A DNA stretch of 64,000 bases from a virus, in IMG/VR virus record IMGVR_UViG_3300042356_001708, positions 39,561 through 103,560 of that record; one strand, given 5' to 3'. The notes under the pieces were generated by a model. It made no database searches. It worked only from the letters and a program-made list of their open reading frames with translations, and was not told where the DNA came from. A program made the position numbers and the translations under genes. Below, one piece after another: positions 1 through 64,000 of this stretch (its first letter is position 1; every line of letters begins with the position of its first letter).

Positions 1-292
1 CTCTAATGAAAAAAATTATATATCTGAAAAATTTTACGATTGTATTTTAACGGATACCATCCCAATCTATTTTGGTTGTAAAAATATTAAAGAAATATGG
101 TCATACAACGGGTACATTTTATTAGATAGTATTACCGATTATCAAAAAATTGAAGATATACTTAATTACATTCATACAAATTGCGATTACCTTTATGATG
201 TTATGTTACCTGAATTAAAAAAAATCAAAGAAGAGTATTTTAATAAAAATAATTTACTAAAGAAAATAAATGATATTGCCGGTAACATATGA
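1..292 (+). CDS. GT10-family (alpha-1,3-fucosyltransferase-like) glycosyltransferase, C-terminal part
   Basis: The reading frame is open from base 2 and ends in TGA at 290-292; the start lies outside the window. The visible 96 residues carry the hallmark C-terminal GT10 pattern: SNEKNYISEKFYDC, then TIPIYFGCKNI, which is the nucleotide-sugar (GDP-fucose) binding end of alpha-1,3/1,4-fucosyltransferases. A helical tail rich in Lys/Glu follows. The stop overlaps the next start (ATGA), so it is translationally coupled to the GT23-like gene. Expected role: transfer of fucose or a similar deoxy sugar to a glycan, either on a virion protein or on the host envelope. Family assignment is confident; donor and acceptor are unknown. 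Confidence 0.75.
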   Translation, partial: SNEKNYISEKFYDCILTDTIPIYFGCKNIKEIWSYNGYILLDSITDYQKIEDILNYIHTNCDYLYDVMLPELKKIKEEYFNKNNLLKKINDIAGNI

Positions 293-1092
293 GATTTAAA
301 AGACCTATAACTCAAATAAGAATACATCATAGGAACTGTGGTTTTTTTTCAGATTTTTTAGTTATGTTATCCAACATTTATTATGTTAGGAATGAGTTAT
401 TTAATGATTTTCATATTGATTGGAGAACCTCACTATACTCATCAAATAATGAGAACATATATGATAAATATTTTTATCAACACAATGATGAAAACTGTAA
501 TTACAATAATGTTATAACTAATTTAACAGGGTATAATGCAATATTTGCAAATCATGTATTACATGAAGATGTGAGTGAAATTGAAATATATCGGTCATTA
601 TCATATGGTAATTTTTTAATGTATAATTACGGTCTACTTGAAGGTGAATTTTTTAAAAATTTTGATAGAAATTACTTCGGTGACCAAAAAATTTTAGGTA
701 TTCACAGACGGGGTACCGACCACGGACATCATGGTCAATTAATGTCTGACATAACATACTTAAATGAAATTAATAGAGAATTCAAAACAAATAATTACGA
801 TAAAATTTTTTTAATTACAGACCAATTAAGTTCGTTTGAATTCTTTAAAAAAGAACTTGGTAACTCATTAATTACCACCGACTCAACCATGTCGGATAGC
901 TCATGTGGTGTTCATTACAGACACGATGTAAGTCCTGAAAAAATCGCCTACGATGCATTAAGAGATTCTTATTTGTTGTCATTAACTGATTATAAATTAG
1001 TGACAAGAAGTAACCTATCAACATTTGCTTTATTATGTAATTTACAAAAAGATAATTTTAGACTAATTGATAAACATATTTTTTACCGATAA
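289..1092 (+). CDS. GT23/NodZ-like fucosyltransferase-type glycosyltransferase
   Basis: A 267-residue protein. Around residue 137 it has GIHRRGTDHG, resembling the HxRRxD-type donor loop of GDP-fucose transferases (GT23, NodZ and O-fucosyltransferase families). A KIFLITDQ strand follows near residue 165, and SDSSCGVHYRH and the C-terminal SNLSTFALL resemble the conserved late motifs. No signal peptide or membrane segment is visible, so it should act in the host cytoplasm. The start ATG overlaps the stop of the GT10 gene, and the methyltransferase/glycosyltransferase fusion begins 11 bases downstream, so the three genes form one glycan-modification operon. Family is inferred from motifs only; another GT-B transferase is possible. 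Confidence 0.55.
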   Translation: MRFKRPITQIRIHHRNCGFFSDFLVMLSNIYYVRNELFNDFHIDWRTSLYSSNNENIYDKYFYQHNDENCNYNNVITNLTGYNAIFANHVLHEDVSEIEIYRSLSYGNFLMYNYGLLEGEFFKNFDRNYFGDQKILGIHRRGTDHGHHGQLMSDITYLNEINREFKTNNYDKIFLITDQLSSFEFFKKELGNSLITTDSTMSDSSCGVHYRHDVSPEKIAYDALRDSYLLSLTDYKLVTRSNLSTFALLCNLQKDNFRLIDKHIFYR

Positions 1093-1103
1093 AAAATAAT
1101 AAG

Positions 1104-3449
1104 ATGAAAAATTATAAAAATATATTTGACACAATATATAAAACTTGGGGATTTGGGGGCGGAGAGAGCCGTTCAGGGCCCGGAAGTACTTTACAGGAAA
1201 CTGAAGTAATACGAGAAAAAATTAAAAATTTAGTTAAGTATAAACGAATTAAATCTGTCGTTGATTTACCTTGCGGCGATTTTAATTGGATGAAAGAAAT
1301 TGTTGATTCTTTTGACTCGTACCACGGAGGGGACATTGTGGGCGAATTAATTGTTTCAAATATTGAGAAATATAAAACTAATAAAGTCCAATTTTCAGTA
1401 ATTGATGTTCTTAATGATGAAATACCTAAAGCCGATTTATTAATAGTAAGGGATATTATTGGGCATTACCCAATTGAGGATGGTAAAAAGATAGTTGAAA
1501 AAATCATTAATTCAGGGTGTAAATACCTATTATCAACCACTTGGTATAATGTTTTAGACAGTAAATATTATTTAAAACACGAAAATAGTGATGTAGAATA
1601 CGGTAGATTTTATCCCGTAAATTTAATGAGTGAGCCGTTTAATTTACCTGAACCTGAATTAATTATTGAGGAAGATGTTGTAGTTGATGGGTATAATTTA
1701 GGTAATCGTAAAACACTTGGGTTTTGGAATTTAGAAGATTTAAAAAATAGTAAGTCAAAGAACGAGATTCTTACATTAGTTACAGGTCTGTGGGATTTAA
1801 ATCGGGATTCTTTATCTGAAGGATGGGCTAGACCATTTGAGGAACATTACATTAGAAAATTCAGAGAGTTACTTAAAACTCCACATAATTTAATAATTTA
1901 TGGGGATAGAAATCTTGAGAAAATTGTTAAAGAGTTAAGGAAAGATTATAATACACAATTTATTTACCGAGATTTGGAATGGTTTAAAACCAACGACTAT
2001 TTTGATAAAATACAAAAAATAAGAACTGATAAAAATTGGACTGGTTTATCAGGATGGCTCGGGGACTCAACTCAAGCTAAACTTGAAATGTACAACCCGT
2101 TGGTCATGTCAAAAATGTTTTTATTAAATGATGCTAAATTATTAAGTAAATTTAATACTAAAAACATTTATTGGGTTGATGCGGGAATAACTAATACTGT
2201 CAGTATTGATTATTTTACAGATGAATCAATACTAAATAAACTACCTGAAAAATTCTCAAAATTTTCATTTGTTTGTTTTCCTTACGATGCGGTTAATGAG
2301 ATACACGGGTTCAAATACGACGCGATAAATAGATATTCTCAAAATAAAGTTAATAAAGTTGCGAGAGGGGGATTTTTTGGAGGAAATGTTGACACTATTA
2401 ATGAAGTTAATTCAATCTATTATAGATTATTAATTGAAACGTTAAACGAGGGTTTAATGGGAACTGAAGAATCAATCTTCACTATTATGATATATCGTTA
2501 TAATAAACTGATTGAGTACTCCGAAATTGATTCAAACGGATTGATTTATAAGTTTTTTGAAGATTTGAAGAATGACTCAATTGAAGTTAAAACTGAAACT
2601 ACTACTACATTTTCACCCATACAAAAAATGTCTAAAGATTTGAAAGTCGGTTTATACGTCCTTACTTTTAATAGTCCGAAACAATTCAAAACTTTAATTG
2701 ACTCAATGATACAATATGATAGTGACTTTATTAACAAATCTGAAAAGTATCTATTGGATAATTCTACGGACAAAACTACCAAAGTTGTGTATGATAAATT
2801 ATGTGAGGAATATAATTTTACTTACATATCTAAAGGGGAGAATTTAGGTATTTGTGGTGGTAGACAGTACATTGCCGAACATTTTGATAAGACAAAATTA
2901 GATGCCTATTATTTCTTTGAGGACGATATGTTTTTTTACCCAAAAGAAAATGAGAAATGTAAAAACGGATTTGGTAGAATGGTAAAAAATTTATTTATAA
3001 AATCCAATGATATCTTGTCAATGAATTCTTTTGATTTCCTTAAATTAAATTTTTCAGAGTTTTATGGAGATAATACAACGCAATGGGCGTGGTATAATGT
3101 TCCACAATCTGTAAGGGAAAAATTTTGGCCAAATTATTCGCAGTTACCAAAAATGGGATTAGACCCAAACGCTCCTAAAACAAAATTTAATAATATTATG
3201 TGTTATCAGGATGTACCATATGCTGATGGTGAGATATATTATTGTAATTGGCCTCAATTGGTTAGTCGTGAAGGTAATAAAAAAATGTTTTTGGATACTA
3301 CTTGGGCATACCCACACGAACAGACGTGGATGTCACATATGTACCAACTAACTAAAGAAGGTAAATTAAATCCTGGAATACTTTTATTAACACCTACGGA
3401 ACATAATAGATTTGACCACTATGAAAGAGAATTAAGAAAAGAATCTTAA
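1104..3449 (+). CDS. Three-domain methyltransferase - HtrL/WlaTC-like glycosyltransferase - GT2-like glycosyltransferase
   Basis: A 781-residue fusion. Residues about 1-215 form a class I SAM-dependent methyltransferase: GGGESRSGPGS near the N-terminus, then VVDLPCGDFNWM as motif I and DLLIVRDIIGHY as the post-motif strand. Residues about 220-500 resemble HtrL/YibB (WlaTC) glycosyltransferases: LTLVTGLWDLNRDS at the start, LIIYGDRN, and YWVDAGITN as a possible metal-binding segment. Residues about 515-781 look like a GT-A family 2 domain: VGLYVLTFNSP, LLDNSTDK, ENLGICGGR and the acidic YFFEDDMFFYP near residue 605, then a late W/H-rich segment. It follows two fucosyltransferase-like genes. 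Likely role: building and methyl-capping a glycan on virion or host surface. Domain types are fairly sure; substrates unknown. Confidence 0.65.
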   Translation: MKNYKNIFDTIYKTWGFGGGESRSGPGSTLQETEVIREKIKNLVKYKRIKSVVDLPCGDFNWMKEIVDSFDSYHGGDIVGELIVSNIEKYKTNKVQFSVIDVLNDEIPKADLLIVRDIIGHYPIEDGKKIVEKIINSGCKYLLSTTWYNVLDSKYYLKHENSDVEYGRFYPVNLMSEPFNLPEPELIIEEDVVVDGYNLGNRKTLGFWNLEDLKNSKSKNEILTLVTGLWDLNRDSLSEGWARPFEEHYIRKFRELLKTPHNLIIYGDRNLEKIVKELRKDYNTQFIYRDLEWFKTNDYFDKIQKIRTDKNWTGLSGWLGDSTQAKLEMYNPLVMSKMFLLNDAKLLSKFNTKNIYWVDAGITNTVSIDYFTDESILNKLPEKFSKFSFVCFPYDAVNEIHGFKYDAINRYSQNKVNKVARGGFFGGNVDTINEVNSIYYRLLIETLNEGLMGTEESIFTIMIYRYNKLIEYSEIDSNGLIYKFFEDLKNDSIEVKTETTTTFSPIQKMSKDLKVGLYVLTFNSPKQFKTLIDSMIQYDSDFINKSEKYLLDNSTDKTTKVVYDKLCEEYNFTYISKGENLGICGGRQYIAEHFDKTKLDAYYFFEDDMFFYPKENEKCKNGFGRMVKNLFIKSNDILSMNSFDFLKLNFSEFYGDNTTQWAWYNVPQSVREKFWPNYSQLPKMGLDPNAPKTKFNNIMCYQDVPYADGEIYYCNWPQLVSREGNKKMFLDTTWAYPHEQTWMSHMYQLTKEGKLNPGILLLTPTEHNRFDHYERELRKES

Positions 3450-3462
3450 TTGAATTTCGTAG

Positions 3463-3469
3463 TATTTAT
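3463..3469 (+). promoter_or_regulatory. TATTTAT box (candidate phage late promoter)
   Basis: TATTTAT lies only 4 bases before the ATG at 3474. The same box precedes many structural genes in this window. Here the transcript would be nearly leaderless. Confidence 0.4.
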
Positions 3470-3473
3470 TGGT

Positions 3474-3854
3474 ATGGAATTTTACATTAAAAAAGGAGCT
3501 ACCCTACCATTATTAAAAATGCAAATTGTTAAAGATGGTAGAAGTGACTATCATAAATTTATGGATTTGATAGAAACTTCAACCATATTATTTTCAATGA
3601 TTGATGCCGATACGGGAATACCAAAATTCCTATCTAAACCTGCAGGTTTTGTTTCTAAAAATTTTTTAAATGAGGCTGCTTCAACTGAATACTATGTTTA
3701 TTATCAGTTTACGGCTAAAGACACAAATAAACCTGGTAGATATGAAGGTGAATTCCTCTTTAAAAATGAACAGGGAAATCTAATAGTTCCATTAAGAGAA
3801 AAACTTTACATTACAATTCAGGATAGTTTTATATCAGATAAGGCTTGTTGTTGA
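3474..3854 (+). CDS. Small beta-rich phage protein, possibly BppU-N-like structural domain
   Basis: I place the start at ATG 3474 rather than an upstream in-frame TTG at 3450, because a TATTTAT box ends 4 bases before this ATG and the protein proper begins MEFYIKKGATLPLLKMQIV. The product is 126 residues, predicted mainly beta. The opening KKGATLPLLKMQIVKDGR, the middle YYVYYQFTAKDTNKPGRYEG and the end LREKLYITIQDSF have the layout of an immunoglobulin-like beta sandwich of the kind at the N-terminus of baseplate proteins such as BppU. It ends in DKACC, with two adjacent cysteines. It sits between the glycosylation genes and DNA polymerase, so context gives little help. Function unproven. Confidence 0.5.
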   Translation: MEFYIKKGATLPLLKMQIVKDGRSDYHKFMDLIETSTILFSMIDADTGIPKFLSKPAGFVSKNFLNEAASTEYYVYYQFTAKDTNKPGRYEGEFLFKNEQGNLIVPLREKLYITIQDSFISDKACC

Positions 3855-3886
3855 TTTGACATTCTTTATTTAATATCTTAAATTTG
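3855..3886 (+). promoter_or_regulatory. Bacteroidota-type sigma-A promoter for DNA polymerase
   Basis: TTTG at 3855-3858 is followed after 20 bases by TAAATTTG at 3879-3886. This is an exact match to the Bacteroidota housekeeping consensus TTTG-N19-21-TAnnTTTG. Transcription would start near 3893, giving a leader of roughly 48 bases to the polymerase ATG. Use by the host RNA polymerase early in infection is inferred. Confidence 0.7.
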
Positions 3887-3940
3887 CTTAAACGGTAAAC
3901 TCCAAGATAGTTTGGAAGCCAATATACCAATTTAAAATTT

Positions 3941-6736
3941 ATGATATCAAACGAAGAAATTGAGAATTTCCTGCAAGGAAATGATGATGAAAAATACATC
4001 ATCGGGGTAGAATACGATTACGTCAAAGATTGTGTTTGGAAAATTATTGAAGACCCAATTCACGGTAAACAAATTAAAAAAGATACATTCATCCCATTTG
4101 CTTGGGTTGGTGACTTACGTGGATTAAACTTTTATCAATCATCAAAGGCATTACAAAAAGAAGCAATGACAAAACATAAAATTGTTATTGAAAAATTGCG
4201 CACTGACGGTAATGAAAGATTAGAAAAAGGATTGACGTTCATGGTTAAATCATTGAATGGATATCGTTCTCTTATTCAATTTTTTAGAGATGGGGGTGTT
4301 GACCCCTGGGGAGAAAAAACAAAAGGGTTAATCCTAATCCTCCCTCCTGTTGAACAATTCTTAGTTACAAAAGAGAAACGATTGTTCAAGGGGTTTGACG
4401 ATTACAATAGTATCACGAGGTTTGTATTTGACTTAGAGACGACCGCATTAGAACCAAAGGATGGTCGTATTTTTATGATAGGGATGAAAACCAATAAAGG
4501 TTTTAGTCAGGTAATTGAGTGTTCAACTGAAGAACAAGAAAGAGAAGGTATCATCAAATTTTTTAACACAATAGATGAACTCAAACCAAGTATTATTGCA
4601 TCTTACAACGGGTTTAACTTTGACTGGTTTTGGATATTTGAAAGAGCGAAAGCGTTAAAATTGGACATTAAAAAGGTTGCTAAAACCTTAAATGCTATGA
4701 ATCCAATCAAACAATCTGAATCAATGTTAAAACTCGCAAACGAGGTTGAGAGGTTTAACCAAACCTCAATGTGGGGTTATAATGTTGTTGACACATTACA
4801 TGCTGTTAGACGAGCTCAAGCAATCAATTCGTCTATTAAATCAGCGGGTTTGAAGTATATTACTCAATATATTAAAGCTGAAGCCCCTGACCGTGTATAT
4901 ATTGACCATACAGACATTGGTCCGTTTTATGCAAAAAAAGAAGAATATTGGTTGAACATCCAAAATGGTAAATATAAGAAAGTGGGGATTGACCCCACAA
5001 TTGACGAAGCGTGTTCAAAACACACAAACGTATATATTAAGACAACGGGTGATGATTTGGTTGAGAGATATCTTGACGATGACTTGGAGGAAACTCTAAC
5101 AGTTGACGAAGAATTTAATCAAGGTTCATTCCTACTTGCGTCTTTGGTTCCGACAACATATGAAAGAGTTTCCACTATGGGAACTGCGACATTATGGGAA
5201 ATCCAAATGAGAGCTTGGTCATACAAACATAAATTAGCAATTCCTGCTAAAAATGAAAAGACAGAGTTTGTCGGGGGTTTATCACGATTACTAAAAGTAG
5301 GGTATTCAACAGATGTATTAAAACTTGACTTCTCGTCACTTTATCCGTCAATTCAGTTGGTTCACGATGTATTCCCAACCTGCGATATCACAGGGGCGAT
5401 GAAAGGAATGTTAAATTACTTCCGTAACACTCGTATCAAGTATAAAAACTTGGCTAAGGAATATCAGGATATTGACAAAAAACAAGCAACATCTTATGAC
5501 CGTAAGCAATTACCAATTAAGATTTTCATTAACTCAATGTTCGGTGCGTTGTCCGCTCCACAAGTATATCACTGGGGTGATATGTATATGGGTGAACAGA
5601 TTACTTGTACAGGGAGACAATACTTACGTCAGATGTTACGTTTCTTTATGAAACGAGGATATACTCCTCTTGTATGTGATACGGATGGTATGAACTTCTC
5701 ATTACCTGAAGGTGGTGTGGATGGTAGAACTTATATCGGTAAGGGTAACAATTGGTTGGTTAAAGAAGGTAAGGAATATAAAGGTTATGATGCTGATGTT
5801 GCTGAGTTTAACGATATGTTTATGAAAGGTGCTATGGGACTTGACTGTGATGGTACTTGGAAATCCTGTATGAACATTGCTCGTAAGAACTACGCAACAA
5901 TGGAACACAACGGAAAGATTAAACTTACAGGTAACTCTATTAAAAGTAAGAAACTACCTTTATATATTGAGGATTTCTTGGATAAAGGAATTAAGATGTT
6001 GTTAGAAGGTAATGGCCAAGATTTTGTTGAGTGGTATTATGAATACTTAGAAAAGATTTATAACAAACAAATTCCACTTATGAAGATTGCCCAAAGAGCA
6101 AAGGTTAAATTATCTATTGACGATTATAACAAACGTTCAAAAGAAAAGACCAAAGCAGGTAATGAAATGTCACGTATGGCACATATGGAACTTGCAATTA
6201 GAGATGGTATTGCGGTTAGTTTGGGTGATGTAATATTCTATGTTAATAATGGTGTTAAAGCATCACACGGGGATGTCCAAAAAGTTAACCAACCTAAGAA
6301 GGGATGGTCGCAATCTGATTTGGATAATATGATGGAAGGGTATGGTAAAATACCTAATGAAATGGTTGAATCGTATGTAAAACTTAATTGTTATAGATTA
6401 AATCCTGCTGAATTAGAATCAAATCCTGATATGACAGGTGAATATAACGTAGCAAGAGCCGTAGTAACATTTAATAAACGCATTGAACCATTGTTAATTG
6501 TGTTTGGTGAAGAAGTAAGAAATAACCTTATTGTTACTGACCCTAAAGATAGAGGATTGTTTACTAAAGACCAATGTAAATTAATCAATGGTATCCCGTT
6601 TGAACCTGCAGACCAAGATAGTATTGAAGATTTGTTAACAATAACTGACCAAGAAAAGATATATTGGGAAAAACGAGGAATTAACCCTGAGTATATTTAC
6701 GAATTAGCTGAGGAAGGGTGGGAAGAGATGGTCTAA
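3941..6736 (+). CDS. 43: B-family DNA polymerase (T4 gp43-like)
   Basis: The replicative polymerase, 931 residues, close to T4 gp43 in size. The 3'-5' exonuclease domain has Exo I at FDLETTALEP (D164, E166) and Exo II at SYNGFNFDWFW. The polymerase domain has motif A LDFSSLYPS (D463), motif B KIFINSMFGALSA, and motif C CDTDG (D580, D582), where the more usual YxDTDS has become CDTDG. Both catalytic centres are intact, so it should be an active proofreading enzyme. A host-type promoter lies upstream with about 50 bases of leader. The last 4 bases overlap the convergent minus-strand gene. Accessory gp32, UvsX and helicase genes lie about 28 kb away. Confidence 0.95.
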   Translation: MISNEEIENFLQGNDDEKYIIGVEYDYVKDCVWKIIEDPIHGKQIKKDTFIPFAWVGDLRGLNFYQSSKALQKEAMTKHKIVIEKLRTDGNERLEKGLTFMVKSLNGYRSLIQFFRDGGVDPWGEKTKGLILILPPVEQFLVTKEKRLFKGFDDYNSITRFVFDLETTALEPKDGRIFMIGMKTNKGFSQVIECSTEEQEREGIIKFFNTIDELKPSIIASYNGFNFDWFWIFERAKALKLDIKKVAKTLNAMNPIKQSESMLKLANEVERFNQTSMWGYNVVDTLHAVRRAQAINSSIKSAGLKYITQYIKAEAPDRVYIDHTDIGPFYAKKEEYWLNIQNGKYKKVGIDPTIDEACSKHTNVYIKTTGDDLVERYLDDDLEETLTVDEEFNQGSFLLASLVPTTYERVSTMGTATLWEIQMRAWSYKHKLAIPAKNEKTEFVGGLSRLLKVGYSTDVLKLDFSSLYPSIQLVHDVFPTCDITGAMKGMLNYFRNTRIKYKNLAKEYQDIDKKQATSYDRKQLPIKIFINSMFGALSAPQVYHWGDMYMGEQITCTGRQYLRQMLRFFMKRGYTPLVCDTDGMNFSLPEGGVDGRTYIGKGNNWLVKEGKEYKGYDADVAEFNDMFMKGAMGLDCDGTWKSCMNIARKNYATMEHNGKIKLTGNSIKSKKLPLYIEDFLDKGIKMLLEGNGQDFVEWYYEYLEKIYNKQIPLMKIAQRAKVKLSIDDYNKRSKEKTKAGNEMSRMAHMELAIRDGIAVSLGDVIFYVNNGVKASHGDVQKVNQPKKGWSQSDLDNMMEGYGKIPNEMVESYVKLNCYRLNPAELESNPDMTGEYNVARAVVTFNKRIEPLLIVFGEEVRNNLIVTDPKDRGLFTKDQCKLINGIPFEPADQDSIEDLLTITDQEKIYWEKRGINPEYIYELAEEGWEEMV

Positions 6737-7068
6737 GACTGTTTCAACCCATCTGACGACAAGATATACCAATTACCTACAGCAAATACTAGCTCAACGC
6801 TTGCCCCATTCTCAAGTTCCATTTCGTCAAATTGTTCATCAATTTTACCAAAATCAGGTAATAAAAGTACTCGTGTGAGTGCTTTTATTGTTATACGGTC
6901 ATTCCTTGTTGAATTCAACTTGATTTTTGAAAAATTAATATTTTTAACAATAATTACACTTTCACCTGAACAATCATAATATGGTTCAGATACTAATGAT
7001 ACTTCAGAACTTGTGATAATTTGACCATTAATTATTCGGTCAATCGGTCTTGTTTTAATAATTGGCAT
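6733..7068 (-). CDS. Small beta-rich hypothetical protein, head-fibre/decoration-like C-terminal motif
   Basis: A 111-residue protein whose start lies 3 bases after the stop of the gp13-like neck gene, so it is the second gene of that late unit. The second half reads like the repeated beta unit of phage head fibres and tail spikes, where a strand of alternating hydrophobics is followed by GASVELVFAVGNWYILSSDG. Such NWYxLSSDG endings are common in trimeric beta-structured decoration proteins. The N-terminal half (PIIKTRPIDRIINGQ) has no recognised motif. The 3' end overlaps the end of the convergent DNA polymerase gene by 4 bases. Likely a virion structural protein; not certain. Confidence 0.55.
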   Translation of the reverse strand: MPIIKTRPIDRIINGQIITSSEVSLVSEPYYDCSGESVIIVKNINFSKIKLNSTRNDRITIKALTRVLLLPDFGKIDEQFDEMELENGASVELVFAVGNWYILSSDGLKQS

Positions 7069-7071
7069 AAA

Positions 7072-8193
7072 TTAAATTACATAAATCTGACGAGGTGCTG
7101 CTCTGAATTTAAGAGACTTATTAAGATTTTCAGCAATTTGTGCTTCTCTTTCCATTACCTTCTCAGGTTTTAATCTTGTAAGTCTACCATCAGCCCCAAT
7201 CAACTCATCAATTAGTTTAGTTTTTTCATCTTTTGCTTCAGTTGCTAAAGATGTATAATCTAAAGTTAATTCAGAATCTGGAGTTTTCAAGTTTCCACTG
7301 TATTTTCCTCGTACTCTTGCTAAAGTTTCTTTACAATATGCGACAAACCATCTTCTAACCCATTGTTTTGAAGGGTTATTTAAATCATCCCATGTAAGTT
7401 CTTCATAAGGAACATCATTAGGCGTTCTAATAATGTCAGGGTTTGCCTTTAAACAAGAATTTTTATCTTCAGGACCTACATCATAGTACCAATACCAAAC
7501 TCTACCACCGGCAAACGTTGAACTACCAAAGTCAAATTTACCTCCAGGCGTATTCATTAAATGAACTGCTTTTTTACCATCGGGTAACGCTGTAACACGA
7601 TATGTAAGTTCAGAAGCAATTATTCTCCTTTGGATGTTAATTTGTTGCATTCTTAACATCATATCAAATGCCGGCATTAAGAAATAAGACCCACTATAAC
7701 CCAATTGTGCATATCCTCCAGGTCCTCCTATACCAGGTCCTCCCATACTACCAAAAGACCAAGGGTCAAATAAAAGATTTGTAAGTGTTGACGGAGTAAA
7801 CCAAAGTAACTCATTGAGTTCTCTTCCCGCAGGTATTTCATAAATTTGTTGACCTTTAACTAATTCAATATAATCTTTCTTTAATACCCAATCACCTCCA
7901 GTTTGTAAACCAACAATTTTAGAATATGCGTAAGTATATCTTGTTTCGTAATCTAAGGTCCTGGTAACAAATGCTCTAGATAAAGATTGTTCATCTAAAT
8001 TTAAATTATATAATGACGACCATTGAGATTCAGTTAGCCAATCTTGGATGTATTGGGAATAGTCATCAATAGAAAACTCTAAAAGAGAGTCCATTTGTTC
8101 ATCTTCCAATTCAATACCTCTTAAAGGTGCACCAAGTAAATGTTTTACTTTTGTGAATAACTTATTTCTTTCAGGTTGTGATATTTTAGACAT
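7072..8193 (-). CDS. 13: Neck / head-completion protein (T4 gp13-like)
   Basis: A 373-residue protein. The N-terminus (FTKVKHLLGAPLRGIEL, then DEQMDSLLEFSIDDYSQYIQDWL) matches the layout of T4-type gp13, in which a short helix, LG.P.. and an acidic helix of the form DEQxxxxLxxAxxxY open the protein. After residue 110 comes DYIELVKGQQIYEIPAG, the beta segment that follows in gp13 relatives. A Gly-rich insert (SMGGPGIGGPGGYAQLGYSG, near residues 148-167) separates it from the C-terminal helical part containing WVRRWFVAYCKETLARVRGK. The protein should join the portal to the tail. A TATTTAT box lies 13 bases upstream of the start. Unlike T4, the gene is on the strand opposite to the other neck genes. 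Confidence 0.6.
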   Translation of the reverse strand: MSKISQPERNKLFTKVKHLLGAPLRGIELEDEQMDSLLEFSIDDYSQYIQDWLTESQWSSLYNLNLDEQSLSRAFVTRTLDYETRYTYAYSKIVGLQTGGDWVLKKDYIELVKGQQIYEIPAGRELNELLWFTPSTLTNLLFDPWSFGSMGGPGIGGPGGYAQLGYSGSYFLMPAFDMMLRMQQINIQRRIIASELTYRVTALPDGKKAVHLMNTPGGKFDFGSSTFAGGRVWYWYYDVGPEDKNSCLKANPDIIRTPNDVPYEELTWDDLNNPSKQWVRRWFVAYCKETLARVRGKYSGNLKTPDSELTLDYTSLATEAKDEKTKLIDELIGADGRLTRLKPEKVMEREAQIAENLNKSLKFRAAPRQIYVI

Positions 8194-8206
8194 TGTTTTT
8201 TATTTT

Positions 8207-8213
8207 ATAAATA
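8207..8213 (-). promoter_or_regulatory. TATTTAT box (candidate late promoter) for the gp13-like gene
   Basis: On the minus strand the sequence reads GATATTTATAAAAT, 13 bases before the ATG at 8193. It lies in the short gap between this gene and the end of the SOD fusion gene. Confidence 0.5.
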
Positions 8214-8229
8214 TCAATATCTAATTGAA

Positions 8230-9861
8230 TTATTTATATTTTGAACAATCTTCTAAATCAAGAGATTCATTGGTTGAAAAACTATGTATTAGGGAACCTG
8301 ATGGAAATACGTATGTCCCACTTGACACATCTAGTCCTGTATTTTTAAAAATTAAAACAACCTTATCAACAACGTTTACAAATACAAATAACGGAACTTT
8401 ATATAGTTGAACTGATGAACTTCCTAAAATTTTTATTTTGCCTTCCTCTTCAATAATTCTTGTAAATGGTTTTACTTGAGCTTCTTTCGTTCCATCTTCT
8501 AAATCAATTGTACAATCTGTTCCGAATGCATCTTTTTTAAGACCCAATCCTGAAGTTAATTTACAGACATTTTCACCAAGATTTCTATCAATAATTTGTT
8601 TAGCTGCGGTCTCATTTCGTTTTCCAATACAGTCTGAATAAGTTAATATTTTCCCAATTTTTTTATTTATTTCAGTGTTAGGATTGAATACTGTTTGTCT
8701 TAAAGAATCTAAAGCCGTGAAAAAGGTCTCCAAATTCAGTAGATTTTCCTCGTAGGTTCCCCCAAACTTAATATTCTCTTTACCAACCGAAGTTAGATAT
8801 GTGTTAACATATTTGACTAATAAACAAAGTGCGGTATATGATGACGTTAAGTTATTCAGTAAAGACCTGACAGTTTCTCCTTTAGATTTACGATACACAC
8901 CACTCATATGAGTTCTGGTCTCATTGTGCCAATTGTTCGGAAATTGTTTTTTAAGTAGATTACTAATGTTTGAAACAACAATTGATTTAAGAGTTTTTTT
9001 ACCACCCTTAATTTCTTGTGGGGTTAACTTATGTTGGAAAATTGTTGATTTAATTACCCCTAATTCTGAAGAACTACATCCTTCAGTAACAGGAATATCT
9101 AATAATGAAGAGTCATCTTGTTCTAATAACATTTCACTAACAAGTGACTCATTTATCTTGGTCTCAACTTTCATTTTGTATAATTGCTCAACAAAATCCC
9201 AATTAATTACATTCCAAAAGTTTTTAACATATTCATCTCTTTTATTTTTGTATTTCAAATAATAGGCATGTTCCCATAAATCCAATCCTAAAATAGGATA
9301 CCCACCTCCTTTGAAGTCGTTCATTAATGGATTGTCTTGATTTGGACTTGATACAATTTTTAATTTATTTTGACTTGTTACAACTAACCAAACCCATCCT
9401 GAACCAAATCTTTCTTTAGCTACCTCATTAAATTTTTTCTTAAACAATGAAAAGTCACCAAAATCTTTATCAATTCTTGCGGAAACTAATCTTTTTGGTT
9501 TTTGTGGTTTTGGGGATAACATTTTCCAAAACAATGCGTGATTGTAGGCACCACCTGCGTTGTTTCTAACATCTTTACTAAACTTAGTTATTGATTGGAC
9601 AATTTGTTCTAAATCTAAATCACCAAATTTTTTCTTACTTAACGCCGCGTTTAATTTGTCAACATACCCCTTATAATGTTTGTTATAATGAACATTCATT
9701 GTTTCGGGGTCAATAAAGGACTTTAAAGATGAATAAGAATATGGTAATTTTTCAATTCCAATTTTCTTCATTTCGGTCATTAAGAAATTCTCACTTATAT
9801 TTTGAGTCTCCTCTTTAATTTGAGATTCTATTAACTGAATCTTATTTTCAATAGATTTCAT
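8230..9861 (-). CDS. Fe/Mn superoxide dismutase fused to a C-terminal PD-(D/E)xK-like region
   Basis: A 543-residue protein. Residues about 35-230 are a complete Fe/Mn superoxide dismutase. The four metal ligands are visible: H58 in NVHYNKHYKGYV, H108 in NNAGGAYNHALFW, and D194 and H198 in LDLWEHAYYLKYKN. Second-shell Y66 and GSGWVWLV are also present. NNAGG and SPNQDNPLM resemble the Mn/cambialistic type. A roughly 35-residue Glu-rich helix precedes it. Residues 240-543 are extra: a linker (SLVSEMLLEQDD), a helical part, then KRNETAAKQII and FGTDCTIDLEDGTKEAQVK (D449, Q462, K464), resembling a PD-(D/E)xK nuclease core. A TATTTAT box 20 bases upstream implies late expression, so it may be a virion or packaged protein. 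The SOD call is very sure; the C-terminal call is tentative. Confidence 0.9.
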   Translation of the reverse strand: MKSIENKIQLIESQIKEETQNISENFLMTEMKKIGIEKLPYSYSSLKSFIDPETMNVHYNKHYKGYVDKLNAALSKKKFGDLDLEQIVQSITKFSKDVRNNAGGAYNHALFWKMLSPKPQKPKRLVSARIDKDFGDFSLFKKKFNEVAKERFGSGWVWLVVTSQNKLKIVSSPNQDNPLMNDFKGGGYPILGLDLWEHAYYLKYKNKRDEYVKNFWNVINWDFVEQLYKMKVETKINESLVSEMLLEQDDSSLLDIPVTEGCSSSELGVIKSTIFQHKLTPQEIKGGKKTLKSIVVSNISNLLKKQFPNNWHNETRTHMSGVYRKSKGETVRSLLNNLTSSYTALCLLVKYVNTYLTSVGKENIKFGGTYEENLLNLETFFTALDSLRQTVFNPNTEINKKIGKILTYSDCIGKRNETAAKQIIDRNLGENVCKLTSGLGLKKDAFGTDCTIDLEDGTKEAQVKPFTRIIEEEGKIKILGSSSVQLYKVPLFVFVNVVDKVVLIFKNTGLDVSSGTYVFPSGSLIHSFSTNESLDLEDCSKYK

Positions 9862-9881
9862 ACAGGACTAATTTATACTAT

Positions 9882-9888
9882 ATAAATA
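9882..9888 (-). promoter_or_regulatory. TATTTAT box (candidate late promoter) for the SOD fusion gene
   Basis: The minus strand reads GATTATTTATATAG, 20 bases before the ATG at 9861. It suggests that the SOD fusion is made late with the structural proteins. Confidence 0.5.
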
Positions 9889-9898
9889 ATCCTTTTTT

Positions 9899-11686
9899 TT
9901 AATTTTTCAATGTATTAATTGAATTCATTATTTCATACGCCATATCGGTTTTGTCCATATTATCCCCCATGACTGTTTCAAAGATATTTTTCTTACGAAT
10001 TAAAATGTCATAAATTATCCCTTCAATTGTATTTTCAAAAATTGGGTAATACACTGATACACAATTTTTTTGACCATATCTGTAAGCCCTATCTTCAGCC
10101 TGTGAATGGTCTGAAGGTAAAAATGACAAGTCATTCATAATTACAGCTTCTCCTGCAGTTAAAGTTAACCCGACACCTGCTGCTTTTATATTACCACAAA
10201 AAACCATAACTTTTTCATCTTCTTGGAAATCGTCAACTGCTTTTTGTCTTGCTGGTTTGGTTGTTGTACCATCTAAATAAACTGCTTTTTTACCAAAATG
10301 TTCGTAAATTTTTCTTAATGGTTCAGTGAAATTACTGAATATTATAACTTTTTTACCCTGTTCAATAATGTTTTCGACAATCTCAATTGTGTGAGGAACT
10401 TTCTCTTCAGCAATTACTTGTCTAACTTTAGTTAATTTGGTAAACTGAACAGATACTGAATTTGATTCATTTTGTTTATTATACCAATCATAATATTCTC
10501 CCATTAATTCTTCATAAAATCGGGAGTATAGTCTTAAATAAATTGGAGTAATAATTTTATCGGGTAAATCTAACACGTCAGTTTTCAGTCTTCGTAAAAC
10601 TTGTTTTGAAATCCTATCTCTCAATTCTTCTAAGTTTGACGCTCCTTGAACATTCCAAATCTTTCTTCCTTTACCAACACTAAATTGATATCCTTCACAA
10701 TAACGGATAACATAGGCCATCCAATTTTGGGCGACGGGACTATCAATAATTCTTAAAAGGTTATAGTAATTAATTGGTCGGGAAGTAATTGGTGTCCCCG
10801 TTAACAACCATATTTTTTTAACTTTATCAGTTATGTCATTTATTAATTTAGTTCTTTGTGCCTGAACATTACTTATATAATGTGCTTCGTCAATAATCAC
10901 CAAATCAAATTTAGATTTAAGAATTTGTGAATTTTCTTTATCCTTTGTGTCGTGAAAATTTTTAATGATATCATAATTTGAAATAACAAAATCTGACTCT
11001 TCATATTTCTTACCTTCACAAATATAGATTGACCTATCTGAATAATTTCTAATTTCTCTCTCCCAATTAAGTTTTAAAGATGCGGGACAAATAATCAATA
11101 TTCTTTTAGCACCACTCTCTAACGCTGCAATAATTGTAGATGTGGTTTTACCTAATCCCATATCATCGGCTAAAATAAACTTGTCATAAGCGAGTAGTTT
11201 TTCTATTGCCTCTTTTTGGTGAGATAAAGGAGGTCGGTTTGAATACTTAGAGTAATCAACATTAACCTCATTAACTTTCTGTTCCTTTATGATTGCCACT
11301 TTTGGGACCCAAAAATCGTGAGATGTTTCACCACTGAATATTTTACCCCAAATATGATAGGATTTATCTTTTTCTACCAATAATTTTTCAACATAAATTT
11401 TATCAGGTTCGGAAATAAACGGGTTACTCTCAACTAATTTTTTGGCAAAATAGTTATCAATTTCAACCCACTTTTTGGCAACTTTAGGTTCTTTATTGTG
11501 GAAACTTAGAATATATTCAGCTTGAGCTCTTGTAGGGTAAAACTTTTTATTAACAGACTGTTGTTGTTTTAACCTAAGAATATAGTTATTCGCTCCTGAA
11601 TAATTCTGAAGAATTTCAAGCGCTTCAACCTCTTTTATTTTAATTGAATTTTCTATCTTAAATAGTTTTGATAAAAGATAATACAA
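9899..11686 (-). CDS. SNF2/SMARCAL1-type superfamily 2 DNA translocase/helicase
   Basis: A 595-residue SF2 ATPase. Walker A is ADDMGLGKTTS (K180), motif II is DLVIIDEAHY (D266-H269), motif III is LLTGTPI, and motif VI is QAEDRAYRYGQ near residue 545. The DDMGLGKT and RAYRYGQ forms mark the SNF2 family of dsDNA translocases, closest in style to the small annealing-helicase/HepA group; T4 UvsW has a different motif set. Residues 1-150 are an N-terminal region with no motif I recognise. It probably remodels forks or recombination intermediates. The start codon is TTG at 11684-11686; no earlier ATG is in frame. It diverges from the gp14-like gene across 30 bases. Confidence 0.85.
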   Translation of the reverse strand: MYYLLSKLFKIENSIKIKEVEALEILQNYSGANNYILRLKQQQSVNKKFYPTRAQAEYILSFHNKEPKVAKKWVEIDNYFAKKLVESNPFISEPDKIYVEKLLVEKDKSYHIWGKIFSGETSHDFWVPKVAIIKEQKVNEVNVDYSKYSNRPPLSHQKEAIEKLLAYDKFILADDMGLGKTTSTIIAALESGAKRILIICPASLKLNWEREIRNYSDRSIYICEGKKYEESDFVISNYDIIKNFHDTKDKENSQILKSKFDLVIIDEAHYISNVQAQRTKLINDITDKVKKIWLLTGTPITSRPINYYNLLRIIDSPVAQNWMAYVIRYCEGYQFSVGKGRKIWNVQGASNLEELRDRISKQVLRRLKTDVLDLPDKIITPIYLRLYSRFYEELMGEYYDWYNKQNESNSVSVQFTKLTKVRQVIAEEKVPHTIEIVENIIEQGKKVIIFSNFTEPLRKIYEHFGKKAVYLDGTTTKPARQKAVDDFQEDEKVMVFCGNIKAAGVGLTLTAGEAVIMNDLSFLPSDHSQAEDRAYRYGQKNCVSVYYPIFENTIEGIIYDILIRKKNIFETVMGDNMDKTDMAYEIMNSINTLKN

Positions 11687-11693
11687 AATTGGA

Positions 11694-11700
11694 TATTTAT
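11694..11700 (+). promoter_or_regulatory. TATTTAT box (candidate late promoter) for the gp14/gp15-like unit
   Basis: TATTTAT lies 16 bases before the ATG at 11717, inside the 30-base divergent gap. On the minus strand the same site reads ATAAATA, 7 bases before the SNF2 TTG start. Confidence 0.5.
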
Positions 11701-11716
11701 CAATAAGTGTATTACT

Positions 11717-12232
11717 ATGGCTAATAATAAAGTTCCAATAACGAGATTAGGTAAATTTTTTGGGGAGTCCGATTTTGATTTAGAATTGGAAATGGGTAAA
11801 GAATGGCTTCACGGGGATATGAATTTTACTTGTGTTTTGTATAAAGTTGATAGATATAGAACTAATACCGATGATGTTTATGGAGAGACTGTTCAAGATG
11901 GAATTAAGTTTCATCCTCCAATTGAATTTAAGGCGTATGTTAAAATTTTGGGAACTGAGAACAAGTATTTAGGTAACTCTAAGATTGAACAACTTGAGCC
12001 AGGAACAATGCAATTAAGTGTATATATTAAAGATTTAGAAGAAATCGGTGTTGATATTGAATACGGAGATTACATTGGTTATTACGAAAAAGAAAATCGT
12101 ATTAGATATTACACAGTTTCAAATGATGGAAGGGTTACTTCAGATAACAAACATAATTATGGAGGTTACAAACCGTATTATAGAACAATAGTATGTGCAC
12201 CTGTAACTAATAACGAATTTAGAGGACTATAA
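11717..12232 (+). CDS. 14: Neck protein, T4 gp14-like (head completion)
   Basis: A 171-residue protein. After a short N-terminal segment it has CVLYKVDRYRTNTDDVYGE, an acidic loop, PPIEFKAYVKILG, LSVYIKDLEEIGVDIEYGDYIGYYE and a final TIVCAP strand. This order of a metal-loop-like DDVYGE, an edge strand, a polar GD-I-Y strand and a closing beta hairpin matches the layout of T4-type gp14 neck proteins, where DxxxGE, the SKFGL strand and EGDLIYxP occupy the same places. It is followed after one base by the gp15-like gene, and a candidate late promoter precedes it. The match is by layout only, so confidence is moderate. Confidence 0.5.
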   Translation: MANNKVPITRLGKFFGESDFDLELEMGKEWLHGDMNFTCVLYKVDRYRTNTDDVYGETVQDGIKFHPPIEFKAYVKILGTENKYLGNSKIEQLEPGTMQLSVYIKDLEEIGVDIEYGDYIGYYEKENRIRYYTVSNDGRVTSDNKHNYGGYKPYYRTIVCAPVTNNEFRGL

Positions 12233-12233
12233 T

Positions 12234-13274
12234 ATGCCATTCCCAAAACAAATTAAAAAAAATATTGATTTAATACCAAATAAAGTTGGTTTGGCGAGAA
12301 GAAAAGAAATGCTTCAAGAAATTGAACAGGATGGTACATTCTTACCAAAATCAGTATTACATGCCGATTTAGATAGAGGATTTTTAGATTTCGTTAAAGA
12401 AAATTTAGGGTTTAGTGTTGAAGGAAAACAAGTCCCTGTTGTTGATATAATTGTTACTACACAGAATTGGGCTCAGTTTACACAAACTTGGAAATTCCAA
12501 GATTTGGATAAAAATGCCTCACCTCCATTTGTAACTGCAATTCGTTCAAATGATATGAAGTATGGCTCAAATCCTTCATTACAATATACGATACCTGTTC
12601 GTAGAGAATTTTTTTACGCATATGTCCCAAGTTTTGACGGGCAAAGAACTACAGTTGACGTTTATCAAATTCCTCAACCAATTCCTGTAGATATCAAATA
12701 TACTTTAAAATTTATTTGTAATAGGGTTAGGGAAATTAATCAATTAAATAAAACTGTACTACAAAATTTTTCTTCAAGACAAGCATATACTCGTGTTAAA
12801 GGACACTATATTCCAATTATTTGGGATAATGTTTCCGATGAGTCAGTTATGGAAATTGAAAAAAGAAAATACTATATAGTTTCTTATGATTTCACTATGT
12901 TAGGATTTTTAATTGATGAAGAAGAATTCGTAATTAAACCAGGTATAACAAGAAATCTACAATTGTTAGAGGCTTCAGGAGGTAGGGCTAGAAGACAACC
13001 AAGAAAACCTCCATTTAATACTGATAAATTTTACGAAAATATTTTATTCAATCCAGGAATTACAATATTATCTGATAAATTCAATGAAAAGGTAAATTTA
13101 AAATTAATTTCAAGTTACAACATTGCAAACTATGAAATTTGGATTAATAACCTATACTATGGTTCAAATAGCAATTACATCCAAGTAAATTCGGGAGATT
13201 CAGTTAGATTTGAAATTACGAAAAAAGATGATAACTTGGAATCTAAATTAGGTTTCCAAAATATCTTAGTTTAA
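12234..13274 (+). CDS. 15: Tail terminator / proximal sheath-stabilising protein, T4 gp15-like
   Basis: A 346-residue protein. The central part has QYTIPVRREFFYAYVP, IPVDIKYTLKFICNRVREIN, SRQAYTRVKGHYIPIIWDN and KRKYYIVSYDFTMLGFLI. It follows the gp15 pattern in which a stretch like PVKxxYELSIxTRYxxDxxQI is followed by an iP-I-L strand and a closing RRxxxWSLTFEVNGW-like strand. These proteins cap the tail tube and link tail to neck. The C-terminus (residues about 255-346) extends beyond the T4 length and carries a small beta domain after a basic patch, GGRARRQPRKPP. It begins one base after the gp14-like stop. The stop codon region overlaps the convergent RHH gene by 4 bases. Confidence 0.55.
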   Translation: MPFPKQIKKNIDLIPNKVGLARRKEMLQEIEQDGTFLPKSVLHADLDRGFLDFVKENLGFSVEGKQVPVVDIIVTTQNWAQFTQTWKFQDLDKNASPPFVTAIRSNDMKYGSNPSLQYTIPVRREFFYAYVPSFDGQRTTVDVYQIPQPIPVDIKYTLKFICNRVREINQLNKTVLQNFSSRQAYTRVKGHYIPIIWDNVSDESVMEIEKRKYYIVSYDFTMLGFLIDEEEFVIKPGITRNLQLLEASGGRARRQPRKPPFNTDKFYENILFNPGITILSDKFNEKVNLKLISSYNIANYEIWINNLYYGSNSNYIQVNSGDSVRFEITKKDDNLESKLGFQNILV

Positions 13275-13426
13275 TTTTCTCCGTAAACATCTTTCACTTC
13301 TTTACACTCTTTCATAATCAACTCTTCTAAAAATCGGTATACTTTATATCCTTTCTTATCACAATATTTTCTTAGCAGTGAGTGAGATTCCTCAGATATT
13401 TTAATGTTCTTGATATTCTTAGACAT
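13271..13426 (-). CDS. Small ribbon-helix-helix (Arc/CopG-like) DNA-binding protein
   Basis: A 51-residue ORF, MSKNIKNIKISEESHSLL onward. The pattern is that of a ribbon-helix-helix repressor: a short basic beta strand (NIKNIKIS), helix 1 (EESHSLLRKYCDKK), a turn at G, then helix 2 (YRFLEELIMKECKEV). The protein would dimerise and insert its strand pair into the DNA major groove. A TATTTAT box on the same strand lies 35 bases upstream. A perfect inverted repeat sits between that box and the start codon, a fitting place for an operator. The gene points away from the sheath gene, and its stop overlaps the end of the gp15-like gene by 4 bases. Confidence 0.7.
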   Translation of the reverse strand: MSKNIKNIKISEESHSLLRKYCDKKGYKVYRFLEELIMKECKEVKDVYGEN

Positions 13427-13438
13427 AGGTAGAAAAAA

Positions 13439-13456
13439 GGCAGAATAAAGTCTGCC
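13439..13456. promoter_or_regulatory. Perfect inverted repeat GGCAGA-N6-TCTGCC (candidate RHH operator or attenuator)
   Basis: GGCAGA at 13439-13444 and TCTGCC at 13451-13456 pair perfectly across ATAAAG. The site lies 12 bases upstream of the RHH start and just downstream of that gene's TATTTAT box. On the minus strand the stem is followed by TTTTTT, so it could alternatively act as an intrinsic terminator/attenuator in the RHH leader. Confidence 0.55.
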
Positions 13457-13461
13457 AATTT

Positions 13462-13468
13462 ATAAATA
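13462..13468 (-). promoter_or_regulatory. TATTTAT box (candidate late promoter) for the RHH gene
   Basis: The minus strand reads CATATTTATAAATT, 35 bases before the ATG at 13426. The inverted repeat lies between them. Confidence 0.45.
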
Positions 13469-13505
13469 TGTTTAACAAAGTAAAGTTTTTTGAGGAAATT
13501 ACAAA

Positions 13506-13512
13506 TATTTAT
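13506..13512 (+). promoter_or_regulatory. TATTTAT box (candidate late promoter) for the tail sheath gene
   Basis: ATATTTATAT lies 32 bases before the sheath ATG, exactly the spacing seen upstream of the tail tube gene. The leader is extremely A-rich and has no Shine-Dalgarno sequence. Confidence 0.55.
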
Positions 13513-13544
13513 ATAAAAATAAATTTAAGAAAGAAAAAAAAGTA

Positions 13545-16500
13545 ATGGCAACAGCAAACAAAGTATTCGTTTCACCTGGTGTTTATACATCAGAAAGGGA
13601 CTTGAGCTTTGTAACATCAAGCGTGGGTGTTACAACTTTGGGGTTAGTTGGGGAAGCTACCAAAGGTCCGGCTTTTGAACCAATTTTCATCACAAACTAT
13701 GATGAATTCCAAACTTATTTTGGTGGAACTACTCCTGAAAAATTTGTTAATACACAAATTCCAAAGTATGAAATGGCATATATTGCCAAAGCGTATCTAC
13801 AACAATCAAATCAATTATTCGTAACAAGAGTATTAGGTTTGTCAGGTTATGATGCGGGACCATCATGGTCAATTAAAACCGTAGCCAATGTTGATTCATC
13901 AACTGTTGGTTACACCTATAGTTGCTCAACAACACCAAATTTCTCAGTTGACCCAGCAATCTGTGAAACTAATTGTGTGATAACAGGAACGAGTGAAATC
14001 TCAGTCGCATTTACAGGATGTAGTAACTTTATTTCACAATTATCATTTTTAGACAATTTCCCATCAGATATTGAAGCAAAGTATACAAATACCTACACAC
14101 AATTTGATGGTGGAACTTCTACTTTACAAGATGATTTAAAATCATTTGTCCAAGGAATTTTATCTGATACAACTATGAGCGGTGATTCAATCGCGATTTG
14201 GGGTATTATACCTGGAGATGTTTACAACACTTACACAGGTGCAGGATTTACAAATGTAACTAACGTTATGGGGACTAGTGGAAACTCTTCGTATAACTGT
14301 AGTTTTACTTCACCGATTAATGACACATGGTATTATGGATTATTTGACCCAACGAGTGGTGAAAATTATTCAGGTTATTCTTTTGTTGTGGTTATTGAGA
14401 ATTTGGAATTACTTCCAGTTACAACAACAACTACACCATCACCAACAGTTACTGTAACGTCAACTTACAATCCTTGTGATGTAACACCGACACCTACACC
14501 AACTGTTACTACTACACCAACAACACCTAATGTATGTTACTCAGGAACTATTCATGGTTATGTATTTAACATGTCAGGTTTAACTTATTCTGATTATCAT
14601 GAATTAGTTGTTACAACAATGCGTTCAAGAGGTTTAACATTCTACACTGCAGATTCTAACGGACCATCTTATCAAGTAACAGGTTTAACTTCTGTTGGAT
14701 TAGATTTTAGTGGTAGTTATGCGGCAGTTGAGCAAAACCCATTTGCGCCATTTGCAATTACAGGAACAACTATTGATAATACAAACTTTAATTTAAAAGT
14801 TAGTTTATCTGAAACTGATGCAACCGCAATTAATAAAGTATTAGGTTACGGAAACTTTACAAAACCAAGAACTGAAGTTCCTTTAATGTTAGAAGAAAAT
14901 TATTCAACATTATTGACTTGGGCGTGGAGAAAAGGTTATATCCGTGGTTTAAGTTCTGAATTAGTTGCATTACCTGGATACAGACAAGATTATAACTCAG
15001 GAATATCAATCGCTTGGTATCTTGATAGATACCAAAGTCCATCATCTCCTTGGGTTGTATCTGAATTACGTGGTAATAATGTTTACAAATTGTTTAGATT
15101 TGTATCTATTGCTGATGGTAATTCTGCAAACTTCCAAGTTAAAATGTCAATTGCGAATATTTCATTTGCAAATGGAACATTTGATGTTATTGTAAGAAAT
15201 TACTATGATACTGATGAATCACCTGTGGTTTTAGAGAAATTTACAAATTGTTCTATGGACCCATCATTAAACAACTATATCGCTAAAAAGATTGGTTCTT
15301 CTGATGGTGAGTTTGTATTAAACTCTAAGTACGTAATGGTTGAGGTTGATATTGACGCTCCTGTAGATGCACTTCCTTGTGGATTTGAAGGTTTCAAATC
15401 AAGAGAGTATGCAGGTGCTAAGACAGGTTTCCCAATCTATAAAACTAAATATGATTTCCCTGGTGAAGTATTATACAATCCTCCATTCGGTATAACAGAT
15501 GGTAGTGATGTAGTAATCAGAAGTGGTGGAGATAATGTTAGAAGAACATACTTGGGTATTTCAGATACAATCGGATATGACGGTGACTATTTCCAATATA
15601 AAGGTAAACAAGGACCTCTTGACCCATGTGAAGATACAACTGGAGATGAATGGTCATTCGTATCTAAAGGTTTCCACATGGATAGTGGGGCAACCGTAGT
15701 TTTAATACCTTCAGGTTATACAACTTCAGGTGAATCAGCATTCCAAGTTGGGGCAGGTTCATTTAATTCTGAACCTACCAATAGTTCAAATCCATATTTC
15801 AGATTGTTCTCTCGTAAATTCAGTTTATTAGTTCAAGGTGGTTTTGACGGATGGGATATCTATCGTGAATCAAGAACTAACGGTGACTTATTCCAAGTAG
15901 GACAAAGAGGTTTCCTATATGGAGCTTGTGCGACCGCTCGTTATCCAAACGCATCAGGTGCGGGTATGTTTAAATTAATAACTGTAGGTGATAACACTCA
16001 AGATTGGGCGAATACTGACTACTACGCATACTTGTTAGGTATTAAGACATTTGCAAATCCTGAAGCTAACAACATTAATGTTTTCGCAACACCTGGTATT
16101 GATTGGTTAAACAACTCAAACTTAGTTGAAGAAGCGATTGAAATGATTGAATTTGACAGAGCTGACTCAATTTACGTATTGACAACCCCTGATATCAACT
16201 TGTTTGTCCCAACATTTACAGCGGATGATTTAATCTACCCTCAAGATGTTGTTGACTCATTAGAAGAGACAGGAATTGACTCTAACTATACAGCGACTTA
16301 CTACCCTTGGGTATTGACTCGTGATACAGTTAACAATACACAAATCTACATCCCACCAACTGCGGAAGTTTGTAGAAACTTAGCGTTAACCGATAACATT
16401 GCGTTCCCTTGGTTCGCATCAGCGGGTTACACACGTGGTATTGTAAATGCTGTTAAAGCACGTAAGAAGTTAACTCAAGAAGATAGAGATACTCTATACA

Positions 16501-16901
16501 AAGGAAGAATTAACCCAATCGCAACTTTCTCAGACGTAGGAACTGTAATTTGGGGTAACAAAACTCTTCAAGTTAGAGAATCGGCTCTTGACAGATTGAA
16601 CGTAAGAAGATTATTATTACAAGCTCGTAAGTTGATTTCGGCAGTCGCAGTTAGATTGTTGTTTGAACAAAACGACGCTAAGGTAAGACAAGATTTCTTA
16701 GACGCTGTTAATCCTATCTTAGACTCAATCAGAAGAGACAGAGGTTTATATGATTTCCGTGTAACTGTTTCATCTTCAGCTGAAGACTTGGACAGAAACC
16801 AATTAGTAGGTAAAATCTATGTTAAACCAACTAAATCTTTAGAGTTCATTGATATTGAATTCTTAATAACTCCAACAGGGGCATCATTTGACAATATCTA
16901 A
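13545..16901 (+). CDS. 18: Contractile tail sheath protein (T4 gp18-like), enlarged
   Basis: A 1118-residue sheath protein, against 659 in T4. The N-terminus FVSPGVYTSERDLSF and TTLGLVGEATKGPAFEPI is the classic sheath opening. The C-terminal 300 residues hold the conserved assembly core: VWGNKTLQVRESALDRLNVRR, the LLLQARKLI helix, LFEQND, and the closing SLEFIDIEFLITPTG. Between about residues 110 and 610 lies extra sequence, including a Pro/Thr-rich linker at residues 292-330 (runs of TPTPT flanked by cysteines) and beta-rich segments. These probably form protruding surface domains on the outside of the sheath. The nearest candidate late promoter is 32 bases upstream. Ends one base before the HAD gene. 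Confidence 0.95.
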   Translation: MATANKVFVSPGVYTSERDLSFVTSSVGVTTLGLVGEATKGPAFEPIFITNYDEFQTYFGGTTPEKFVNTQIPKYEMAYIAKAYLQQSNQLFVTRVLGLSGYDAGPSWSIKTVANVDSSTVGYTYSCSTTPNFSVDPAICETNCVITGTSEISVAFTGCSNFISQLSFLDNFPSDIEAKYTNTYTQFDGGTSTLQDDLKSFVQGILSDTTMSGDSIAIWGIIPGDVYNTYTGAGFTNVTNVMGTSGNSSYNCSFTSPINDTWYYGLFDPTSGENYSGYSFVVVIENLELLPVTTTTTPSPTVTVTSTYNPCDVTPTPTPTVTTTPTTPNVCYSGTIHGYVFNMSGLTYSDYHELVVTTMRSRGLTFYTADSNGPSYQVTGLTSVGLDFSGSYAAVEQNPFAPFAITGTTIDNTNFNLKVSLSETDATAINKVLGYGNFTKPRTEVPLMLEENYSTLLTWAWRKGYIRGLSSELVALPGYRQDYNSGISIAWYLDRYQSPSSPWVVSELRGNNVYKLFRFVSIADGNSANFQVKMSIANISFANGTFDVIVRNYYDTDESPVVLEKFTNCSMDPSLNNYIAKKIGSSDGEFVLNSKYVMVEVDIDAPVDALPCGFEGFKSREYAGAKTGFPIYKTKYDFPGEVLYNPPFGITDGSDVVIRSGGDNVRRTYLGISDTIGYDGDYFQYKGKQGPLDPCEDTTGDEWSFVSKGFHMDSGATVVLIPSGYTTSGESAFQVGAGSFNSEPTNSSNPYFRLFSRKFSLLVQGGFDGWDIYRESRTNGDLFQVGQRGFLYGACATARYPNASGAGMFKLITVGDNTQDWANTDYYAYLLGIKTFANPEANNINVFATPGIDWLNNSNLVEEAIEMIEFDRADSIYVLTTPDINLFVPTFTADDLIYPQDVVDSLEETGIDSNYTATYYPWVLTRDTVNNTQIYIPPTAEVCRNLALTDNIAFPWFASAGYTRGIVNAVKARKKLTQEDRDTLYKGRINPIATFSDVGTVIWGNKTLQVRESALDRLNVRRLLLQARKLISAVAVRLLFEQNDAKVRQDFLDAVNPILDSIRRDRGLYDFRVTVSSSAEDLDRNQLVGKIYVKPTKSLEFIDIEFLITPTGASFDNI
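14418..14535 (+). repeat. P/T-rich low-complexity linker inside the sheath gene
   Basis: Repeated ACACC(A/T) codon pairs encode runs of Thr-Pro (VTPTPTPTVTTTPTTP) flanked by Cys on both sides. The same type of sequence recurs in the fibre gene at 60052-60800. Confidence 0.7.
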
Positions 16902-16902
16902 T

Positions 16903-17754
16903 ATGAGATTGAATGATAAAAAATTGAACACCTTAATCCTCCGATTGCTGAGAGAATCAGCGTCGGAGGACGGTGTCCATAAGTTAAAATATTATGCATT
17001 TGATTGGGACGATAACCTTATGTATATGCCAACCGTAATTTATTTATTGGATGATAAAGGTAATGAAATAGGAATGTCAACCAAAGATTTTGCAAAGTAT
17101 AGAAGTAAAATTGGTGAAGAACCTTTCCAATACGAGGGTAAAAAAATTGTTGGATATGCTGAAGACAAATATCGTGATTTTGGAACCGAAGGAGATTCAA
17201 AATTTTTAATTGATTCTTTGATTGCACCAGTAGGTCCTGCTTGGGATGATTTTGTAGAATGTATTAACGGAGGTTCAATTTTTTCAATTATTACCGCTCG
17301 TGGACACAATCCTGAAACTCTAAAAGAGGCGTGTTATGATTTAATATTGTCTGGTAGAGACGGATTGAATATGAAATCATTAGTAGATAGTTTAAGAAAA
17401 TATCGTGACCTTTTTGATATGGAGGATATGGAGGATATTGAATTAATATGGGAGTATTTAGGACTATGTAAATTTCACCCAGTTACTTTCGGACAAGGTT
17501 CCGCGGCCAATCCCGAACATCTTAAAAAGATTGCATTTAGAGATTTTTTAAATTATTGTAGAGAACTGGCTAAAGAATTACATTTAAGAGCCATAATTAA
17601 AGACAAAATATCTAATAATTTTATACTAGATTTTCAGTTAGGAGTATCTGACGATGACCCAAAGAATGTTGAAATGTTTGATACTGAATTTGGAGATGAA
17701 CCAGGAGTAAAAGTTTATTCTACTCAATCAGGAAATAAAAGAAAAATTAATTAA
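16903..17754 (+). CDS. HAD-superfamily phosphatase-like protein
   Basis: I choose ATG 16903, one base after the sheath stop; an in-frame ATG at 16888 would overlap the sheath gene. The product is 283 residues. HAD motif I is YAFDWDDNLMY (nucleophile D34, acid/base D36) and motif II is SIITARGHN (T131). The conserved Lys and the acidic motif IV are less clear; DFQLGVSDDDPKNVEMF near the C-terminus is a candidate for the latter. It could be a nucleotide, sugar or protein phosphatase. The first 20 residues form a basic helix ending LILRLLRES, which has the form of a T4-type prohead protease site. It sits between sheath and tube genes, implying late expression. Activity not established. Confidence 0.65.
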   Translation: MRLNDKKLNTLILRLLRESASEDGVHKLKYYAFDWDDNLMYMPTVIYLLDDKGNEIGMSTKDFAKYRSKIGEEPFQYEGKKIVGYAEDKYRDFGTEGDSKFLIDSLIAPVGPAWDDFVECINGGSIFSIITARGHNPETLKEACYDLILSGRDGLNMKSLVDSLRKYRDLFDMEDMEDIELIWEYLGLCKFHPVTFGQGSAANPEHLKKIAFRDFLNYCRELAKELHLRAIIKDKISNNFILDFQLGVSDDDPKNVEMFDTEFGDEPGVKVYSTQSGNKRKIN

Positions 17755-17841
17755 TAAATTATTATTTAATACTGGAACTGGAACTAGTAGAAGTTTAGAT
17801 TAAAAAAAACAAAAGTAAATAGAAAAAAATGCTAACCGCAC

Positions 17842-17848
17842 TATTTAT
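17842..17848 (+). promoter_or_regulatory. TATTTAT box (candidate late promoter) for the tail tube gene
   Basis: GCACTATTTATAAG lies 32 bases before the tube ATG at 17881. The rest of the 126-base gap after the HAD gene is A-rich, with a short GGAACTGGAACT duplication and no ORF. Confidence 0.55.
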
Positions 17849-17880
17849 AAGTAATAAAACAAAATTAAAAATATAAAACA

Positions 17881-18369
17881 ATGGCTGATTTACTGATGAA
17901 AATGCCGGTTCCTTACGAACCCAAAAGACAAAACAGATTCATTTTGAGATTCCCTTCATCTTTAGGGATTAATGAGTGGTTCGTGGAATCAACATCAAGA
18001 CCAAATATAAAAATTAATTCAACTGAAATTCAATTTTTAAATACTTCAACATATGTTGCGGGTAGATTTACTTGGAATGAAATTAATGTTAAGTTCCGTG
18101 ACCCAATCGGACCTTCTGCGGCTCAAGCTTTAATGGAATGGGTTCGTTTACATGCTGAATCTGTTACAGGACGTATGGGATACGCAGCTGGATATAAGAA
18201 AGATATTGATTTGGAATTGTTAGACCCAACAGGAGTTGTTGTTGAGAAATGGATTCTACAAGGAACTTTCTTAACAAATGTGAACTTTGATAGTTTGAAT
18301 TACTCTCAAGACGCTTTGGCAACAATTTCGGCAAGTCTAAGACCTGACCGTTGTATCTTAGTATACTAA
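17881..18369 (+). CDS. 19: Tail tube protein (T4 gp19-like)
   Basis: A 162-residue protein of the usual gp19 length. Typical features are the N-terminal PVPYEPKRQNRFILRFPSS, the FVESTSRPNIKI strand, FLNTSTYVAGRFTWNEI, IGPSAAQALMEWVRLHAES and the closing ATISASLRPDRCILVY. It stacks as hexamers inside the sheath to form the DNA conduit. Its own candidate late promoter lies 32 bases upstream and a strong intrinsic terminator immediately follows, so it is likely transcribed as a short abundant message. Confidence 0.95.
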   Translation: MADLLMKMPVPYEPKRQNRFILRFPSSLGINEWFVESTSRPNIKINSTEIQFLNTSTYVAGRFTWNEINVKFRDPIGPSAAQALMEWVRLHAESVTGRMGYAAGYKKDIDLELLDPTGVVVEKWILQGTFLTNVNFDSLNYSQDALATISASLRPDRCILVY

Positions 18370-18395
18370 AATTTATTATTTATTAATAAAAATTT

Positions 18396-18430
18396 GTTCC
18401 ATATACTTATGTGTATGGAACTTTTTTTTT
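18396..18430 (+). terminator. Intrinsic terminator after the tail tube gene
   Basis: GTTCCATATA (18396-18405) pairs with TGTATGGAAC (18412-18421) with one T-G wobble across a 6-base loop, followed by nine T residues (18422-18430). Confidence 0.8.
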
Positions 18431-18528
18431 CAGGTAATACCGAATTTGTATGTCCAACTTGTGGTAAAAAATTTGAAACACAAGAAGAATTTGATAATAG
18501 ACATAACAAAAAAGAGAATAAGGATTGA
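18409..18528 (+). CDS. Tiny zinc-finger-like protein starting inside the terminator
   Basis: A 39-residue ORF too short for usual gene calling. It reads EFVCPTCGKKFETQEEFDNRH in its core: a Cys-x2-Cys knuckle, the conserved F and hydrophobic positions of a C2H2 finger, and one His. The second His is absent (HNKKEN follows), so it is an incomplete or variant finger. The ATG lies in the loop and 3' arm of the intrinsic terminator, so only read-through transcripts could express it, unless the TATTTAT-type element works differently here. The Cys-knuckle pattern argues for a real coding sequence; expression is doubtful. Confidence 0.45.
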   Translation: MCMELFFSGNTEFVCPTCGKKFETQEEFDNRHNKKENKD

Positions 18529-18542
18529 TTTATTTCCTTAAC

Positions 18543-18549
18543 TATTTAT
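18543..18549 (+). promoter_or_regulatory. TATTTAT box (candidate late promoter) for the gp26-like gene
   Basis: AACTATTTATTT lies 19 bases before the ATG at 18569, directly after the small zinc-finger-like ORF. Confidence 0.5.
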
Positions 18550-18568
18550 TTTTTTAAAAAAAAATACT

Positions 18569-19318
18569 ATGGACCAAACATCTCAATATGGACAAATGAA
18601 TTTTAGTCTACCACATGATGTAGTACCACTACCATCAAAGGGTAAATTTTATGCAAATAAAAAGAAAAGTTTAAAGATTGGGTATTTAACCGCAGCCGAC
18701 GAAAACATTTTAATGGGAGGGAGCACCAAAGAAGGATTAATGATGACTTTACTAAGAAATAAAATTTATGAACCAGACATCAGACCTGAAGAACTATTAA
18801 ATGGTGATGTTGAGGCGATTATGGTCTTTCTAAGAAACACATCATTTGGTCCTCAATATAATATTAAAGCGACTGACCCTGAAACAGGAAAACAATTTAG
18901 TACTGAATTAATTTTGACTGAGTTATACACTAAAGATACTCAGGTTGAACCAAATGACGAAGGTTTTTTTGAAACGGTTTTACCAAAATCAGGTTCAAAA
19001 GTTCTATTAAGACCTCTTACTGCTGGTGATAGTGCTGAAATTGACAGGATTATTGATTCGTACCCAGCTGGTAGAGTTGCTCCAAGACAAACTTTAAGAT
19101 TGTCAAAAATGATTGTTGAGATTGACGGAATTAGAAATAAGGAAGAACTTTCAAAATACATTGATAATATGCCAATTATGGATTCAAAACACATAAAGAA
19201 TTTTATGCTTGAAAATGAACCAAGATTGGATTTAAGACAAACAGTTATAGCCCCGTCAGGAAAAGAGGTCGTCGTAGATATTCTCTTTGGGGTTGAGTTT
19301 TTTCGTCCTTTCTTCTGA
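18569..19318 (+). CDS. 26: Baseplate hub assembly / tail-chaperone protein, T4 gp26-like
   Basis: A 249-residue protein. The opening VVPLPSKGKFYANKKKSLKIGYLTAADENILM, here read in two halves, matches the conserved LPSKGxxY and LTxxxExIL signature of the T4 gp26 baseplate family. The rest has RPLTAGDSAEIDRII and a C-terminal DLRQTVIAPSGKEVVVDILFG strand ending in FF. It lies two positions upstream of the tape-measure gene, the position taken by tail assembly chaperones in other tailed phages. The 3' end contains TTTTTTC (19298-19304), where a +1 slip would join it to the gp51-like frame. Preceded by a candidate late promoter 19 bases upstream. Confidence 0.65.
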   Translation: MDQTSQYGQMNFSLPHDVVPLPSKGKFYANKKKSLKIGYLTAADENILMGGSTKEGLMMTLLRNKIYEPDIRPEELLNGDVEAIMVFLRNTSFGPQYNIKATDPETGKQFSTELILTELYTKDTQVEPNDEGFFETVLPKSGSKVLLRPLTAGDSAEIDRIIDSYPAGRVAPRQTLRLSKMIVEIDGIRNKEELSKYIDNMPIMDSKHIKNFMLENEPRLDLRQTVIAPSGKEVVVDILFGVEFFRPFF

Positions 19319-19457
19319 TTACTCACAGGGTAGAAACCTTGAATTTTATTATTTAGCAAAATTTCTTCATATATCGTATAGTGATTTTATGATAATGCCT
19401 ATAAGCACTAGAAGATTTCTTTTGGATAAACTAGTAAGTGATAGCCGACAAGAGTAA
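19287..19457 (+). CDS. 51: gp51-like small protein or +1 frameshift extension of the gp26-like gene
   Basis: The frame is open from 19278 to the TAA at 19455-19457 and overlaps the gp26-like gene in the +1 frame. It has no ATG at its head. TTG at 19287 or 19293 could start it, or it could be entered by +1 slippage at TTTTTTC 19298-19304. The peptide NLEFYYLAKFLHISYSDF then MPISTRRFLLDKL resembles T4-type gp51, in which a short helix is followed by MPIxxRRWxxxRF. In T4, genes 26 and 51 are also adjacent. The tape measure gene follows 35 bases later. Coding status is well supported; the way it is initiated is not. Confidence 0.6.
   Translation: MGLSFFVLSSDYSQGRNLEFYYLAKFLHISYSDFMIMPISTRRFLLDKLVSDSRQE
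19298..19304 (+). other. Candidate +1 ribosomal frameshift site TTTTTTC
   Basis: In the gp26 frame the ribosome reads TTT TTT CGT. Sliding one base forward gives TTT TTC, both Phe, so tRNA re-pairing is perfect and translation would continue into the gp51-like frame. Confidence 0.4.
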
Positions 19458-19472
19458 ATTTAGTTATTAAGG

Positions 19473-19479
19473 TATTTAT
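19473..19479 (+). promoter_or_regulatory. TATTTAT box (candidate late promoter) for the tape measure gene
   Basis: AAGGTATTTATTT lies 13 bases before the ATG at 19493. Confidence 0.5.
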
Positions 19480-19492
19480 TTAAAAAAAACTT

Positions 19493-21457
19493 ATGTTACA
19501 AACAGGAGAATCAGGTGAAGCTGGTAAAACAGAAAAACTGCAAACAAAAGATTTAGCCGACCCGTTAACGGAAGCCGGTGAAAGTATGGCAACGTATTTT
19601 AAAAATGCGTTTAATCCTGCTGAAATTTTAAAGTCGTTTGCATCAATTTTTAGTCAATTAGAAGGACTTGCATCGTCGTTTAATAAAACGATGGGTGGAG
19701 GTGATATATACTCTCAAAAAATTAAACAAAATCTTATTGCGGGTAAAGAAGCGGCTGAAGAATATGGTTTTACATTCGCAGATATTGCGTCTTTACAACA
19801 AAAAATTACTGAACAGGAACAAACTAATTTTACATTACAGGGGGACCAATATGAAAGATTTTTAGTTCAAGCTGAGTTAACAAAGGGTATATCACAAACT
19901 GCAGTTCAGGCTGCGTCTAGTAATTACGAAACTTTTAAAAATTTAGGATTAACCGTTCAAGGAACACTAAAAAGTTCTGAAGATATTATACAATCGGCAT
20001 CAAGATATGGTGTAAGTGCCAGTGCGGTATTTAAACAAATTAACGCAAATGCTTCTGAGTTAAATCTATTTAATTTTGATAATGGAGTTCAAGGAATGGC
20101 TAAAATGGCGACTGAATCAATTTTGTTTAAAGCTAATATGAAGACCACTTTGGATTTGGCAAACAATTTATTTGACCCTCAGAAGGCTCTTGATATGGCT
20201 GCGGGTCTACAAAGAATGGGGGTCCAAGTAACAGGAATGTTAGACCCAATATCTTTAATGAACATGGCTGAAAATGACCCTGCGGAGTTACAAAGAAATA
20301 TTGTTGAGATATCAAAATCATTTATGGAATTTGATGAAAAACAACAAAGATTTGTTGTTATGCCAGGGGCTCAAAGACAGATTAGAGAAGTTGCAGCAAC
20401 ATTAGGTATACCGGCTAAAGAGTTGGAAAAAATGGGTAGAAATGCTTTTGAATTGGAAGCTAAAATGGGACAAATTAAATTTCCAAGTATTGATGAATTT
20501 GCAAGTGAGGAAGCTAGAACGATGGTTGCGAATATGGCTCAACTTAATGAGACAACTGGAAAATATGAAATTGAAGTTTATGATAAAGACCTAGGTTATA
20601 ATGTTATTAAAGCTGTTGATGACCTTAAAAAAGATGATTTAAAGGGTGTTGAAAAAGCTCAACAAAACGCAAATAAAAGTACTGAGGAATTATTAAGAGA
20701 TGCGAATGGACATTTAGCGAATATTTCAAACGCATTTAAAGCGGGAACAAGTAGAGTTCCGACCGCTTTGGCAGCATCAAAAGTTGCTCAGGATAAAGTG
20801 TCGTTTGCAGGGGGGTCTGTTGAACCTGTTGTTCAGACATTAATGGATGTTTTATATGGAGAAGAAGGGACAAAAGGTATTACAACTAAAATTAACTTGG
20901 CGAGTAAACAAATTGACCAAATGTTAGAGTCCCTCATCAAGGGTGAAACAACTTTGGCAGATGCTGGAAAAAAACTGACAGAGGTTATTAAAGAGATTGG
21001 GGCAAAAAAAATAGAAGATTTTAAAGAATTTTCAGATGTTTATGGGAAAAACCAACAGGAAGCATTCCAAAGCAATCCCGAATACGACACCCCGTTTCAA
21101 ATTACTCCTGATATGATTAATGCCTTACAAAATTTTGTAAAATCTTTAATGAATGGTAGACAAGTTTCCGATGGTGTAATTAGTCCAGATGGTGGCTTAG
21201 TTGTAATGGGTGAAAAAGGAAGTTTTTTTGCTGATAAAGACGACTCAGTTTTATTATCTCCAAATATACCAACGGGTAGTTCTGATAATAAATCAGGGGG
21301 TCAAACCAATTCAACGGTTACTGCATCGGGTAAGGTTGAAATTGAACATAAGTTTAGTGGAGTTGAAGCGTGGTTTAAAGATTATATGTTATCCCAAGGG
21401 TTCTTGGCGGATTTCGTTCCAACTTTAGAAAAGTTTTTAACAAAAACGGAAGGTTAA
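19493..21457 (+). CDS. Tape measure protein
   Basis: A 654-residue, largely helical protein. It has the composition of tape measures: repeated amphipathic Ala/Gln/Lys/Glu helices (residues about 30-200 and 380-520), little Cys, and a middle part AAGLQRMGVQVTGMLDPISL resembling the conserved segment of other tape-measure proteins. The C-terminal 80 residues turn beta-like and end in a hydrophobic helix (SQGFLADFVPTLEKFL). It stands directly after the gp26/gp51-like pair and before the hub and tube-initiator gene, the standard slot. The protein should set tail length and be ejected at infection. It is short for a long contractile tail if one residue is counted per 1.5 angstroms. Confidence 0.7.
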   Translation: MLQTGESGEAGKTEKLQTKDLADPLTEAGESMATYFKNAFNPAEILKSFASIFSQLEGLASSFNKTMGGGDIYSQKIKQNLIAGKEAAEEYGFTFADIASLQQKITEQEQTNFTLQGDQYERFLVQAELTKGISQTAVQAASSNYETFKNLGLTVQGTLKSSEDIIQSASRYGVSASAVFKQINANASELNLFNFDNGVQGMAKMATESILFKANMKTTLDLANNLFDPQKALDMAAGLQRMGVQVTGMLDPISLMNMAENDPAELQRNIVEISKSFMEFDEKQQRFVVMPGAQRQIREVAATLGIPAKELEKMGRNAFELEAKMGQIKFPSIDEFASEEARTMVANMAQLNETTGKYEIEVYDKDLGYNVIKAVDDLKKDDLKGVEKAQQNANKSTEELLRDANGHLANISNAFKAGTSRVPTALAASKVAQDKVSFAGGSVEPVVQTLMDVLYGEEGTKGITTKINLASKQIDQMLESLIKGETTLADAGKKLTEVIKEIGAKKIEDFKEFSDVYGKNQQEAFQSNPEYDTPFQITPDMINALQNFVKSLMNGRQVSDGVISPDGGLVVMGEKGSFFADKDDSVLLSPNIPTGSSDNKSGGQTNSTVTASGKVEIEHKFSGVEAWFKDYMLSQGFLADFVPTLEKFLTKTEG

Positions 21458-21482
21458 AAATCATATAAAACTATATGAATAG

Positions 21483-21489
21483 TATTTAT
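21483..21489 (+). promoter_or_regulatory. TATTTAT box (candidate late promoter) for the 1678-residue hub gene
   Basis: AGTATTTATTAATGT ends 6 bases before the ATG at 21496. If it is a -10-type element, the transcript would be essentially leaderless. Confidence 0.45.
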
Positions 21490-21495
21490 TAATGT

Positions 21496-24400
21496 ATGCC
21501 GATAGATAGTCCATTATCATTTTTTAATACTGAAAATTTCAGGAATGGTTTAGTCGTAAGAAACTTACAACCATATACGATTGCGGGTTCTTATACTCCA
21601 CCTGTTGCTCAACAAAATTTTGAATATGTTCAGAGTAATTTTTCAGTTATTGATTCACCTGATAGTTTAATTGCTGACCCACCCTCTAATTTAGTCCCAC
21701 CCCAATATCATGGATTATATGTTTTAAATGAATATGGACCTGAAGGTGGATATGGTGTGACAATAACACAATCTTTACCTTTAGTTCAAAACGCTAATGC
21801 TGGCGAGTATGATGTTATGGACGCTTCACTTCCACAACAAAGTTTAGTGGGACAAGGGTGGCCAAATTATGCTCAAGTTACGGCAGAACAAAATATTCCT
21901 GCGTTAAATAAGTATTCATTTGACCAAGTGTTCTTGGAGGAGATAAATAACTTACAATTTGTCCCAACGTATTCATTTTACGCCAACCCAACACCTGTTA
22001 ATTTTTTACCATCTTCATATTCTCCATATTCAATTCTTTTTGATAATACACCACAAGGAGATAATGGGTCACTTTCACAGGATAGTCAGTTGGCCCAACT
22101 TGGGGCGACCTTTTTAAGGGATGCGTTACAATATAGAGTAGATAGAGAAATTGAAAGAGCGACATTTGGTCGTGAGAATCTTTCAGAAGCTTTGAGTGAC
22201 CCTGTCGCATTGGCACAAGTTGCAAGTGGTAGAATTCCTTTAATTGAAAAGAATTACTCAATTACAGTTCCTGAAAATCCTATTGATTTTGCAGCTAATT
22301 TCTTATTGAAGTTATCAGGAACATATTTTCCAGCATCTCCTATTCCTGGTGATTACTTTGATGAAGATATGGCTCAGTGGAGACCTACTGCTGCCAATCA
22401 AATTGTTTCCGCATTTGCGGGAGGTAGAGACCCAAGAACAATATTTGGAAGTTTAGATACTAATACAGATTATTCACAAGTATTTTTAAGTAATACAGGG
22501 CAAGGACAAAGGTCTGCGTTATTTAATAACATTGATTATAACAAATATAAGCCAAGATATAATAGAGGTTTAGCAAGAAATCTTGGTAGAGGTCTTTTAG
22601 AAATTATTGAAAGATTAACTGATGGGGAAGAAGCTCCACCGTCAGATTTTTATATTGGACAGAATAACTCAGACCCATCATCAATTTTCTCACCTCCAGG
22701 TCAATTACCTACAAATTCAGTTGGACAACAGGTTAAATCACCTGTTATTGGACCTGATGCGATGGGTAAGTTGTATGAGGGGGAAGACCAAGATTTTAAA
22801 TTTGGTTTAAAAGGTAACCCAACAATTAATGCTGGAGGTATTGCTGGTGGTTTTGTTTGGACATCCCAAGGGTATAATAATCCTGGATTCGGAGCAAAAG
22901 TCGGAGGAGATTTTTCCTCAAGTCAAGACCCTGAATTTAATCAGATTAGTAGTCAATTTGATGGTAATTATAGTTCATCAAATGTTAATTTCAAAAATGG
23001 TAGTATATTAGATAATACTCAGAGATTATTAGACTCAACACCTGCAGGTACTGCTAGATTGGGACATGTCGGTAACGCAATTAATCAATTATCTAAAGTT
23101 TTCCATGACGGATATAGAGAGTTGACAAAAGGTTCAAGAGTTGTTAGTTATACGTATGATTCCGCGACAAACCAACATGGAGGGGGAGTAGAATATTGTA
23201 GAGTGTTTGCTAAAGATACTCCATACTATACTTATAATGATTTACAAAAGACAGACGGTATTACTACCTCTGGAAGAAAGTTCACATATTCAATAATTGA
23301 TAATACATACAATTTAAATATTGCTCCGTTAAAAAATCCAGGGTCAACAAATATTGTTGATAATAAAGTTAAAAAGTATATGTTCTCAATTGAGAATTTA
23401 GCTTGGAGAACTTCAAACAGACCTGGATTTACGTATGATGATTTACCTGTTTGTGAGAGAGGACCTAATGGAGGTAGAGTTATGTGGTTTCCACCGTATG
23501 ATTTATCATTTAATGAGACAATATCACCAAGGTTTGATAGTGTTGAAATTTTGGGAAGACCTGAGCCTGTTTATACTTATAGAAACACAACCCGTTCTGG
23601 TTCATTGAGTTGGAAAATGATTGTTGACCATCCTTCGGTATTGAATACAATCACTAATAAGATATTACAAAACGAGTCAAATGTTGAAAGAGTTAACTCA
23701 ATTGTTGATTCATTTTTTGCAGGATGTTTAAAATATGACCTGTATGAATTAGCGAGAAGATTTACAACTATCCCAACAAGAGATTTATTTACTTATCAAC
23801 AAATTATCACAAACCCATCTGTTAATGCTGACCAATTGGCTCAAGTTGGTGCTGAAGCGGGTATAAATACAACTAGTACTGATGAAGGGGTTATTGAAGG
23901 TGATGAGGGTATTAATGGTGGTGGAGGAGGAAACGGAACTGGAGGTTCTGAGACTAAACCTGAAACTAATAAAACGGACCCTGGTTCTGATTTAAACAAT
24001 AAATATTTGAATTTAGGATGGTATTTTCATAACGATGTTCCACCACCACAACAAAAGGGTGTTGCTACGGCTAGTTATAGTTGGAAAACAGCATATAACA
24101 GCTATATTGGAATGAAATCAAAGTATAATACTAACGCACCTGCTGCAAATAGACAACAAGTTGCAAATACTTTTACGAATGTTGTTGAACATAATGCCAC
24201 TATTGAAAAAGATTTTAGAAAAGATGTCGTATCAGTTTTAAATAATAATACAAATATTAAAACAATTACAATAACTTTAGTTGGAAGTGCGTCAAGACCT
24301 GCGACTATTCAATATAACGAGTGGTTATCTAAAAGAAGGATTGATTCTGTTTTACAATGGTTTAAAGAAGATACTACGGATTACGGTAAGGCCTTTCAAA

Positions 24401-26532
24401 AATTTATTGAAGATAAAAAAATTGTAATAAATCAAGAACCACAAGGTGAAGAGGCTGTTAATGTTGTTGCTAAGGAATTAGGGGCAACTAGTCCAAGTGT
24501 AAGTTGTAGTGACCAAGATTCTGCTAGTTCAAATAATAACTATAATACAATTTATTCTTACCAAGCGATGTGGTGTAGAAGAGTTGCAATTAAAGATATT
24601 AAAATTGAGACAGGTAATCCTTCAGGTGACCCAACAGGGGACCCAACAGGAGACCCAACAGGAGAGACTCCTCCTAATATTTTAAATAATATAGGTTCTA
24701 ACACAGTTCCGAGTATAAATACTCCAGTTATTACACCACCAACAATTACAACAACACAAAAAATTAAAGACGGAATTTCCAAAAAAGTTTTAAGAGACTT
24801 ATTATCTGAATGTGATTATTTTACCGCAATACAAGGTGAAAATCCTATGATATATGACTCAATAAAACAAAAATTAAAATATTTTACACCGGCTTTCCAC
24901 TCAATGACCCCCGAAGGTCTTAACTCAAGATTAACATTCCTAAACCAATGTTCAAGACCTGGGGATACGATACCAACAATTGGGGCGGATGGAAAACCAA
25001 AATACAATGCCGCGACTAACACCGCTTTTGGTGCTCCTCCCGTATTGATATTAAGAATTGGTGATTTTTATAATACGAGAATAATCCCGACTTCAATTAA
25101 TATTACTTATGAACCTGTATATGATTTTAATCCTGAGGGAATTGGTTTCCAACCTATGATTGCTAAAGTCACATTAGGATTTAACTTTGTTGGAGGTTCG
25201 GGATTGAAAGAACCAATTGATACATTACAAAATGCGTTGTCTTTTAATTATTATGCAAATACTGAAATATTTGATGAAAGGGCTGAATGGACTGATGACT
25301 CGTTCAAAAAATTAGATGAGGATTTGGTTAGACAAATATTAGAGGATAGAGGAGAACAATCAGGTTCAACAATTATTCAAAACGCGATTCAAAATAACGG
25401 AGGTGGATATATTGGAACTCAAGAAACAAGGGAGGAATTACCTGAATCAACAACAGGAGTTATCAACTATAAAGAATTCATGAATGGGTTCTCGGCATCT
25501 TGTCAAAATTATATTAATACTATAATTTCTAAACTTACCGATTTTAAAACACCCTATAACGGAACACTTATTCAAGTTTTTGGTTCTAAAAGAATATATT
25601 CTACGGGAACCGCAAGTTTACCTGATAGTTCGGCTAAAGTTGAAATTTTTGGTAAACCTGATGAAATTCAGGGAGAGATTGATTATTGGTTTGAAGATAT
25701 TATTGCAAATGTTAGTAGTGAAGGGTTATCATGGCAGATTGCAATTGAAAATAGAGACGGAGGGGTATTATCTAGACGAGACCAACGAAGAGTATATCAA
25801 AATTTGACAACATATATTGAAAATTATAAAAATAATTTCACAGTAGATTTGAGTAGAGTAATACAGGAAATATTATCACCTCAAGAACAACTTGTCATTA
25901 ATATGGAAAAGTCTGATTTTATTAGTTCTTTACACGACGGAAAAATTAATTCAGACCAATCCGTGGAAGTTTTAGACATTTCAGGTATTACTGAAAATAA
26001 TGTAAATACATTTACAAAATTTGGTGAAGATTATCAATCTATAACTAATCTATTAAATGGTTTTCATAGTTCTTTAAAAGATGTTGGATTGATTCCTTCC
26101 GATAGTTTTGATGTTAATGGATTACTTGGATTTGAGTCACCAGTTACCCCCGGAGATGCTAAATTTATGGTAATTATGGACCCTATTTTTAGAGATGACG
26201 CTAAGAAACAAGAATTTTTGACAGAGGTAGTTAAAGGTACTTCAAATGAGGAAAGTGTTAAACTATTGATAGTAGATTATATTTTTACAAGATTTTATGA
26301 TGTATATAAAAATAAAATATTGAATGTTGACACTATGATTAGTAATTGGAAGACAACATACGAACAACAGTATACAAAAATAGAAGGTGACACTAGTTTA
26401 GATAGGAAATTCACATATATCGTTAACACAAGTGCAAGTGAAGATTTACAAACCCAACTAAGGAATATATATTTAACAGGGAATAGTAATGATGATAAAC
26501 AAACATTCAATGGTAAACACAAATTTAACTAA
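21496..26532 (+). CDS. Giant tail tube-initiator/baseplate protein with OmpA-like domain
   Basis: A 1678-residue protein. Near residues 655-720 it has MWFPPYDLSFNETISPRFD then GRPEPVYTYRNTTRSGSLSW, and near residues 1175-1235 a second block VLILRIGDFYNTRIIPTS with ITYEPVYDF. Both resemble the beta domain of tube-initiator proteins (T4 gp48/gp54 class), so it may combine two such units. Residues about 850-1010 contain ITITLVGSASRP then YNEWLSKRRIDSVLQWF, the OmpA-C peptidoglycan-binding pattern. GDPT repeats (residues 1044-1055) follow, then a long helical C-terminus. The stop overlaps the gp53-like start (TAATG). Role: joins tube to baseplate and possibly grips host peptidoglycan. Domain calls are by motif. 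Confidence 0.6.
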   Translation: MPIDSPLSFFNTENFRNGLVVRNLQPYTIAGSYTPPVAQQNFEYVQSNFSVIDSPDSLIADPPSNLVPPQYHGLYVLNEYGPEGGYGVTITQSLPLVQNANAGEYDVMDASLPQQSLVGQGWPNYAQVTAEQNIPALNKYSFDQVFLEEINNLQFVPTYSFYANPTPVNFLPSSYSPYSILFDNTPQGDNGSLSQDSQLAQLGATFLRDALQYRVDREIERATFGRENLSEALSDPVALAQVASGRIPLIEKNYSITVPENPIDFAANFLLKLSGTYFPASPIPGDYFDEDMAQWRPTAANQIVSAFAGGRDPRTIFGSLDTNTDYSQVFLSNTGQGQRSALFNNIDYNKYKPRYNRGLARNLGRGLLEIIERLTDGEEAPPSDFYIGQNNSDPSSIFSPPGQLPTNSVGQQVKSPVIGPDAMGKLYEGEDQDFKFGLKGNPTINAGGIAGGFVWTSQGYNNPGFGAKVGGDFSSSQDPEFNQISSQFDGNYSSSNVNFKNGSILDNTQRLLDSTPAGTARLGHVGNAINQLSKVFHDGYRELTKGSRVVSYTYDSATNQHGGGVEYCRVFAKDTPYYTYNDLQKTDGITTSGRKFTYSIIDNTYNLNIAPLKNPGSTNIVDNKVKKYMFSIENLAWRTSNRPGFTYDDLPVCERGPNGGRVMWFPPYDLSFNETISPRFDSVEILGRPEPVYTYRNTTRSGSLSWKMIVDHPSVLNTITNKILQNESNVERVNSIVDSFFAGCLKYDLYELARRFTTIPTRDLFTYQQIITNPSVNADQLAQVGAEAGINTTSTDEGVIEGDEGINGGGGGNGTGGSETKPETNKTDPGSDLNNKYLNLGWYFHNDVPPPQQKGVATASYSWKTAYNSYIGMKSKYNTNAPAANRQQVANTFTNVVEHNATIEKDFRKDVVSVLNNNTNIKTITITLVGSASRPATIQYNEWLSKRRIDSVLQWFKEDTTDYGKAFQKFIEDKKIVINQEPQGEEAVNVVAKELGATSPSVSCSDQDSASSNNNYNTIYSYQAMWCRRVAIKDIKIETGNPSGDPTGDPTGDPTGETPPNILNNIGSNTVPSINTPVITPPTITTTQKIKDGISKKVLRDLLSECDYFTAIQGENPMIYDSIKQKLKYFTPAFHSMTPEGLNSRLTFLNQCSRPGDTIPTIGADGKPKYNAATNTAFGAPPVLILRIGDFYNTRIIPTSINITYEPVYDFNPEGIGFQPMIAKVTLGFNFVGGSGLKEPIDTLQNALSFNYYANTEIFDERAEWTDDSFKKLDEDLVRQILEDRGEQSGSTIIQNAIQNNGGGYIGTQETREELPESTTGVINYKEFMNGFSASCQNYINTIISKLTDFKTPYNGTLIQVFGSKRIYSTGTASLPDSSAKVEIFGKPDEIQGEIDYWFEDIIANVSSEGLSWQIAIENRDGGVLSRRDQRRVYQNLTTYIENYKNNFTVDLSRVIQEILSPQEQLVINMEKSDFISSLHDGKINSDQSVEVLDISGITENNVNTFTKFGEDYQSITNLLNGFHSSLKDVGLIPSDSFDVNGLLGFESPVTPGDAKFMVIMDPIFRDDAKKQEFLTEVVKGTSNEESVKLLIVDYIFTRFYDVYKNKILNVDTMISNWKTTYEQQYTKIEGDTSLDRKFTYIVNTSASEDLQTQLRNIYLTGNSNDDKQTFNGKHKFN
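24625..24660 (+). repeat. Tandem 12-base repeat (GDPT)n
   Basis: Three units, GG(T/G/A)GACCCAACA, each encode Gly-Asp-Pro-Thr and form a flexible linker just after the OmpA-like domain. Confidence 0.85.
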
Positions 26533-26855
26533 TGGCTGAAAGCACCTACGATAGATATTCTACATTTTTAATTAATGGTCAACAGACGGTAGTACCTGGT
26601 ATTAAGTTAAACTCTAAAGGTACTGATAAACGATATGTTTACATGGTTAATGTATCACGTTTGGATAAAATATCTCAGGAATATTATGGCTCTCCGTTAT
26701 TTGGGTGGTTAATCTTACAAGCTAATCCTCAGTATGGGGGATTAGAGATGAATATCCCTAATAATGGATTATTGACAATACCATTTCCATTAATACCGTC
26801 ATTACAAGATTATAAAGCTTTGTTAGATAACCATTTCTATTATTATGGTAGGTAA
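26532..26855 (+). CDS. 53: Baseplate wedge gp53-like / LysM-like protein
   Basis: A 107-residue protein. The central SRLDKISQEYYGSPLFGWLILQANPQY matches the gp53/LysM-type motif DxIAxxYYGdxxLWWxIlxAN found in T4 gp53 and phage tail protein X. The C-terminus has the typical G-x-x-L-x-IP strand (NNGLLTIPFPLIPS). It should clamp baseplate wedges around the hub. It is translationally coupled both ways: TAATG with the gene before, and an 11-base overlap with the 2182-residue gene after. Confidence 0.7.
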   Translation: MAESTYDRYSTFLINGQQTVVPGIKLNSKGTDKRYVYMVNVSRLDKISQEYYGSPLFGWLILQANPQYGGLEMNIPNNGLLTIPFPLIPSLQDYKALLDNHFYYYGR

Positions 26856-29800
26856 AGAAAAAAATATATTAGTTGAATTTGACTATGAAAACATTATCCT
26901 TGTTGACCCAAATAAAACTATTGATGAAGAAGGTAATGTTGGGGAAAGATTTTTACCCCCCGAAAATTTAGTTTGTTATGCAAATTTAGAATGTAATCTA
27001 TTCCCAAGAACCCGACTTGCATTGGGTTTAAATGGGGCCGCAACAGGAGAACTTGTTAATATTGCGTCAATAAATTTCATGAAACCTGGTGGAGGTAGTT
27101 CATTAACGAATGAATTTTACGATGAGTTCACAGGTGAAAACACAATTAAAGGTGAGGGACTTAATCAACCATCAGAACAAGGTCAAAAGATTTCATCTAC
27201 AGACAAACCAACGGAATTCTATTTTCAACAGCAAACTATAAATAATAAGGATACTGGATTACTCGGTATTCAAAGTATAACTATAACAAACAATTGGAAC
27301 CAACCTACAGTAAGAATTAAATTCGTAGATATTAGAGGTAGGGCTCTTTTTGAAAAAGGAGAAAATTCTCCATATGCAACATTTTTTAATTTTCCATATC
27401 CTATTTTTTATTTAACGATAAAAGGTTATTTGGGACAGGCCGTTAAATTACAGTTAACTCTTAACAAATTTAATTGTAGTTTTAATTCAACAACGGGAAA
27501 TTATGACATTGATACTGAATTTCAGGCGTTTAAATATAATATTTTAACAAGTATTATGATGTCCCATGCTTTGGCGACACCATATATGTATAATAAAAAA
27601 TATACTGTAACCCCAACAATTACTAATAGCTTAGCTAAATTAGGTACTAATGTTTTAACATTAAATGAGGCAAAGGGGTTACAAAAAATAAAAGAAGTAT
27701 ATTCTGAATACAAGGCTAAGAATTTAATACCTACGGATTTTCCTGAGATTACAATGCAGGAAATGATAGAGAGATTAACAAGATTAGAATCTTATATTTT
27801 AAAATCATTTGGTCAACAAGATTTAAGTCCACTTACAGATACTGACAAGTATAAAAGATTAGTTCAAGAGTATGAAGGGGATATCCAAACATACGTTGGT
27901 GGTAATAGTTGGTTTAACAAATATTGTGACCAAAATACATATTGGATTTTAAAGGACAGAGATATTAAAGTTTACCAACTTAGACCTGAATATGCATTTG
28001 GTGGTGGAATTCTTGAGGCGGTTAAAGATTTAGATACAAGATTAAAAACAAACAAAGATAAATTATTACTGAATAAAACATTTGGTGGGACCGGTGAGAT
28101 TTTAATTGATGGTAAAAAAATTGTAACTAAAATAAATCCAACAGGTATTAGTATTGATGATTTTTTAAGAAATTCTAAAAGTGAAAACGATATTAATTTT
28201 CAAAAAACATACGAGGAAAGGACAGGTAAAGTTGCTACTGCAAATGATATTGCCAAATTAAGAATTGAGTATAATACTCAGGTTTTATTACCTTTGAAGG
28301 CTTTAATTCAGACAACATTAGAAGGTGGTGGTAATAATCAAAGTAGTCAACAATCACAACAACAAGATGGTGGAGGTAAAAAAGAAATTACTATTGAATT
28401 AGAAAAATATGGAATAAAACCAGAATCAACCCCTTTATTTATAATTGAAGGTGATAATATAAATTCATTTGAAAGTTATATTAAAAAAATATACGCCCAA
28501 ATTGATGAAAAAAAGAAAACAATTGACGACGCTTTAAATGCTGCACTTGCTGAAAAAATAGGTAAATCTGAAGAAGGATTAGGTTTCCAACCGACAATAA
28601 GAAATGTATTAGCGGTTATTATGGCGAGTACTGAAGGATTTATCAGATTAATGGAAGATGTTCACGAATCGGCATGGAACCAAAGACAAAACAAATATAG
28701 GTTAGCTGCGGTATTAGGGGATGATAAAACGGCCCCATCTCCTGACTCAAAAGATTCAGTTAGGGGTGCTGATGGTAATTTAATACCTGTATATCCTTGG
28801 CCTCATTATTATGTTGAAACTAATAGTGATAAGGGTGAAAAATTTGAATTAAGATACCCTGGTGATAGTTCAGTAAAGTCAAAAACTAAGGGATATATAT
28901 ATCAATATTGGCCTGAAGTTGAATTTGTTGAAGAATATTTAAAGGGTAGATTACAAATTGACACCCCACCAAATAATCCTCAAATTGTTGGTAATAATGC
29001 TGAATTGATTAATAGAGCTTCATACAATGCTATTGAATACGAACTATCAAATGTTATAATGGCAAATAAAGAGGAGGTTAAATTCTTTTATGAGATGTAT
29101 GAAAGAATGATGTTACCTTTTTATTATCAGAGGTTTAATAAACCATCATTTATTTCATCCCAATCCTATTTACCAATTGGAGATGCTGAGTTCATTAATT
29201 TACAAAAATCTTTGGGAGCTGGTTCTCCATATTTAATACAGAAAATTAAAGAATATAACTTAAACTCTAATGTGTATTTGAATTTCTTAGCAGGAATTTC
29301 AAATAACGGAGTTGGACAAAGTTGGCAAAATTATATTAGAGGGTATTTCAATACTCCATATATTAAAGCTAAAGTTGAGAGTCCATTTGTTATATATGAT
29401 TTTGAATCCTTTAATACTAAAGTTTCAGTTGAATCTCCTGTTACTGAAGATAAAATCTCGGTTTACTTACAATCAACACAGAACAACGAAAAAAATATTG
29501 TAGATGTTTTTCCATTTGCAATTAATGGGTGGAATAGGAATCAAATGAGTTATGGTATTGGTTCAACAAACGAATCAATAATGAACACCTCAAAAACGTT
29601 ATTTTTATACGATACAAAAAATTTGGTAGCTAATTTTAACAATCAGAATTTTGCATCTGCCGATAAGGTAAAACCTGTTACTAACTTCTTATATTTAAGC
29701 GAAGCGGGTCCAATACAACCTGATGTTTTAGATTTTAAAAATTTCTATAGAAAATTTACGGATAGTAGAAAAATGTTTACAACTCAAGGAGCTGTAGAAT

Positions 29801-32800
29801 ACTCAAACTATAATGGTGGGTTATCAGGTAGTCAAACTACGTCAATAATTAACACACCTTATTTTGTAAATGCCATTTCAAAAGGGGTGGAAAAGTGGCA
29901 ATTAGGGGATGCTCATCCTTATAAAGCAGCTGCGTATCTTTTCCTAAACTCATTACCAATTGCAACCCTAAGGGAAAAATACCGTTCAAGAGAAAATGGG
30001 GTGGAAACCTCACTTGATTACATTTTTGCGGGTATGACTAAATTTGGAGGATTACATAAAGTACCATACGCCTTTATATTAAAAATTGGTTCAGTTTGGA
30101 ACAGATATAAAACATTTATTGAAACTGGAGTTGATTTTCTTGATGAAGTTTGGGATGATATTGATGTAAATAATATGTACGACCCAATTGGTAATAATCC
30201 ACAAACAACTTATCAATTTAATTATGGTTCAGGATTAAGAAAAATACAACTACAAACAACGCAAGAAATTAATGGGGTTGATACAACAATTATGAATGTT
30301 GGGTTTTATCCTAAATTGATTAATGATATTTCGTTATTTACAACAGGTCTTAATTTTTTAACAAATTACTCAAGTCAAGAAATTAATCAAAAAATACAAA
30401 GTGGAGATATAAGTGTTACCTATATGAATAATGACGGGGCCTCATTTACACTACCTGCGGGATATGATGATACTTTACCTAACCAAGCTTTAACTTTTAA
30501 TAGTTGGTCGGTAATTTTTAAAGACAATAATAGTGGAAGAAGTTATGTTGTTCCATCTGTTGGTGGACAACTTAATCAGGCTAAATATGATTGTTTAAAT
30601 ACACAATTAAATAAAGCTAAAAATAGTATACCAAACAATAGTTCGGTTTTTAATGGGTCGGCTAGAATGTTTTGGGCGGTGTCTCAATATGGGTATTTTA
30701 ATAATAATTTAATTACAAAACCGACACCAAAACAATGGATGAAAAAAATTAATAGTGATTCTGAAGACCAAATGGCTTTCCATTTGTCAAATCAATATTC
30801 ATCAATTGAAGATTTATTTGGAACATTCTCTAAAGAAGAATTGGACCAATTTGAAAACCACTTTTTAAATTTTAGTAAATCTGAATGGGAGTTTCAAATA
30901 TTAAAAAAACAAGAGACCAGTGTTGACACACAAGGAGTATTTAATGGAAATCAAGAAAATATTACGGTTAGTGAAGTCACTATTAGACAAACTATTAATA
31001 GAATACAAAATGTACCAAATAAAGAATATTTAAATTTCCAATTATTATTTAAAGAATTATTTGGATTTAATGGGTCAACAAACCCCAACGAGTTATTGAA
31101 ATTTTCAGAAAACTATAATACTCAGCTAAACAATTTTTTCACTAATTTCCAAGGGTTCATGAATTATGAAAAATTCATAAAAATTGGAAATCCATCAAAA
31201 TATGATAAAAGAGTATTTTATAGTTTTGCTTTGTCAACTGAGTTCTTTATTGAAGAACCATATACTTTTGGACAATATGAAATTGGTTCTTTACCATCAT
31301 TGAATGATACCACTACCTTAGCTCAATCCCAAGCATCTTTTCCTGAAACATGGAAAAAATTACAAATTTATGTTGGGTTTTCTGATTACCCTGGTATGGC
31401 ATATAGTAATAATTTTTCATATATAACTGATTTCTTTGTTGATAATAATGTGAGATTTTCTGAGGAAAATATTGAAATACTTGCACCACTTATCAAAATG
31501 TACGCAACGCAAAAACGTAATAACTCAATTTATAACGGTACAACATTCTTGGCAGATATTAGAAGTTATCTTAGAGAAACTCAAAATTATATGAATGTTG
31601 TGTTAAATTATTACTTGTTAAAAGCTAGAAATGAATTACCTAATGTTTCTGAAGTAAATGAAGCAACCCCTAAAGTTTCATATGATGGGGACCAAATGAA
31701 ATTTTTATTATATGATGATTTTAAGGCATTAAATGATACTTGGATTGCGGGTAATGATTATAGTGAAACTACATTATTTGAGGATTTTCTATTTTTAGAT
31801 AGAGCGAGTAGGGATATTGGTGACAAAATAATTGTGAATCCGTTTGAATTAAAAAACATGTTTAAGAATTTAAATAAATCGGCAAGTACTTTCACATTTA
31901 TTAATGGTATAATTATGGGACATAATATGTATACCATGATGATGCCTCAGTGGATTAATTTTTATAATGCTGATGAAGTTGCAACTCAAGACATACCAAG
32001 AGTAGATTCCACTTTAGAATTTGGAAATCAATTGTTTGGTACTTTTATGTCGGTAGATACCCGAAAAAGTTCACCAAAATTATTATGTATCTATAATGAT
32101 ACAAAATCTACGTATTTAGATATGGGTAATAATGATGATTACCGATATAAGTCAGATACATTTGAATTACGAAGAGCGTCAGACAATCCTTTAATTGAGA
32201 CATTACAGGGTAAGACGGATTATGCGAAATCAAATAGAGTAGTTGGGTTTAATGTTGACATTGGAATACGAAACCAAAATATATTCTCAACCTTTAATGT
32301 TAGTACTAATCCTGCTAAGATGACTAAAGAGGCTGCGGCAGCTCTTGACCAACAGATTAATCAGGCTTCAGGTAGAAAAACTATAACTCAAAATACGTCT
32401 CTTTGGAATTTTTATAGAAGTAGAAGTTATGAATGTTCGGTAACTTGTTTAGGTAATGCATTAATACAACCATTAATGTATTTTAACTTGAGACACGTTC
32501 CTATGTTTAATGGAACATATATGATTACTAAAGTTGAACACCAAATAAGTCCTGGTTCATTTAAAACCACTTTTGCTGGTAGTAGACAATCAATGTTCTC
32601 AATGCCACCAATTGATTCTTATGTTCAGGGTGCGATTAGGGAAATACTAGAAGATATTGTTGAAACAAGAAAACAAGAGGAAAATGCTGCGTCACAGATT
32701 AATAATCTCTCCAATAGTACTCAGGGTATTATTACGACAACAACAACTGCTGCCAATAATATAGACGGCTCAACAAAACCAATTACTCAAGAAATTAGTA

Positions 32801-33393
32801 ATACTGCCTCAAATAATGTTAATTGTGGTAATTTACTTAGTTCAAAGTTTAAAAATTATATATTTACTGGAGCTTCACAAACACAAGAACTTACACCTTC
32901 TATGTTACAACAAAAATTATCAGTTATAACAAATGAAAATGTTAGATGGTTAGTTTATAACACTATTTATGATTCAGAATCAAATGGAGCAAAAGGGTTT
33001 AATTATAATATAGGTAAGGTAAGATTAAATAGAGATTGGGGAGGAAATTTAGGTACCTTCTTTAATGAAACATATTATTGTCAACAAGATAGTAAGGGGA
33101 ACTCAATACCAATGGCATCTTTTGAAAGTTATGATAAGGCAATACAAATGATGGCAGCCTATTATAGTAATAGTGGTGGTAATTTAATAATACCTACAGA
33201 ATCTCAAATTCAAAGCGGGGAAATACCTGACGATTTCATAAATAATACTTTTTCAGAATATTCCAGGTTATGGCTGTCTATGACAGATAATCAGATTGAT
33301 TCTTTTAAGAGAGATAATAAAGATGTTTGGAATTTGTTTAAAAATGAAATTAAATCCGCATTAAAAAATGCTAAAGCATCAAGAGTTCTGTAA
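26845..33393 (+). CDS. Giant baseplate hub protein (gp27/gpD-like) with possible C-terminal muralytic domain
   Basis: The largest gene here, 2182 residues. The N-terminus has beta segments (LLGIQSITITNNWNQPTV, PYPIFYLTIKGYLGQ) as in hub proteins. Near residues 1865-1915 are SYECSVTCLGNALIQPLMYF and VPMFNGTYMITKVEH, the conserved close of hub domains (T4 gp27, gpD-like). A Gln/Thr-rich linker follows, then about 170 residues with YDSESNGAKGFNYNIGK and FESYDKAIQMMAAYYSN that resemble lysozyme-superfamily glucosaminidases, so the protein may carry its own cell-wall hydrolase as T4 gp5 does. Residues 350-1800 contain Q/N-rich linkers and no motif I recognise. Hub role is fairly likely; the enzymatic end is tentative. 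Confidence 0.6.
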   Translation: MVGKEKNILVEFDYENIILVDPNKTIDEEGNVGERFLPPENLVCYANLECNLFPRTRLALGLNGAATGELVNIASINFMKPGGGSSLTNEFYDEFTGENTIKGEGLNQPSEQGQKISSTDKPTEFYFQQQTINNKDTGLLGIQSITITNNWNQPTVRIKFVDIRGRALFEKGENSPYATFFNFPYPIFYLTIKGYLGQAVKLQLTLNKFNCSFNSTTGNYDIDTEFQAFKYNILTSIMMSHALATPYMYNKKYTVTPTITNSLAKLGTNVLTLNEAKGLQKIKEVYSEYKAKNLIPTDFPEITMQEMIERLTRLESYILKSFGQQDLSPLTDTDKYKRLVQEYEGDIQTYVGGNSWFNKYCDQNTYWILKDRDIKVYQLRPEYAFGGGILEAVKDLDTRLKTNKDKLLLNKTFGGTGEILIDGKKIVTKINPTGISIDDFLRNSKSENDINFQKTYEERTGKVATANDIAKLRIEYNTQVLLPLKALIQTTLEGGGNNQSSQQSQQQDGGGKKEITIELEKYGIKPESTPLFIIEGDNINSFESYIKKIYAQIDEKKKTIDDALNAALAEKIGKSEEGLGFQPTIRNVLAVIMASTEGFIRLMEDVHESAWNQRQNKYRLAAVLGDDKTAPSPDSKDSVRGADGNLIPVYPWPHYYVETNSDKGEKFELRYPGDSSVKSKTKGYIYQYWPEVEFVEEYLKGRLQIDTPPNNPQIVGNNAELINRASYNAIEYELSNVIMANKEEVKFFYEMYERMMLPFYYQRFNKPSFISSQSYLPIGDAEFINLQKSLGAGSPYLIQKIKEYNLNSNVYLNFLAGISNNGVGQSWQNYIRGYFNTPYIKAKVESPFVIYDFESFNTKVSVESPVTEDKISVYLQSTQNNEKNIVDVFPFAINGWNRNQMSYGIGSTNESIMNTSKTLFLYDTKNLVANFNNQNFASADKVKPVTNFLYLSEAGPIQPDVLDFKNFYRKFTDSRKMFTTQGAVEYSNYNGGLSGSQTTSIINTPYFVNAISKGVEKWQLGDAHPYKAAAYLFLNSLPIATLREKYRSRENGVETSLDYIFAGMTKFGGLHKVPYAFILKIGSVWNRYKTFIETGVDFLDEVWDDIDVNNMYDPIGNNPQTTYQFNYGSGLRKIQLQTTQEINGVDTTIMNVGFYPKLINDISLFTTGLNFLTNYSSQEINQKIQSGDISVTYMNNDGASFTLPAGYDDTLPNQALTFNSWSVIFKDNNSGRSYVVPSVGGQLNQAKYDCLNTQLNKAKNSIPNNSSVFNGSARMFWAVSQYGYFNNNLITKPTPKQWMKKINSDSEDQMAFHLSNQYSSIEDLFGTFSKEELDQFENHFLNFSKSEWEFQILKKQETSVDTQGVFNGNQENITVSEVTIRQTINRIQNVPNKEYLNFQLLFKELFGFNGSTNPNELLKFSENYNTQLNNFFTNFQGFMNYEKFIKIGNPSKYDKRVFYSFALSTEFFIEEPYTFGQYEIGSLPSLNDTTTLAQSQASFPETWKKLQIYVGFSDYPGMAYSNNFSYITDFFVDNNVRFSEENIEILAPLIKMYATQKRNNSIYNGTTFLADIRSYLRETQNYMNVVLNYYLLKARNELPNVSEVNEATPKVSYDGDQMKFLLYDDFKALNDTWIAGNDYSETTLFEDFLFLDRASRDIGDKIIVNPFELKNMFKNLNKSASTFTFINGIIMGHNMYTMMMPQWINFYNADEVATQDIPRVDSTLEFGNQLFGTFMSVDTRKSSPKLLCIYNDTKSTYLDMGNNDDYRYKSDTFELRRASDNPLIETLQGKTDYAKSNRVVGFNVDIGIRNQNIFSTFNVSTNPAKMTKEAAAALDQQINQASGRKTITQNTSLWNFYRSRSYECSVTCLGNALIQPLMYFNLRHVPMFNGTYMITKVEHQISPGSFKTTFAGSRQSMFSMPPIDSYVQGAIREILEDIVETRKQEENAASQINNLSNSTQGIITTTTTAANNIDGSTKPITQEISNTASNNVNCGNLLSSKFKNYIFTGASQTQELTPSMLQQKLSVITNENVRWLVYNTIYDSESNGAKGFNYNIGKVRLNRDWGGNLGTFFNETYYCQQDSKGNSIPMASFESYDKAIQMMAAYYSNSGGNLIIPTESQIQSGEIPDDFINNTFSEYSRLWLSMTDNQIDSFKRDNKDVWNLFKNEIKSALKNAKASRVL

Positions 33394-33409
33394 TTTCAGA
33401 TAATCAGTA

Positions 33410-33416
33410 TATTTAT
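33410..33416 (+). promoter_or_regulatory. TATTTAT box (candidate late promoter)
   Basis: GTATATTTATATAA lies 16 bases before the ATG at 33433. Confidence 0.5.
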
Positions 33417-33432
33417 ATAAAAAAACAAAGTT

Positions 33433-33657
33433 ATGAGCTTACAATTAATTTTAGACAATTATCTTGGTAAAAGAACAAGATATTCAGAAAAAGATGCTGG
33501 AAACGGGTTCAAAGAGGTATGTGATTTAGACAGTGGAGATTGTTACACTGTTAGAATGAAAGATGGACTTATTGAAAGAGTAGATAACACAATGAGTGTT
33601 AATAAGAAAGTTAATGTTGAAACTCCAAACGGAATTAAAAGATTATTAAACGGATAA
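33433..33657 (+). CDS. Small conserved-looking hypothetical protein
   Basis: A 74-residue protein. A short helix (SLQLILDNYLGKRTRY) is followed by two or three beta strands (KEVCDLDSGDCYTVRMKDGLIERV) with two cysteines five residues apart, ending KRLLNG. No family recognised. It has a candidate late promoter and is followed after 4 bases by the acidic 225-residue gene, so it is likely a late protein. Confidence 0.55.
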   Translation: MSLQLILDNYLGKRTRYSEKDAGNGFKEVCDLDSGDCYTVRMKDGLIERVDNTMSVNKKVNVETPNGIKRLLNG

Positions 33658-33661
33658 TAAA

Positions 33662-34339
33662 ATGGCAATTGATAAAAAAATCATTTCTGAAATTAAGAGA
33701 TACAGAAGTATTAATCAATACTTAAATGAACAAGATGCTCTTCCACCTATAGAAGAGCCAATTCCTGGTGTAGGTGAAACACCACCAATTGGAGATACTG
33801 CAACACCACCTGCGGACCCAACTTTAGCCGGACCACCCGCACCTGCGGAACCTCAAGTTATTGATGTTGAGACAGATTCTGAAGTGGAAAAAATTGATGA
33901 CTCAGGTAAATCAGAAGAGGAAATGGATTCTGAAGAAACAGGTTCTGAGGAATTAGAGATAACTGATTTGGTAAATGCTCAGAAAGAAACTCAAACAAAA
34001 CAGGATGATTATTTTGGACAATTATTTGGACAACTTGAAGAATTAACATCTAAGTTGGCTGATATGGACCAAATCGTAGATAAAATAAATCAACTTGAAA
34101 TGAAAGTTGATAAAATGAGACCAAAAACTCCTGAAGAAAAATTAGAATTGAGAAGTTTAGATTCCTACCCATTTAATCAAAAATTAAGTGATTTTTTTGA
34201 AGATAAAGAAGAGGATTTAGAAAAAACTGGTAAAAACGAATACATTTTAACTTCTGATGAGGTTGAGGATTACTCTCCATCAGAAATTAAAAAAACATTC
34301 ATGCCACCGACTGACCAACAAGATTTGTACAAGATGTAA
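33662..34339 (+). CDS. Acidic, Pro-rich coiled-coil protein, possible prohead core/structural protein
   Basis: A 225-residue protein. It opens with a basic helix (IISEIKRYRSINQYLNEQD), then a Pro-rich stretch (residues 27-65), a Glu/Asp-rich stretch (70-100) and a heptad-patterned coiled coil around residues 120-155 (LFGQLEELTSKLADMDQIV, then INQLEMKVDKM). The C-terminus is acidic. High charge, helix content and a possible LNE processing site at residues 21-23 are what one expects of scaffold or packaged internal proteins, but no family is recognised. It is the last gene before the gp32 promoter. Confidence 0.6.
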   Translation: MAIDKKIISEIKRYRSINQYLNEQDALPPIEEPIPGVGETPPIGDTATPPADPTLAGPPAPAEPQVIDVETDSEVEKIDDSGKSEEEMDSEETGSEELEITDLVNAQKETQTKQDDYFGQLFGQLEELTSKLADMDQIVDKINQLEMKVDKMRPKTPEEKLELRSLDSYPFNQKLSDFFEDKEEDLEKTGKNEYILTSDEVEDYSPSEIKKTFMPPTDQQDLYKM

Positions 34340-34370
34340 TTTGACTTTTGACTATTTTGGATTATATTTG
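34340..34370 (+). promoter_or_regulatory. Bacteroidota-type sigma-A promoter for gp32
   Basis: TTTG at 34340-34343 and TATATTTG at 34363-34370 are 19 bases apart, an exact consensus match. A second TTTG at 34347-34350 is spaced less well. Predicted leader about 27-30 bases. Confidence 0.7.
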
Positions 34371-34403
34371 TTTTAATAATTAACTTTTTAAAACTTATAA
34401 TTT

Positions 34404-35249
34404 ATGTCATCAGTCTTAGATTCAGTTCTGGCACAGTACGAAAAATCAAAACAATCAGGCGGAGCGTCAAACAAAATGACGCAGGAAGAGCGAATGAAAA
34501 AGTATTTCGCAGCAATTCTTCCACAAAATCAATCATCGGCTCAAAAACGAGTTCGTATCCTTCCTACTAAGGACGGTAGTTCACCATTTGTTGAAGCGTG
34601 GTTTCACGAAGTTCAAATCGGAGGACAATGGAACAAGTTGTATGACCCAGGTAAAAACGACAATGAGGCAACACCTTTAACAGATGTTCATGATGCTCTT
34701 ATTAGTACAGGTAAAGATTCTGACAAAGAACTTGCTAAACAGTACAAAGCTCGTAAATTCTACATTGTTAAAGTTATTGACCGTGATAACGAAGCGGACG
34801 GACCAAAATTCTGGCGTTTCAAACACAACTATAAGAACGAAGGTGTTCTTGACAAAATCATTCCAATTTGGAAAGCAAAAGGAGATATTACAGACCCTGA
34901 AAAAGGACGTGACCTTATCATTGAATTAGCTAAAGCTAAAACTCCAAAAGGTAAGGAATATACAATCATCCAAACAGTTATGTATGATGATGCTACTCCA
35001 ATCCACACTGACGAGGCAACAGGTAAATCTTGGGTTAACGATGAGTTGACTTGGAGAGATGTTTACTCTAAAAAACCAACCGAATATCTTGAAGCAATTG
35101 CTCGTGGAGAAACTCCAAGATGGGATTCTGACAAAGGTGGTTATGTATATGGTAACAGTGAATCAGACGAAATGGTAATTGGTGGTGGTTCTACATCATA
35201 CACTGACCCACAAGCTGAGTCAGAACCTGATGGTGACTTACCATTCTAA
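34404..35249 (+). CDS. 32: Single-stranded DNA-binding protein (T4 gp32-like)
   Basis: A 281-residue protein. The N-terminal arm (SVLDSVLAQYEKSKQSGG) is followed by an OB-fold core with QKRVRILPTKDGSSPFVEAWFHEV, KARKFYIVKVIDRDNEADGP and FWRFKHNYKN, as in gp32. The Cys/His zinc site of T4 gp32 is not seen. The last 30 residues are acidic, and the protein ends PDGDLPF, the same type of tip as bacterial SSB (DIPF). It coats ssDNA and recruits the polymerase, helicase and UvsX. A host-type promoter lies upstream and a strong terminator directly after, so it forms its own abundant transcript. Confidence 0.9.
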   Translation: MSSVLDSVLAQYEKSKQSGGASNKMTQEERMKKYFAAILPQNQSSAQKRVRILPTKDGSSPFVEAWFHEVQIGGQWNKLYDPGKNDNEATPLTDVHDALISTGKDSDKELAKQYKARKFYIVKVIDRDNEADGPKFWRFKHNYKNEGVLDKIIPIWKAKGDITDPEKGRDLIIELAKAKTPKGKEYTIIQTVMYDDATPIHTDEATGKSWVNDELTWRDVYSKKPTEYLEAIARGETPRWDSDKGGYVYGNSESDEMVIGGGSTSYTDPQAESEPDGDLPF

Positions 35250-35256
35250 TTTATAC

Positions 35257-35288
35257 GGATGGGCACTTGCATGGTGTCCATCCTTTTT
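35257..35288 (+). terminator. Intrinsic terminator after gp32
   Basis: GGATGGGCAC (35257-35266) pairs with GTGTCCATCC (35274-35283), including one G-T wobble, across a 7-base loop, followed by TTTTT. Confidence 0.85.
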
Positions 35289-35324
35289 CATTTTCATACT
35301 AACAATTTAAACACATAGACATTT

Positions 35325-36317
35325 ATGGCTATAAAGAAAAAAGAATTCTCATTAGATGCGATTAAGGACAAATACTCCACAAAAACCAAATATAAAGAAA
35401 CAGACTTTTATGAAGTCGGTGAAGCTTTCCATAGTAGTTGCGGTTTACCTGGTCCTGCTTTGGGCAACATCAATATGTTCTTGGGGCACTCAAATTCTTC
35501 CAAAACGACGGCTCTTGTCAAAGCCGCTGTGTCTGCTCAGAAGAAGGGGCATTTGCCTGTTTTCATTATCACCGAGAAAAAATGGAGCTGGGACCACGCA
35601 GTTGAACTCGGTTTGGTGGCGGAGATGACCGACGGTGAATGGGACGGACAGTTCATATTCAACGACAACTTTGACTATATTGAACAAGTAACTGACTACA
35701 TTAATGAATTATTGGATGAACAAGAAAAGGGTAATATTCCTTATTCACTTTGTTTCCTTTGGGATTCAGTAGGTTCTATTCCTTGTAAGATGACCTTTGA
35801 TGGTAAAGGCGGTAAACAACATAATGCGTCGGTATTGGCAGATAAGATTGGTATGGGTATCCAAGCTCGTATTACTAAATCACGTAAGGAAGATTATCCG
35901 TATACAAATACAATGGTTGTAGTCAATCAACCTTGGGTTGAATTACCTGATAATCCATTTGGACAACCAACTATTAAAGCGAAGGGTGGTGAGGCACTTT
36001 GGTTAGCATCAGCTCTTGTATTCCTATTTGGTAATCAGAAAAATGCAGGTATTAATCACATTACGGCAACTAAAAATGGTAGAACAGTATCTTACGCTAT
36101 TAGAACTAAAATCTCTGTTCTAAAGAACCATATTAATGGATTAGGATATAAAGACGGTAAGATTATTGCAACACCGCAAGGATATATTGCTGACGATAAA
36201 GACGCTCTTGAAAAATACAAAAAAGAGTATTCACAATATTGGAACGCAATCCTTTCAGGTACAGGGGAAATTACCCTTGACGAGAATGAAGAAACTTTTG
36301 AAAACGAACAATTTTAA
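35325..36317 (+). CDS. uvsX: UvsX-type RecA-like recombinase
   Basis: A 330-residue protein. Walker A is GHSNSSKTT (residues 54-62), lacking the usual Gly before Lys, as in T4 UvsX. Walker B is in YSLCFLWDSVGSIP, followed by the DNA-binding loop region FDGKGGKQHNASV and VVVNQPWVELP. It should form filaments on ssDNA and drive recombination-dependent replication with gp32. The stretch from about 35440 to 35680 is visibly richer in G and C than its surroundings and uses different codons (GCC, CTC, GGC). No promoter of either class was found upstream. Confidence 0.9.
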   Translation: MAIKKKEFSLDAIKDKYSTKTKYKETDFYEVGEAFHSSCGLPGPALGNINMFLGHSNSSKTTALVKAAVSAQKKGHLPVFIITEKKWSWDHAVELGLVAEMTDGEWDGQFIFNDNFDYIEQVTDYINELLDEQEKGNIPYSLCFLWDSVGSIPCKMTFDGKGGKQHNASVLADKIGMGIQARITKSRKEDYPYTNTMVVVNQPWVELPDNPFGQPTIKAKGGEALWLASALVFLFGNQKNAGINHITATKNGRTVSYAIRTKISVLKNHINGLGYKDGKIIATPQGYIADDKDALEKYKKEYSQYWNAILSGTGEITLDENEETFENEQF

Positions 36318-36327
36318 TTAGTTTTCA

Positions 36328-37332
36328 GTGAAAAAAACATTACTTGTTGACGGAAATAATCTGATGAAGATTGGGTTCCACGGAGTGAAAGATTACTTTC
36401 ATAATGGTGAACATATTGGAGCATTGTATCATTTTATGAATACTCTTCGTAAGTTCATTGACGAACAAAATTTTGACAAGGTAGTGGTATTTTGGGACGG
36501 TGAAGACTCCACGAGTTTGCGTGGGGTTCTTTATCCCCAATATAAACAAAATCGTAAATTAACGATGGAGGACGCAGTCTTTATGTCCTACCTAAAACAA
36601 AAAAATCGTATCAAACAATATCTTGAGGAAGTTTATATCAGACAACTTGAGATTAGTGGAAGAGAAGCTGATGACTTGATTGCCTATTATTGTCAAGTTT
36701 CTGAAAATGAGAACAAGTTAATTTTTTCTTCAGACAGGGACTTAACCCAACTTATTTCTGAAAAGGTGTCAGTATACTCACCATCACTTAAATCCACGTT
36801 TAAACACGGGGATAAGATTAAATTTGATAGTTTTGAATTCCCACACTATAATGTTAAAACTTTAAAAATATTAACAGGTGATAAATCTGATAACATAGAG
36901 GGTATATATTTGCTCGGAGAAAAAACATTAGTTAAATTTTTTCCTGAGATACTTGAAAAAGAAATTTCTTATAACGATATTTTAACAAAGGCTGAAGGTT
37001 TATTAAAGGAACAAAAAGATAATCAAACTTTAAAAAATCTTCTAACAGGTAAAACAAAATCAGGTATCTTTGAAAACGAATTTTTTATAGTAAATGAACA
37101 AATTGTTGATTTATCTAACCCTCTACTCACGGATGAGGACAAACAGGAAATTATTGAAATCGTTAACGAAACATTAGAGCAAGAAGGTAGAAGTTACAGA
37201 AACATTATTAAATATATGGTTGAAGATGGACTCTTCAAGTATCTACCTAAAGGTGATGACGCTTGGACATATTTCCTTAAACCATTTATGAAACTAACAA
37301 GAAAAGAAAAAAACAAACCAAAAAAAAGATAA
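36328..37332 (+). CDS. rnh: 5'-3' exonuclease / RNase H (FEN-like, T4 rnh type)
   Basis: A 334-residue FEN-family nuclease. The acidic metal sites are in order: D8 (LLVDGNN), D57 (VVVFWDGEDS), E113, D115 and D116 (GREADDLIAYY), D136 and D138 (FSSDRDLTQL), and D185 and D188 (LTGDKSDNIEG). All the usual catalytic acids are present, including the helix-two-turn-helix region after residue 185. It should remove RNA primers and flaps during lagging-strand synthesis. Start codon is GTG at 36328, ten bases after uvsX; no in-frame ATG lies nearby upstream. The C-terminus is very basic (TRKEKNKPKKR). Confidence 0.9.
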   Translation: MKKTLLVDGNNLMKIGFHGVKDYFHNGEHIGALYHFMNTLRKFIDEQNFDKVVVFWDGEDSTSLRGVLYPQYKQNRKLTMEDAVFMSYLKQKNRIKQYLEEVYIRQLEISGREADDLIAYYCQVSENENKLIFSSDRDLTQLISEKVSVYSPSLKSTFKHGDKIKFDSFEFPHYNVKTLKILTGDKSDNIEGIYLLGEKTLVKFFPEILEKEISYNDILTKAEGLLKEQKDNQTLKNLLTGKTKSGIFENEFFIVNEQIVDLSNPLLTDEDKQEIIEIVNETLEQEGRSYRNIIKYMVEDGLFKYLPKGDDAWTYFLKPFMKLTRKEKNKPKKR

Positions 37333-37335
37333 AAA

Positions 37336-37788
37336 ATGAATCAAAATGAAATGACAAAAATGGAGTTTTTGTTAACTCTAAATGACAACATCGTTGTTCA
37401 ACGTTTTTACAATGTCAGAGGGTATAACCCAAAGGCAAAAAACTCAATGGATGTTTATGACCAAGTTTATGACTTTACAGAAAGACTTCAAAAGTATTTG
37501 AAGATGAGGTCTGTGGATTATTTGCTTGAAAATGAATATCAAATATCTGAAGACCCACAAGTATTGGAAACTTCTTTTACTGATGGTCCCGAAAATTTTA
37601 ATATCTTTGTAAAAATTGACGGAGACATGATTCATCACAGACAATTTGATGCTAAGATTTACCCACCAAAAGTTAGATACACTGTTGATGTTAGATTCCT
37701 ATTGAAGGATTTACTCAGAGAATTGACAGAAATTTTTTCATCAAAAAATTTAACTTTAGATTACATGGGTGTTCGCTTGGCTCGTTAA
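37336..37788 (+). CDS. Hypothetical protein between 5' nuclease and helicase
   Basis: A 150-residue protein of unknown family. It alternates helix and strand, with a hydrophobic start (EFLLTLNDNIVVQRFYNVRGYN), a Tyr-rich helix (MDVYDQVYDFTERLQKYLKM) and a C-terminal strand/helix (VDVRFLLKDLLRELTEIFSS). It begins 3 bases after the 5' nuclease stop and ends at the TATTTAT box of the helicase gene. By position it may be a replication accessory, perhaps a helicase loader or late regulator, but nothing in the sequence proves it. Confidence 0.6.
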   Translation: MNQNEMTKMEFLLTLNDNIVVQRFYNVRGYNPKAKNSMDVYDQVYDFTERLQKYLKMRSVDYLLENEYQISEDPQVLETSFTDGPENFNIFVKIDGDMIHHRQFDAKIYPPKVRYTVDVRFLLKDLLRELTEIFSSKNLTLDYMGVRLAR

Positions 37789-37795
37789 TATTTAT
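37789..37795 (+). promoter_or_regulatory. TATTTAT box upstream of the helicase gene
   Basis: TAATATTTATCAAAA overlaps the stop of the preceding gene and lies 20 bases before the ATG at 37816. It is the one clear case of this box before a replication gene. Confidence 0.35.
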
Positions 37796-37815
37796 CAAAA
37801 AACCAACAGACACTT

Positions 37816-39189
37816 ATGAGTTCAGACAAGAATTTTGATTATTTAGGACAAACATTTCAGTTACAGTTACTGAATCAAATTATAACAGACAAGGACTTCT
37901 CACATTCAATTGTGGGGGTTCTTGAAGCTGGATATTTTGAAAACAAATATTATAAAATCATCATACAGATGATTAAGGAGTACTATTCTAAGTACGAAGC
38001 TAGCCCTAATTTTGAAACTCTGTCTCAAATCGCAAAAAGTGAAATTTCGCAAGAATTAGCAAGAAAAATTGTGTTAGATACGATAGGTGAGATTAAAATC
38101 GCACCTGACGAAGGTAAGTCATTCGTTCAAGAAAAGGCATTAAAATTCTGTAAACAACAAGAATTACAGAAGGTAATGGGTAAGGCTCAAAAAATCATTG
38201 ATTCAGGTGAGTTTGAGTCTTACGACCAACTTGAATCAATGGTAAGAGATGCGTTACAGGTAGGGAATGTAGACAGAGGAACAGAAAACGTATTTGATAA
38301 CCTTGATGACGTGTTATCTGACGATTACAGACATCCAATACCTATGGGTATACCAGGAATTGATAATCTATTAAAAGGTGGATTAGCAAAGGGGGAAATC
38401 GGAGTAATTTTAGCACCAACAGGTGTTGGTAAAACTACCGTAACTTCAAAAATTGCTAATCACGCTTTTAACATGGGGTTCAATGTTCTTCAAATATTTT
38501 TTGAGGACAATCCAAAGATTATCCAAAGAAAACATTTCACTATGTGGACAGGTATTGCTCCTGACAAATTAGGTGAACACAAAGAAGAAGTTTTGGAGAA
38601 AGTAAGAGTTATTAAGGAAACAATGCCAAATAAACTTTTACTAACTAAGTTACCTTCGGACACACTTACAATGTCCCAAATAAAAAGTCAGATTAGAAAA
38701 TTAATTGCTGATGGAACAAATATTGATGTAGTTATTTTGGATTACATTGATTGTGTAACCCCTGAAAAGGCATTAGAGGATGAATGGAAGAGTGAGGGTT
38801 CAGTAATGAGAGCATTTGAAGCAATGTGTCACGAACTGCACATCGCAGGTTGGACGGCAACTCAAGGTAATAGGAGTTCAATCTCGTCTGAGGTTGTTAC
38901 TACTGACCAAATGGGAGGTTCAATTAAGAAAGCTCAAGTTGGTCACGTTATTATCACAATTGCAAAATCTTTACAACAAAAAGAATTAAATTTGGCAACA
39001 ATTGCAATTACAAAGTCACGTATTGGTAAAGACGGGATTGTATTTGAAAATTGTAAATTTAATAATGAGTTGATGGAAATTGACACTGAAAGTTCTGTTA
39101 CTTTCTTAGGATTAGAAGAAAACAGAGAGCAACAGAAAAAAGACAGAATTAAAGAAGTTATGGAGAAAAGAAAACAACAACAAGCATAA
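37816..39189 (+). CDS. 41: DnaB-like replicative helicase (T4 gp41-like)
   Basis: A 457-residue protein of normal gp41 length. The helical N-terminal domain (residues 1-165) is followed by the RecA-like motor: Walker A ILAPTGVGKTT (K206), FEDNPKI just after (the FED/E motif typical of gp41), Walker B VVILDYIDCVTPE, and GWTATQGNRSS with the arginine-finger region downstream. It should unwind DNA ahead of the polymerase. NrdB starts 24 bases downstream. The C-terminal tail is a charged, Gln-rich helix (KKDRIKEVMEKRKQQQA). Confidence 0.92.
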   Translation: MSSDKNFDYLGQTFQLQLLNQIITDKDFSHSIVGVLEAGYFENKYYKIIIQMIKEYYSKYEASPNFETLSQIAKSEISQELARKIVLDTIGEIKIAPDEGKSFVQEKALKFCKQQELQKVMGKAQKIIDSGEFESYDQLESMVRDALQVGNVDRGTENVFDNLDDVLSDDYRHPIPMGIPGIDNLLKGGLAKGEIGVILAPTGVGKTTVTSKIANHAFNMGFNVLQIFFEDNPKIIQRKHFTMWTGIAPDKLGEHKEEVLEKVRVIKETMPNKLLLTKLPSDTLTMSQIKSQIRKLIADGTNIDVVILDYIDCVTPEKALEDEWKSEGSVMRAFEAMCHELHIAGWTATQGNRSSISSEVVTTDQMGGSIKKAQVGHVIITIAKSLQQKELNLATIAITKSRIGKDGIVFENCKFNNELMEIDTESSVTFLGLEENREQQKKDRIKEVMEKRKQQQA

Positions 39190-39213
39190 TTATTAAAACA
39201 CAAAGTTATACAC

Positions 39214-40161
39214 ATGGAAAAAATATTAGTAGAAAACCCGAATAGATTTGTAATCTTCCCAATTCAATATAATGATATTTGGGAATTTTATAAAATGCAC
39301 CAAGCGGCATTTTGGACCGCTGAAGAAATTGATTTAAGTGGTGATATTAGAGATTGGGAAAATTTATCAGAAAACGAACAATACTTCATTAAGAACATTT
39401 TGTCGTTTTTTGCGGCTTCAGATGGAATTGTTAATGAAAATTTAGCTGAGAATTTCTATCGTGAGGTTCAGTACCCTGAAGCAAAATTCTTTTACGGAAT
39501 CCAACTTGCAATGGAAAATATCCATTCATTAATGTATTCTCTTCTTATTGATACTTACGTTTCAAATGAAGAGGAAAAAAATAAATGTTTTACAGCATTG
39601 GATAATCTTCCAGCAGTTCAAAAGAAAGCTAAATGGGCTTTGGATTGGATTGAAAACGCATCGTTCCAAGAAAGATTGGTAGCATTTGCTGCAGTAGAAG
39701 GAATCTTCTTCTCAGGTTCATTCTGTTCAATCTTTTGGTTAAAGTCTCGTGGTATTATGCAAGGTTTATGTAACGCTAACTCTTTAATCTTTAAAGATGA
39801 AAATTTACATTGTGATTTTGCAATTCATTTGTTGAATAATCATATTGAAAACAAACCAAGTGAGAAAAGAATTAAAGAAATTCTATTATCCGCTTTGGAA
39901 ATTGAAAAAGAATTTATCACAGAATCATTACCAGTATCTCTTATTGGAATGAACCAAAATTTAATGAAACAATATTTGGAGTTTGTGGTAGATGGTCTAC
40001 TTGTTAAATTTGGATGTAAGAAACAATTTAATGTTGAACAACCATTTAAATTTATGGAACAAATTGCCGTTGAAACAAAAGGTAATTTCTTTGAGTCTAG
40101 AACTGTTGAATATCAAAAAGCAAAGTTAAATGAGACTCTCTCCTTTACTGATGACTTTTAA
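39214..40161 (+). CDS. nrdB: Ribonucleotide reductase class Ia small subunit
   Basis: A 315-residue R2 subunit. The di-iron ligands are D70 ([13 protein letters not shown]), E101 and H104 (MENIHSLMY), E162 (AVEGIFFSG), and E196 and H199 ([10 protein letters not shown]). The radical Tyr is Y108, four residues after H104. [13 protein letters not shown] and [14 protein letters not shown] are typical of the eukaryote-like class Ia branch. The C-terminus keeps an acidic, aromatic NrdA-binding tail (ETLSFTDDF). Together with the downstream NrdA, it makes deoxyribonucleotides for phage replication. Confidence 0.95.
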
Positions 40162-40180
40162 TTTACTATCTTTTTAAACT

Positions 40181-42613
40181 ATGATGTCACTAAGAATTAA
40201 AAAACGTAGTGGAGACGATGCGTCGTTCAATCCACAAAAAATTTATCAAAGAATTAAACGAGCTTCAAAAGGATTGAACGTTAATTCTGATGAAATCTTT
40301 ATTAAAGTGATAACCTCAGTTCCGACTGAGGGTCTTATCACTACAAAGGATTTGGATAAGTTAATTTATGAAATTGCTGCGGCTTTTACAGGAAGTCATC
40401 ATGACTATTCTCGTTTGGCTTCATCAGTTGCTATTTCATCTTACCATAAAGAAACTGACCCAAGTTTCTCAAATACGATGAGTATATTACACGTTGACGG
40501 TATTGTGAGTAATGAGTTAATGGAAATTGTTGAGTCTTACGGACCAAGTAAGATTGATGAGATTATCAATCACGATAACGATTATAACTTTGACTATTTT
40601 GCTTGGAGGTCTTTATCTGAAATGTATTTGTTGAAATTACCAAGTGGTAAGGTTGTTGAAAGACCACAACATATGTATATGAGAGTTGCTCTTTGGGTGA
40701 CCAATACATTTGAAGAGGCCGTTGAGTATTACCAAGCGTTATCAAGTCAAAGAATATCACCAGCGACTCCAATTATGATTAATGCGGGTACAAAGGTTCC
40801 ACAACTTGCATCTTGTGTTCTTCATTACAACGATTCAGATTCTCGTGAAGGATTGTTGAATACTATGAGAGACATCTCAACATATTCATCTGATGCTGCG
40901 GGTATTGGATTATCAATGTCAAATATTCGTAGTAAAGAAAGTCGTATTACATCTTCAGGTGGATATGCTGGTGGACTTTTGAAATACTTAAAGATTGTTA
41001 ATGAGTCACTTCGTTTCTTTAACCAACAAGGACGTAGACCTGGTTCAGCTGCCATCTATTTGGAACCTTGGCATAAAGATATCATGGATTTATTGGAGAT
41101 TAAAAAGAACACAGGTGCTGAAGAATTGAGAGCTCGTGATTTATTTACCGCACTTTGGATTCCTGATAACTTCATGAAAGCAGTTAAGGATAATGACGAT
41201 TGGTATTTGTTCTGTCCTAACGATATTGTTAAGGCGGGAATCAAACCATTACAAGAATCTTATGGTACTGAATATGAAGAAAATTATCAGTTAGCGGTTA
41301 ATATGGGTCTTGGTAAAAAGGTTAAAGCTCAAGAAATTTGGAATAAGATTATTGAATCTCAGATTGAAACAGGTGTTCCATATTTGTGTTCTAAAGACAA
41401 TGCTAACAAGAAAACAAATCACCAAAACATTGGTGTCATCAAACAATCAAATCTTTGTAATGAGATTTACCAATACACTGATGAAAAGACAACCGCAATC
41501 TGTACTCTATCATCTATGGTATTAAAGAACTACGTTAAGGACGGGGAGTTTGATTTTAATGGATTGTATGGAGAAACACGTAAAGTCGTTAGAGCATTAA
41601 ACAAAGTTGTTAATATCAATAACTACTCAACTGAGAAAGGACGTAAAGGTGGATTAGAACAAAGAGCAATTGCTATCGGTACCCAAGGATTGGCAGATGT
41701 ATTCTATTTGATGGATTATATTTTCACATCAGAAGAGGCTCGTAAGTTAAATAAAGAAATTTTTGAAACTATCTATTTCGCAGCAATTACTGAAAGTAAT
41801 AGATTGTGTATGGATGGTAAATATGAACCATACGCTCACTTTAACGGGTCACCTATGTCACAAGGAGTATTCCAATTTGATATGTGGGGATTGAAAGAAG
41901 ATGAGTTATCAGGAAGATGGCCTTGGCAAATCTTGAAAGAGAATGTTAGTAAATATGGTGTTTGTAACTCTTTATTTACGGCTCAAATGCCTGTCGCGTC
42001 ATCAGCAAAGATTACAGGTTCATATGAAATGACAGAACCCGCTCACTCAGCAATCTTTAACCGACGTGTTGTTGGTGGTGAGATTATGATTGTTAACAAG
42101 TATTTGATTAATGATTTTGAGAAGATTGGAATTTGGTCTGAAGATTTGAAGAATGAAATTATCATGAACGAAGGTTCAATTCAGAATATTAATTTCCTTA
42201 ATTACTTGGATACTGAAGATAAGAGATATAACTTTAAAGTTAAAAGAATTGAACATTTAATTCAGAAGTATAAAACAATTTGGGAAATTTCACAAAAGGC
42301 ATTGATTGAAATGGCTGCGGATAGAGCACCATTCATTGACCAATCACAATCAATGAACATTTATATGGGTAACCCAACGTTGTCTAAGATTTCTTCATCA
42401 CATTTTTATGGATGGGAAAAAGGATTGAAAACACTTTGTTACTATGTTAGAACAAAGGCAATCTCAACTGGAGCAAAACACTTGGCGGTTGACATTTCAA
42501 AGGTTAACAAACCAAATCCAACTCCTGAACCTCCAAAGGTTGATTACAGTTCAATGAACTTACCTCCAAAACCTGACAATAGTCAATTTGATTGTTTTGG
42601 ATGTTCTTCTTAA
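40181..42613 (+). CDS. nrdA: Ribonucleotide reductase class Ia large subunit
   Basis: An 810-residue R1 subunit. An N-terminal ATP cone is present (LRIKKRSGDDASFNPQKIYQ), so allosteric activity control may be kept. Catalytic cysteines are seen in LASCVLHYND and in NLCNEIYQY with TTAICTLSSMVL (the N-x-C-x-E active-site group). The C-terminal tail ends FDCFGCSS (C805 and C808), the redox pair that re-reduces the active site through thioredoxin or glutaredoxin. ATG 40181 is followed directly by a second ATG; either may be used. A strong terminator follows and ends the replication block. Confidence 0.95.
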   Translation: MMSLRIKKRSGDDASFNPQKIYQRIKRASKGLNVNSDEIFIKVITSVPTEGLITTKDLDKLIYEIAAAFTGSHHDYSRLASSVAISSYHKETDPSFSNTMSILHVDGIVSNELMEIVESYGPSKIDEIINHDNDYNFDYFAWRSLSEMYLLKLPSGKVVERPQHMYMRVALWVTNTFEEAVEYYQALSSQRISPATPIMINAGTKVPQLASCVLHYNDSDSREGLLNTMRDISTYSSDAAGIGLSMSNIRSKESRITSSGGYAGGLLKYLKIVNESLRFFNQQGRRPGSAAIYLEPWHKDIMDLLEIKKNTGAEELRARDLFTALWIPDNFMKAVKDNDDWYLFCPNDIVKAGIKPLQESYGTEYEENYQLAVNMGLGKKVKAQEIWNKIIESQIETGVPYLCSKDNANKKTNHQNIGVIKQSNLCNEIYQYTDEKTTAICTLSSMVLKNYVKDGEFDFNGLYGETRKVVRALNKVVNINNYSTEKGRKGGLEQRAIAIGTQGLADVFYLMDYIFTSEEARKLNKEIFETIYFAAITESNRLCMDGKYEPYAHFNGSPMSQGVFQFDMWGLKEDELSGRWPWQILKENVSKYGVCNSLFTAQMPVASSAKITGSYEMTEPAHSAIFNRRVVGGEIMIVNKYLINDFEKIGIWSEDLKNEIIMNEGSIQNINFLNYLDTEDKRYNFKVKRIEHLIQKYKTIWEISQKALIEMAADRAPFIDQSQSMNIYMGNPTLSKISSSHFYGWEKGLKTLCYYVRTKAISTGAKHLAVDISKVNKPNPTPEPPKVDYSSMNLPPKPDNSQFDCFGCSS

Positions 42614-42628
42614 CAAATCCGATGTGTT

Positions 42629-42653
42629 ATCCCGAGCTAGGTCGGGATTTTTT
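42629..42653 (+). terminator. Intrinsic terminator after nrdA
   Basis: ATCCCGA (42629-42635) pairs with TCGGGAT (42642-42648) across GCTAGG, followed by a T run (TTTTTT to 42653). Confidence 0.85.
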
Positions 42654-42661
42654 ATTTTAAC

Positions 42662-42694
42662 TATTTATCAAATAACAGAGGACTTTATATTTAT
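42662..42694 (+). promoter_or_regulatory. Two TATTTAT boxes (candidate late promoters) for the baseplate operon
   Basis: TATTTAT occurs at 42662-42668, 31 bases before the gp25 ATG, and again at 42688-42694, 5 bases before it. The first, in the context AACTATTTATC, has nearly the spacing found for sheath and tube. Confidence 0.5.
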
Positions 42695-42699
42695 TTGAT

Positions 42700-43158
42700 A
42701 TGGCAAATGGAAAAACATATGGTATAGATTTTCCTTTCAGAACATCTCAATTTGGTAAATATTTAAGTTTATCTCAAACTGCGGATGATGAAATCAGGAA
42801 TAACTTAGTGCATTTATTGTTGACTAGACGAGGTAGTAGATATTACCTACCTGATTTTGGAAGTAGATTGTATGATTATATTTTTGAGCCAATGGACAGT
42901 CTAACTTTTGATAGTATTGAGGCGGAGATTAGACAATCTTGTGAGAGATATATACCAAACCTTAAAATTTCAAAAATTTCAATTACTGATGCGTCAAATG
43001 ATGATGTTGATTCTGCAACATCTGTTGAGGATTCTGGTGGGAGAACATATAATATGACAGGAATGGGTAATAGAGAATACACCGCAAAAGTTAGAATTGA
43101 TTACGTTATCACCGATAATGTATTTAACTCTAAAGATTTTGTAATTATTAATATATAA
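42700..43158 (+). CDS. 25: Baseplate wedge protein gp25 (lysozyme-fold)
   Basis: A 152-residue protein. The signature TRRGSRYYLPDFGSRLYDYIFEP near residues 47-69, quoted here only in part, is that of gp25-like proteins, in which the P(D/E)FG and L-x-x-x-I-F-E elements are nearly universal among contractile injection systems. It forms the inner wedge core with gp6 and gp53 and initiates sheath assembly. gp6 starts 4 bases downstream. T4 gp25 is 132 residues, so this is slightly longer, with an insert near residues 105-125. Confidence 0.9.
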   Translation: MANGKTYGIDFPFRTSQFGKYLSLSQTADDEIRNNLVHLLLTRRGSRYYLPDFGSRLYDYIFEPMDSLTFDSIEAEIRQSCERYIPNLKISKISITDASNDDVDSATSVEDSGGRTYNMTGMGNREYTAKVRIDYVITDNVFNSKDFVIINI

Positions 43159-43162
43159 TATT

Positions 43163-45001
43163 ATGGCTGAAAAAAGAATATCCTATACAGTTAGGGACTT
43201 CCAAGGATTAAGAACTGAACTTGTTAATTATGTTAAAACTTATTATCCTGAATTAATTGATAATTTTAACGATGCTTCCGTGTTCTCTGTGTTTATGGAT
43301 TTAAACGCTGCGGTTGCAGATAACTTACATTATCATATTGATAGAAGTGTTCAAGAAACTGTCCTACAGTTTGCTCAACAACGCTCGTCGGTTTATAATT
43401 TGGCTAGAACTTATGGTTTAAAAATTCCCGGACAAAGACCGTCAGTATCATTAGTTGAATTCTCCATTACAGTTCCTGCGGCTGGTGATAAAGATGATGA
43501 AAGATATGAAGGTATATTAAGGAGAGGTTCTCAGGTTGTTGGCGCGGGACAAGTATTTGAAACCATTTATGATATTGATTTTACATCACCATATAATGCT
43601 CAAGGGTTTCCGAATAGGTTAAAAATTCCAAATTTTGATTCAAGAGGGAATCTTATTAACTATACAATTACTAAAAGAGAATTAGTTGTAAATGGTGTTA
43701 CAAAAGTATTTAAACAAGTAATAACCCCAAATGATGTTAGACCATTCTATGAAATTTTCTTACCTGGTAAAAATGTTTTAGGTATTACAAGTATCATCCA
43801 AAAAGATGGAACAAGTTATGCTAATGTCCCAAGTCCTCAAGAGTTCTTAGGTACTAATGGTAGATGGTATGAGGTTGATGCGTTGGCACAAGATAGGGTT
43901 TTTATTGAAGACTCAACTAAACCATCAGACAAGCCTGGTGTTAAAATTGGTAAGTGGATACAAACCAATAACCGATTTATCAGTGAGTTTACTCCTGAAG
44001 GATTTATGAAGTTAACATTTGGTGGTGGAACGGGTTCAGCTGAAGACCAACTTAGAGAATTTACAAATTCAGGTAACTTACCTACAATTCAAAATTTTTT
44101 AAATAACTTTTCATTAGGGTCAACCTTAAAGGCGAATACCACTTTGTTTATACAATATCGTTCAGGTGGTGGAGTTGGAAGTAATTTAGGTGTGAATACG
44201 ATTAATCAAATTGGAACTGTAATATTTGTTGTAAACGGACCTTCCGAAACTACAAATACTGCGGTTGTTAATTCATTGAGATGTAATAACGTAACTGCGG
44301 CTATTGGTGGGGCAGGACAACCAACGTTAGAAGAAGTTAGAAACTATGTGGCATTTAACTTTGCAAGCCAAAACAGAGCGGTAACTGTGAATGACTACGA
44401 AGCTTTAATTAGAAAGATGCCAAGTCAGTTTGGTGCACCTGCTAAAGTTGCGGTAATGGAAGAAGAGAATAAAATTAAAGTTAAGATTCTTTCATACGAT
44501 ACTAATGGGGCGTTAACTAATACGGTATCAAATGCGTTATTAGATAACTTAGCAACTTATTTATCAAACTATAGAATGATTAATGATTATATCGCAATTG
44601 AAACTGCGGATGTTGTTGACCTAAGTATTGACCTATATGTTGTATTAGAGTCAACTCAAAATCAGGGTAATATTATTACATCAATAATTGACAAGGTGTC
44701 AAGTTATTTCAATCCATCAAATAGAGAACTTGGTCAGAACGTTAACATATCTGAGATTAATAGAATTTTACAATCCGAAAATGGTGTAATTTCAGTAACT
44801 CAAATTGATATTTTTAACGAGGTTGGAGGTGAGTATTCGTCATCTCAAACATCAATGGCTTACTCAAATACAATAACTAGACAGATTGAACCTCAGGAAG
44901 GGACAATATTCGCATTGCCTAATCAAATATATCAAATTAGGTTCCCGACAAAGGACATTAGAGTGAGAGTTAAAAACTTCCAATCAGTTACACTTTCTTA
45001 A
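43163..45001 (+). CDS. 6: Baseplate wedge protein gp6 (baseplate J-like)
   Basis: A 612-residue protein, close to T4 gp6 (660). The N-terminus ISYTVRDFQGLRTELVNYVK, the following ELIDNFNDASVFSVFMDLNA and LHYHIDRSVQETVL are the standard gp6/gpJ opening. Further on come VNDYEALIRKMPSQFGAP and the C-terminal VTQIDIFNEVGG strand region. Dimers form the iris ring that holds the baseplate and switches at contraction. It directly follows gp25, an arrangement common in contractile tails. 82 bases of AT-rich non-coding DNA follow, holding the next late box. Confidence 0.9.
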   Translation: MAEKRISYTVRDFQGLRTELVNYVKTYYPELIDNFNDASVFSVFMDLNAAVADNLHYHIDRSVQETVLQFAQQRSSVYNLARTYGLKIPGQRPSVSLVEFSITVPAAGDKDDERYEGILRRGSQVVGAGQVFETIYDIDFTSPYNAQGFPNRLKIPNFDSRGNLINYTITKRELVVNGVTKVFKQVITPNDVRPFYEIFLPGKNVLGITSIIQKDGTSYANVPSPQEFLGTNGRWYEVDALAQDRVFIEDSTKPSDKPGVKIGKWIQTNNRFISEFTPEGFMKLTFGGGTGSAEDQLREFTNSGNLPTIQNFLNNFSLGSTLKANTTLFIQYRSGGGVGSNLGVNTINQIGTVIFVVNGPSETTNTAVVNSLRCNNVTAAIGGAGQPTLEEVRNYVAFNFASQNRAVTVNDYEALIRKMPSQFGAPAKVAVMEEENKIKVKILSYDTNGALTNTVSNALLDNLATYLSNYRMINDYIAIETADVVDLSIDLYVVLESTQNQGNIITSIIDKVSSYFNPSNRELGQNVNISEINRILQSENGVISVTQIDIFNEVGGEYSSSQTSMAYSNTITRQIEPQEGTIFALPNQIYQIRFPTKDIRVRVKNFQSVTLS

Positions 45002-45063
45002 TTTATTTTATTTATTTAGGACTTATAATTTAATTGATTGTGTTTATAAAATGCAGTCATAAC

Positions 45064-45070
45064 TATTTAT
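45064..45070 (+). promoter_or_regulatory. TATTTAT box (candidate late promoter) for the 1751-residue gene and fibre operon
   Basis: CATAACTATTTATGAAATAAAG lies 13 bases before the ATG at 45084; the 61106 box also continues GAAATAAAG after TATTTAT. Confidence 0.5.
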
Positions 45071-45083
45071 GAAATAAAGTCCG

Positions 45084-48000
45084 ATGAGTAAAATTTATAG
45101 GATAAAAACAACTCCTGGAATTGACCAAAATTTAACAGTAAACATAAACCAAGATTTTGAAGAGATTGAATTACTATCTCTTAAAATAAGACAAGAAGAT
45201 GTTTACCCAATCGGATGTGCCAATTATGGAGTCATTGCGGGAAGAGTATTTGTGAACGGGGGATATGGACTACCAAAGGCTAAAGTATCTGTATTTATAC
45301 CTCTTAGACCTGAAGATGAAGATAATCCTGTCTTAACTTCATACTATCCTTATAGAACTCTTGAGGATGTTAATGAAGATGGGTATAAATATAATTTGCT
45401 ACCATACGTAGCTTCTTATAGTGGACACTCACCGACAGGGACATTCCCAACAAGAGAAGATGTATTAAAAGACCCAGTTGCTTCGGAACTTTTTGAAAAG
45501 TATTACAAATATACTGTAACGACAAATGAAAGTGGAGACTATATGATTTATGGAGTCCCACTTGGGACTCACACGATAGTTTTAAATGTTGACTTATCTG
45601 ATATTGGGGAGTTCTCAATGACTCCTCAAGATTTAATTAGAATTGGAAGAGGAACTGAGAATCAATTTAATGGTAGTTTCTTTAGGTCTTCAAATAACTT
45701 TAATGAACTTCCGCAGATTGTTTACGAAACTAAGATAGTACAGGTTAATGCATTTTGGGGTCAAGATGATACCTGTCAAGTAGGAATTACTCGGGCAGAT
45801 TTTGATTTGAGTAGTGGGCAAAATAATATTACCATACAACCAACTGCGGTATTTATGGGTTCTATATTTTCTTCTGAAACCACTAAAAAAGTTAAAAGAA
45901 GATGTAAAGTTAAATCTAAATTAGGTCAATTATGTCAATTAACTACAGGACCTGGACAGATTATTGCTATTAGACAAACTATAGATATTGATGATGATGG
46001 GTATCCTGTCTTAGAAAAATATGATTTACCACAAAACGGTAAATTGATAGATGCTGACGGGACTTGGGTAATTGAAGTCCCTATGAACTTGGACTATGTT
46101 TACACTAATGAAAATGGTGAAAGAGTATTAAGTGATGACCCTAAATTAGGAATTCCTACAAATGGTAAATATAGATTTAAAATTAAATGGCAACAACCTG
46201 CGGGACTTACTGAAGAAAACAGAAGAGGGTATTTCTTAGTTCCAAACATTAAAGAACACGGATGGACAAACAGTGGGGAAGACCCTCTATTACAGGATAC
46301 TGAAACTTTTACTATTCAAACTAATGACCCAGTTATTAATATAGTCGGACAATCAGGTTATGTGTATCGTGTTAAGTCAAAAACAAATGTAACTGATTTT
46401 GTTGTTGAATTAGACGGTAACCCATACGTGGGTAACAAAAATGACATTTTATTAAATTCAAATGATATTATTTCTATAACTCCCACATATGAGGATGATG
46501 AAGCAACATCTACTTGGGTGTTTGAAAAAATACCTTTGGTAAAATATAGATTAGAAAGGTCATATGCATTTAGTTTAAGTTGGTATGATTACAATGACCC
46601 TCAGGAGGCTATTGATTGTATAGACACGTTTTATTTTATGAAATATAATAAAGTATATACTGTGTCACAATTATTAGATAGATATACGTCAAGAAGATTT
46701 ACTTGGAATACTTTACAGATAAAAAATATAAACACAGATGATTGTGATGAATCAACTAATAAATTACCTGTTAATGATGTTCAGTATAGATTTGTTCCAA
46801 TATTCATATTACTAAGTTTCTTTTTAACTCTTATGAAATTTTTGCTTAGGGCAATTATCATTCCTATGCATTTATTAGCGTTCTTATGGCCTGTAATCTT
46901 CTTGATTATGCAACTTGTGTGGGTTATACAAATGTTAATACACGGAATATGTAAGGCGTTAAATAAAATTAGAGGATGGTTAGGTAAAGCAAAAAAAGAA
47001 TGTGGTGAAAAACCAAAAAGAACAAAATATGCGGATAACTGGTTTAGAAATGTAAAACTACCTCTTTTATTATACACTGAAGATGGGTGTGAAAGATGTG
47101 ATTGTAAAGATTCTGAAATTGACCTTAGCGGTAATGAAACTGCCGATGGGTTACAACAAAACGCAACAGACGCTAGAACAGGAACAATAAATAGTAGCCC
47201 ACTTGCGGATTTTAATAGTGCAGATGCGTATACTGTAGGAGATTTCCAACAGGATTTTCCGTATCTATGGGAAGGACCAAATACGACTACGATTTATGAA
47301 GACACTCCTAATGATGCTAATGGACCTGAATATCTTGATGTTTTGTTCACAAATTCATTAACAATTGCTGAAAGATTAAATACTTTTAATTTAAAGGATA
47401 AATATTTTGATACTACAACTATTAACGGTGGTGTTGGTAGAAATCAAGTTAAGAGAACTGTAACAGGTAATGGTAATATCTACCATTATGATAATACAAT
47501 GGTCTTGGTTGTTGATGGTTCGGAATTAAGTAATTTTATTTCAGGACAACTAATTTCATTCAGCGACCCAACTTTATCTACCGACCCAAATCTTACAGGT
47601 GCGACTGTTAATACTGGAGGAACTAACTCAATAACAGGAACCCCGATTTCAAACGGGGCGCAATGGACGGTTAATTATGCTTCACCATCAAACCCAACTG
47701 TGAGTAATTCAGTTACTTATACGATTAACTATAGTGGAGAATCAAAGGATTACTTAACTTTCCCTACTGATATGGAATATTTTCAGGTATTGACTGGATT
47801 AACGTTAGGTACATTTTCCGCTTTAACTGAGAATCATACAAATATCAACAGTAATTTCTTAAATAGGTCTAATAAAACTGACTTCTTAAACAGGTATTTG
47901 AATAATCAAATGAGAGTTTATGATATTGTTGGGGATTATTTAGGTTCTAATGTTCAAAACCCATGTAAAGATGCTTTATGGAGAAGTATTGGTTTGGCTC

Positions 48001-50339
48001 CAAACCCTGGATTTGACGCTTCCTCATCTTCAAACATTCAGACTCCTTTATTCTACTATGACGGAGCCCAAAGTTTAGGTATTATTATACTACAAAGAGG
48101 TGTTGACCCGCACTCACCAAAAGTACAACAAGAAATTGACTTATCAAGAATATTTGGATGGGCAAACTATGGGCAGGCAGGTTTGACAATAACAGGGGAG
48201 TTTAATTTAAATATACCAATACAGTCATCGTCAAGTTCATTAAAATTGCCAAGACATAATCAGTTTACTACAAATAATGCGACTGACTTTGGTAGTAGTA
48301 TCTTCTTTCAAGGAACATTTGATGTTCAGGGAACATTCTCTTCTTACACAAGTAATTTATTACGGTATTACTCAAGATTAGGGGAGAACGGAAATTCAAC
48401 AACCGCATCTGTTCCATCCTCAAACTATTTAACAAAGGTCCAAACGGATAGCAATGCGGTTGCTAGTACGACTTCTTGCGGATGTGATACTTTTTACAAT
48501 TTAAAACTTGGTTGGTGGTTTACTCAAGGAAATAATTCTCAATATGGTTATAGTGTTGGGGAGTATGTTGAAGGGGGAAGTTACGCTGATTTGGGAATGT
48601 CAAACTCTATATCTACTTTTTGTGGAGAATCGGTACCAAATGAAGTTTCGGCGTACGCATCATATATTTCAAATATATACCCTTCAAGTACCACAGTTCA
48701 AATGGTTAATCCAAGTAAACTAGTAATGAGGACTGACAGATTACCATCTTCCACGCAAATTCCTTCAGGTGATACTACAGGAAACGGAATTTTATTAATG
48801 CATCAGAATCCTTCATTTACAATTTATTTATTAGATGAATCTGGTTCAGCTCAAGCTTTAGGAAGTGCTCCTGAAGTGTATACCTTCACTGAAATAGAAA
48901 CTGAGGATATACCATCACAATATATGAATGTGATTGAGTCACTTTCGGATTGTTCTAAAGCGGTTCCATTGGAATGTTATGTTGTTAATCCCGATAATAC
49001 AGTATCTATTAAACCTTGTGATGAAAGTAACGGAACTTGTTGTGGTAAAAATTATAATACAGGTGGATTTAGGTCTTGGTTTAATTATGGGTTTGGATGT
49101 TATAATTTAGTGTCATTCCCAATTATTTCCATTGTAAAAGATTTCAATTTAATAATTGAATTTATACAAAGATTAAAATTAAATATGGCGTTATGTTTTG
49201 ATGTGTTTTCACACACATTTGGAAATGCTTGGATAAACGGGACATTATATGCTTTCCCATTCCAAATGAATACATTTTTTGACACTCAAAACAAACCTAA
49301 CTACAATTATTGTAAAGAATTAATGTATTTTCATGACCCGACTAATAATTTTTATTATAGAAGTTCACCATATAATGATAATAATAATAAATTTATTGGT
49401 AGAGATGCAAATGAAAGAGCAAATGATAACGGAAATGAAAAACAATTAGGATTTCCAACAACTATGATGGACTTGGGACCAAAAGTTCCTTACTTACAGG
49501 AAATAGTTTTCAGTGATGATTATGATGGATATATTGTTGATAAATTAGATTCAACATCATTCAAAAATGTTTCTGACATATTGAATGTTATGATTTTAAG
49601 TAGATTTGTTAATGAGAATTTTCTCAGTCTATTTTTACCTGGTCTTGGTAGTGGTTCTGACCCATCAGTTGCGGGATTCTTTAGAAATAAAAGATGGAAC
49701 CCAAGTGGAAATATATTATTCCCTGGAACTATTGATGGGGATTACTCACAAATGGCGTCAGTTAATTCTGAATTTGGAATTGCTGAATTCTCACCTGAGG
49801 GATATGATATTAATACGTCATTTAAAGTTATGAGAGATAACTCTAATTATGCTTATTTTGAAATATTCTTTTCAGGTAATAATCAAGATAGAGATTACAT
49901 CACACCAAGAAGAAAAATATGGAATGAGAATGCGTCCACGGCTCCTCTACCATCTGATTTTGGATACATAAGTACATTTTCACAAGAAGTTCCATTCTAT
50001 GAATGGGAATTTAAAACTACTAACTCAGGAACTATTTTCGGTAATCAGAATAACAATTGGGATACAAATGAAAGTGGATTTTTTAAATACAAATATCAAT
50101 CAATTGATAGAATTTCACCGGCGTCCCATTCGGTAATTGTTGGGTCAAGTAATTCAAAATATTGGAAAGGGTTTATTTATAATGTAGATAGTAATGGAAA
50201 TGCGACTGACTCAATACCAAGCGGGTTCCAAGATAAAAGACAGGTTAATAATCCATTTTTCTTTTATTTTGGATTAAAGAAAGGGGCTAGTGCGTATGAC
50301 AAATTTAAAACTAAATATATAAATGAAACTGATTTATAA
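45084..50339 (+). CDS. Giant baseplate/tail protein with carboxypeptidase-regulatory-like domain and hydrophobic membrane-like segment
   Basis: A 1751-residue protein in the place of T4 gp7, right after gp6. Residues about 50-180 resemble a carboxypeptidase regulatory-like beta sandwich: GVIAGRVFVNGGYGLPKAKV, then NESGDYMIYGVPLGTHTIV. Residues about 570-625 are strongly hydrophobic (FILLSFFLTLMKFLLRAIII and AFLWPVIFLIMQLVWVIQML), enough for two membrane helices. Next come a basic stretch and a Cys cluster, EDGCERCDCKDSE. The remaining 1100 residues are beta-rich, Gly/Ser/Asn-rich, with a second, shorter hydrophobic patch near 1345. It may be a wedge protein that also contacts the host membrane during injection; that role is inference. 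Its stop overlaps the next start (TAATG). Confidence 0.6.
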   Translation: MSKIYRIKTTPGIDQNLTVNINQDFEEIELLSLKIRQEDVYPIGCANYGVIAGRVFVNGGYGLPKAKVSVFIPLRPEDEDNPVLTSYYPYRTLEDVNEDGYKYNLLPYVASYSGHSPTGTFPTREDVLKDPVASELFEKYYKYTVTTNESGDYMIYGVPLGTHTIVLNVDLSDIGEFSMTPQDLIRIGRGTENQFNGSFFRSSNNFNELPQIVYETKIVQVNAFWGQDDTCQVGITRADFDLSSGQNNITIQPTAVFMGSIFSSETTKKVKRRCKVKSKLGQLCQLTTGPGQIIAIRQTIDIDDDGYPVLEKYDLPQNGKLIDADGTWVIEVPMNLDYVYTNENGERVLSDDPKLGIPTNGKYRFKIKWQQPAGLTEENRRGYFLVPNIKEHGWTNSGEDPLLQDTETFTIQTNDPVINIVGQSGYVYRVKSKTNVTDFVVELDGNPYVGNKNDILLNSNDIISITPTYEDDEATSTWVFEKIPLVKYRLERSYAFSLSWYDYNDPQEAIDCIDTFYFMKYNKVYTVSQLLDRYTSRRFTWNTLQIKNINTDDCDESTNKLPVNDVQYRFVPIFILLSFFLTLMKFLLRAIIIPMHLLAFLWPVIFLIMQLVWVIQMLIHGICKALNKIRGWLGKAKKECGEKPKRTKYADNWFRNVKLPLLLYTEDGCERCDCKDSEIDLSGNETADGLQQNATDARTGTINSSPLADFNSADAYTVGDFQQDFPYLWEGPNTTTIYEDTPNDANGPEYLDVLFTNSLTIAERLNTFNLKDKYFDTTTINGGVGRNQVKRTVTGNGNIYHYDNTMVLVVDGSELSNFISGQLISFSDPTLSTDPNLTGATVNTGGTNSITGTPISNGAQWTVNYASPSNPTVSNSVTYTINYSGESKDYLTFPTDMEYFQVLTGLTLGTFSALTENHTNINSNFLNRSNKTDFLNRYLNNQMRVYDIVGDYLGSNVQNPCKDALWRSIGLAPNPGFDASSSSNIQTPLFYYDGAQSLGIIILQRGVDPHSPKVQQEIDLSRIFGWANYGQAGLTITGEFNLNIPIQSSSSSLKLPRHNQFTTNNATDFGSSIFFQGTFDVQGTFSSYTSNLLRYYSRLGENGNSTTASVPSSNYLTKVQTDSNAVASTTSCGCDTFYNLKLGWWFTQGNNSQYGYSVGEYVEGGSYADLGMSNSISTFCGESVPNEVSAYASYISNIYPSSTTVQMVNPSKLVMRTDRLPSSTQIPSGDTTGNGILLMHQNPSFTIYLLDESGSAQALGSAPEVYTFTEIETEDIPSQYMNVIESLSDCSKAVPLECYVVNPDNTVSIKPCDESNGTCCGKNYNTGGFRSWFNYGFGCYNLVSFPIISIVKDFNLIIEFIQRLKLNMALCFDVFSHTFGNAWINGTLYAFPFQMNTFFDTQNKPNYNYCKELMYFHDPTNNFYYRSSPYNDNNNKFIGRDANERANDNGNEKQLGFPTTMMDLGPKVPYLQEIVFSDDYDGYIVDKLDSTSFKNVSDILNVMILSRFVNENFLSLFLPGLGSGSDPSVAGFFRNKRWNPSGNILFPGTIDGDYSQMASVNSEFGIAEFSPEGYDINTSFKVMRDNSNYAYFEIFFSGNNQDRDYITPRRKIWNENASTAPLPSDFGYISTFSQEVPFYEWEFKTTNSGTIFGNQNNNWDTNESGFFKYKYQSIDRISPASHSVIVGSSNSKYWKGFIYNVDSNGNATDSIPSGFQDKRQVNNPFFFYFGLKKGASAYDKFKTKYINETDL

Positions 50340-52093
50340 TGGGTGGTTATGAAAATATAGAGATACTTTTAGGTTCTGCAAAATTTGCAACGAGTCCTAA
50401 TCGTAATATGAGAATAACTCCATTTTTGGATGGTAAAATTCAGGAACTTGAAGAATATGATAGGTCGGCAATTATAAATTTACCCGAACTTTATAATTCC
50501 GAAAGGCAGGAGTGTTCAATATTTAGACCATCGTTTTCAACCAAAGTAATTTTTTACAACGCTTATACTGGGACAACTAATATCAATGGAACAAGTTATG
50601 GTCCGTTTTTAAATGAATTATTGTATACTGATGCTGAGAATTCAATAGTTGGAGGAACTCATCCAGGGACTTGGTATGGATATCCACCATATAAAGAATT
50701 TAATTTTTATAGAAACGATACTGATAGTGTTCATGTTGATTTTGCAACAAAATCTGCATTGACTTACAATTGGGGATATTATCTAAGTTATGCTTTTGAA
50801 AATAACTCAGGAAAAACATTCCAACATTATTTCTCTCCAACCAATTCAATTACTTGGACTTGTTCCGAAGGGATTCCATTTATTATTTCAAGGCAAGAAA
50901 TGAACGGAAGGGTTTTCATAGTGTTTAGATGTCCGATGAAACATAATTTGCTAAAAGGTGATTATGTTGAAATTGAGTTCCAAGGTGGGTGGGACGGTAT
51001 TAATGGGAATAAGTATTTCCAAGTTGATATGTTAGGAACTGAAAGTTATGGTAGTGATGAGATAATTTTTAACATTCAGGATATCGGTTACGATAGTCCA
51101 TTTTTCGCAAACTCCTCAATTGGATTATTTAAGAAGGTTGTTGATATTACCAACCCTGAGGATACTAAATCAATCTACTACGTTAGAAGACATAAAATAC
51201 TGACTAACACACAGGATTCAATACCATTAAAAGCTGCGTTTTCACAGAACGGGTTCTTTAGTAAGAAAAAATTTTTGACGAGCGCTTTAACGCCTAATTA
51301 TGTTTCTAGAGTTGTAGAACAAGACGGGTCTCAAAACTTCAACATTACTTTTTCTAAAGACATTATAATATCAGGATATACTGATAATTTAAACCGACCA
51401 TTAAGTGAACTTTATTTAACAATAATTAATAAGGGATATTTTGGATGGTTTAACCGACCAAGACCCAACACTACAACTAATTCTGCCTTAAAACAAGGTC
51501 ATAAATTTAACATATCGTTTACCTCTGGAAATTGGTGGGACGACAACAATTTGTTGAACGATACTAATATTGGAACAAATTCATATACTAAAACATTTAA
51601 TGGTGAAAATTATGAATTTTATTATAATCAAGATTTAGTAAGTGGTGATACTATAGATGGAGATTTTTGTGAATATAATAGTTATTTGCAAGAAGAAAGT
51701 GTAATATCTGAATTTTATCATAAGTTTGAATTTAACAATTTGTTGTTTGATATAACATTTAGTGCGTCAACCAATAGAAACGGTTATTATTACAAACCAC
51801 ATAATGGTGTTACGATTAATGTATTTTCTGATTACATTGAGGAGAGTAATGTTTTAGGGATTTTAAATGTTCCACCATACGCCTTTTATTCTGAAACCTT
51901 GGGGACCCTAAGATGGAGAGACATTTACCCTTATGGTTATGTTGACTCAAACGGGAGAGGGGTTAATTTCCCATATATGAATAATGCTCATTATCCGTTA
52001 CAGAATATAGATTTTAAAATATATCCTGAAAATAACATAAACGAATTTGTATTTGGTGCGATACAATTACCTACAGTTGATGATTGTGAATAA
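50339..52093 (+). CDS. Tail/baseplate structural protein, unrecognised
   Basis: A 584-residue protein, beta-rich and Asn/Tyr/Phe-rich, with no family I can name. N-terminal segment NMRITPFLDGKIQELEEYDR and the repeated aromatic strands (YYLSYAFENNSGKTFQHYF, FDITFSASTNRNGYYYK) suggest a large beta structure such as a baseplate arm or fibre connector. It is coupled to the preceding giant gene by TAATG and overlaps the next gene by 14 bases, so it is part of the baseplate/fibre operon. In T4 this position would hold gp8. Confidence 0.55.
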   Translation: MGGYENIEILLGSAKFATSPNRNMRITPFLDGKIQELEEYDRSAIINLPELYNSERQECSIFRPSFSTKVIFYNAYTGTTNINGTSYGPFLNELLYTDAENSIVGGTHPGTWYGYPPYKEFNFYRNDTDSVHVDFATKSALTYNWGYYLSYAFENNSGKTFQHYFSPTNSITWTCSEGIPFIISRQEMNGRVFIVFRCPMKHNLLKGDYVEIEFQGGWDGINGNKYFQVDMLGTESYGSDEIIFNIQDIGYDSPFFANSSIGLFKKVVDITNPEDTKSIYYVRRHKILTNTQDSIPLKAAFSQNGFFSKKKFLTSALTPNYVSRVVEQDGSQNFNITFSKDIIISGYTDNLNRPLSELYLTIINKGYFGWFNRPRPNTTTNSALKQGHKFNISFTSGNWWDDNNLLNDTNIGTNSYTKTFNGENYEFYYNQDLVSGDTIDGDFCEYNSYLQEESVISEFYHKFEFNNLLFDITFSASTNRNGYYYKPHNGVTINVFSDYIEESNVLGILNVPPYAFYSETLGTLRWRDIYPYGYVDSNGRGVNFPYMNNAHYPLQNIDFKIYPENNINEFVFGAIQLPTVDDCE

Positions 52094-52865
52094 ATTTAAA
52101 ATATTAGTAAATGACAACGATAGGGAGATAGTAATTCCTGTTGAAACAAATGAAGATTATTTAGACCAACTAAATAATATTGAGAACTATGATGACCAAG
52201 TAGTTAAGAGGGTTATTAACCCCAACGAAGATTACGAAGTTGCTAGATTTACTCACGCTCAACATGATGAATCATTAAGGACTGACGTTAATTATCAATT
52301 TTTTTTCACACCTACAGGGTCAACCCCATCAAATATAAATTATGTTAATTCATATGTTAGTGAAGGGTTTACACCCCAACAAATTTATTATTTTTCAAAT
52401 CCATTTAGAAACTCATTTTTTAAATTGGATTTTTACGATACCACTCAAGATACTAATCAAATTAATTACATTACAATAATATTACCTACAACTCAAGGAG
52501 AAACAGAACCTGCAGTTGTTGGAGTTAATAATGTGAATGTTAAAATACCAAAGTATAAATTAGATTTTTTAGGTGATAAAGAAGGGTTTTTCCTATATTG
52601 GTTACGAAGTACCCAATACCTAAACATATCTACTTTTTATATGAGTGCAAAGTTTTTTGATGCAAAATTAGGGATTTTTGTAAAGTTTATGAATGCTCCA
52701 CAAAATTCAATTGGAAGTGGGAATTCAAATTTTAATCCTTCAAATTATTTTTATTATAAGGTTGTTTTAGATTATGAAACTCTAACCTATAAAATTTTTA
52801 CATTAGATGATGTGAGAGTTGGAGAAACAACCCCAATAACCTGGTATGAATATGTTAACCCATAA
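52080..52865 (+). CDS. Tail/baseplate structural protein, unrecognised
   Basis: I choose ATG 52080 (MIVNKFKILVNDNDREIVI), giving 261 residues and a 14-base overlap with the previous gene; an upstream ATG at 52047 would add 11 residues and a longer overlap. The protein is beta-rich. The central part (YYFSNPFRNSFFKLDFYDT) and C-terminus (FYYKVVLDYETLTYKIFTLD) are strand-like and aromatic. Ends in TAATG overlap with the next gene. By operon position it is a virion protein; no family recognised. Confidence 0.55.
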   Translation: MIVNKFKILVNDNDREIVIPVETNEDYLDQLNNIENYDDQVVKRVINPNEDYEVARFTHAQHDESLRTDVNYQFFFTPTGSTPSNINYVNSYVSEGFTPQQIYYFSNPFRNSFFKLDFYDTTQDTNQINYITIILPTTQGETEPAVVGVNNVNVKIPKYKLDFLGDKEGFFLYWLRSTQYLNISTFYMSAKFFDAKLGIFVKFMNAPQNSIGSGNSNFNPSNYFYYKVVLDYETLTYKIFTLDDVRVGETTPITWYEYVNP

Positions 52866-54019
52866 TGGATAATCAAAATAAATATTATTTTAAAATATCT
52901 CCTGAAGTTATATTGAATAAAATTTTCACTATTCAATATCCATCGGGAACAACAAGTAATCAGTTAGATGAAGACCCTTGTTGTGAAGTTACTGCAACAA
53001 CTACTACGGTTGTTGATTATGGGTATGCTACAGTATATTCTTCTATGACTCAGTTGTTAAGTGGGGGAACTAATGGAGAATCAACTCTTACAGATTTATC
53101 GGTTCCAATTCTCTTGTTAGAAAGTGCTGTAGACTACGGACATTATTCAGTGTTTGATGGTGCGATTTCACAAAAAGAAGTGGTGTGTAATTTTATATTT
53201 TCCGCAAGTTCGGCCAATCCGTACACAGTAATTGTTTATAATACTTCCAATAATCTTTCAAATTTTATACAACAAACAACTTTTCAAATTGACTGGGGGG
53301 ATGGGTATGTTGAGGATATTAATACGTTTACACCTGAAAACTTAACACACACTTATAATAATTTTGGGGGACCTGTAACGTATATGATAAATTTAATACA
53401 GACGACTCCTTGGGGAATTAATTCTGTGGTTAAATATTTAGAAATACCTTATACGGGTGTGACAGTGGATAATCCGAACGGTACTGCATATTTCACACCT
53501 ATGAATGGTAATTGGGCTGATACATCAGTATCTTATGACTACATTTTTTCAGGAGATGCTGTAAATTTAGTAAGTGACCAAGTTAGTGGTAATTATATTG
53601 ATACTCCTTTCTTAATCACTGCTCAAACATCATCAAGATTATCAGAGTTAAGAAGTTACGGACCTCAAAAATACCGACAAACTCTAATAATCCAAAATGG
53701 TGAACCTTTTGGACAGATAACTGAAATAAATGAAAACTATACTGCTTATACAATCCAAAATAGTAGTTACGTTGATTTTACTGACGGAGCAACGATACAG
53801 GTGTTTGAATCATTTGGTTTAATTGATACTTGGTTAGTTCAAGAACCAATTGTGAAAGAAGAAGAATTAATTAATGTTGCATTTGAGCCCGAAATACAAA
53901 CGAATGTATTTATTGATAGAGGAAAAAATTCAGGACTTGAGAAAACAGAGAGATTAAATGAGGTGGATAGTATTGGGGACTTGGAAAAATATGGATATAA
54001 ATTTTTTAAATTTAGTTAA
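52865..54019 (+). CDS. Tail protein with PKD-like domain
   Basis: A 384-residue protein. Residues about 125-200 look like a PKD (polycystic kidney disease) beta domain: TFQIDWGDGYVEDI followed by THTYNNFGGPVTYMINL, matching the WDFGDG ... HTY ... V signature. Before it is an Ala/Thr-rich stretch (CCEVTATTTTVVDYG); after it is a beta-rich part ending in a charged segment (VKEEELINVAFEPEIQ). PKD domains are used in bacterial adhesins and carbohydrate-active enzymes, so an adhesion role is possible. It is coupled through TAATG to the gene before and separated by 2 bases from the gene after. Confidence 0.55.
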   Translation: MDNQNKYYFKISPEVILNKIFTIQYPSGTTSNQLDEDPCCEVTATTTTVVDYGYATVYSSMTQLLSGGTNGESTLTDLSVPILLLESAVDYGHYSVFDGAISQKEVVCNFIFSASSANPYTVIVYNTSNNLSNFIQQTTFQIDWGDGYVEDINTFTPENLTHTYNNFGGPVTYMINLIQTTPWGINSVVKYLEIPYTGVTVDNPNGTAYFTPMNGNWADTSVSYDYIFSGDAVNLVSDQVSGNYIDTPFLITAQTSSRLSELRSYGPQKYRQTLIIQNGEPFGQITEINENYTAYTIQNSSYVDFTDGATIQVFESFGLIDTWLVQEPIVKEEELINVAFEPEIQTNVFIDRGKNSGLEKTERLNEVDSIGDLEKYGYKFFKFS

Positions 54020-54021
54020 AA

Positions 54022-54930
54022 ATGGCAGTAGGTTCATATGGAACAATTAGACCAGCGGATGTCTCACCGGCAGATATTGAGGTAATATTAAATTACACCC
54101 CATCAAGGGATGTGACTAGTAATTTTATTCTGAAAAAATTAGATGCGAGAACAATTATTAGACCTTACTTTAATAATGGTGACACTGGAGGGAATCCTAA
54201 TATTGAGATATTAGGGGGGTTATATAATCTAACATTACCATCGTCTGAATTTAATAAGTTAGGTATCTATACTTTATATATAAGACCTGCACAAATCAGA
54301 ACTACAATAACGGATTGTGGAGTTTTGACCTCGTTACCAAACATTAAGGGGATTGTTATTGACATAAGTAATGTTCCTAATGAATTCCAAAATAAATTCA
54401 TTCCTCAAGAGTTGGTTGGACATCGTGTTGAATACCTAAGAGATTCAGGAGCTAAAATACCTAACTTTTTTAGATTAATCACATCAAATTTTTATTGTGA
54501 GGCGGTTACTGAAAATTTAGTTAACTCAGTACAAAAAGCTGTTAGATATAGATATACGGATTCTAAAACTAATTTGATGTTTTGTACTTTATCTCCATCT
54601 TCAGCACCTACTTCAAAACCAAATGCAACTCCATTTATCGGACAACCCGGACAAAATATAATAATTAGTAATACATTTTTTAACCCAACTTCTGTTGAAG
54701 TTGAGATGGTTGAACACGATGCTTCCACATTGGCAATTGCCTTGTTTGGTAATCAAACAAAATCTATTGATGATGGTATCTACACAATGTATGATAGTGG
54801 TAATAACATTTATAAACAATACAATTTGTTTGAAGTAAGAGACCAATATAATAAATTGTTATTTGAAGTTAGACAAGATAGAAATAATAACATTGACTTT
54901 AGTAAAAACTTTAACAATATAGTTCAGTAA
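54022..54930 (+). CDS. Tail/baseplate protein, unrecognised
   Basis: A 302-residue beta-rich protein. The N-terminal GTIRPADVSPADIEVILNYTP opens like an immunoglobulin-like structural domain. GIYTLYIRPAQIRTTITDCG and the C-terminal YNLFEVRDQYNKLLFEVRQD are repeated strand pairs. No family recognised. Its stop overlaps the start of the 981-residue gpI-like gene (TAATG), so the two are coupled and may assemble together. Confidence 0.55.
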   Translation: MAVGSYGTIRPADVSPADIEVILNYTPSRDVTSNFILKKLDARTIIRPYFNNGDTGGNPNIEILGGLYNLTLPSSEFNKLGIYTLYIRPAQIRTTITDCGVLTSLPNIKGIVIDISNVPNEFQNKFIPQELVGHRVEYLRDSGAKIPNFFRLITSNFYCEAVTENLVNSVQKAVRYRYTDSKTNLMFCTLSPSSAPTSKPNATPFIGQPGQNIIISNTFFNPTSVEVEMVEHDASTLAIALFGNQTKSIDDGIYTMYDSGNNIYKQYNLFEVRDQYNKLLFEVRQDRNNNIDFSKNFNNIVQ

Positions 54931-57875
54931 TGGCGAGAAAGTTATATAGATATCCACCGAGACCATCTAGCGGAGCTGGCACGTTTTCGGATAATATTGT
55001 TGGATTCCAAGTGGTTGATGGGGGAGGTCTAACTCAAGGTAATTTTGAGTTTACGTCAAGTTTAACTGAAAAGGTTAACCGAACTTTCTCAATTGGAGCA
55101 TTTTCATCACCAATAACATTAGATAATTTACAGATAGAGTCTGTTGAGGAAACTAAACGAATTGTTGCTAAAGAATTTGGAGTTTATCCAAATTTTGACT
55201 TATCTAATGTAACTAAGTTCTCAACATATGGACCATTAACCAAAAGATTTGCATCTTCAATTACACATATTATTAATTATTTTCCTGCAGCAATTGAGTT
55301 ATATGCTTTAGGGGGTGATTTTATATCGGGTTATACTGCGGTTAACATTGAGTTTGATATTGAAGAAGATACGTCAACTTTTAGTATTCCGATTGGTAAG
55401 ATAAGTAATCCATTTGAAATTGATTTTACGTCTAATTCTACTAGAAATATTGAAACTAAAGAATTTGAGGTTTCATATCTGAGAAATATGACATTAGAGT
55501 ATAGTAAGTATGCGGTATATGTCAGAGATATCCAATACGAGATATTAAACATGACCCCAACTACTAGTTTAACTAGTGGTTATCTTAATTTAACTGTTGC
55601 AGGTAATCCATTTTCAGGTGAAGTTAATTCTTACGAAACTCTAATAATTAAACCTAACGATTATTACACCGAAGTTGCATTTACTGAACCGTTTGATGAA
55701 ATTGAGAAATATCTGTTAAATAGATTAGTAACTCCCAAATACAGTGCTATTTTCCAAGTTCCAAAACAAAATGACAACGGCTCAACATTTGTTGGTACTG
55801 AAACTGCCACTTGGCCATTGTACGGAAAATGGAATTTGGATATTATTACAAATAATTTCACATCGTATATTAACCAAATTAATACTATCGCTACAAATTT
55901 TGATAACTCAAAGACAAATTTAATTTCAAGATTTTTAGTAACGGACGCCTTTAAAGAATTTGATACTTACGACCAAAGAGTTGATAAAGTATTACATATA
56001 TATGGTAGAAGTTTTGATGAAGTTAAAAAATTCATTGACGCACTTGCGTATATGAATTCTGTAAATTATAATACTAAGAATGATATACCATCGGAACTAC
56101 TTAAAAATTTGTCACAAACATTAGGATGGAATATAAACGTATCTCCTGTGACTGAAGAAGATTTTTTGAAGTCGGTATTTGGGAATGATACTAAGTCCCC
56201 ATATCCTGGAATGTCAAGAAGTTTAACACCAAGTGAAATTAACTATCAATTTTATAAAAATTTAATTCTTAATTCGGCGTACCTATTTAAATCAAAAGGT
56301 ACGAGAAGAGCGTTAGAATTCTTATTAAGATTGGTTGGAGCTCCTGAAGCGTTAATTGAGTTTAATGAGACAGTTTATCTTGCTGACCAAAAAATTAATA
56401 TGAGAGATTTTAGAACTGAGTGGGCTAAAATATCTGGAGGAACTAAACTTGAAGAGACAATTAGTTTTAATCCTAATGACACATATTCAATTTTTGGACA
56501 AACTTTTTCAGGATATACTGCGACCACAAATGTTGTAACGGTAGATACTTTAGAAGGGGATTACCCTATAGATGAAGAGGGATACCCAAAAACACCTGCA
56601 AACACTAGTTCATTCTTCTTTCAGTTAGGTGCTGGTTGGTATGAGTTAACACCCCCTCACCAAAGTAATCAGGATGTTAATAATACCGAATCTGTATTCA
56701 CGGGGCAAAACACTAATGTTCAAACTGATTTTAAAAAATTCACTTATGGACAACAATATCTTGATAGATTTAGAAATTTCCCATATATGGATTTAGGTTT
56801 TAAATTAACCAAAATTAGTGATAATAAAAAGAGTTGGTCGTTTAGAGATAAAACTAGAATATCTAATGATGGAGGGTTTAATGCATTCTACTATGCAAAT
56901 GACGAGAGATTAGTATTGAACGTCAAAAACATTGATTTATTCATGAATCCTGCTGCGGGTCTTGTATTTGATGTGTGGACCATGTCATCAAAATATGGAT
57001 ATCCGATTTCAAATAATACAACACAACAAGTTTATGGTAATGGGATGAGGGTGACATCAAGTGTCCCACCTAATAAACAATCATTTTTTGAATTTGCTAA
57101 CACATTTTGGCAAAATAAAGTAAATGTTGCAAACCGACAAATATCAAGTGGTTATGATGACGTGTCATTAATTTATTGGAGGTATTTGGAATCTGCAAAT
57201 CAAGTTGGTATTCCTAATGATAATTTCACATATCAAAAATTAATTGATTATGTTAAAAATTTAGGTACGTATTGGCCAAAATTAGCGGAACAACTAATCC
57301 CATCGTCAACTATTTGGAATACGGGTATTAAATATAGTAACGCCCCATTCCAAAGACAAAAACACACATATAAGATTCCAAGAAGTTGTAGTGCGTTTAT
57401 TCCTCCGACACTTTGTAAACCCTGTATTATTGATGGGGATTTATTTTTACATGGAGCATGTCAGGGAGTAACATCATTTCCAATTTTTCCTTGGTTAAAT
57501 GGAACGACTAGTTACACAAGTTTCCAATCATTGTTAAATGAAATAATTTTTAATTACGTTTCTCAGAAAATATCGCAAGGGTATACATGTAATCAAAATT
57601 CTGTCTCAACAACATGGAAGATGATAGTGTCAATAGATGGTATTGATGTAATTTCAAGTATTATATATAATGGCAATGGACCTACGGATACTCCAAGTAA
57701 TTCGGATTGGACCAATGCTTTAAATCAATATTTACCGAATTTGGTTAGTTATGGTTATACTTTTGAGATTATTGATAGTAATGTTTTAATAAAGTATTTA
57801 GGATTTAGTCCTATTGCGAATAGTAGTAGTATTGAAATAAAATTAAACGTAGATTTTAGTATAAGTTGTAGTTAA
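54930..57875 (+). CDS. Tail protein with P2 gpI-like baseplate-fibre connector domain
   Basis: A 981-residue protein. Near residues 330-480 it has LISRFLVTDAFKEFDTYDQR, VDKVLHIYGRSFDEVKKFID, LSQTLGWNIN and FKSKGTRRALEFLLRLVGAP, the signature of the tail protein I family (P2 gpI), in which a K-x-KGT-x-x-(S/A)-L-x-x-x-L-x-x-L-G helix is nearly invariant. These proteins link fibres to the baseplate. An N-terminal beta region (1-320) and a C-terminal region with a Cys-rich segment (SCSAFIPPTLCKPCIIDGD) extend far beyond the roughly 180-residue P2 protein. Coupled by TAATG at both ends; the SprB-repeat fibre gene follows. Confidence 0.65.
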   Translation: MARKLYRYPPRPSSGAGTFSDNIVGFQVVDGGGLTQGNFEFTSSLTEKVNRTFSIGAFSSPITLDNLQIESVEETKRIVAKEFGVYPNFDLSNVTKFSTYGPLTKRFASSITHIINYFPAAIELYALGGDFISGYTAVNIEFDIEEDTSTFSIPIGKISNPFEIDFTSNSTRNIETKEFEVSYLRNMTLEYSKYAVYVRDIQYEILNMTPTTSLTSGYLNLTVAGNPFSGEVNSYETLIIKPNDYYTEVAFTEPFDEIEKYLLNRLVTPKYSAIFQVPKQNDNGSTFVGTETATWPLYGKWNLDIITNNFTSYINQINTIATNFDNSKTNLISRFLVTDAFKEFDTYDQRVDKVLHIYGRSFDEVKKFIDALAYMNSVNYNTKNDIPSELLKNLSQTLGWNINVSPVTEEDFLKSVFGNDTKSPYPGMSRSLTPSEINYQFYKNLILNSAYLFKSKGTRRALEFLLRLVGAPEALIEFNETVYLADQKINMRDFRTEWAKISGGTKLEETISFNPNDTYSIFGQTFSGYTATTNVVTVDTLEGDYPIDEEGYPKTPANTSSFFFQLGAGWYELTPPHQSNQDVNNTESVFTGQNTNVQTDFKKFTYGQQYLDRFRNFPYMDLGFKLTKISDNKKSWSFRDKTRISNDGGFNAFYYANDERLVLNVKNIDLFMNPAAGLVFDVWTMSSKYGYPISNNTTQQVYGNGMRVTSSVPPNKQSFFEFANTFWQNKVNVANRQISSGYDDVSLIYWRYLESANQVGIPNDNFTYQKLIDYVKNLGTYWPKLAEQLIPSSTIWNTGIKYSNAPFQRQKHTYKIPRSCSAFIPPTLCKPCIIDGDLFLHGACQGVTSFPIFPWLNGTTSYTSFQSLLNEIIFNYVSQKISQGYTCNQNSVSTTWKMIVSIDGIDVISSIIYNGNGPTDTPSNSDWTNALNQYLPNLVSYGYTFEIIDSNVLIKYLGFSPIANSSSIEIKLNVDFSISCS

Positions 57876-60800
57876 TGGCACAGAATGTAATTGGTTTAGA
57901 AATCCTTGGATTAACCGGATGTTGTGATGGTAATATTTTATGTAGTAGTGGTGCTGCGACACTTAACATATTAACTGGTAGTGGCCCATTTGTTGCACAA
58001 ATTATTTCACCATATGTTGGAACTTCAGTTTTATTAGTTAGAGAGGCCTATACTTTCACAGGGTTATCTGCAGGTACATATACAATATTTGTTAGTGATT
58101 ATGACACTCCAGTAAATAATACGGCAACAATTGATTTTTATATTTCATCAGGAATATCGGCAAATACAATTGCTGTTGATAGCACTTGTGGTTTAAATAA
58201 TGGGGAAATTGAAATCACATTATCACCAAATTTAGGTAATTCAAATACCTTTAGTTTGTACGATGTAGATGATACTTTATTATCTGTAACACAATCAACA
58301 GACAATCCATACACAATATCAGGATTATCACCGAATGCTTATTATGTTATTATAGAAGATGGTGGAGGATGTAGTGCCAACACAGGAACTATGGTTATTG
58401 ATAGTTCTTATGGTAGTTTATCAATTAACGCTGAAGTTACTAATACATCACCATGTGCTTTAACCCCAAATGGTGAAATTTTATTAACACTATATAATGA
58501 AATACCTCCTGTTACAGTTACTTGGTCAACTAATGTTGGTGTACAGTCAAGTGATTATAATTTAACAGGATTAACAAATACAAATTATGTTGTAACAGTT
58601 AGTGATGGTTCAGGTTGTGAAGTTACTCAAACTGTTATAGTTGGGTTAGACGATAGATTAGGAATTGCGGAATTTTCATTCACAAATCCATCTTGTTTTT
58701 TAAGTGATGGCGTTGTTAATATAACATTATCAGGAGGTTCTTTACCTATCACATATTACACGTCAAATGGCTCAACATTTACAAGTGGTAGAACGGTATC
58801 ATTTACAGGTTTATCTTCAGGGGCGTTTAGTTTTACGGGAGTAAGTAGTACTTGTAATGTAAGTCAAACCTTTAATTTACAAACTGCAAATTCATTCGGA
58901 GTAATTTCGTCAAATAATGGATTTAGAGATTGTTCAAATAATAGTGGGTTTATATCAACCACAATTAATGGGGGAGGTGCTCCGTTATCCGCATCCTGTG
59001 TTAGTAACAACGGATTTGTTTCTACCCAATCCAATTTACCTGCAAATTCTACAATTACTTTTGGTAGTTTAACTGCTGGGACGTATACAATTAGTATCAC
59101 TGATGCGACATCCGCCTGTACTTACACTGATACTATAACTTTAACTCAAGATTTAGGATTTGATTTTGAACTTATACCTACTAACACCACTTGTGGAATT
59201 AATAATGGGACCTGTTTTATTGATATTACAACAACAATAACTGGACAAACATTCACTTTGGGGTTATCTAACGGAGCGACTATAAGAAATTTAACAACTG
59301 ATTACACCTTACAAAATATCCCACAAGGAAGTTACGGGGTAACGTTAACAAATAATTCAGGTTGTTCTATAACTAAAAATTTTACAGTAGGTGGTTCAAA
59401 TGGAGTTGATTTTAATTTAGTTAATTCAGGATGTTTACCACAAGGAACATTAACCGCATTTATTAATAGTGGGACACCTCCTTATACATTAACTTGGGAG
59501 GGAGATGTTTCGGGTCAAACAGGATTTGCGGTTTACAATTTAAGTAATGGAAATTATGGATTAACAGTCACAGATTCACAAGGATGCTCAACAAGAAAAA
59601 CCGTAACAGTAAAATGTGAATTAAGAGAAGTTACAACATATAGTTATGATTTCGGTAGTGGTGATTTTGTTTGTGGAAATGATGATACTGTAGGATTTTT
59701 GCAGATGTTAAATCAAACATTTGTTGAATTAACTAACGGACAATCAAATTGTTTAATGAACCTGGCTTATTTTTATGTTGATATTGAAGTGGGAACTACT
59801 GCGACAACACTAGATTTATACACGTCTACATCTTTAACTGATGTTCCAACAAATTTACAGTATGCCCAGATTGTTCAAAATTATTTAAATAGTTTAGGAG
59901 TATTTGGAAGTTTAATTGTTGATTATGAAAGTGGAAGAATTGTTATAAATAGTTTGTGTGATAATCCTTTACAACCTTCTGATATAGTTAAAATCTCGGT
60001 TAGAATTTTAATGAATGTTACTTGTGACCAAGTAATACAAATAACACCAACACCAAGTATCACCCCAACATCAACATCAGGATTAATTCCTGTCCCATCA
60101 CCTGAAGTTAGTGTCACACCAACATTAACTCCTCAACCTTCCTTCACGCCAACAGTTACTCCAACAGTTACGGTTACCCCTACAAATACTGTAACACCTA
60201 CAAAAACGATTACCCCAACACCTTCAGACGCAAGTCCATGCTCAATTACTATTGATAGTATTAGTCCATCGGCTTGTGACCCAAATACCTCAACGTATTA
60301 CATTTCAGGAACTAATGTGGTTCATGTATCTAATCCACCATCAACAGGAACGTTAATAATTGCAAATGGATGTTCTCGTACACAAACAATTTATTATCCA
60401 CCATTTAGTTCTGATTACAATATATCATTTACAGATATTACTGCTGACGGTCAATACTGCTCAATATATGTTACATTTAGTGATGCTAACTGTAGTGCGT
60501 TGTATACATATAAAGCTCCTGATTATTGCAGTAATACACCAACACCAACGGTGACTCCTACTAAAACACCAACACCAACGGTGACTAAAACAGTTACTCC
60601 TACTGTAACTAAAACTCCTACAACCACACCCACTCCTACTGTAACTAAAACTCCTACAACTACACCTACACCGACAAAAACAACAATTACATTACCAACA
60701 CCTACAGTTACACCGACTAAGACAGTAACTCCAACGGTAACTAAGACAGTAACACCTACGGTCACTCCGACTAAAACACCAACACCAACACCAACTAAAA

Positions 60801-61075
60801 CATCACCAGCTTGTGAATGTTATAATGTTAATAATACTAACCCAAGCCCTGTGTCAATTACCTACATTGATTGTATAGATAGAGAGGTAATTATAACTGT
60901 TAATGGATTAACGACTAGTCCTAATTTCTGTGCTAAAGGATTCAAACCACCAACACCACCATTTAGAGTATCTTATAATAAGGTTGGAGCTTGTTCCGGA
61001 GGATTCTGTCTTACGACCCCAACACCAACACCAACAAAAACAAAAACACCAACCCCAACCTCGGTAAAGAAGTAA
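57875..61075 (+). CDS. Tail fibre/adhesin with SprB-like repeats and P/T-rich C-terminus
   Basis: A 1066-residue protein. From about residue 100 to 580 it has roughly six or seven repeats of about 80 residues, each with CxLxNGxIxIT near the start and a close of the form YxVTVxDxxGC: NYVVTVSDGSGCEVTQTVIV, TYTISITDATSACTYTDTI, SYGVTLTNNSGCSITKNFTV and NYGLTVTDSQGCSTRKTVTV. This is the SprB repeat of Bacteroidota gliding adhesins. From about residue 725 on, it becomes P/T-rich, with long Thr-Pro-Thr runs around small Cys-containing units, ending TPTPTSVKK. Likely a host-recognition fibre. Coupled to the gpI-like gene through TAATG. Confidence 0.75.
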   Translation: MAQNVIGLEILGLTGCCDGNILCSSGAATLNILTGSGPFVAQIISPYVGTSVLLVREAYTFTGLSAGTYTIFVSDYDTPVNNTATIDFYISSGISANTIAVDSTCGLNNGEIEITLSPNLGNSNTFSLYDVDDTLLSVTQSTDNPYTISGLSPNAYYVIIEDGGGCSANTGTMVIDSSYGSLSINAEVTNTSPCALTPNGEILLTLYNEIPPVTVTWSTNVGVQSSDYNLTGLTNTNYVVTVSDGSGCEVTQTVIVGLDDRLGIAEFSFTNPSCFLSDGVVNITLSGGSLPITYYTSNGSTFTSGRTVSFTGLSSGAFSFTGVSSTCNVSQTFNLQTANSFGVISSNNGFRDCSNNSGFISTTINGGGAPLSASCVSNNGFVSTQSNLPANSTITFGSLTAGTYTISITDATSACTYTDTITLTQDLGFDFELIPTNTTCGINNGTCFIDITTTITGQTFTLGLSNGATIRNLTTDYTLQNIPQGSYGVTLTNNSGCSITKNFTVGGSNGVDFNLVNSGCLPQGTLTAFINSGTPPYTLTWEGDVSGQTGFAVYNLSNGNYGLTVTDSQGCSTRKTVTVKCELREVTTYSYDFGSGDFVCGNDDTVGFLQMLNQTFVELTNGQSNCLMNLAYFYVDIEVGTTATTLDLYTSTSLTDVPTNLQYAQIVQNYLNSLGVFGSLIVDYESGRIVINSLCDNPLQPSDIVKISVRILMNVTCDQVIQITPTPSITPTSTSGLIPVPSPEVSVTPTLTPQPSFTPTVTPTVTVTPTNTVTPTKTITPTPSDASPCSITIDSISPSACDPNTSTYYISGTNVVHVSNPPSTGTLIIANGCSRTQTIYYPPFSSDYNISFTDITADGQYCSIYVTFSDANCSALYTYKAPDYCSNTPTPTVTPTKTPTPTVTKTVTPTVTKTPTTTPTPTVTKTPTTTPTPTKTTITLPTPTVTPTKTVTPTVTKTVTPTVTPTKTPTPTPTKTSPACECYNVNNTNPSPVSITYIDCIDREVIITVNGLTTSPNFCAKGFKPPTPPFRVSYNKVGACSGGFCLTTPTPTPTKTKTPTPTSVKK
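60052..60800 (+). repeat. P/T-codon tandem and imperfect repeats in the fibre gene
   Basis: Repeated ACxCCx units encode Thr-Pro runs. Exact duplicates include a 21-base unit at 60536-60556 and 60566-60586, and a 26-base unit at 60599-60624 and 60635-60660. Two repeat blocks (60052-60232 and 60532-60800) flank a unique Cys-containing segment. Confidence 0.8.
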
Positions 61076-61105
61076 AAACTAGTTACAAAATTATTTGAGT
61101 TGATA

Positions 61106-61112
61106 TATTTAT
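61106..61112 (+). promoter_or_regulatory. TATTTAT box (candidate late promoter) for the VWA-like fibre gene
   Basis: GATATATTTATGAAATAAAG lies 21 bases before the ATG at 61134; TATTTATGAAATAAAG is identical to the box at 45064. Confidence 0.5.
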
Positions 61113-61133
61113 GAAATAAAGAAATAATATATT

Positions 61134-63668
61134 ATGGCTCAAATATTAATCACCAACTATACCGGTACAGTAACTTCGGATATTGTGGTATGTGAAGCTA
61201 ATCCAGGACCAACAATTGGGACTTGTTATAATTTAGCAACATTATATGGAACTGCTGGTCAAATATCCCCAACAACACCATTACCCGCTTGGTATACGTT
61301 ACCAAATGACTTTGATTATGACACATATTGTTATATTCAATTATCGGCGAGTACGACATTAGTCACAGTTCCCCAATTAATTCAATGCGGAGTAGTGCCG
61401 GAAGAAACTTGGGGATTTGAATCTTGTGGACAACCACTCAATAAAAATATTTATGTATTTTATGATACATCAGGTTCTTATCCTGACGGAATAAATATTA
61501 CGGGGGAAACTTATGAAACTTTAAGTGGAGCATCTCAATCTATTAGAAATTGGTATTTTGGATTAGTACAAAATAGTGGGTATACAGGACAATTATTTGA
61601 AATACCTGTTGCTAATGAAAGATATATAAATTGGGCATGTTACCCTTATTTAGGGTCAACTACTGGAGGAACACTATCAGACTCATCTACGGTTCAAATT
61701 CAAATGGGTAGAATTACACATGCTAGTAATGGTCCCCAAGGGCCTACCGCAACTGCAATATGGACAAGTCCTATTGTTGAAAGAATTGCGTTAGGTTTAG
61801 ATTTACAGACAGGATTCCCTTTTCCTTCCGCACCTGGATATAGTTTAGGAGTACCCTTCAACCACGATAATTATAATAGTATTGGTTGTAAATTAGGTGA
61901 GTTTGCTGGTGGGGATACTAATTATATTGCAATCATGGTGTTGAATGAAGTTGGACAAACGGGAGGAGATTGTTCGCCTATTTCTAATAATGGAGGAGCG
62001 GACTTTATACAACCATATTTTACTTTTGAAAACAACCCATCAAATAATAGTTTCATACATTTGTCAAATAGTTCAGGACAATTAAACCCAAGTAACCCTT
62101 TATCCTCAATTTATGTTCCTGATTATTGCGGACCGGTATTTTCCTCAAGCCCTTCAATTAGGAGAGATTATGAATCTTGGTTAAAAGTTTGGGAGGATGT
62201 TGAGATAAATCTTAATGGATTTGCTAAAGCGTTTTTATTCCCGGTACCAACAAAAAGAGTTACCGCTCAAATCATTGATGAGTTTCCAAATAATCCTGCG
62301 GTAAACCGTTATGACGGGGCTCCCAATGGATTTGGGACGCTTTATCAAGCAATTGAAATTATTGAGGGAGAAGTACCGCAGGCCCCCTCGTTCTTCCAAT
62401 CAAATTATTGTGAAGGAATTTTTGGTAGTACAAACACTGTGTGGCCTTATCCTAATAAACGTTATAATGAGTTTTCGGCGTATACATATTGCCAAGGTCA
62501 ATATTATGACTTTAGTCCATTGAGTTATTATAATAAGTTTACAGTATTCACTGGAACTACCGCTTATTCAAACTTACCTACACAGTATAAAAATGGTGCG
62601 GGTTTGAAAAATTTTGGATGGACAGTTGACGCAACTATTACGGGATTTACACAATCGTTAGTTGAAAATGACCTTAACGGTTATTTAAATACTGTTTTAG
62701 CGGGAACTAAAATATACTCAACTACTGAACCCTCAGGTGCTAATGAAGGTAATGTGTATACACTTCAAGATTTTGAAGGTTGTTGGACATATACCGGACC
62801 AAGACTTGATGGACAACCTAGTTATGTTAATGTGAACACAATATATGAATTTACAAGTTGTGAAGAATGTCAAGGAGATGTAGACCCACAAATTGTTTCA
62901 TTTAAATATAACGGATATAAAAACTCTTTCCAAACTGGTGGTATTGTATCAACTGGAGGAACCCAAGACGCTAAAATTGCAATACATGGAATACCTTTTG
63001 ATAGTGTTGACATTCAGATGACTTGGCCACTATCCTTAGGTTCAGACATTGCGGGAGGGTTATTCTATTTAGACCACCCATCAACGTGGACACAATACAC
63101 TATGGGTGTAACTACCGCAATAACAGTGACATTAGATGCTTATGGAATTCATGAAATCAATTGGAGATTGTTAAATGGGGGTTCAGGATATGAATACATT
63201 AATTTTGAAATTACCGGTACAACAAGTTTGGCAACAATTACTCCAGCTTTAAGTGAATTATATTTAACGGATGCGGATAATGGTGACTTATCGCCTAATC
63301 CGAGTACGTATTCTTTAGTTTTATGTAAATATCCTTCAGGATTACTGTTTAATTATATAATGGTTGTTGGGGAATCATCGGTAACTGCGACAACTAGTGG
63401 GGATGCTTGTTCATCATTTGCAATTGATAAATCTTATTTAATAAACGGGTTATCAAATACGGCCACCTATCAGGACTTTTTAACTCATAATTTAATTTCA
63501 AATCCATTGGTTTTAAAAGATGGCCAAACAGTTGCTCCTATTAACGGAAGTAATAATTGGATTGCGGTTACCATAGGTATGTATTACGTTGATGGGTACT
63601 CATTTAAGAAACTTGCGTTACAAATTAACAGTTTAGGAACAATAATAAACATTGTAGAATGTCCATAA
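61134..63668 (+). CDS. Tail fibre-like protein with VWA/MIDAS-like domain
   Basis: An 844-residue protein. Residues 1-85 form a small beta domain with paired cysteines that recurs at the start of the next gene. From about residue 104, KNIYVFYDTSGSYPDG contains D111-T-S113-G-S115, the DxSxS MIDAS motif of von Willebrand factor A domains, followed by a helix (ASQSIRNWYFGLV) and a buried strand NYIAIMVLNEV near residue 265. This suits a metal-dependent adhesion domain. Residues about 300-560 are aromatic- and Cys-rich; residues about 690-840 contain further beta units. A candidate late promoter is 21 bases upstream. The fibre role is from context. Confidence 0.6.
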   Translation: MAQILITNYTGTVTSDIVVCEANPGPTIGTCYNLATLYGTAGQISPTTPLPAWYTLPNDFDYDTYCYIQLSASTTLVTVPQLIQCGVVPEETWGFESCGQPLNKNIYVFYDTSGSYPDGINITGETYETLSGASQSIRNWYFGLVQNSGYTGQLFEIPVANERYINWACYPYLGSTTGGTLSDSSTVQIQMGRITHASNGPQGPTATAIWTSPIVERIALGLDLQTGFPFPSAPGYSLGVPFNHDNYNSIGCKLGEFAGGDTNYIAIMVLNEVGQTGGDCSPISNNGGADFIQPYFTFENNPSNNSFIHLSNSSGQLNPSNPLSSIYVPDYCGPVFSSSPSIRRDYESWLKVWEDVEINLNGFAKAFLFPVPTKRVTAQIIDEFPNNPAVNRYDGAPNGFGTLYQAIEIIEGEVPQAPSFFQSNYCEGIFGSTNTVWPYPNKRYNEFSAYTYCQGQYYDFSPLSYYNKFTVFTGTTAYSNLPTQYKNGAGLKNFGWTVDATITGFTQSLVENDLNGYLNTVLAGTKIYSTTEPSGANEGNVYTLQDFEGCWTYTGPRLDGQPSYVNVNTIYEFTSCEECQGDVDPQIVSFKYNGYKNSFQTGGIVSTGGTQDAKIAIHGIPFDSVDIQMTWPLSLGSDIAGGLFYLDHPSTWTQYTMGVTTAITVTLDAYGIHEINWRLLNGGSGYEYINFEITGTTSLATITPALSELYLTDADNGDLSPNPSTYSLVLCKYPSGLLFNYIMVVGESSVTATTSGDACSSFAIDKSYLINGLSNTATYQDFLTHNLISNPLVLKDGQTVAPINGSNNWIAVTIGMYYVDGYSFKKLALQINSLGTIINIVECP

Positions 63669-63688
63669 AAAAATAAAAAAATAAAAAA

Positions 63689-64000
63689 ATGCCATACGTT
63701 TATATAACATCATTTTCGGGACCACCGGCAACAATTTCAGTTTGTGATACGTTAACTGGAACAATTTGCTATACTTACCCAACGCAACTTACAGATTTGG
63801 GACCATTCCCATTTATCATAAATTTACCACCTGATTTTAATGAGGTTGGTGGTATAACGTTGACCGCACAATCGGATAATGGATGTTCCATTGTAGACTC
63901 TACTATCTGTTCAATATTACCAACACCATCGGCGACTTCAGGGCCGGTACCTTGTTTTGAGGTTGTTATTAATGGTGATTTTGATGGAAGTTTATCAGGA
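63689..64000 (+). CDS. Tail fibre-like protein, N-terminal part (cut by window end)
   Basis: Open from ATG 63689 to the end of the window, 104 residues seen. MPYVYITSFSGPPATISVCD then TICYTYPTQL and FIINLPPDF match the N-terminal beta domain of the upstream 844-residue fibre (ILITNYTGTVTSDIVVCE, TCYNLATLY, WYTLPNDF), so the two are paralogous at their heads. A short Pro/Thr linker (LPTPSATSGPVPC) follows. The 20-base gap upstream is almost all A, with no promoter box, so it is probably in the same transcript. Confidence 0.65.
   Translation, partial: MPYVYITSFSGPPATISVCDTLTGTICYTYPTQLTDLGPFPFIINLPPDFNEVGGITLTAQSDNGCSIVDSTICSILPTPSATSGPVPCFEVVINGDFDGSLSG

Follow-up and report, generated by a model that had tools for sequence, protein, structure and literature searches.

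Transfer of DNA across the host inner membrane by contractile phages is poorly understood. Attention has so far been on tape-measure proteins, whose published role is to get DNA or ions across the inner membrane (PMC13190303; PMC10996793). The locus described here raises the question of whether a protein encoded among baseplate genes may also work at a membrane. The window, which is the whole 64,000-nucleotide stretch that was analyzed, covers positions 39,561-103,560 of a 103,560-base IMG/VR virus fragment. The record encodes a gp23-type capsid protein (PF07068, E 5.8e-72) together with tail sheath, tube, gp25-like, and gp6-like genes and is, therefore, a T4-superfamily myophage.

The initial annotation described a giant baseplate-region protein with a segment as hydrophobic as transmembrane helices, followed by a basic stretch and a CxxCxC cluster. 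This description was confirmed in each of its parts. The protein is 1751 residues long, with gp25-like and gp6/Baseplate_J-like genes just upstream, and its layout is as follows:

45084..50339, plus strand: the 1751-residue protein, of an apparently phage-only family, in the baseplate operon (open reading frame; no match in Pfam, PHROGs, NCBIfam, or PDB sequences)
45084..46763, plus strand: N-terminal region, residues 1-560, the most conserved part, with beta-sandwich-like modules (identity; weak Foldseek matches)
46785..46853, plus strand: membrane-helix candidate 1, residues 568-590, universal in homologs (hydropathy, conservation)
46851..46940, plus strand: membrane-helix candidate 2, residues 590-619, with His596 near its start (hydropathy, conservation)
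46941..47003, plus strand: basic amphipathic stretch, residues 620-640 (hydrophobic moment 1.71)
47061..47105, plus strand: PLLLYxxxxCxxCxC motif, residues 660-674 (conserved C669, C672, and C674)
47181..50336, plus strand: C-terminal region, residues 700-1751, less conserved, with no recognized fold (33% mean identity)

Hydrophobicity of the segment

Residues 566-619 are at transmembrane-level hydrophobicity. On the Kyte-Doolittle scale in 19-residue windows (KD19), values of at least 1.6 span residues 566-608; the peaks, which do not overlap, are at 570 (2.36) and 597 (2.50). A simple Hessa sum fell below zero only in this segment (-0.92 and -0.21), and no other open reading frame of at least 90 residues in the window rose above a KD19 of 1.77 or went below a Hessa sum of +3.2. 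When the whole protein was shuffled (n = 1000), the mean maximum KD19 was 1.71 and the extreme was 2.81. Since shuffles can reach 2.81, the peak in this single sequence is not, taken alone, beyond composition. The segment is nevertheless not a product of chance, because it is conserved across homologs; an accident of composition, for which the shuffles leave room, was rejected as its origin on that basis.

The hydrophobic helices are apolar on every side (moment 0.6-0.9, mean KD 1.6-2.2), compared to a moment of 1.71 for the basic amphipathic stretch that follows them, HGICKALNKIRGWLGKAKKEC. The CxxCxC cluster lies at residues 669-674. The protein has 23 cysteines in total, and 13 of them are kept in at least 60 of 62 homologs (C45, C231, C284, C512, C554, C669, C672, C674, C1290, C1298, C1312, C1339, and C1371). 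This seems an unusual number for a phage structural protein, and the mature virion might use them in disulfides or metal sites.

Conservation across homologs

Conservation was scored as a segment with KD19 of at least 1.6 within 220 residues upstream of CxxCxC. All 156 open reading frames that span the region have such a segment, in a constant place. In an enlarged set, a script found both the hydrophobic segment and CxxCxC in 170 of 171 distinct sequences. The peak KD19 in these 170 had a median of 2.63 and a minimum of 2.02; the median maximum in the rest of the protein was 1.29. The remaining sequence (L253) keeps the hydrophobic segment (maximum KD19 2.72) and carries CxxC in place of CxxCxC. 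The check on homologs proposed in the initial annotation, thus, found the hydrophobicity kept in 171/171 distinct sequences carrying the region, although identity in the segment is only 27%. Mean pairwise identity was 60% over residues 41-395 and 15% just after the segment, and C669, C672, and C674 were kept in 62/62 aligned homologs. In these 62, the segment had a mean KD of 1.74 with a minimum of 1.05. The sequence after the helices is basic, with a mean net charge of +1.48, and the distance between the flanking motifs varies from 84 to 170 residues.

Helices were counted with two home-made approximate methods, which are not trained topology predictors. Segmentation with generic log-odds gave 1, 2, 3, and 4 helices in 23, 48, 42, and 14 of 127 sequences, respectively, at the middle setting, and the same 127 proteins yielded only 15 helices in total outside the membrane region. 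A constant topology was sought across the homologs and was not found, as the helix number ranged from one to four and was both odd and even. Constant helix parity (two or four, with both ends on one side) was also tested and rejected. The varying helix number suggests that no single topology is essential, and any mechanism must accommodate this variation. The first helix (NFD-LLYFLFSIL...) is present in every homolog, and the sequence after this helix and its turn is highly variable. His596, in or next to the turn, is shared by at least 90% of the aligned homologs.

Selection on the segment was examined in three pairwise comparisons of near relatives, which are not independent of one another; dN was 0.05-0.17 vs a dS above 1.2, indicating purifying selection, and 26 of 30 substitutions at hydrophobic positions stayed hydrophobic (63% is expected for random nonsynonymous changes). 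Across the wider family, hydrophobicity was kept at 71%; for hydrophobic positions within the N-terminal domain the figure was 65%, a small margin because the segment aligns poorly at this distance.

Predicted structure

AlphaFold2 models were made of the monomer with 62 homologs, and residues 1-1200 and 560-1751 were modeled separately (mean pLDDT 69.9 and 72.7, respectively). In both models, residues 572-632 form one continuous helix at a pLDDT of about 65-88, and in the model of residues 1-1200 the flanks of this helix, 528-570 and 656-702, are below 50. The reading that the initial annotation set against its own was a helix bundle buried in a soluble domain; in these monomer models, the helix lies outside the folded domains and is packed into none of them. 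A single helix of 61 residues should not be read literally because AlphaFold does not model membranes. For the N-terminal half, Foldseek showed a weak resemblance to beta-sandwiches of the pilin/CnaB type (E about 1e-4). Foldseek found no PDB fold match for the C-terminal half, and its matches to antibodies were discarded as meaningless.

Retention of hydrophobicity amid sequence divergence, together with the AlphaFold placement, makes a predicted membrane domain in this protein well supported. We consider it quite probable that the segment is membrane-embedded at some stage.

Family and distribution

Profile scans of IMG/VR found at least 562, at least 592, and at least 598 relatives. Besides the lack of matches in the four collections named above, there was no relative among 50,697 GenBank phage records, and no cultured member was found. 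Two scans of GTDB genomes, which rely on short patterns, found no relative, and a cellular origin was rejected on this result. BFVD contained one clear relative, UniProt A0A8S5LA66 from Myoviridae sp. ctPuP5, an uncharacterized protein with no function recorded. It is a relative of the N-terminal half, to which it aligns across 399 columns at 37% identity (Foldseek E 8.5e-36). Among PDB sequences, hits to subunits of respiratory complex I (E 0.69-3.4) were rejected as a chance likeness between hydrophobic helices. As judged from sequence, the 1751-residue protein belongs to a family that is new and confined to phages, in a large T4-like group that is uncultivated. Some contigs carrying its gene are 318-322 kb, so this group includes jumbo-sized genomes. 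In two contigs the relative gene is split: in L011:8001-13225 into open reading frames of 506 and 1231 residues, with the break, either real or a sequencing error, inside the hydrophobic segment, and in L019 with the break further downstream.

Judged by gp6 and the sheath, the nearest relatives in culture include Flavobacterium phage immuto and Microcystis phage Mel-JY01. The membrane-domain protein was not found in the cultured relatives that share gp6 and sheath and, thus, is not required for infection by such tails in general. Downstream of the baseplate genes, at 57875-61075, is a fiber-like open reading frame whose 1066 residues include 34 cysteines (3.2%). It matches SprB repeats weakly (E 2.2e-5), which points to Bacteroidota-type adhesin modules. 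This match and the kinship with immuto suggest that the host group is probably Bacteroidota. Another fiber-like open reading frame, L175:13673-15058, has a 24-residue periodic pattern on the opposite strand, which suggests a 72-base tandem repeat in a tail-fiber gene.

Gene neighborhood

The genes that bear on the identity of the protein are the following:

42700..43158, plus strand: gp25-like baseplate wedge gene (PF04965 E 1.1e-11, phrog_261 3.9e-19)
43163..45001, plus strand: gp6/Baseplate_J-like wedge gene, directly upstream (PF04865 E 1.7e-7, phrog_219 E 1e-20)
50339..52093, plus strand: g584, a 584-residue protein, directly downstream (synteny; TAATG overlap)
54930..57875, plus strand: 981-residue protein, likeliest gp7 counterpart (homologs after gp6 in cultured phages)
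19493..21457, plus strand: 654-residue candidate tape measure, no membrane helices (follows tube and hub-like genes)

The order gp6, 1751-residue gene, g584 is invariant in every contig that shows the neighbors, and the stop of the 1751-residue gene overlaps the start of g584 as TAATG. The conserved baseplate block runs gp25-gp6-1751-residue gene-g584-g272-g384-g302-g981. No GenBank phage gave a match to g584. The gene after gp6 in immuto and Mel-JY01 encodes a protein of 369 or 386 residues, respectively, that lacks hydrophobic segments, and a homolog of the 981-residue protein with 1265 or 1336 residues comes soon afterward. The 981-residue protein has a signature, KSKGTRxSIEFLLRL, that resembles STKGIEASYKFLFKLL of T4 gp7, with a profile comparison that was not significant (E 0.26). 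It is likely the gp7 counterpart, as are the unannotated 1265- and 1336-residue proteins. The 1751-residue protein was rejected as a T4 gp7 homolog (hhalign E 0.76 and 0.65). Given this signature and the other proteins that follow gp6 in immuto and Mel-JY01, the membrane-domain protein is probably an addition specific to its phage group rather than the gp7 counterpart.

The initial annotation had also called such a segment unexpected in a wedge protein. The segment itself stands, but T4 gp7 and the Anabaena protein Cis13, both discussed below, are precedents for it, and the wedge identity is weakened by the 981-residue protein being the likelier gp7.

Proposed function and alternatives

The 1751-residue protein is most likely a tail or baseplate component with a built-in membrane domain. 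From its observed segment, conserved hydrophobicity, and place in the operon, we infer membership of the virion, which we regard as probable, as well as membrane insertion and its timing and direction. The combined explanation that we favor, tentatively and with slightly more doubt than belief, is a virion baseplate protein that enters the host inner membrane on contraction. This tail or baseplate component, specific to a large T4-superfamily phage group, would carry a membrane domain between beta-rich N-terminal and C-terminal regions. The domain would have one universal helix, a frequent second, and up to two further helices in some relatives, and it would be closed by a PxLxYxDCxxCxC element. 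Before contraction, the helices would be shielded in the virion; this burial must be assumed because hydrophobic helices left exposed on a protein at the baseplate periphery would aggregate. Rearrangement of the baseplate on contraction would then insert the helices into the host cytoplasmic membrane, where they may hold the tail end or form part of the DNA passage.

Tape-measure proteins are normally given the credit for such membrane work. The lambda tape measure helps the genome to cross the inner membrane (PMC13190303), and the diffocin tape measure CD1366 has five predicted transmembrane helices (PMC10996793). Like the 1751-residue protein, these and T4 gp29 (KD19 peak 2.20) are tail proteins with hydrophobic or predicted membrane helices. 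However, a tape measure is a helical protein that occupies the lumen of the tube and has its gene close to the tube gene, whereas the 1751-residue protein has a beta-rich model and is encoded among wedge genes. In these respects it does not match a tape measure, and a separate tape-measure candidate is present. That candidate, at 19493-21457, was assigned by position and composition, and its maximum KD19 is 1.05 (0.89-1.05 with its relatives). Its lack of a membrane helix, whereas T4 gp29 has one, favors entry by the baseplate protein. That the candidate lacks helices because the 1751-residue protein replaces it is only a suggestion, since its identity as a tape measure is inferred and a second hydrophobic open reading frame exists. 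This open reading frame (L174:9544-11445 in record bases, outside the window, minus strand) encodes 633 residues with KD19 peaks of 2.16 and 2.06. Its relatives at 63% identity are also hydrophobic, and it has no family match. It may be the true tape measure or a second tail protein that acts on membranes. Several points weigh against entry by the 1751-residue protein: the L174 product could be the membrane-active tail protein instead, a helix number of 1-4, including odd numbers, leaves no single conserved topology, burial in the virion has to be assumed, and cultured relatives with the same gp6 and sheath infect without such a protein.

Another explanation, a serious rival that we nonetheless judge rather unlikely, is that the domain is not an entry device and ties the baseplate or growing tail to the inner membrane of the producing cell. 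The basic character of the sequence behind the helices (mean net charge +1.48) fits the cytoplasmic side, and an internal hydrophobic segment is expected to target a protein to the membrane co-translationally. There is also a parallel in the Anabaena contractile system, in which the baseplate-bound Cis13 has a putative transmembrane helix that is needed for proper membrane anchoring; Cis13 goes to the envelope when expressed in E. coli and directs GFP there (PMC8894136). Cis13/Cis12 of the Anabaena tCIS is bound to the baseplate of a contractile tail machine and contacts a membrane through a predicted transmembrane helix, and so resembles the 1751-residue protein by analogy alone; unlike it, Cis13 has one C-terminal helix, a trimeric fiber form, and a non-phage origin. 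However, phages must exit the cell and nothing points to release of an anchor, and the inconstant helix number makes the topology inconstant as well.

A rival of nearly the same weight is that the helices are structural, with copies packed as a trimer or hexamer in the virion that never meet a membrane. AlphaFold covered a single chain, which leaves room for oligomeric burial, and T4 gp7 (NC_000866 gene 7) has a comparable single segment at residues 886-904 (KD19 2.07 at 886) despite being part of the soluble baseplate wedge. The GenBank note on gp7 calls its C-terminus a "predicted integral membrane domain." The two proteins share a baseplate operon, a gene directly behind gp6, and a transmembrane-like hydrophobic segment, but they have no sequence or profile similarity. 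T4 gp7 has only one such segment, close to its C-terminus, and the sequence of this segment is conserved across Straboviridae, as that of a packed core should be. In the 1751-residue protein, by contrast, the sequence of the segment is poorly conserved, and length (84-170 residues) and helix number vary while hydrophobicity is kept. Up to four long helices that are apolar on all faces would also be unusual for a soluble core.

A late membrane protein outside the virion that merely sits in the baseplate operon, for example for superinfection exclusion or envelope modification, would fit the large extracellular-type beta-rich N-terminal region, 23 cysteines, and membrane domain, but is very unlikely given the invariant slot between gp6 and g584, the start-stop overlap with g584, and a size typical of tail proteins.

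A further and doubtful idea is that, in this large uncultivated group, the task of penetrating the membrane has passed from the tape measure to a baseplate protein dedicated to it. Its fast-changing multi-helix domain would then be matched to the host inner membrane, as a second, hidden determinant of host range after receptor binding. Across hundreds of related environmental phages, a protein of the baseplate operon that is absent from the protein-family libraries used retains a membrane-like domain, and the pattern FPVND...helices...PxLxYPDCxxCxC provides a sequence marker for annotating phages of this group. These findings lead to the testable claim that one component of the baseplate may become inserted in a cell membrane or anchored there.
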